Below, in pieces: positions 1 through 20,894 of a DNA stretch of 20,894 nt. Origin of the DNA: a virus; IMG/VR virus record IMGVR_UViG_3300017783_000266, positions 1-20,894 of that record. The stretch is one strand, 5' to 3'. Numbering within the stretch: the stretch's first letter is position 1; each line of letters starts with the position of its first letter. A program made the position numbers and the translations under genes. The notes beneath the pieces were generated by a model. The model was not told where the DNA came from. It saw nothing but the letters and a program-made list of their open reading frames with translations, and did no database searches.

Positions 1-483
1 TGGAGCCAGTTCTTTAGATACTTTGTAGAATTGCTCTACATCGTCACCAAAGACTTGTTTAGGCTTTTCTGTACTTCCATAGAAGTAAGTCATCAAAGCT
101 TGTTTAGCGTCTTTAGGATCAGCGTAATCTCCTAGTTTTTGACCAAGAAAACCATAAATATTTCCTCGATTTTTAAAGTCTGTTATACCGACATTAAACA
201 TGCCTATCTCACAACGAGATAACACTGACAAGATGGCAATACCTGAAGCAGATGCATCTCTTGAGCACATGTAACCTGAAGGCTTACCTTCTTGAGTATC
301 ACGTAGAGCCAAGATACCTGCAGTAAACATGTTAGGTTCTTTAGCTTTAGGGATCATTTCTTCCAATTCATTTATGTGAGTTTCCGTCCATAACAAACGT
401 TCTGAGTAAGTTAACTTATCTTTGCCAAATGAGTTGGCAATATCAATTTTCAAGTGATCCAAAGGTGAGTAAGAAGTTTTCAT
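1..483 (-). CDS. T7-like RNA polymerase, second subunit (N4 gp16 type), partial at window edge
   Basis: Catalytic half of the heterodimeric, single-subunit-family RNA polymerase (N4 RNAPII) that transcribes phage middle genes in the host cytoplasm. The first 161 residues are visible and the gene runs off the left edge; the N4 protein is about 400 aa. Residues 74-91 (SRDASASGIAILSVLSRC) match T7 RNAP motif A, with the metal-binding Asp at about 76. Residues 127-137 (KQALMTYFYGS) align residue for residue with T7 motif B, including the counterparts of Lys631 and Tyr639. Motif C must lie beyond the edge. The ATG at 483 has a GGAG ribosome site about 10 bases upstream. The partner subunit lies at 968-1888 on the same strand, separated from this gene by two small genes. 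The assignment rests on motifs I can read; equivalence to gp16 is inferred from the split arrangement. Confidence 0.88.
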   Translation of the reverse strand, partial: MKTSYSPLDHLKIDIANSFGKDKLTYSERLLWTETHINELEEMIPKAKEPNMFTAGILALRDTQEGKPSGYMCSRDASASGIAILSVLSRCEIGMFNVGITDFKNRGNIYGFLGQKLGDYADPKDAKQALMTYFYGSTEKPKQVFGDDVEQFYKVSKELAP

Positions 484-515
484 TTAAGTGTCTCCAAAAG
501 GGTGCAATAACTGGG

Positions 516-755
516 CTACTCGAATATCTCTATTCGGCTGTATATGTGGTTCATTGGAGCTACAAAAGCAACAAATCTAAACACTGTTTTTTTGTAGGTT
601 CCCTCAAAAGAAACCATTCTTTGGTTCTTAGTTTCACTTCGTTTAACTACTTCCAAAGTGTTTACCAAATCTCCATTAATACACTTACGCATATTGTGAA
701 GTATCTGCTCTTCAGTTACCGGAGTATGCGATAAGAAAGTTGCTTTTAGTTCCAT
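516..755 (-). CDS. Small conserved-looking phage protein, function unknown (79 aa)
   Basis: A 79-residue soluble protein with no signal peptide or membrane segment. It has a mixed helical N-terminal half (residues 14-37) and a probably beta-strand C-terminal half (residues 45-78). I do not recognise a family. The start is well defined: the ATG at 755 follows an AAGGAG ribosome site at ideal spacing, and that site overlaps the stop codon of the 46-aa peptide gene upstream, so the two are probably translationally coupled. It sits inside the RNA polymerase operon and its stop lies 32 bases before the start of polymerase subunit 2. A role linked to middle transcription is possible only from position. 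An opposite-strand reading frame over it (429-734) has no ribosome site and is a shadow. Confidence 0.8.
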   Translation of the reverse strand: MELKATFLSHTPVTEEQILHNMRKCINGDLVNTLEVVKRSETKNQRMVSFEGTYKKTVFRFVAFVAPMNHIYSRIEIFE

Positions 756-759
756 GGGT

Positions 760-900
760 TTACTCCTTGATTACCATTAATGAAATGAAAGAAATTGCAC
801 ATACCCAAATGGCAATATTTTTCAGTGGTTTGGTTTTACTCATCACTGCTACGCAAAAAGTAAGAAAAACCACTAAGGTCATGATTTGAATTAAAGTCAT
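760..900 (-). CDS. 46-aa two-helix membrane peptide
   Basis: A short gene whose ATG at 900 follows a GGAGAG ribosome site 7 bases away. The peptide has two hydrophobic stretches, about residues 2-19 and 28-44, joined by a basic loop (SKTKPLKN), so it should be an inner-membrane hairpin with the positive loop in the cytoplasm. The stop codon overlaps the ribosome site of the next gene. It lies between the two RNA polymerase subunit genes. Two-helix peptides of this size in phages can be holins, antiholins or membrane-disturbing host-takeover factors. The early or middle location argues against a main holin, but nothing in the sequence settles it. The coding call rests on the ribosome site, the coupling and the amphipathic pattern. 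Confidence 0.7.
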   Translation of the reverse strand: MTLIQIMTLVVFLTFCVAVMSKTKPLKNIAIWVCAISFISLMVIKE

Positions 901-917
901 TTTTACACTCTCCAGAA

Positions 918-941
918 GCTCCTAGAATCGTTTCTAAGAGC
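918..941 (-). other. 10-bp stem-loop before the 46-aa gene
   Basis: On the minus-strand RNA, bases 941-932 pair with 927-918 (ten pairs, one of them G-U) around the 4-base loop ACGA. The hairpin lies 26 bases past the stop of polymerase subunit 1 and ends close to the ribosome site of the next gene. There is no U-run after it, so it is more likely a processing or translation-control structure than a terminator. Confidence 0.45.
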
Positions 942-967
942 ATTTTGATTAAAGTCTTATGATTGGG

Positions 968-1888
968 TTAGGGGAGAATTACTTCTTTGTGAGCAAGCTC
1001 TACTGCAGCTTTACGGTAGTCATCGCCCTGAGTATTCACATGGTACCCTCGTGAATAGGTTCTACCTCTCTCACAATAAGAGTGAGTTAGGTAGAAATTA
1101 TGGGATTGAAGTTGAGCGTATAACTCAACACATTCCATGTTCATTTGATTAAAAGTTTCTAGTCTTTTAGACCGGTCAACTGAAGATTCACCTGCTTTCT
1201 CTTTCCATTTAGGTGCAGTATTTAAGAGCACATCTGTATTGAGTGAAAGCTCTACTGAATTAGCTCTATTCAAGTGATTTAGGTTTACTTCTTTAGAATG
1301 ATGTTTACCTTTTGATAGTACGGATCCTTTGATTGTGTAGTAACCTGTTTGGTTGTTTTTGGTTAACTTAGCTGGCTTACTTAAAAGTGGAAGATCGAAT
1401 TTAAGTTCATTTAAGTATTTCTGAGTAGAAGGGCTTATCAGAATCCTGTTTACCACTTTGATTGTGCCAGTATCACTATTCCTTGGCTCTATTATGTTGA
1501 AGTAAGGATCCTGAGACATTACAGAAATAATCTCAGTAGCCGATTCAATGTTTTGTCTATCTGTACTGTGGTTAAAGTCTCTGTAGATTTTTCCAACTAT
1601 CTCCGTAAAAGTGCACTCTTTTCTGTAAATTACATGTGCCAGTATTTTCCAGCATACCCTTTCAAGATCCATTTCACGAAGGTCTAAGTATCTTTCTTGC
1701 TTAGAGTGCCAAATCTTTATTTCTCCATTTACTGCGTAAGTAAAATCATTAGTACTAAACAGTTCCTTTAATTTAGATAAAGTGGCATCTAAATAAGGTT
1801 CTAAAGAGCTTTCATAAATGTCTTTGATTGTTTCATCTAGGTGGTATAAAGAGTATTTAAACTCATTGTTTATCTGAGCTGATCTCAT
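968..1888 (-). CDS. T7-like RNA polymerase, first subunit (N4 gp15 type)
   Basis: N-terminal half of the two-subunit phage RNA polymerase; it should form a heterodimer with the product at the left edge. The 306-aa length is close to N4 gp15 (about 270 aa). The diagnostic part is the C-terminus: residues 272-276 (CERGR), followed by a YSRGYHVNTQGDD segment, match the T7 RNAP DxxGR region (DWRGR, then a FNPQGND segment). The first position of DxxGR is Cys here. The protein ends just after this motif, which is where the split occurs, and motifs A and B resume in the second subunit. The rest has no signal or membrane segment. The ATG at 1888 has an AGAGG ribosome site and overlaps the end of the upstream 105-aa gene by 26 bases, implying coupled translation. 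Confidence 0.87.
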   Translation of the reverse strand: MRSAQINNEFKYSLYHLDETIKDIYESSLEPYLDATLSKLKELFSTNDFTYAVNGEIKIWHSKQERYLDLREMDLERVCWKILAHVIYRKECTFTEIVGKIYRDFNHSTDRQNIESATEIISVMSQDPYFNIIEPRNSDTGTIKVVNRILISPSTQKYLNELKFDLPLLSKPAKLTKNNQTGYYTIKGSVLSKGKHHSKEVNLNHLNRANSVELSLNTDVLLNTAPKWKEKAGESSVDRSKRLETFNQMNMECVELYAQLQSHNFYLTHSYCERGRTYSRGYHVNTQGDDYRKAAVELAHKEVILP

Positions 1889-2180
1889 GGTTGACCTCTC
1901 TTTCTATTTGTTTACTAATTGAGTTACCTGCAATTTCATGATCTATCTTTCTTTGTAAGTCTTCCAGATCGTCAATATTTGGCGGGTAAATAAAAACAAT
2001 CTCATTTGCTAACATTGCAAACTTTAATTGGCTAACTTTATCGAGTTGATGAAGCTCAGCATAATTGAATAAGACCATGTAGAAGTCATGCTTCTTCCAG
2101 TTTTCCATCCAATCTTCTGTTTCTACCTTTTCAAAGTATCTATCTCGTTCTTGGTCTAGTACTTTCAGTAGATAATTCAT
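1863..2180 (-). CDS. 105-aa hypothetical protein upstream of the RNA polymerase genes
   Basis: A mostly helical, acidic 105-residue cytoplasmic protein rich in aromatic residues (Tyr, Phe, Trp) in its first half, with a charged C-terminal tail. I do not recognise a family. The ATG at 2180 has an AGGGAG ribosome site at good spacing. The 3' end overlaps polymerase subunit 1 by 26 bases. It is the first gene after the terminator at 2198-2226, so it heads the polymerase transcription unit. No N4-type hairpin promoter lies directly in front of it; the unit is probably reached by read-through from the early genes or by a promoter I cannot identify. Confidence 0.8.
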   Translation of the reverse strand: MNYLLKVLDQERDRYFEKVETEDWMENWKKHDFYMVLFNYAELHQLDKVSQLKFAMLANEIVFIYPPNIDDLEDLQRKIDHEIAGNSISKQIEREVNHEISSDKQ

Positions 2181-2197
2181 GTATTATCTCCCTGCGC

Positions 2198-2226
2198 AAA
2201 AACATAGAGGAAGCCGAAGCCTCCCC
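2198..2226 (-). terminator. Intrinsic terminator with TTCG loop after the early cluster
   Basis: On the minus strand GGGGAGGC and GCTTCCTC pair (8 pairs, two G-U) around a TTCG tetraloop. TATG and five T then follow. The hairpin starts 8 bases after the stop of the 143-aa gene and separates the early cluster from the RNA polymerase unit. Confidence 0.8.
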
Positions 2227-2233
2227 ATATTTT

Positions 2234-2665
2234 TTAACCGAATAGATCGATTAACGTTTCATTACGTTCACCAGCCTTACCGACTGATACCTCCGCACTG
2301 ATCACGTCATTTACTTTGTCCGCACCATGCGTACGCACGGCTTCAATAAGCGACATGGTAGGGATATGTTTACCAGTGAACTCTTTAGAGTCCTTATCCC
2401 AATTATCAAGACATACATTCTTTTGGGTAAGCTTGATACCCTTTAAACGCAGCTTATGACCGTTTACAGCAATATTTACATTTAGATAAACAGCATCACC
2501 CTCAATGTCGTATTTACTGGTTTCAGAAACAGCTTCGACAGCTGTCTCATTGTCACCAAATACGTCAATTACATCTTCAGTAATTTGTACGCCTTTACTG
2601 ATCAATGCCTCTTGTGAAGCTTTTGGTAACTTGTCGAAATCAGATTTTGGTAATGTAGTAGTCAT
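2234..2665 (-). CDS. 143-aa early protein, function unknown
   Basis: A 143-residue acidic soluble protein. Residues about 50-85 look like a beta-rich core (YLNVNIAVNGHKLRLKGIKL), followed by a helical segment with TMSLIEAVRTHG. I do not recognise a family. An upstream ATG at 2707 would add 14 residues, but it lies about where transcription from the hairpin promoter at 2714-2728 should begin and has no ribosome site. The ATG at 2665 has AGGA about 9 bases upstream and is preferred. Parts of the gene (for example 2281-2340) are richer in G+C than neighbouring genes, which may reflect a different origin. It is the last gene before the early terminator and has its own candidate virion-RNAP promoter, so it is probably strongly expressed early. 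Confidence 0.82.
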   Translation of the reverse strand: MTTTLPKSDFDKLPKASQEALISKGVQITEDVIDVFGDNETAVEAVSETSKYDIEGDAVYLNVNIAVNGHKLRLKGIKLTQKNVCLDNWDKDSKEFTGKHIPTMSLIEAVRTHGADKVNDVISAEVSVGKAGERNETLIDLFG

Positions 2666-2713
2666 GGTTCTATTCCTATTTTGTGAAAGTTTCGGATGCA
2701 AACACATCCAACG

Positions 2714-2728
2714 GGATACGTAGTATCC
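2714..2728 (-). promoter_or_regulatory. Candidate N4-type virion-RNAP early promoter hairpin 1
   Basis: Stem GGATAC / GTATCC of 6 bp with a 3-base loop (TAC on the minus strand, central base A). N4 virion RNA polymerase recognises a 5-7 bp hairpin with a 3-base loop centred about 11-12 bases upstream of the start site. That would place +1 near 2710, giving a leader of about 45 bases before the ATG at 2665. Confidence 0.7.
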
Positions 2729-2757
2729 GTTAAAGAAACGAATGAAATGAGTAAGGG
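2729..2757. repeat. Promoter-linked box, copy 1
   Basis: A 29-base segment directly behind the hairpin promoter. It matches 23 of 29 positions with 3091-3119, which sits in the same place behind promoter hairpin 2. Shared core: GAGTAAGG after a variable ACGAA segment. Role unknown. Confidence 0.65.
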
Positions 2758-2784
2758 TTTTAAATAACCCTTAGACAAGGGTTA
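2752..2784 (-). repeat. Two overlapping, mutually exclusive hairpins
   Basis: Three iterated arms can pair in two ways: TAAGGGTT (2752-2759) with AACCCTTA (2766-2773), or TAACCCTT (2765-2772) with AAGGGTTA (2777-2784). Both are perfect 8-bp stems, with 6-base and 4-base loops. They lie between two early genes and could act as an attenuator or weak terminator, although there is no clear U-run on the minus strand. Confidence 0.55.
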
Positions 2785-2866
2785 CTTTTAATAATTCACC
2801 ATGTTCTTCTACGGTGAATCTAGTTTTGTTTTTTCTTAGAAATTTAAAGAATTTCTTTTTTGTCAT
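2771..2866 (-). CDS. Possible 31-aa basic peptide
   Basis: ATG at 2866, stop TAA at 2771-2773. The peptide starts with a Lys/Phe-rich basic segment (MTKKKFFKFLRKNK) and ends with an acidic to neutral half. It starts 17 bases after the stop of the 53-aa gene, and its stop lies inside the hairpins at 2752-2784. The ribosome site is poor, with only GGTT upstream, so translation would need coupling to the upstream gene. It may be a real micro-peptide or a chance frame in the 3' leader. Confidence 0.3.
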   Translation of the reverse strand: MTKKKFFKFLRKNKTRFTVEEHGELLKVTLV

Positions 2867-2883
2867 GTATTCATAACCGTGTA

Positions 2884-3045
2884 TTATGAACATTTTATTA
2901 GTCTCGCTCTTATTGTTTTAACCTCTCTAAGAGAGTCTAATAGTCTGAAGGCTCTTTCTTCTGGAAAGCGAGTTGCTTCCGATTTAAAAGGTGTGATTTT
3001 TTCTTGTGCTACGTATCCTTCGGATACTATTTCGATTAGGTACAT
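2884..3045 (-). CDS. 53-aa early protein, function unknown
   Basis: A 53-residue basic protein with no membrane segment. It has a short beta-like N-terminus (MYLIEIVSEGYVAQEKI) and a helical, Arg/Lys-rich C-terminal half. It resembles the many small unassigned early proteins of lytic phages; I do not recognise a family. Support for coding is good for its size: a GGAG ribosome site about 8 bases from the ATG, and a candidate early promoter hairpin at 3076-3090 that places transcription start about 27 bases ahead of the ATG. A small hairpin (GTATCC-GAA-GGATAC on the minus strand) is embedded in codons 7-11. Confidence 0.68.
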   Translation of the reverse strand: MYLIEIVSEGYVAQEKITPFKSEATRFPEERAFRLLDSLREVKTIRARLIKCS

Positions 3046-3075
3046 CCCTATCTCCAGTTAGTTGTCTATCTATCT

Positions 3076-3090
3076 AAATACGTAGTATTT
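3076..3090 (-). promoter_or_regulatory. Candidate N4-type virion-RNAP early promoter hairpin 2
   Basis: Stem AAATAC / GTATTT of 6 bp, loop TAC on the minus strand. Loop and inner stem are identical to hairpins 1 and 3, while the outer stem bases differ but stay paired, which is covariation. It drives the 53-aa gene (ATG at 3045). Confidence 0.7.
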
Positions 3091-3119
3091 GTTAGAGACA
3101 CGAACGCAGTGAGTAAGGC
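3091..3119. repeat. Promoter-linked box, copy 2
   Basis: Second copy of the box seen at 2729-2757 (23 of 29 identical), in the same position behind promoter hairpin 2. Weaker relatives lie at 3925-3945 and 4393-4414. Confidence 0.65.
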
Positions 3120-3121
3120 AT

Positions 3122-3148
3122 AGCAGTTTAATGACCTGCTTAGGTCAG
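3122..3148 (-). repeat. 3'-UTR hairpin repeat, copy 1
   Basis: A 25-base repeat (3124-3148) starting 4 bases past the stop of the 70-aa gene. AGCAG (3122-3126) pairs with CTGCT (3136-3140) around the loop TTTAATGAC. An alternative hairpin, TGACCT with AGGTCA, is also possible. The same loop is present at 3395-3425 with a different, still complementary stem. Confidence 0.6.
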
Positions 3149-3152
3149 AAAG

Positions 3153-3365
3153 TTATGCTTTTTTCCAATCACGGATGAAGTCATTAACTCCATCCTCGAA
3201 ATCCAAGTTTGGTACCTCGAAGAAGTACTCTTGAATGCCTTCTTCGCTTGGACGTTGATCATCAAGGAAGAAGAGGAAGGTTGTTAGTTCTTCATCTGGT
3301 TCCATGATTTCACGCTCTATAGCCATATCCATAGCACGCTGTAAATCATCACATAAATTTGTCAT
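3153..3365 (-). CDS. 70-aa acidic early protein, function unknown
   Basis: A strongly acidic 70-residue protein (many Asp/Glu, few basic residues) with helical segments at about 1-20 and 36-65 and hydrophobic or aromatic residues between acidic ones (TFLFFLDD, EYFFEVPNLDF). Small acidic early phage proteins are often inhibitors or DNA mimics that bind host enzymes, but I do not recognise this one. The ATG at 3365 has a GGAG ribosome site. No hairpin promoter separates it from the 89-aa gene upstream, so the two are probably one transcript from the promoter at 3728-3742. A copy of the 3'-UTR hairpin repeat follows its stop. Confidence 0.8.
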   Translation of the reverse strand: MTNLCDDLQRAMDMAIEREIMEPDEELTTFLFFLDDQRPSEEGIQEYFFEVPNLDFEDGVNDFIRDWKKA

Positions 3366-3394
3366 AATATTTCTCCGATAAATAAATTAATGAA

Positions 3395-3425
3395 TGAACC
3401 AGTTTAATGACATGGTTCAGGTCAG
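3395..3425 (-). repeat. 3'-UTR hairpin repeat, copy 2
   Basis: TGAACCA (3395-3401) pairs with TGGTTCA (3413-3419), 7 bp, around an 11-base loop containing TTTAATGAC, the same 9 bases as in copy 1. Copy 2 begins 4 bases past the stop of the 89-aa gene, matching copy 1's placement. Confidence 0.6.
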
Positions 3426-3429
3426 TGTG

Positions 3430-3699
3430 TCAGCATATTTGATCGAGGTCTGCATCCCCATACAAATCTACTTCTTTTACTGAATACTCATACCCTGCTG
3501 GATGAGGTTGTTTTTCCATTAAACGCTTTGCAGCGTTCAAAGCGTTCAGTTCACTTACTGCTGCTATATGCAGTAAACAAACCGAAGAATCCATACAACA
3601 TACCTCTACGTCGTAGGGTACTGCAGGGAGGTCAGTAATTGTTGGATCGAAACCCAACACTTCATAGTCCATGAAGATTCCGAATTGAAATGTATCCAT
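3430..3699 (-). CDS. 89-aa early protein, function unknown
   Basis: An 89-residue acidic cytoplasmic protein. The middle (about 28-48) looks like two beta strands carrying a CC and a further Cys (VEVCCMDSSVCLLHI). A helix follows at about 49-63 (SELNALNAAKRLMEK), then another strand. This beta-beta-alpha-beta outline is common in small phage host-takeover proteins, but I do not recognise a named family. The ATG at 3699 has a GGAGAG ribosome site and lies about 25 bases after the predicted start of transcription from the hairpin at 3728-3742. The gene is probably co-transcribed with the 70-aa gene downstream. Confidence 0.82.
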   Translation of the reverse strand: MDTFQFGIFMDYEVLGFDPTITDLPAVPYDVEVCCMDSSVCLLHIAAVSELNALNAAKRLMEKQPHPAGYEYSVKEVDLYGDADLDQIC

Positions 3700-3727
3700 C
3701 TCACTCTCCGATTTAAGTAGTTCATTT

Positions 3728-3742
3728 GAATACGTAGTATTC
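3728..3742 (-). promoter_or_regulatory. Candidate N4-type virion-RNAP early promoter hairpin 3
   Basis: Stem GAATAC / GTATTC of 6 bp with loop TAC on the minus strand. It lies 28 bases upstream of the ATG of the 89-aa gene. Behind it, 3743-3760 (CGTTAAG... GGTAAG) is a shortened relative of the promoter-linked box. Confidence 0.7.
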
Positions 3743-3989
3743 GTTAAGATATCGGGTAAGTATCGGTGTTAGGGTGAAATAGGTTAGGATGCTTTTTGAG
3801 AAAGAATTGAAGTAACCTAGGTATTGGTATTACTTTTCTCTAAAAACCTCTCAGATCGCAATACAGAGAGTTCTACGGCATATCTATCTATCTATCTAAT
3901 ATGTGTTGTGTATGTGTTGATTGTGAATCACTGAAATGAGTATGGTTCTCATGGTTCAGTATGCTTGATGTGTGTGTGTGTGTGTGGGG
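3743..3989. other. Non-coding stretch with simple repeats in the early control region
   Basis: About 250 bases without a credible gene on either strand. It contains a TATC tetranucleotide run (3881-3898), a weak relative of the promoter-linked box (3925-3945), two GAACCAT copies on the minus strand near 3943-3958, and a (TG)9 run (3969-3986). It lies between the terminator of the 94-aa gene and promoter hairpin 3. It may be regulatory, part of a terminal repeat or linked to replication; the sequence does not decide. Confidence 0.5.
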
Positions 3990-4017
3990 AAGTAAAAGAA
4001 CTAACCCGAAGGTTAGT
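3990..4017 (-). terminator. Intrinsic terminator with TTCG loop after the first early gene
   Basis: ACTAACC and GGTTAGT pair (7 bp) around TTCG on the minus strand, followed by the T-rich tail TCTTTTACTT. The stem includes the stop codon of the 94-aa gene. Confidence 0.8.
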
Positions 4018-4297
4018 CCTGTTCCTGTTGCTTAACTTTAGCTTTAGGAGTTTTACCTAGATAGATGTCTAGGATGATTTGTTGTTCGTCAGAGTAAGCC
4101 TTCTTCTCTTCATGTAGGGCAAGTATTTCGTCCTTGATAGAATCACATTCAATTTCAGCTTCTAGCTTTGCCTTAGCTAGGTTGTATTCTTTAGTGGTAT
4201 CGTGAGTGATTTGCACACTTTCAGAGTATGCTTCTAACTTCTCTGATGCAACTGAGATAAGTGCTGTAGTAGCTTTGAATTTTGGTAACTTGATCAT
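4013..4297 (-). CDS. 94-aa coiled-coil protein, first early gene
   Basis: A 94-residue, highly charged helical protein. Residues about 15-80 have spaced Leu/Ile/Ala among Glu and Lys and should form a coiled coil or long helical hairpin; the tail is basic and then Gln-rich (KAKVKQQEQD). I do not recognise a family. The ATG at 4297 has an AGAGGA ribosome site. It is the first gene of the leftward arm, nearest the divergent region, with promoter hairpin 4 about 40 bases upstream and its own terminator at the stop codon. That gives a one-gene early transcript, probably among the first made after DNA entry. Confidence 0.82.
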   Translation of the reverse strand: MIKLPKFKATTALISVASEKLEAYSESVQITHDTTKEYNLAKAKLEAEIECDSIKDEILALHEEKKAYSDEQQIILDIYLGKTPKAKVKQQEQD

Positions 4298-4323
4298 GGA
4301 ATATTCCTCTTGTTAATGATGGG

Positions 4324-4342
4324 GTAGGTACCTCATACCTAC
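4324..4342 (-). other. Stem-loop competing with promoter hairpin 4
   Basis: GTAGGTA (4324-4330) pairs perfectly with TACCTAC (4336-4342) around CCTCA. It shares bases 4338-4342 with the promoter hairpin, so the two folds exclude each other. Confidence 0.45.
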
Positions 4343-4350
4343 GTAGTAGG
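4338..4350 (-). promoter_or_regulatory. Candidate N4-type virion-RNAP early promoter hairpin 4
   Basis: Stem CCTAC / GTAGG of 5 bp with loop TAC on the minus strand. It keeps the TAC-TAC-GTA core of the other three hairpins with a different outer stem. It lies 40 bases upstream of the ATG of the 94-aa gene and is the outermost of the set. Confidence 0.65.
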
Positions 4351-4377
4351 AAATTAAAGGGGGGGTATTCCCTTTTA

Positions 4378-4393
4378 CCCTTCGACCGAAGGG
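4378..4393. other. 7-bp inverted repeat
   Basis: CCCTTCG / CGAAGGG separated by two bases. A weak copy of the promoter-linked box (4393-4414) begins at its end. Confidence 0.45.
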
Positions 4394-4454
4394 AGACACT
4401 GAACCCGTGAGTAATTATGGTAATCGCAAAAAACCTGAAGGTGAGAATAATTAT

Positions 4455-4482
4455 CATAAACTTACTGTCGTAAGTATTTATG
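4455..4482. other. Bulged stem-loop in the divergent region
   Basis: CATAAA-CTTAC pairs with GTAAG-TTTATG (11 pairs, a 2-base TA bulge) around TGTC. It directly precedes the AT-rich inverted repeat at 4483-4519. Confidence 0.45.
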
Positions 4483-4519
4483 AAAAATAGATTGATCTAA
4501 AAATGTTGATCTATTTTTT
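4483..4519. terminator. AT-rich inverted repeat, possible bidirectional terminator
   Basis: AAAAATAGAT (4483-4492) pairs with ATCTATTTTT (4509-4518); the run of T continues on the plus strand and the complementary run of A gives T on the minus strand. It lies between the divergent early and late arms and could stop transcripts entering from either side. The stem is AT-only apart from one G-C pair, so strength is uncertain. Confidence 0.5.
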
Positions 4520-4651
4520 GAATTAGCTTTCAGCTCCTTGGTTCGTTATGCTTGCGCAATCCCTCCGCAAGAAATTCCCCTAATATTCCTCTTATTATTA
4601 TTTAGTTAATAGATTACACTTTGAGCAGTCATAAGAAGAGAGTTAGTTAGT
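4520..4651 (+). other. Leader/upstream region of the late gene arm
   Basis: No gene. It contains a 6-bp stem-loop (CTTGCG 4551-4556 with CGCAAG 4566-4571) and AT-rich sequence before the first late start codon. A late promoter is expected here or just upstream, but I cannot assign -35 and -10 boxes with confidence. Confidence 0.4.
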
Positions 4652-4927
4652 ATGAAAAGTACAAGTAAAGTGGTGATTAAAAGTAATGGTCTAAAGGCTA
4701 TAAATTCTGATGATAGTTATGCAGTTAGTGTGGTTCTGGTAGGTACCTTACTAGGGGCTGATTTGACTTTAGGCTATGTAGACTCTGAAGGTACTTTCTT
4801 TCCTTTTGTAAATGGAGAGTTAGAAGAGGGGGGTCAGTATGAGGTGAGACATGGAATGGGGGTAACTGTTTATGTGAAAGCAGAGGGAGTGACTGGAAGT
4901 ATTGAGTTGAGGGTAGGGGGTATCTAG
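4652..4927 (+). CDS. 91-aa beta-rich protein, probably structural
   Basis: A 91-residue, mostly beta-strand protein at the start of the late arm. Alternating hydrophobic strands with Gly/Asp turns (about 25-45, 60-75 and 77-90, such as SVVLVGTLLGADLTLGYVDS) resemble small immunoglobulin-like or fibre-accessory beta domains encoded next to phage tail genes. I do not recognise an exact family. There is no signal peptide. The ATG at 4652 has an AGAG purine site further upstream than usual. The stop is followed after one base by the ATG of the 61-aa gene, so the two are coupled. Confidence 0.72.
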   Translation: MKSTSKVVIKSNGLKAINSDDSYAVSVVLVGTLLGADLTLGYVDSEGTFFPFVNGELEEGGQYEVRHGMGVTVYVKAEGVTGSIELRVGGI

Positions 4928-4928
4928 T

Positions 4929-5114
4929 ATGTCGCACCCAGAAGAAGGTATTGTAAAGCCTTCGGAGTCAGTGAGTGTAGGGGTTGTATCTAATACGATA
5001 GTGATTAGACGTATTGTTATTGGAGGTTCTTCCGATGGTAGTCCTCCTGATGACGGGTTGTGGGATGATGATGAACTCTGGGACGATGATGCACTGTGGT
5101 ATGATGGCGATTAA
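4929..5114 (+). CDS. 61-aa protein with C-terminal LWDDD tandem repeat
   Basis: A 61-residue protein with two parts. Residues 1-33 contain a hydrophobic, beta-like segment (SVSVGVVSNTIVIRRIVIGG). Residues 43-60 are three tandem hexads, GLWDDD, ELWDDD and ALWYDG, encoded by an 18-base period at 5055-5108. The acidic, Trp-containing tail could be a docking peptide or metal-binding segment. I know of no family. The ATG follows the previous stop by one base, so translation is probably coupled. It sits in the late arm between a beta-rich small protein and a fibre-like protein and may be a minor virion component. Confidence 0.68.
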   Translation: MSHPEEGIVKPSESVSVGVVSNTIVIRRIVIGGSSDGSPPDDGLWDDDELWDDDALWYDGD

Positions 5115-5129
5115 GTTGAGGTAGAGATT

Positions 5130-6014
5130 ATGCAGATTACTAAGATTCCTGCAGGTAATAAGACGTATAAAAACAAAGTAGTTAGGGATAAGTCTAATGA
5201 AATTATAGATGTATTGAACCTAGGGTTTACTGGGATTTATAACTTAGGGGCTAATCTTACCGTGCATAGTCATGTGGGTGGTTTGATTTGGGGTGTATCA
5301 GGGTTTAATACCAGTGATACTGTCTTTTCTTTAAGGTCTGAAGATTTAGCCGGTAACCCTGGGATAGAGTTATCAGCTGATGGCAAATTTACTGTGATTG
5401 CTTCGCAAGGATCTACTTCGGTGTTTGAGCAGAAAATCGGAGGGGCTTCTTCGCTGAAGATAGCTACGAGTAATTCGGTTAGCTCTATTTCTCGAATGAT
5501 GCCTGGGGAGTTAGTGATAGAAACCTCAGGGGACACAATCCTTTATGGTGTAAATGGATTGCTGGATTTTCAAGACAGTGTAGGTTTAGTGGCTCCCAAT
5601 ATTGAATTTCAAGGGGAGATTACGTTAGATGGGAGAACTTATGCACCGCAAGGAATAGTAGTGCCTGCAGAACCTAGTGAGCCAGGTAGCGCAATTTCTC
5701 ATGAGTATTTCTTAAATAATTCAGGTGGTTCTAGTGTCTTAACAGGGCAGTGGGGAATTTTTGCAGATACGTCAGGTATCTTGAATGGCAATACTAATTA
5801 CAGTGGTGTTGTTAATATTCCTGATGCTGATGTGGGAAATGGGGTAATTGCAAATATGTCGCCCGATCTTTTAGATAAAATAATTACTTCAAATTGCAAT
5901 TGGTCTATTGACGCTTGTGTAGAGTCTCCTGGAGTTGTTAGAGTTGTAATGAGAGTGAGCTTTTTTATAGATCTTCCAGTAAATTCAGTAATTAATATTT
6001 CAGTAGTTAAGTGA
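5130..6014 (+). CDS. Putative fibre-like or appendage structural protein (294 aa)
   Basis: A 294-residue beta-rich protein with few Cys and many Gly/Ser/Asn. Residues about 30-170 read like a series of short strands with repeating turns (NLGANLTVHSHVGGLIWG, ELSADGKFTVIASQG, LDFQDSVGLVAPNIEFQGEI), as in the shafts or beta-prisms of trimeric phage fibres. A Pro-rich linker (VVPAEPSEPGS, about 176-186) leads to a separate C-terminal domain (about 187-294) that could bind a receptor or another fibre. Function as a host-contact or tail-appendage protein is inferred from composition and from the late-arm position. The ATG at 5130 has a weak GAG purine site. The main tailspike of this phage is a different gene at 9828-12461. 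Confidence 0.65.
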   Translation: MQITKIPAGNKTYKNKVVRDKSNEIIDVLNLGFTGIYNLGANLTVHSHVGGLIWGVSGFNTSDTVFSLRSEDLAGNPGIELSADGKFTVIASQGSTSVFEQKIGGASSLKIATSNSVSSISRMMPGELVIETSGDTILYGVNGLLDFQDSVGLVAPNIEFQGEITLDGRTYAPQGIVVPAEPSEPGSAISHEYFLNNSGGSSVLTGQWGIFADTSGILNGNTNYSGVVNIPDADVGNGVIANMSPDLLDKIITSNCNWSIDACVESPGVVRVVMRVSFFIDLPVNSVINISVVK

Positions 6015-6021
6015 GGTTAAA

Positions 6022-6357
6022 ATGGAACTAGATAATTCTGTAAAAGGTAAAGTTACTAGTGTTTCCGAAGTTGATGGTACCGGTATCACCGACCATATTG
6101 GTTTTATTGCTTTACCTACTCATCCTAATTCTCTGTCTTATGGACATGGCGAATTGTTTTTTAGGGATAAGTGTGAGTTAGTAGATGGCTCAGTTGTACC
6201 TAAGCAAGGGGATACTGAATATCGTATCAACCTTGAAGAAATTACGGCACATACTTTTGAAAATGGAGTAACAGGAGGTCAGGTGTTAGAGGCAATTAAA
6301 GAAGCAACTATCTTGGCTCGTATGGGAGTTTTTAAAAACAAAATTACTCAGGATTAG
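6022..6357 (+). CDS. 111-aa protein, function unknown
   Basis: A 111-residue soluble protein. The N-terminal 75 residues look beta-rich with several His and Gly (TDHIGFIALPTHPNSL, YGHGELFF). The C-terminal part (about 75-105) is helical (NGVTGGQVLEAIKEATILARMGVF). I do not recognise a family. It starts 7 bases after the fibre-like gene, behind a GAGG ribosome site that overlaps that gene's stop codon, so it belongs to the same transcript. A virion or assembly role is likely from position only. Confidence 0.72.
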   Translation: MELDNSVKGKVTSVSEVDGTGITDHIGFIALPTHPNSLSYGHGELFFRDKCELVDGSVVPKQGDTEYRINLEEITAHTFENGVTGGQVLEAIKEATILARMGVFKNKITQD

Positions 6358-6396
6358 GTAACGTTGCAAGGAAGCATTTAGTTTAAGAGGTTAAGC

Positions 6397-6777
6397 ATGT
6401 TTGAAGAAGATTACGCCTTGATTCAATTTTATGGTACTTATGTGCAAGTGAAGAAACCGCTTGTTTTTATAGGGAAGGATTATCGTATTACTGTAAAAAA
6501 AGGAATGTATTCTGACGGAACAACTAATAAAGGGTTGGGATGGATTATTCCTCAGTTTGGTTTAGGATTACGTCCCGCTTTGATTCATGATGGGCTAGTT
6601 TCTTCTCCCAGTATGGTTTACGTAGAGAATCATGAAGGGGAAGAGGTGTTTTTAAATTGGAATGAAGCTGCGGATGTTTACGGAGAATGTCTTAAATCGG
6701 TAGGTATCAGCGACTTTAGAGCAAACTTAATTGTGGCAGGGGTTAAACTTTACGGTAAATTGCCAAAGAAAACTTAA
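6397..6777 (+). CDS. DUF1353 family protein
   Basis: A 126-residue protein matching the DUF1353 pattern: a G-x-x-x-D-G-(A/T)-(S/T) strand-turn (residues 36-42, GMYSDGT) followed about 20 residues later by ALIHDGLV (residues 61-68), where the His-Asp pair is the best-conserved feature of the family. DUF1353 proteins are common in tailed phages near tail and lysis genes; their activity is not established, though the conserved His/Asp residues suggest a metal or catalytic site. The ATG at 6397 follows AAGAGG at good spacing. It lies 39 bases after the previous gene and just ahead of the packaging genes. Confidence 0.75.
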   Translation: MFEEDYALIQFYGTYVQVKKPLVFIGKDYRITVKKGMYSDGTTNKGLGWIIPQFGLGLRPALIHDGLVSSPSMVYVENHEGEEVFLNWNEAADVYGECLKSVGISDFRANLIVAGVKLYGKLPKKT

Positions 6778-6816
6778 ATACCTATACTCTACCGATATTG
6801 TAACTGGAGATTAGAC

Positions 6817-7500
6817 ATGCAATTATCGGTAGATCTTTTACAAAAAACTGTCCCTAAGAGTATCCGAAGCAGGATTACCCAAGAGTTTGTAGACAAAATA
6901 AATAAGTCAGTGGCAGATCCTTACCTTGGAGAATCTATCCAAGAAAATATACTTAGCTACTCCCATGTACTTGCCGAAGGCAAGTGGAAACTTGATAGTT
7001 ATATTGATGCAGTCAAGTATGTATCTTTTAAAGTTACGGGAATGAGTAATCTTCAAGCCTACACTAAAACGTTCCCTGATAGATACACAAAATTCAAAGC
7101 TCAAGGGGTACAAGATAAAGACATTGCGAGCTATGTTACTTCCTACAATAAAAATAAGTTGGTAAACTTAATCTATGAACAGTCCTTGGTTCCTACTTAT
7201 GTTTTAAATGCCCATTTACATCAAGAAGCTTTGAATGTGCAGGCAGATCTTATGAGAAATGCCCGTAGTGAGAAAGTTAGGTCTGATGCGGCTAACTCTC
7301 TTCTTACTCATTTGAAACGCCCTGAAGCAGCAAAAGTAGAGTTAGACGTTACGGTTAAAGAGTCTCCAGTTATCGCAGAACTCCAAGAAACAATGTTTAA
7401 CTTAGCAAAACAGCAGAAAGAAAAAATCATAGAAGGCACGGTTACGTCTAAAGAGATAGCCCACAGTGCTATTTTATCTTCGGGAGATTCGGATGATTAA
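6817..7500 (+). CDS. Putative terminase small subunit (N4 gp69 position)
   Basis: A 227-residue, mostly helical protein directly upstream of the large terminase, overlapping it by 8 bases. In N4-type genomes this slot (gp69) precedes TerL (gp68). Small terminases recognise phage DNA and load it on the motor, using an N-terminal helical DNA-binding part, a helical oligomerisation core and a C-terminal tail for TerL. The layout here is compatible: a basic helical region with AYTKTFPDRYTKF at about 80-95, long helices at 115-170, and a charged tail ending SSGDSDD. I see no classic helix-turn-helix that I can point to, so the name rests mainly on context. The ATG at 6817 has a GGAG ribosome site. 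Confidence 0.55.
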   Translation: MQLSVDLLQKTVPKSIRSRITQEFVDKINKSVADPYLGESIQENILSYSHVLAEGKWKLDSYIDAVKYVSFKVTGMSNLQAYTKTFPDRYTKFKAQGVQDKDIASYVTSYNKNKLVNLIYEQSLVPTYVLNAHLHQEALNVQADLMRNARSEKVRSDAANSLLTHLKRPEAAKVELDVTVKESPVIAELQETMFNLAKQQKEKIIEGTVTSKEIAHSAILSSGDSDD

Positions 7501-9091
7501 TGATCCAGGACAGATTACACCTATGCAGGTAGACGATTACCTGAATAATCTTAGTTACACTTCAATTGAAAAGTACGTACCTAGTGCGTTTGCTTTGGCA
7601 TTTGTTAATTTTATTAAGTTAGTGGAAGGAGGAGATCCAGAAAACAAAACTCCTGTTGTTCATTTTAAAATGATTGACTCTATTGATAGTCCCGACAGTC
7701 GTGACGTATTGAATATGTGTCATAGGGGCTTTGCCAAGTCTACGATAAAAGAATACTTAATTTTGTATCTTGGGGTTTTTCACGCTTTACCTCTATTTGG
7801 GGAAGTTCCTTACGCCTTGTACATTTCCGACTCAATCGATAATGGGGTCAAAAAGATGAGGAAATCTTTGGAGTTTAGGTACAATAACTCAACGTTTCTT
7901 CAATCATACATGACCATTAAATTAACGGATACCCGTTGGGAGTTTGTAAACAAGGAGGGTAAGTCTTTGGTGGTATCTGGGTTTGGTGCTAAGACAGGTG
8001 TTCGTGGTACTCGTGAGAATGGTTCCCGACCTGTGCTGGCTTTACTTGATGATTTAATCAGTGATTCCGATGCAAGATCTGCAACGGTAATTGCCGATGT
8101 CGAAGATACTGTTTATAAGGCAATCGACTACGCGCTGCATCCTAAGAAGCGTAAAATAATTTGGTCAGGTACTCCGTTTAACGCTAAAGATCCTCTGTAT
8201 AAAGCGGTAAATTCTGGAGCTTGGTTAGTTAATGTGTACCCTGTGTGTGAGAAATTTCCATGTACTCCTGATGAATTTAAGGGTTCTTGGGAAGATCGTT
8301 TTGATTACGAATATGTTCAGCGACAGTATGAAAAAGCAAAACTATCCGGGAAAATAGATACCTTTAACCAAGAACTTATGCTCAGAATTATGAGTGAAGA
8401 TGATAGGCTAGTTACAGACCATAATATCAAGTGGTACAGTAGACCTAACCTTTTACGTAATTTAGGCAATTTAAATATTTACATCACTACTGACTTTGCT
8501 ACTAGCGAAAAAGAATCAGCTGACTTCAGTTCAATTGCAGTATGGGGGTTAGCTTCTAATGGAATGCTCTTTTTAATTGATGGTGTATGTAAACGGCAGC
8601 TGATGGATGCAAACCTAAACGATTTATTTAGGCTTTGTCAGATGTATTCTCCTTTATCCGTAGGCGTGGAGATAACAGGACAACAGGGAGGATTCATTCA
8701 ATGGATAAAAACTGAAATGATTTCTCGAAATATTTTCTTTAATCTGGCTCAAGAAGCTAACTCGTCTAAGGAAGGTATTCGCCCTACCACTGATAAAATG
8801 ACCAGATTTCATGCAGTGCTTCCTTGGTTCAAGGCAGGGCTAATACATTTACCGACTGAAGAAAAGAATGAAGTTTACGTTTCAGAGCTAGTTGAAGAGC
8901 TGAGTTTAGCCACTTTTAAAGGATTTAAGTCTAAGCATGATGATTGTATCGACACGCTTACTATGTTGCAGTCTATGAACCTTATTCGTCCTTCAGGAGA
9001 AGGGGCAAGCCCAAATACTATTACTAAGACTGAGCCGGAATATCTGGAAGATATTGTAGATATTTCTCCAATGAGTTCTTATACAGTGTAA
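7493..9091 (+). CDS. Terminase large subunit (N4 gp68 type)
   Basis: ATP-driven DNA packaging motor and headful or end-cutting nuclease; it docks on the portal. With the start at 7493 it is 532 aa. ATPase: Walker A-like HRGFAKST (about 77-84), Walker B LALLDDL (about 182-188) and coupling motif SGTPF (about 225-229). RNase H-fold nuclease: DFATSEKESADFSS with Asp at about 334 and 344, VGVEIT with Glu at about 393, and the final acidic HDDCID at about 482-487. The first ATG in the right place overlaps the end of the upstream gene and has GGGAG about 7 bases ahead. A further upstream GTG at 7466 would add 9 residues but has no ribosome site. The Walker A lysine is preceded by Ala rather than the usual Gly, a variant known in podovirus terminases. 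Confidence 0.92.
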   Translation: MINDPGQITPMQVDDYLNNLSYTSIEKYVPSAFALAFVNFIKLVEGGDPENKTPVVHFKMIDSIDSPDSRDVLNMCHRGFAKSTIKEYLILYLGVFHALPLFGEVPYALYISDSIDNGVKKMRKSLEFRYNNSTFLQSYMTIKLTDTRWEFVNKEGKSLVVSGFGAKTGVRGTRENGSRPVLALLDDLISDSDARSATVIADVEDTVYKAIDYALHPKKRKIIWSGTPFNAKDPLYKAVNSGAWLVNVYPVCEKFPCTPDEFKGSWEDRFDYEYVQRQYEKAKLSGKIDTFNQELMLRIMSEDDRLVTDHNIKWYSRPNLLRNLGNLNIYITTDFATSEKESADFSSIAVWGLASNGMLFLIDGVCKRQLMDANLNDLFRLCQMYSPLSVGVEITGQQGGFIQWIKTEMISRNIFFNLAQEANSSKEGIRPTTDKMTRFHAVLPWFKAGLIHLPTEEKNEVYVSELVEELSLATFKGFKSKHDDCIDTLTMLQSMNLIRPSGEGASPNTITKTEPEYLEDIVDISPMSSYTV

Positions 9092-9120
9092 ACTTGTAAT
9101 CAATTTTTGAGGAGATGTAG

Positions 9121-9831
9121 ATGAAACTGATTGAAATTTTTGACTCTCTTTCTTATGGGGAGTTATCTCAGCTTTCGATAGGAAATGCTGAAAGCACAGG
9201 TATTAAAGAAGAGGATCAACCTAAAGTAATAACTCACATTAACTTAGGCTTACTGGAATTGCATAAACGTTTTGATTTGAAAAGAGGTTCTTTGATTTTG
9301 CAAATGTATGAGCAGATCATGAATTACGAATTAAGACCGGATTTTGCGGTTAGCAACTTGGAGTCATTGGAGCCAATAAAATATATTGTGGATACTCCGT
9401 TAGAGCCATTCCAGGATGATGTGCTTAAAATTGAAAGGATTTTTGCTGAGTCAGGAGGGGAGTACATTTTAAATAATGAAAATGAATATAACTCATTACA
9501 CACACCTACTCCGTTGACTTTGCAGATTCCTTTGCCTCAAGCTGAAAATGTAGTAGAGGTAGAGTACCGGGCAACTCATCCTCGGATACCTGTTAGAGGA
9601 GTAAATCCTTTAACTTACGAAGTTGATTTACCTTACCCTTATTTAGAAGCATTGATTTATTATGTAGCCTCTCGTATGTTTGCCCCTTTAAACGATCCTC
9701 AGGCACCGTCACAAGAGTCCCAGATGTACATGCTTAAATTTGAAGCAGCTATCGCTAAATTAACAGAATTGGCTATAACCCCTGTAATGCAAAATACTAA
9801 AGAAAATTTTAAGAGGAATGGTTGGGTATGA
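9121..9831 (+). CDS. Putative head-tail adaptor / tail tube protein (N4 gp67 position)
   Basis: A 236-residue protein immediately after TerL. It starts with a helical region (residues 1-55, including HINLGLLELHKRFDL), continues with a beta-rich middle (about 85-165), and ends with a helix that carries the most family-like segment, DLPYPYLEALIYYVASRMF (about 170-188), followed by a long amphipathic C-terminal helix. Head-tail connector and tail-tube proteins of podoviruses show this kind of layout, and N4 has gp67 at this point. The exact role is inferred. A GAGGAG ribosome site precedes the ATG at 9121. The TGA stop overlaps the ATG of the tailspike gene (ATGA), so the two are translationally coupled. 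Confidence 0.62.
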   Translation: MKLIEIFDSLSYGELSQLSIGNAESTGIKEEDQPKVITHINLGLLELHKRFDLKRGSLILQMYEQIMNYELRPDFAVSNLESLEPIKYIVDTPLEPFQDDVLKIERIFAESGGEYILNNENEYNSLHTPTPLTLQIPLPQAENVVEVEYRATHPRIPVRGVNPLTYEVDLPYPYLEALIYYVASRMFAPLNDPQAPSQESQMYMLKFEAAIAKLTELAITPVMQNTKENFKRNGWV

Positions 9832-12461
9832 AGATTAATTCACACAAGGCACCTACAGCTTTAATTCAAAAGTATATTGGTAGTGCTTACGACACAGTAA
9901 AGTACGTAGCAGATAACCTTGAGGATTTACTTAAATTGGTAGATTCCGTAGGGCTGTATTTAGGAGCACAGCCTAATCCTCCTACTGTTGGTTTAAACGA
10001 TCAACCTTTAACTGAAGGTAATTATTACCTAAATAGTACTGACGGATTATTGTATTTTTACAGTGGCTCAGAATGGGTACCTTATTCTTTTGAAGATATT
10101 CAAAAGGTATTGCGTTTTGGGGATACTTATTTACCTTCTGAAGGTTATCCTACTCCTTCCTCTTCTACTGCTCCTGAAATTTGGTTATGCGCTGAAACAG
10201 GTACTATTTCAGGTACTTCGGTGGAGGTTACTGAAGGAAGCTATTTACTGTATTCTCCTGAAAACGGAGGCGGTTACACCTTGTTAAATCAAAAAGGAGA
10301 TAAAGGAGATAAAGGTGACACAGGAGATAAAGGGGATAAGGGAGATAAGGGAGATGCTGGAGATAAAGGAGATACTGGAGCTATTCCTCTCTATAGCGGT
10401 ATGGTAAACGCTATTGATAACTTAGATACTCTAAGTTTTGACGATATTTTTTATGTTTTAAACGAGGGTAAATTTTACCGGTTAAGCGACTCTCAAGACA
10501 CCTCAACTACTTCTGAAGAACTTGCAGCAGGTAAATGGGCTAATTGGATTGATCCTAAGCAAGAAGCTGCTTTAAGTTTTAAGAATCGAGATGAAGTAAA
10601 GACTCGTACCTTGTCTGGAGTTAACGATAAGCTAGTTGTTTTAAAGCCTAATATGGTTATTCATACGACAGGGTATGAGACTCCTGGAGATGGGGGTGGT
10701 GCAAGCTACTTTATTGTTGAAAATGTTTTCCCTAGTTTCAACCCTTACATTGATATTGATATTCCTGGGACAAACTTATACGCTATCTACCTTGGCTCGT
10801 CTATTTCTTTAGCTCAAGCGGGTGCTCCTTCAAATGACGTACTTGGTTTGGTAAACGTACTTAACAGTATCCAATCTAGCCGAATCAATACTTTTTATGT
10901 AGGAACCATGTACGAGTCTCAGAACCTTCCTTTTAAAGAAGGTGTAAGTTTTATTGGGTTAGATGAGTTTAATTCAGGATTTTTTGTTACCGACAAAGAT
11001 TTCAATATTGGGACTATGTTTGACTCTAGCTTGAGTGTTGACAGAGCCAAAACTGTGTTTGAAAACATTCGGTTTAGTCGTGTTAGTACTGGAGATCCGC
11101 TCACACCAGAAATAGGTAAACTCCTAGAACTCAGTAAAGTAAGTAACGTAGAATTTAAGAACTGCTTATTTGAAGACAAAGCAAATGGTTCAGTGAAAAT
11201 ATCAGGATGCCAAGATGTTTCGATTACAAATTGCAGGGTAGTAAACACCACTACATTTGATGTAAGTAGCCCAGGTTCTCTAGGTGTTCCAGCTTTTGAG
11301 TTAGTGGCTCCTTGTGCAGGTGTGGTTATTGAAGATAACTTCATCACCTCACATTACGCAGGAGTGTTAGGAAGATACGCTTCAGGGGAAGCCCCAGGGT
11401 TTAACTCAATTTCAATTAAACGAAATATCATGACTTCGATAGCGTACAATGGAATTTGCTTTGATGACACTTTGAACGTTACAGGTGGTGGTCATATTGT
11501 TCAGCAGTTAAATGTAGAGTTTAACACTGTGGTTTACAGCTCATCTTTTGCAGGATCTAGTTTACTAGGCAATCAGGCAAGAGGAACTGGATTCTATGGT
11601 ACTAACTTAGATGGAAGCACTGTCTCTCACAACGCATTTACAAGCGTAGGTACTGCTACAGTTTCAAATACTCCAGCAGCAGTGATTTTAAAAAATTACT
11701 TCAGAAAACTGGTCATTGAAGACAATAATATTAACGGTGGGGTTTACGGAGGTATTTTGACTTCTAGTTCTGCGCCTGATAGTAACTGTGAGGTGTTACA
11801 TAACAAGATTACCCATAGTGGTTCTTACAAAGGAATCAGCGTATTATCTTCTGAAAATACAAGTATCCACAATAACTCTATTGCATCAGGTGCTACAGCT
11901 ATCGATGTAAGAGCGTTAGAGGGCAACTGTAATAACGTAACGATTACCTACAATAAAACGAACCAACCTATCAATTTACTACAAGTAGACACTTATTCGG
12001 TCAAAGATAATACGATTAGAGGCAGTGTTGTAGATGAGCCTTTAGTTTTAAATGACTGCGAAAATGGCATTATTCAAGGCAATATTATTTACAAAAACGT
12101 AGATAACACTAATGGTATTATTGAGTTTATCGGAGGCAGTAACGCTTTAATAACAGACAACTTGCTAATGTCATCTTCAGGAGTTGATCTACCTGCTCAA
12201 ATACTGTCTGCAGGTAATGTGTCTAACGTAATATTTAAAGACAATACCTCAAATTGCTCTAAAGTAGTAAACGGTACGGGAACTGGTTCAGTTAAGTTAG
12301 ATGTTACCCATAGTGATATTCCCCCTAACTCAATTTTTAGAGTGGGGGATATTGTTAGAGTGGAGACTCCCGTAGCTGCAGGACACATGGGCAAAGTGTG
12401 TGTTGCAGGGGGTACTTCTACTTCAGCAGTGTTTAAGAAATTTGGGGCAGTAGAGGCATAA
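9828..12461 (+). CDS. Tailspike with collagen-like linker and right-handed beta-helix
   Basis: Receptor-binding tailspike, probably trimeric and possibly a polysaccharide-degrading enzyme. Residues 1-150 form a virion-attachment region (including GNYYLNSTDGLLYFYSGSEW). Residues 157-186 are ten Gly-X-Y triplets, mostly GDK, GDT and GDA, which is a collagen-like trimerising linker. After a small domain, residue about 282 starts a GYETPGDGGGASYFI segment typical of the head of tailspike beta-helices, followed by an SLAQAGAPSND entry motif. Residues about 370-830 show the repeating N-x-F/I pattern of a parallel beta-helix (NVEFKNCLF, VVIEDNFI, ISIKRNIM, SIHNNSI, VTITYNKT). The last 40 residues (GDIVRVETPVAAGHMGKVCV... 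FGAVEA) match a common tailspike end domain. The ATG at 9828 overlaps the previous stop; a TTG at 9822 is possible. Catalytic residues and substrate cannot be read off. Confidence 0.87.
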   Translation: MKINSHKAPTALIQKYIGSAYDTVKYVADNLEDLLKLVDSVGLYLGAQPNPPTVGLNDQPLTEGNYYLNSTDGLLYFYSGSEWVPYSFEDIQKVLRFGDTYLPSEGYPTPSSSTAPEIWLCAETGTISGTSVEVTEGSYLLYSPENGGGYTLLNQKGDKGDKGDTGDKGDKGDKGDAGDKGDTGAIPLYSGMVNAIDNLDTLSFDDIFYVLNEGKFYRLSDSQDTSTTSEELAAGKWANWIDPKQEAALSFKNRDEVKTRTLSGVNDKLVVLKPNMVIHTTGYETPGDGGGASYFIVENVFPSFNPYIDIDIPGTNLYAIYLGSSISLAQAGAPSNDVLGLVNVLNSIQSSRINTFYVGTMYESQNLPFKEGVSFIGLDEFNSGFFVTDKDFNIGTMFDSSLSVDRAKTVFENIRFSRVSTGDPLTPEIGKLLELSKVSNVEFKNCLFEDKANGSVKISGCQDVSITNCRVVNTTTFDVSSPGSLGVPAFELVAPCAGVVIEDNFITSHYAGVLGRYASGEAPGFNSISIKRNIMTSIAYNGICFDDTLNVTGGGHIVQQLNVEFNTVVYSSSFAGSSLLGNQARGTGFYGTNLDGSTVSHNAFTSVGTATVSNTPAAVILKNYFRKLVIEDNNINGGVYGGILTSSSAPDSNCEVLHNKITHSGSYKGISVLSSENTSIHNNSIASGATAIDVRALEGNCNNVTITYNKTNQPINLLQVDTYSVKDNTIRGSVVDEPLVLNDCENGIIQGNIIYKNVDNTNGIIEFIGGSNALITDNLLMSSSGVDLPAQILSAGNVSNVIFKDNTSNCSKVVNGTGTGSVKLDVTHSDIPPNSIFRVGDIVRVETPVAAGHMGKVCVAGGTSTSAVFKKFGAVEA

Positions 12462-12462
12462 G

Positions 12463-14577
12463 ATGACAATAAAAAGTTGGAAAAAAGCACCAACTGTTGA
12501 GGACTTAGCTGCGGATTATACCGCAGCGCAGTCTGATACAGATAGCCATATAAGTAATGTTGAAAGATGGTTAAATGCTCTGAATATTACTGGCAGTGCT
12601 CGTGTAATGACTCCAGAGAACCGTTCAGAAGTTCAACCTAAACTTATACGTAAGTTAAATGAGTGGCGTTACCCTACGCTTACAGAGCCATTTATGAGCA
12701 CTGAAGATTTGTTTGATGTAAGCCCTGTAACTCATGAGGACAAACAGAGTGCTACTCAAAATGCGTTAGTGCTTAATAATCAAGTTACCCACAAGATTGA
12801 TAAACAAAAATTTATTGATGAGTACGTTCGTACTGGGTGTGATGAAGGCACTGTAACCGTTAAAGTGGCATGGAAAAATGAAACAATAAAACAGGAAGTT
12901 ATTGATTATGACTACGAGGTTTCAACGAATCCTACAGAAACTCAACGTATTCTGAAGTTGGCTGAGTTTAAACTAAAAGAGCCTACTAGGTATATTTTGG
13001 AAGTACCAAAAGAGTTACGGAAAGCAGTAGAGTACTCATTGGAAAATGAAGTAACTTTGGTTCCGGTACCTAAAGGAACCAAGGTAATTGAGAAGACTAT
13101 TAGAAATCACCCTGTTTGGGAAATTTGTGATTACCGAAATGTAGTTATTGACCCGACCTGTGAAGGGGATTTATCTAAAGCTGAATTTGTAGTGCACAGC
13201 TTTGAAACTTCAATGTCTGCTTTAAAAAAAGACGGCAGATACTCAAATCTAAATAAAGTGGAATCTAAAGATCCTTTGGCAGATCCTCATTATAAAGATC
13301 AAGAAGAGGTATCCTTTAGATTTAAAGATTCTGCACGGCAGAAAATTGTAGTGCATGAGTATTGGGGATACTGGGATGTAGATGGCAAGGGTAAAACAAC
13401 ACCTATCGTTGCTGCATGGATCGGAAATGTGTTAGTGAGATTGGAAGAAAATCCTTTCGATAAAGGGTTTTTACCATTCGTAACAGTACAAATGCTGCCG
13501 GTACGAAAAAGTAATTTTGGTGAGCCAGATGCAGAGTTAATTGAGGACAACCAGAAGATTGTAGGAGCCGTTACTAGGGGAGCTATTGATGTTATGGCTC
13601 GTAGTGCCAATGCCCAAATTGGTACTGCCAAAGGTGTGTTGGATATAACGAACAAGCGTAAAAGGGATCGCGGGGAAGACTACGAGTTTAACCCTACCGT
13701 AAACCCAGATTCGGCTTTTTACATGCACAAATTCCCAGAGATACCTCAATCAGTTGGGGCCATGATTCAGTCTCAAATATCAGATGCAGAGTCTCTTGTA
13801 GGTGTTCGCCCATTTGCTCAATCTAATACAGGTAACATAGGCTCAGAGACTGCTGCAGGTGTTAAGAGTGCCATGGATGCAACTTCTAAAAGAGATACTG
13901 CTATTCTCCGCAGATTCAGCCAAGGGATTGTTGAACTTGGTAGAATGACTATTGCCATGAATCAGCAATTTTTAGAAGAAGAGGAAATTATACGAGTAAC
14001 CAATGAGGAATTTGTTCCAATTAGGAAAGATGACCTTGCTGGTGATTTTGATTTAAAAGTCACAATTTCAACTGCCGAAGAAGACCAAGTAAAAGCTCAA
14101 GAGTTATCTTTCATGTTGCAGACCATGGGCAATAACATGGATCCAAATATGTCTAAGATAATCTTGTCAGAAATTGCTACTTTACGTAATATGCCTGTCT
14201 TGGCGCATGAGATTAAATCTTATAATCCTCAACCTGATCCAATTGCTCAAGAGAAAGCTCGTTTAGAAGTTGAGTTATTGAAAGCTCAAATTCAAAGCAC
14301 TTATGCGAGTGCTCAAGAAGATATGTCTGGAGCCAGATTAGACGAAGCTAAGGCATCAGTTGAAATGAGTAAATCTCGTCAGATTAGTAGTCAAGCGGAT
14401 ATGCAGGATTTAGACTTTGTTGAACGGCAGTCTGGGATTTCACATCAAAGAGATCTTGAACATGTTAGCCAACAGTCTAAAGCCCAAGCTGAGACAAAAA
14501 TCCTTGAGCATGAGTTGAATAGGCAAGCTAAGATGGAAGATCGGATAGCTGAAAAGTTATTTAGCAACGATGAGTAA
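12463..14577 (+). CDS. Portal protein (N4 gp59 type)
   Basis: Dodecameric ring at the capsid vertex through which DNA is packaged and ejected. At 704 residues it is close to the N4 portal (about 760). The N-terminal 450 residues carry the wing/stem-like core, including VWEICDYRNVVIDPTCEGD (about 216-234), VRLEENPFDKGFLPFVTVQMLP (central region) and SANAQIGTAKGVLD. The last 110 residues are a long charged coiled coil (from about AQEKARLEVELLKAQI onward), as in other large podovirus portals. Context agrees: it sits between the tail module and the scaffold/capsid genes. The ATG at 12463 starts one base after the tailspike stop, so translation is coupled. A stable stem-loop follows the stop. Confidence 0.85.
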   Translation: MTIKSWKKAPTVEDLAADYTAAQSDTDSHISNVERWLNALNITGSARVMTPENRSEVQPKLIRKLNEWRYPTLTEPFMSTEDLFDVSPVTHEDKQSATQNALVLNNQVTHKIDKQKFIDEYVRTGCDEGTVTVKVAWKNETIKQEVIDYDYEVSTNPTETQRILKLAEFKLKEPTRYILEVPKELRKAVEYSLENEVTLVPVPKGTKVIEKTIRNHPVWEICDYRNVVIDPTCEGDLSKAEFVVHSFETSMSALKKDGRYSNLNKVESKDPLADPHYKDQEEVSFRFKDSARQKIVVHEYWGYWDVDGKGKTTPIVAAWIGNVLVRLEENPFDKGFLPFVTVQMLPVRKSNFGEPDAELIEDNQKIVGAVTRGAIDVMARSANAQIGTAKGVLDITNKRKRDRGEDYEFNPTVNPDSAFYMHKFPEIPQSVGAMIQSQISDAESLVGVRPFAQSNTGNIGSETAAGVKSAMDATSKRDTAILRRFSQGIVELGRMTIAMNQQFLEEEEIIRVTNEEFVPIRKDDLAGDFDLKVTISTAEEDQVKAQELSFMLQTMGNNMDPNMSKIILSEIATLRNMPVLAHEIKSYNPQPDPIAQEKARLEVELLKAQIQSTYASAQEDMSGARLDEAKASVEMSKSRQISSQADMQDLDFVERQSGISHQRDLEHVSQQSKAQAETKILEHELNRQAKMEDRIAEKLFSNDE

Positions 14578-14587
14578 TATTTTATAT

Positions 14588-14611
14588 CTCTCCCAGGATA
14601 ACCTGGGGGAG
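14588..14611 (+). other. Strong stem-loop between portal and next gene
   Basis: CTCTCCCAGG pairs with CCTGGGGGAG (10 pairs, one U-G) around the loop ATAA. It lies 10 bases after the portal stop and 18 bases before the start of the 113-aa gene. There is no T-run downstream on either strand, so it is more likely an RNA processing or mRNA-stability element than a terminator. Confidence 0.65.
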
Positions 14612-14629
14612 GACACACGAGGAAATACT

Positions 14630-14971
14630 ATGAACAGTGAAATGCAAGAAATTGAAGTAACTATCGAAGAAACTAAAGCTCAAATTTTAAGAGGAGAGCG
14701 AGTTAAACGTCTTAGGGAAAATGAAGATTTTAAAGCGTTAATTCTTGAAGGTTACTTCAAAGAAGAGGCTGCTAGATTGGTCTTATTAAAAGCAGACCCT
14801 GAGATGGTGGATGAAAAAAATGATAGAGCTTCTAAGATTGAAAAATCTTTAATTGGGATTTCTGAGTTCAATGCTTATTTGAATACCCAAGTTATTTTAG
14901 GCAACCAAGCTGAGTTAGCTTTAGAAGCCCATTTACGTGAGCAGGGTTTAATGCGTGAGGAGCAAGTATAA
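14630..14971 (+). CDS. 113-aa helical protein between portal and scaffold (N4 gp58 position)
   Basis: A 113-residue acidic, almost wholly helical protein (EVTIEETKAQILRGERVKRL and EEAARLVLLKADPEMV are long amphipathic helices). In N4 a small gene (gp58) occupies this place between portal and the putative scaffold. The function is unknown; an assembly or internal head role is likely from position. The start at 14630 has GAGG at good spacing. An in-frame ATG at 14570 would add 20 residues but lacks a ribosome site and would place the strong stem-loop at 14588-14611 inside the coding region, so I reject it. The stop TAA shares a base with the ATG of the next gene (TAATG). Confidence 0.75.
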   Translation: MNSEMQEIEVTIEETKAQILRGERVKRLRENEDFKALILEGYFKEEAARLVLLKADPEMVDEKNDRASKIEKSLIGISEFNAYLNTQVILGNQAELALEAHLREQGLMREEQV

Positions 14972-16080
14972 TGATGACTGAAAGTTTGAATGCTCCAGAG
15001 CAAGTGCAAGAAGAAGAAGTACAAGATACTTCAACAGTGAGTGCTGAAGATTTAGATATTTTTGGAATGTCTGATGAAGAATTTTTAAAGGCAGAAGAGG
15101 CTGGAGAATTATCTTCTTTTGCTTCCGATGAAGTAGAGGATTTGAGTGAGGGTGACGTAGAAGCCTCTCAGGATAGCTCTGAGGAGGCTTTATATGAAGA
15201 GGAGGCAGATACCCAAAATAACGAAGAAAACCTTTCAGAGGACAAATCAGAAGCTTCTGAGGATACGAATGTTGAATTTTCCAAGGAAGATGCTTATGAT
15301 GAACTCATGTCAGAGTTCAAAGCCAACGGAAAAATGATGACAGTGGGTTCCGTTGAGGAAGCTCGTCAGCTTATGCAGATGGGTGCGAATTACCACAAAA
15401 AGATGAACGAAATGGGTAAAGACCGTAAGTTCATCCAAATGCTTAAAGATAACGATTTATTGGATACTGATAAAATCAATTACCTTATCGACATTAGCAA
15501 GAAAGATGCTGGTGCCATTAAGAAATTATTGAAAGAGTCAGAAGTAGATCCTTTAGACTTGGATCTTGAAAGCGAAAATAGCTATACACCGAATACTTAC
15601 GAAGCTAATGAAGCTCAAGTGCAATTGGATGAAACGTTAGAGTCACTGCAGGATTCTGAAGGTTTCTCAACCACTATGGATATCATTACCTCTAAGTGGG
15701 ATGGAAAGAGTAAAGTTGCTCTAGCTCAGAACCCATCGGATATTGCGTTACTCAACTCCCATGTGGAAAGTGGCGTATATGAAATGGTAAATTCTGAAGT
15801 AGAACGTCAACGTACCTTTGGTAAACTTTCCGGTGTTTCTGATTTTGAAGCTTACAAAATTGTGGGAGATGAGCTTTATAAAAAGCAGTTAGAGAACCAA
15901 AAAGCTGCTGAGAAGAAGGTTTCCCTCAAATTGAAAGATGATAAAAAGGATACAGCTGCAAATGAAAAACGTAAGGCTGCAGCACCTACTAAAGGTCAAA
16001 GCCGATTAAAAGAAAACAGGGTTAAAAGTAACCCTTTGGCTATGTCAGATGAAGACTTTATTAAAGCATTTGGCGAATGA
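14971..16080 (+). CDS. Putative scaffold / capsid assembly protein (N4 gp57 position)
   Basis: A 369-residue protein directly upstream of the major capsid gene. Residues 1-105 are extremely acidic (runs of Glu/Asp with Ser) and probably disordered. Residues about 106-190 are helical (SVEEARQLMQMGANYHKKM). Residues 200-300 are mixed, and the C-terminus (about 300-369) is strongly basic and helical before a short ending, NPLAMSDEDFIKAFGE. An acidic N-terminus with a basic C-terminal capsid-binding region is typical of scaffolding proteins, which form the core of the prohead and leave or are degraded before DNA entry. A DEDF/DEEF short motif occurs at both ends (SDEEFLKA near residue 34 and SDEDFIKA near 359). 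GAGGAG precedes the ATG; the second Met codon is also possible. Confidence 0.7.
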   Translation: MMTESLNAPEQVQEEEVQDTSTVSAEDLDIFGMSDEEFLKAEEAGELSSFASDEVEDLSEGDVEASQDSSEEALYEEEADTQNNEENLSEDKSEASEDTNVEFSKEDAYDELMSEFKANGKMMTVGSVEEARQLMQMGANYHKKMNEMGKDRKFIQMLKDNDLLDTDKINYLIDISKKDAGAIKKLLKESEVDPLDLDLESENSYTPNTYEANEAQVQLDETLESLQDSEGFSTTMDIITSKWDGKSKVALAQNPSDIALLNSHVESGVYEMVNSEVERQRTFGKLSGVSDFEAYKIVGDELYKKQLENQKAAEKKVSLKLKDDKKDTAANEKRKAAAPTKGQSRLKENRVKSNPLAMSDEDFIKAFGE

Positions 16081-16104
16081 TTATTCAAAACGAGGTAAGT
16101 TAGT

Positions 16105-17553
16105 ATGACTCTTCAAGCAGGTCAACAATATAAAGACCCGATTAATGGAAACCCATCATCTGTTGGTGATGAACAATTTGAGATGTTTAAGTGGCAGAAG
16201 AAAGCCCTTATTCAGATTGCTAAAGAAACTGTATTCAGTAATTTAGCCTCAACCATTAATATGCCTAAGCACATGGGTAAGACCATTAAACGTTACGAGT
16301 ATTTACCTATGCTCGATGACGCTAACATTAACGACCAAGGTATTGATGCAAATGGTGTTTCAACTACCTTAAAGAAAACCATCAAACTTATTGCTCCAGA
16401 TGGTTCAGGTATTGCTGGTCGTGAGAATGTTTACACTACTGCGTATGCAACCGGTGAAGGTGCAAATGCATCTGCCGCAACTACAGCAGCAGAAGCTAGA
16501 GCCGTTGAAATTATCAACGAGCAGCTTGGTTCTTCTCATGGTGATTATGCAACAGCAAAAACTGCAGCCGGGAATGCAGGTTGGTTGGTAGTTGATGACG
16601 TAGATGCAGTACCTACATCAGGTAACTTGTATGGCTCATCTAAAGACGTAGGTACCATCTTAGGTAAGTTGCCTCGTTTAGATGAAAATGGTGGTCGTAA
16701 GAACCGTGTAGGCGGTAAACGTATTGAGATTGAAGGTAGCTTAGAGCTTTACGGTATGTTCCGTGAGTGGACAAGAGAATCTTTAGACTTTGATACAGAT
16801 GAAATGTTACAGGAGCACATGACTCGTGAAATGATGTTTGCTGCAAATGAGGTTTGTGAAGATTTACTACAAATTGATTTGCTCAACTCTGCGGGTGTCG
16901 TTCGTTATGGTGGCTCTGCAGTTTCAGATGAAACGGTATCAGGTAATACTGGTAGTCTTTCTTTGGTAACTTATAACGATTTAATGCGTTTATCTATTAC
17001 GCTAGATGATAACCGTTGTGATAAAGATACCAAAGTAATTTCTGGCTCCCGTATGCAGGATACTCGCACCATTCGCTCAACTCGTGTCATGTATATTGGC
17101 TCTGAGTTACAGCCAATGATTGAGAAAATGACTGATCATTTTGGTCAACCTGCGTTTGTTTCTGTTGAGAAATATGCAGCTGCAGGTCAACCTTTACCAG
17201 GGGAAATTGGTAAAGTGGGTCAGTTCACTATTGTCGTTTATCGTGAAATGATGCATTGGGCTGGTGCTGGTGCAAACGAAACGTCTAACGCCGGTTACCG
17301 CACAACTGGGGGTAAATACGATATCTTCCCTATGTTAGTCGTAGGTAATGATTCGTTTAATACTATTGGTTTCCAAACTGACAGCAAAGGTACATCTAAG
17401 TTTAAGATTATTAACAAGATGCCTGGCTCTGAAAATGCTGATCGTCAGGATCCATACGGCATGATTGGTTTTACCAGTATCCAGTGGTACTACGGTTTCT
17501 TGCTTGTTCGTGGTGAACGTATCGCATTGATTAAAACAATCGCTGAGTACTAG
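16105..17553 (+). CDS. Major capsid protein, N4-gp56 family
   Basis: HK97-fold shell protein. At 482 residues it is longer than N4 gp56 (about 400). The family resemblance is clearest in the C-terminal half: VSVEKYAAAGQPLPGEIGKVGQFTIV and EMMHWAGAGA (residues 381-390), the typical signature of this family, and the segment LYGMFREWTRESLDFDTDEM (216-233), which looks like the spine helix. Residues about 108-182 are an Ala/Gly/Thr-rich stretch that could account for much of the extra length. Codon use is smooth, as expected of a highly expressed gene. The ATG at 16105 has GAGG at ideal spacing, and an intrinsic terminator follows the stop. Confidence 0.9.
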   Translation: MTLQAGQQYKDPINGNPSSVGDEQFEMFKWQKKALIQIAKETVFSNLASTINMPKHMGKTIKRYEYLPMLDDANINDQGIDANGVSTTLKKTIKLIAPDGSGIAGRENVYTTAYATGEGANASAATTAAEARAVEIINEQLGSSHGDYATAKTAAGNAGWLVVDDVDAVPTSGNLYGSSKDVGTILGKLPRLDENGGRKNRVGGKRIEIEGSLELYGMFREWTRESLDFDTDEMLQEHMTREMMFAANEVCEDLLQIDLLNSAGVVRYGGSAVSDETVSGNTGSLSLVTYNDLMRLSITLDDNRCDKDTKVISGSRMQDTRTIRSTRVMYIGSELQPMIEKMTDHFGQPAFVSVEKYAAAGQPLPGEIGKVGQFTIVVYREMMHWAGAGANETSNAGYRTTGGKYDIFPMLVVGNDSFNTIGFQTDSKGTSKFKIINKMPGSENADRQDPYGMIGFTSIQWYYGFLLVRGERIALIKTIAEY

Positions 17554-17571
17554 ATTTTACTCAGTTTTATG

Positions 17572-17595
17572 AAGGGAGCATTTAGCTCCCTTTTT
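17572..17595 (+). terminator. Intrinsic terminator after the capsid gene
   Basis: AAGGGAGC and GCTCCCTT form a perfect 8-bp stem with loop ATTTA, followed by three further T (five in a row). It lies 18 bases after the capsid stop and would make capsid the end of a transcript, with partial read-through to the gp55-like gene. Confidence 0.92.
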
Positions 17596-17629
17596 AGGTG
17601 TAATAGAGTAATTATTTAAAGGTAACGAT

Positions 17630-18166
17630 ATGAAAGATTGGACGTTAGATCAATTAAAAGAAAAAGCAGACGAGTTAGGCGTAAGCTACTCGGGTAATAT
17701 TAAAGAAGCTACTTTACTTAAAAAGATTGAAAAAGAGATTCTTAACTTAGCTGAAGAAACTGAGTTAGAGAATGGTAAGACCAATGAGGATACGAAAACT
17801 CCTGAAGAAGTGGTTCAAGAGCAACTAGATTCAGCAAAAAGTCTTGTTCGAATTAAACTCTCTTGCCTGAATCCTATGCTGAAATCTCGCAAAGGTATCC
17901 GAGTACAGGTAGGTAATTCTGTGTTAGGAACTATTGGACGATTTGTTCCTTTTGATCGTGAATGGCATGTTGAGAAAATTTTGGTGGATGATCTTAAAAG
18001 CCGTAAATTTCAGACTTTTGAAAGTGAAGAAAGTAAGTACGGTGTTACCCGTAAACGCACAGTATTAAGTCCTGCATTTAATGTTATTGAACTAGAGGAT
18101 CTTACCAAAGAAGAGCTAGAAAAACTGGCAGAAGAGCAGCGTTTAACTAATAGATTAGAGGACTAA
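17630..18166 (+). CDS. Structural protein with N-terminal HeH/SAP-like domain (N4 gp55 position)
   Basis: A 178-residue protein. Residues 4-36 (WTLDQLKEKADELGVSYSGN then EATLLKKIEKEI) match the helix-extension-helix fold (HeH/SAP/LEM type), a small nucleic-acid or protein binding module often found in phage capsid-region proteins. An acidic linker (about 42-65) follows, then a basic beta-rich domain (about 70-135: VRIKLSCLNPMLKSRKGIRV, LGTIGRFVPFDREWHVEKIL) and an acidic helical tail. In N4, gp55 follows the capsid gene; its role is not settled, and here a head-associated or DNA-contacting role is an inference. The ATG at 17630 has an AAAGG ribosome site, and a terminator separates it from the capsid gene. 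Confidence 0.68.
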   Translation: MKDWTLDQLKEKADELGVSYSGNIKEATLLKKIEKEILNLAEETELENGKTNEDTKTPEEVVQEQLDSAKSLVRIKLSCLNPMLKSRKGIRVQVGNSVLGTIGRFVPFDREWHVEKILVDDLKSRKFQTFESEESKYGVTRKRTVLSPAFNVIELEDLTKEELEKLAEEQRLTNRLED

Positions 18167-18169
18167 CCT

Positions 18170-19237
18170 ATGACTGTGCATTCTACTCAACAAGTACCAG
18201 ATATTTCAGTATCTGATTTAACCAGCGTCAGTTTAGATGGTACAGGTGTCTTTGACTTATTGTTTAAGACCATGACTTTACACATGGATGCACAGTTTCA
18301 AGGAGATAAGTTGAGGGGAGCTGAGTACGCTAAAGTGTATCTTGGCTCTCTTTCAAGTGTTTTAAACGAGTCAGTCAACTTTCTACTTAATAAAGATAAA
18401 GTTAGCTTAGAGCTTGAATTGCTTAATGAGCAAAAAGCTAAACTTCTTAAAGAAACGGAATTGTTAGACGTACAGATTCAACAGATTCGTAATAACATTG
18501 ATGTAGAGAACGCTAACTTAGAATTACGTAAAAAAGAATCTGAGGCTCAAGTTAAGTTAACTGAATCTCAAAATTTAAAAGTACTGGAAGATGTTAAATT
18601 ATCCGGTAAACAGCTTGAAAAGCTGGACAATGATATCTTTATTTCTACCGAAAGACTTGATTTAGAATCTCGTGAAATCGACACAAGAATCCTTAAAATT
18701 GAGCAAGACACTGCTTTAACTAAAGTACAAGAGCAAAAAGTACAGGTAGATAAAGAAGTAGCTGAAGTTCAAAAAGCTAAAATTGAGAACGACTTATTTA
18801 TTGATACCCAGAATCTTGAATTACGTAAAAACAGTACAGATTCTGAAATTAGCTTACGCACTAAACAAGAAGCTGAGATTACTTCTCAAATTGATTTACG
18901 CACTAAACAGAAAGATAAACTTGATTCTGAAATTGAACTAATTTCGATTAAACAAATTACTGAAATTGGTCAAGTTAGTGACACAAATCAGAAACCTGTT
19001 GCAAATAACCCTATTCAAGGTTTGGTTGGTAAGCAACGTAGTGTGTATGATAAGCAAGCAGAAGGCTTCCTAAGGGACGCAGAGCAGAAGGCAGCTAAGA
19101 TTATGACTGATGCCTTTAACGTTCAATACGCAACTCTGAATGGCGTTTTTGATGGTAACCTATCATCATCTAGTTTTGGTTTTGGCTCTGAGTCTACTAA
19201 AGACGTTATTGATAAATTGAAAGACGGTTTAGATTAA
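18170..19237 (+). CDS. Coiled-coil virion protein (N4 gp54 position)
   Basis: A 355-residue protein with a globular N-terminus (1-75), a very long Glu/Lys/Leu coiled coil (about 76-262) and a C-terminal domain with GLVGKQRSVYDKQAEGFLRD (284-303), a segment type seen in podovirus proteins of this slot. The coiled coil carries internal repeats: DNDIFISTERLDLESRE (153-169) resembles ENDLFIDTQNLELRKNS (206-222), a 53-residue offset, and NLELRK recurs 100 residues apart (115 and 215). N4 gp54 is about 320 aa and is an internal virion protein. An ejected core or trans-periplasmic role would suit a long coiled coil but is an inference. The ATG at 18170 lies 3 bases after the previous stop. Confidence 0.68.
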   Translation: MTVHSTQQVPDISVSDLTSVSLDGTGVFDLLFKTMTLHMDAQFQGDKLRGAEYAKVYLGSLSSVLNESVNFLLNKDKVSLELELLNEQKAKLLKETELLDVQIQQIRNNIDVENANLELRKKESEAQVKLTESQNLKVLEDVKLSGKQLEKLDNDIFISTERLDLESREIDTRILKIEQDTALTKVQEQKVQVDKEVAEVQKAKIENDLFIDTQNLELRKNSTDSEISLRTKQEAEITSQIDLRTKQKDKLDSEIELISIKQITEIGQVSDTNQKPVANNPIQGLVGKQRSVYDKQAEGFLRDAEQKAAKIMTDAFNVQYATLNGVFDGNLSSSSFGFGSESTKDVIDKLKDGLD

Positions 19238-19246
19238 GGTAGTAAA

Positions 19247-20894
19247 ATGGGCTTTTTTAGCACAGATAGGATAATACTGGTAAACGCTCAATCAAGCCCA
19301 TTAGCTGAAGAAGGTAGAAATCTCATTAGAGATGCCATATTAAAGGCTGTAAGCTCTAACAGTCCTATGGGACCTACTATCATCAGTGAGCTTCAAACAG
19401 GTCACAGAGGAGTTTCTAGGCAGGCTTTCAATTATGCCTCTTTAAGTAATAATGGGTTTTACAGAGGTTTGCCTAGAAGAAGTTTCGGTAGCGATATGCC
19501 TGAAGGGTATATTCAAGATGCTAACGCCAGATATGCTCTAGCTAGATTTGCCGGTATTGTTGCCGGAAACCCGAACGGTATTCTCAGTCTTCAAGGAAAC
19601 CCTGGGTACACTTCGAGCTATCGAGTACCCACTGCAAATGATGTTTACCTTGAGTTAAAACTGGTAGGGGAAGCACCTGATATAGGGTCAGGGTATGTGA
19701 TAGGGTGGGAAAACAGCACTCAGATTTATGTGACTAAAGATGGAACCAAGAACGTCTACACAGCGAGGAATGGAGTAACCTCGACTGCTAAAGCTTTTAC
19801 TTTGGAAGGTAGGGGGAATTTTACTCCTACAGGTGGGAGTGAAGGACCTAGCTTATATTATGTTTTGGTTGTAAACCCTAGTGCAAATAACGTCTATAAC
19901 GATCTACTGTTTCCTTATTACCCTGAAGGTTTATTTTCTAACGGAAGTGCTTTTCCAATAATCCCTTTAAGAAAGGGAGATTATTTTAATGATGGTGCTT
20001 CTCGTGAATTTATTAATGCAGTGGATTCTTCTGGAAATCTGAAATATCCTGAAGCAAAAAGAAGCACCGATATTATCTGCAAAAAGTTAGGAATAGATGT
20101 AGATGATTTTATTAAACAGATTAAAGATAATGCCCCTGAGTTAAGTAAAATTGATGACATTTTTGTCAGTTGGGGAGTAGATATCCTATCGGATAATCCT
20201 GAGAGTTTAGAGTACTTGTATAGGTTTATTAACAATCTACCTTCTCAACTCTACATGGGAGATTTTATTAATACCTCTTGGGATCCAGAAGAAGATCAGA
20301 TACCCAGACAGTATTACTTTTTTGACGAAGATTCTAGTGACATTGGGTACGTTCAGTTTCCTGCATCCACAGGTATTATTTTCAGTTTTGCGAAGATAGA
20401 GTACCGAACCCTCCCAGGAAAATTAGATCAATATGAAGGGTACACTTCAGGTACTAACAGCCTAATTGCAAATGGGTATGGCAGATACATTGTCTTAAGA
20501 GATCGGATTTCCATTGGCGAAGATGCTTTTGGAGAAGATGTATTAGAGGATTATTCTTTCCTTTTCCTAGCAAAGGAAAACTCTAATAACACCATTAGCG
20601 AAATGGTCATACATGCTCCTAGACATTGGATCAAAGTATTTACAGATTCCTCTGATAATTCTTATTTCAGTACCCGTACCTTACATGAAGCTTCTGAGGT
20701 GTTTACCGAGGAAGACATTGAAGAAATCACCGAAAAGTATAACCAAGAGATTTATCAGTATTTAACTGGTTTACCTGTAAGGAGAGACACGGTAGTTAGC
20801 AATAGTTACTCGGATACAGTGGTACACTCTACTGGTTCAAATGCCGTTACAACTTACACTAAACGACGTACAGGAAGCATTACAACTCAGCAAA
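19247..20894 (+). CDS. Large structural protein (N4 gp53 position), partial at right edge
   Basis: An open frame of at least 549 codons with no stop before the window ends. The ATG at 19247 has AAGG about 8 bases upstream and lies 9 bases after the gp54-like stop. The N-terminus is compact and soluble (MGFFSTDRIILVNAQSSPLA, then a helix LIRDAILKAVSS). Residues about 125-240 look beta-rich (YVIGWENSTQIYVTKDGTKN), and later parts include a helical section (about 270-330). I do not recognise a domain. By gene order (gp56, 55, 54, 53) this should be a virion protein of the internal or tail set, with gp52, gp51 and the giant virion RNA polymerase further right. The only reading frames on the other strand here are shadows. 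Confidence 0.72.
   Translation, partial: MGFFSTDRIILVNAQSSPLAEEGRNLIRDAILKAVSSNSPMGPTIISELQTGHRGVSRQAFNYASLSNNGFYRGLPRRSFGSDMPEGYIQDANARYALARFAGIVAGNPNGILSLQGNPGYTSSYRVPTANDVYLELKLVGEAPDIGSGYVIGWENSTQIYVTKDGTKNVYTARNGVTSTAKAFTLEGRGNFTPTGGSEGPSLYYVLVVNPSANNVYNDLLFPYYPEGLFSNGSAFPIIPLRKGDYFNDGASREFINAVDSSGNLKYPEAKRSTDIICKKLGIDVDDFIKQIKDNAPELSKIDDIFVSWGVDILSDNPESLEYLYRFINNLPSQLYMGDFINTSWDPEEDQIPRQYYFFDEDSSDIGYVQFPASTGIIFSFAKIEYRTLPGKLDQYEGYTSGTNSLIANGYGRYIVLRDRISIGEDAFGEDVLEDYSFLFLAKENSNNTISEMVIHAPRHWIKVFTDSSDNSYFSTRTLHEASEVFTEEDIEEITEKYNQEIYQYLTGLPVRRDTVVSNSYSDTVVHSTGSNAVTTYTKRRTGSITTQQ

Follow-up and report, generated by a model that had tools for sequence, protein, structure and literature searches.

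Four hairpins with a common core are probable early promoters for a virion-packaged RNA polymerase in an N4-like phage fragment

Results

The stretch of viral DNA analyzed here, called the window throughout, is 20,894 nucleotides long (IMG/VR record IMGVR_UViG_3300017783_000266, positions 1 to 20,894). The contig is a fragment of a Schitoviridae (N4-like) genome. Its RNAP1 gene places it in the N4-like group, and a second, gp16-like polymerase gene is cut by the contig edge (Table 1). The rightward genes encode a terminase, a portal protein, a major capsid protein, and further N4-type structural proteins. Starting from the terminase side, the genes follow one another as in N4, and the sequence breaks off within a gp53-like gene. 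The best isolate matches of the terminase are Alteromonas phage PT15-A5 and Vibrio phage PG11 (64% and 63% protein identity, respectively). A query of viral contigs with RNAP1 found no close relatives, whereas the terminase query did find relatives. In PG11, BUCT194, pVco-5, phi50-12, and PT15-A5, the gene for gp50, the virion RNA polymerase (RNAP), lies a few genes further on, so the virion RNAP gene of this phage would be expected a few kilobases past the contig edge. In an alignment of eight virion RNAPs, the catalytic residues K437, R440, and E557 are conserved. The residues with which N4 virion RNAP contacts its promoters (K114, R119, W129, D901, and R904) were also compared across the eight proteins and were not used as evidence; at the place of W129 most of them have an aromatic residue (Y/F), in regions too diverged for safe alignment.

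TABLE 1 Genes, hairpins, and predicted transcription starts in the early region of the window
Feature	Position	Strand	Remarks
RNAP2, N4 gp16-like, cut by contig edge	1..483	(-)	phrog_2051 RNA polymerase, E 7e-45
RNAP1, N4 gp15-like subunit of middle-gene RNA polymerase	968..1888	(-)	phrog_2166 'N4-like RNA polymerase', E 6e-64
Terminator-like hairpin	2226-2207		Follows gene 2234..2665
Early gene, 143 aa from ATG at 2665	2234..2665	(-)	No family match; after hairpin 1
Predicted start, hairpin 1	~2709		TTGGATG; predicted to drive gene starting at 2665
Putative early promoter hairpin 1	2714..2728	(-)	Template (+) strand GGATAC-GTA-GTATCC, 6-bp stem
Repeated element CGAAYGMARTGAGTAAGG	2739..2756	(+)	Directly upstream of hairpin 1
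Small early gene, 49 aa	2899..3045	(-)	No family match; after hairpin 2; strong Shine-Dalgarno GGAGATAGGG
Predicted start, hairpin 2	~3071		ATAGATA; predicted to drive small gene starting at 3045
Putative early promoter hairpin 2	3076..3090	(-)	Template (+) strand AAATAC-GTA-GTATTT
Early gene, 70 aa	3153..3365	(-)	No family match; second gene after hairpin 3
Early gene, 89 aa	3430..3699	(-)	No family match; after hairpin 3
Predicted start, hairpin 3	~3723		ATGAACT; predicted to drive genes 3699-3430 and 3365-3153
Putative early promoter hairpin 3	3728..3742	(-)	Template (+) strand GAATAC-GTA-GTATTC
Terminator-like hairpin	4020-3997		Follows gene 4013..4297
Early gene, 94 aa	4013..4297	(-)	No family match; first gene after hairpin 4
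Predicted start, hairpin 4	~4332		GAGGTAC; predicted to drive gene 4297-4013
Putative early promoter hairpin 4	4338..4350	(-)	Template (+) strand CCTAC-GTA-GTAGG, 5-bp stem

A preliminary description of this DNA had listed four short hairpins in the early region, and all four were found again at the same coordinates. They span 1.64 kb, have 3-base loops, and share the 9-base core TACGTAGTA. The total of perfect triloop hairpins with a stem of at least 5 bp is at chance level by itself (27 in the whole window against 26.6 by chance). The sharing of one 9-mer core by four hairpins, in contrast, is not due to chance, as no simulated sequence had more than 2 identical cores, either in the 200 first-order or in the 1,000 second-order Markov runs. 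In the 20.9-kb window there are exactly four copies of TACGTAGTA, one per hairpin and none outside.

The loop and the three stem pairs beside it (C:G, A:T, and T:A) are invariant. Pair 4 varies between A:T and C:G, pair 5 between G:C, A:T, and C:G, and pair 6 between G:C and A:T, with pair 6 unpaired in hairpin 4. The earlier claim of a fixed TAC/GTA core with outer bases that change in pairs is thus borne out, with two-sided changes in three of the six stem pairs in a sample of only four sequences. An interrupted palindrome common to four upstream regions could also serve as a dimer site, at which a phage or host regulator would bind the TACGTAGTA-centered repeats as double-stranded DNA and control the early genes. 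A double-stranded operator does not need outer arms that covary in compensating pairs, and the geometry, polarity, and start-motif register described below agree with N4 promoters, so we consider operators quite improbable.

Each of the four hairpins precedes, by 29 to 49 nt, a leftward gene that has a ribosome-binding site, and a plausible Shine-Dalgarno sequence precedes every one of the genes that follow them. The distance from start codon to loop centre is 56, 38, 36, and 47 nt for hairpins 1 to 4. The range of 38 to 56 bases given previously therefore holds for hairpins 1, 2, and 4, while hairpin 3 is somewhat closer to its gene. A second copy of CGAAYGMARTGAGTAAGG is present at 3101-3118, upstream of hairpin 2.

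The genes after the hairpins share a block with RNAP1 and RNAP2, and the middle promoters of this lineage have so far not been described. The hairpins might belong to middle promoters used by the RNAP1/RNAP2 polymerase, or to host sigma-70 promoters with incidental inverted repeats. However, the middle promoters of N4 are AT-rich double-stranded sites that are melted by other proteins, and not hairpins (PMC4496689). Sigma-70-like sites are depleted in positions 1 to 5000 (4 found against 14.8 in shuffles), which fits an early block that is not transcribed by the host RNAP. As the hairpins also have the position and geometry of early promoters, this is the least probable of the alternatives that we weighed.

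For early promoters, the strand on which the hairpin is read is important. N4 virion RNAP binds the template-strand hairpin. For the N4 hairpins to extrude, the closing pair must be C:G and the loop must have 5'G and 3'A, and the polymerase reads -11 A/G, -10 G, -8 G, and +1 C (PMC4496689). In the window, the plus- and minus-strand hairpins could not be told apart by their DNA folding energies. Because the early genes are on the minus strand, the template is the plus strand and the loop is GTA, in the context C[GTA]G. The loop TAC of the preliminary description is the minus-strand copy, which is the nontemplate strand for leftward genes. The fit to N4 in stem and loop length that was noted there was confirmed for all four hairpins (3-base loop, 5- to 7-bp stem, upstream of early genes). 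All four also satisfy the extrusion rule, with a C:G closing pair, 5'G, and 3'A, and all have G at -10, the 5' loop base, as in N4. The purine that had been reported at the loop centre (-11) is not there, as the plus strand has T at this position in 4/4 hairpins, and the G that N4 has at -8 is replaced by A in 4/4 (core TAC-GTA-GTA). The hairpins thus keep the promoter frame of N4 but differ from N4 at two contacted positions, -11 and -8. Since these two contacts fail, the hairpins are outside the specificity class of N4 itself.

As a control, the same scan applied to N4 recovered its promoters P1, P2, and P3 (NC_008720, 90-102, 557-573, and 4546-4562) as template GTTGC-gaa-GCAAC, AAGAAGC-gga-GCTTCTT, and AAGCTGC-gga-GCAGCTT. 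The window hairpins resemble these sites in the template triloop, the stem of 5 to 7 bp, the closing pair, the outer loop bases, the variable outer stem, and the location upstream of early genes. Apart from the loop centre (T, compared to A/G in N4) and -8 (A, compared to G), they differ in having an AT-rich inner stem, and there are four in the fragment, compared to three in N4. In N4, transcription starts about 11 nt downstream, with the first G of TGGA, 11 nt from the loop centre, as the mapped +1. In the window, start-like motifs are found 12 nt from the loop centre (TGGA, TAGA, TGAA, and AGGT for hairpins 1 to 4). The perfect TGGA is present only at hairpin 1, and hairpins 2 to 4 have variants in the same register, so that the predicted RNA would begin with two purines in all four cases.

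Hairpins of this kind were also found in named relatives. Vibrio phage vB_VhaP_PG11 (OP745480) has AGGCAC-gca-GTGCCT, AGGGAC-gca-GTCCCT, and AGCAC-gca-GTGCT, which share with the window -9C, -8A, -10G, -12A, a pyrimidine loop centre, and, in two of the three, TGGA at 12 nt. They differ in the loop centre (C instead of T) and in stems that are richer in GC. The PG11 hairpins carry no promoter annotation in OP745480. Alteromonas phage vB_AemP_PT15-A5 (OP481051) has GGGCTAC-gta-GTAGCCC and GGTGTCC-gta-GGACACC, both with the C[GTA]G loop and 27 to 29 nt before a gene. The first of these, at 29 nt, contains the core of hairpin 4 (CTAC-GTA-GTAG). Unlike in the window, the PT15-A5 stems are longer and GC-rich, and there are two hairpins only. 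In Pseudomonas phage LIT1, the same scan places a C[GAA]G hairpin ahead of gene 1 and C[GTA]G hairpins ahead of genes 12 and 13, with stem sequences other than those of the window. Hairpin promoters of LIT1 had been predicted at genes 1, 12, and 13 (PMC3715699), and our sites were matched to these by position only. A T at the loop centre is thus present in a well-known relative too. That related phages with other cores retain the same geometry is a further argument against double-stranded operators.

We then compared early regions from 26 loci, made up of the window and viral contigs related to it, together with those of nine isolates. Among hairpins located 12 to 90 nt ahead of a gene that has a ribosome-binding site, C[GNA]G was on the template strand in 29 cases and reversed in 4 (binomial p 1.1e-5). 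Of the C[GNA]G hairpins, 15/50 had TGGA, counted from its first G, at a distance of 9 to 15 nt from the loop centre, compared to 13/456 of the others (Fisher p 1.5e-9). These p-values are too favorable, as this first set includes the window itself and consists of related, and hence nonindependent, phages. Six more isolates, selected later as a second set, had C[GNA]G on the template strand in 11 cases and reversed in none. With C[GNA]G considered alone, TGGA was not significantly enriched in these six genomes (3/19 compared to 5/101, p 0.11), since C[TCT]G hairpins accounted for four of the five "other" matches. Template-strand C[GNA]G before early genes was found in N4, LIT1, PG11, PT15-A5, pVco-5, VCO139, and Pollock. 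Several relatives, such as G001, the nearest contig by terminase, have no repeated hairpin cores, and promoters can therefore not be called in every relative. Scanning viral contigs with the pattern ATACGTAGTATNNGTTA gave 68 matches, about the number expected by chance, and none of the contigs had two hairpins with such a core.

The strand bias also bears on the possibility that the hairpins act in RNA, as structures in the 5' leader or in intergenic mRNA, for example to weakly terminate transcription of the gene before them or to serve in processing. They are located between genes, and their short stems could form in RNA as well. However, they have no downstream U-run, were missed by a terminator scan, and have no Rfam match. 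What is conserved is the sequence adjacent to the loop and the downstream start motif; in addition, the C[GNA]G bias is strong (29:4), and the scan that finds these hairpins recovers the proven DNA promoters of N4. We therefore regard a function in RNA as very improbable, even more so than operators.

A second class of loops became apparent among the relatives. C[TCT]G hairpins are present five times each in BUCT194 and MS02, FBKp27 has three C[TGT]G hairpins, MIF8 has two C[TAT]G hairpins, and contig L120 has six C[TAC]G hairpins. A start-like motif at exactly 13 nt was found for 13/15 C[TNT]G hairpins compared to 3/61 control hairpins (p 3.5e-10; 12 to 90 nt from a gene). The same is true of 3/3 L120 C[TAC]G hairpins within 12 to 90 nt of a gene. 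As the C[TNT]G grouping was noticed post hoc, and as BUCT194 and MS02 are closely related to each other, it has to be checked on new genomes. Should the class hold up, the GNA extrusion rule established in N4 would be broken.

Discussion

The virion RNAP of N4 is the textbook example of an enzyme that recognizes DNA through an extruded hairpin. To our knowledge, the base contacts of a virion RNAP have been established for N4 alone. Based on their sequence and context, the four hairpins of the window are very probably early promoters for the phage's own virion-packaged RNA polymerase of the N4 gp50 type. The preliminary description had called them a likely family of N4-type virion-RNAP promoters. 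The kind of promoter is well supported, based on the identity of the contig and the position, geometry, polarity, start motif, and relatives of the hairpins, but the strand and the purine at -11 do not stand, and the -8G of N4 is absent too. Hairpin promoters were predicted earlier in the N4-like phages LIT1/LUZ7/PEV2 (PMC3715699) and in the N4-like Pectobacterium phage CB1 (PMC6027278). A published family-wide comparison of such promoters was not found in the open-access literature (supplements excluded).

Our results suggest the following model. After entry of the DNA, negative supercoiling would extrude the inverted repeats in vivo. The template (plus) strand would fold into a hairpin that is closed by C:G and has a GTA loop, which is one of the stable GNA triloops. 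Once injected, the polymerase may then bind by shape and by -9C, -10G, -12A, and the inner A:T and T:A pairs. RNA synthesis would begin with a purine pair (probably GG, AG, GA, and GG for hairpins 1 to 4) that lies about 12 nt past the loop centre in the downstream direction, and these predicted starts lie 24 to 44 nt before the start codons.

For the family, we see an even chance that the early promoters of Schitoviridae follow a two-part code. The loop frame would be kept and would serve extrusion and shape, whereas the loop centre, the base at -8, and the spacing (11, 12, or 13 nt) would diverge by lineage together with the virion RNAP. The frame would be C[GNA]G, with template C[TNT]G or C[TAC]G in some genera, and the phages with TNT loops would break the GNA rule. 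The window would represent a lineage with C[GTA]G, A at -8, and a 12-nt spacing.

Promoters that keep the extrusion frame and yet change both contacted bases separate the structural code from the sequence code. A change of specificity in this polymerase family thereby becomes testable with short oligonucleotides and with the relatives PG11 and PT15-A5. As far as we know, early promoters are seldom marked in the records of this large phage family. A template C[GNA]G together with a start motif 11 to 13 nt out may provide an annotation rule for them.

Signals and repeats around the early genes

In positions 1-5000 of the window, sigma-70-like promoter matches were depleted (4, compared with 14.8 in shuffled sequences), and terminator-like hairpins were enriched (9, compared with 2.8). 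The repeated element CGAAYGMARTGAGTAAGG, for which 0.08 matches are expected by chance in the whole window, lies a short way upstream of each of the first two proposed virion-RNAP promoter hairpins (hairpins 1 and 2), and looser copies are also present. Short simple repeats lie between the early genes, and one of them abuts hairpin 2. Within a rightward gene, a 7-bp C[GAA]G hairpin resembles those of N4 in form and is probably a chance occurrence. A large ORF containing a collagen-like GDKGDKGDT stretch probably encodes a tail-fibre-like protein.

Features of the window and of related loci
Feature	Sequence	Position	Remark
CGAAYGMARTGAGTAAGG	Window	2739-2756, 3101-3118	
CGAAYGMARTGAGTAAGG, looser copies	Window	near 3930-3945 and 4399-4416	
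(CTAT)n and (TG)n	Window	3062-3077, 3885-3899, 3968-3988	
C[GAA]G hairpin	Window	6969-6985	Within rightward gene 6817-7500
Large ORF	Window	9822-12461	Between head and portal genes
C[TNT]G hairpins	BUCT194 (L151)	8556, 10907, 12501, 14476, 15110	Template strand
C[TNT]G hairpins	MS02 (L161), FBKp27 (L162), MIF8 (L164)		Template strand
AGCTACGCT hairpins	L120	4364-4376, 4639-4651, 6072-6084, 7145-7159	Plus two copies with shorter stems

Hairpins in related phages

A second loop class, C[TNT]G (loops TCT, TGT, and TAT), is found 5' of early genes in related phages, where the loop centre lies 13 nt from the start-like motif, a downstream TGGA-like sequence, in 13 of the 15 hairpins. In the viral contig L120, six hairpins 5' of leftward early genes share the core AGCTACGCT; here it is the non-template strand that carries GTA as its loop, the reverse of the polarity seen in the window hairpins.
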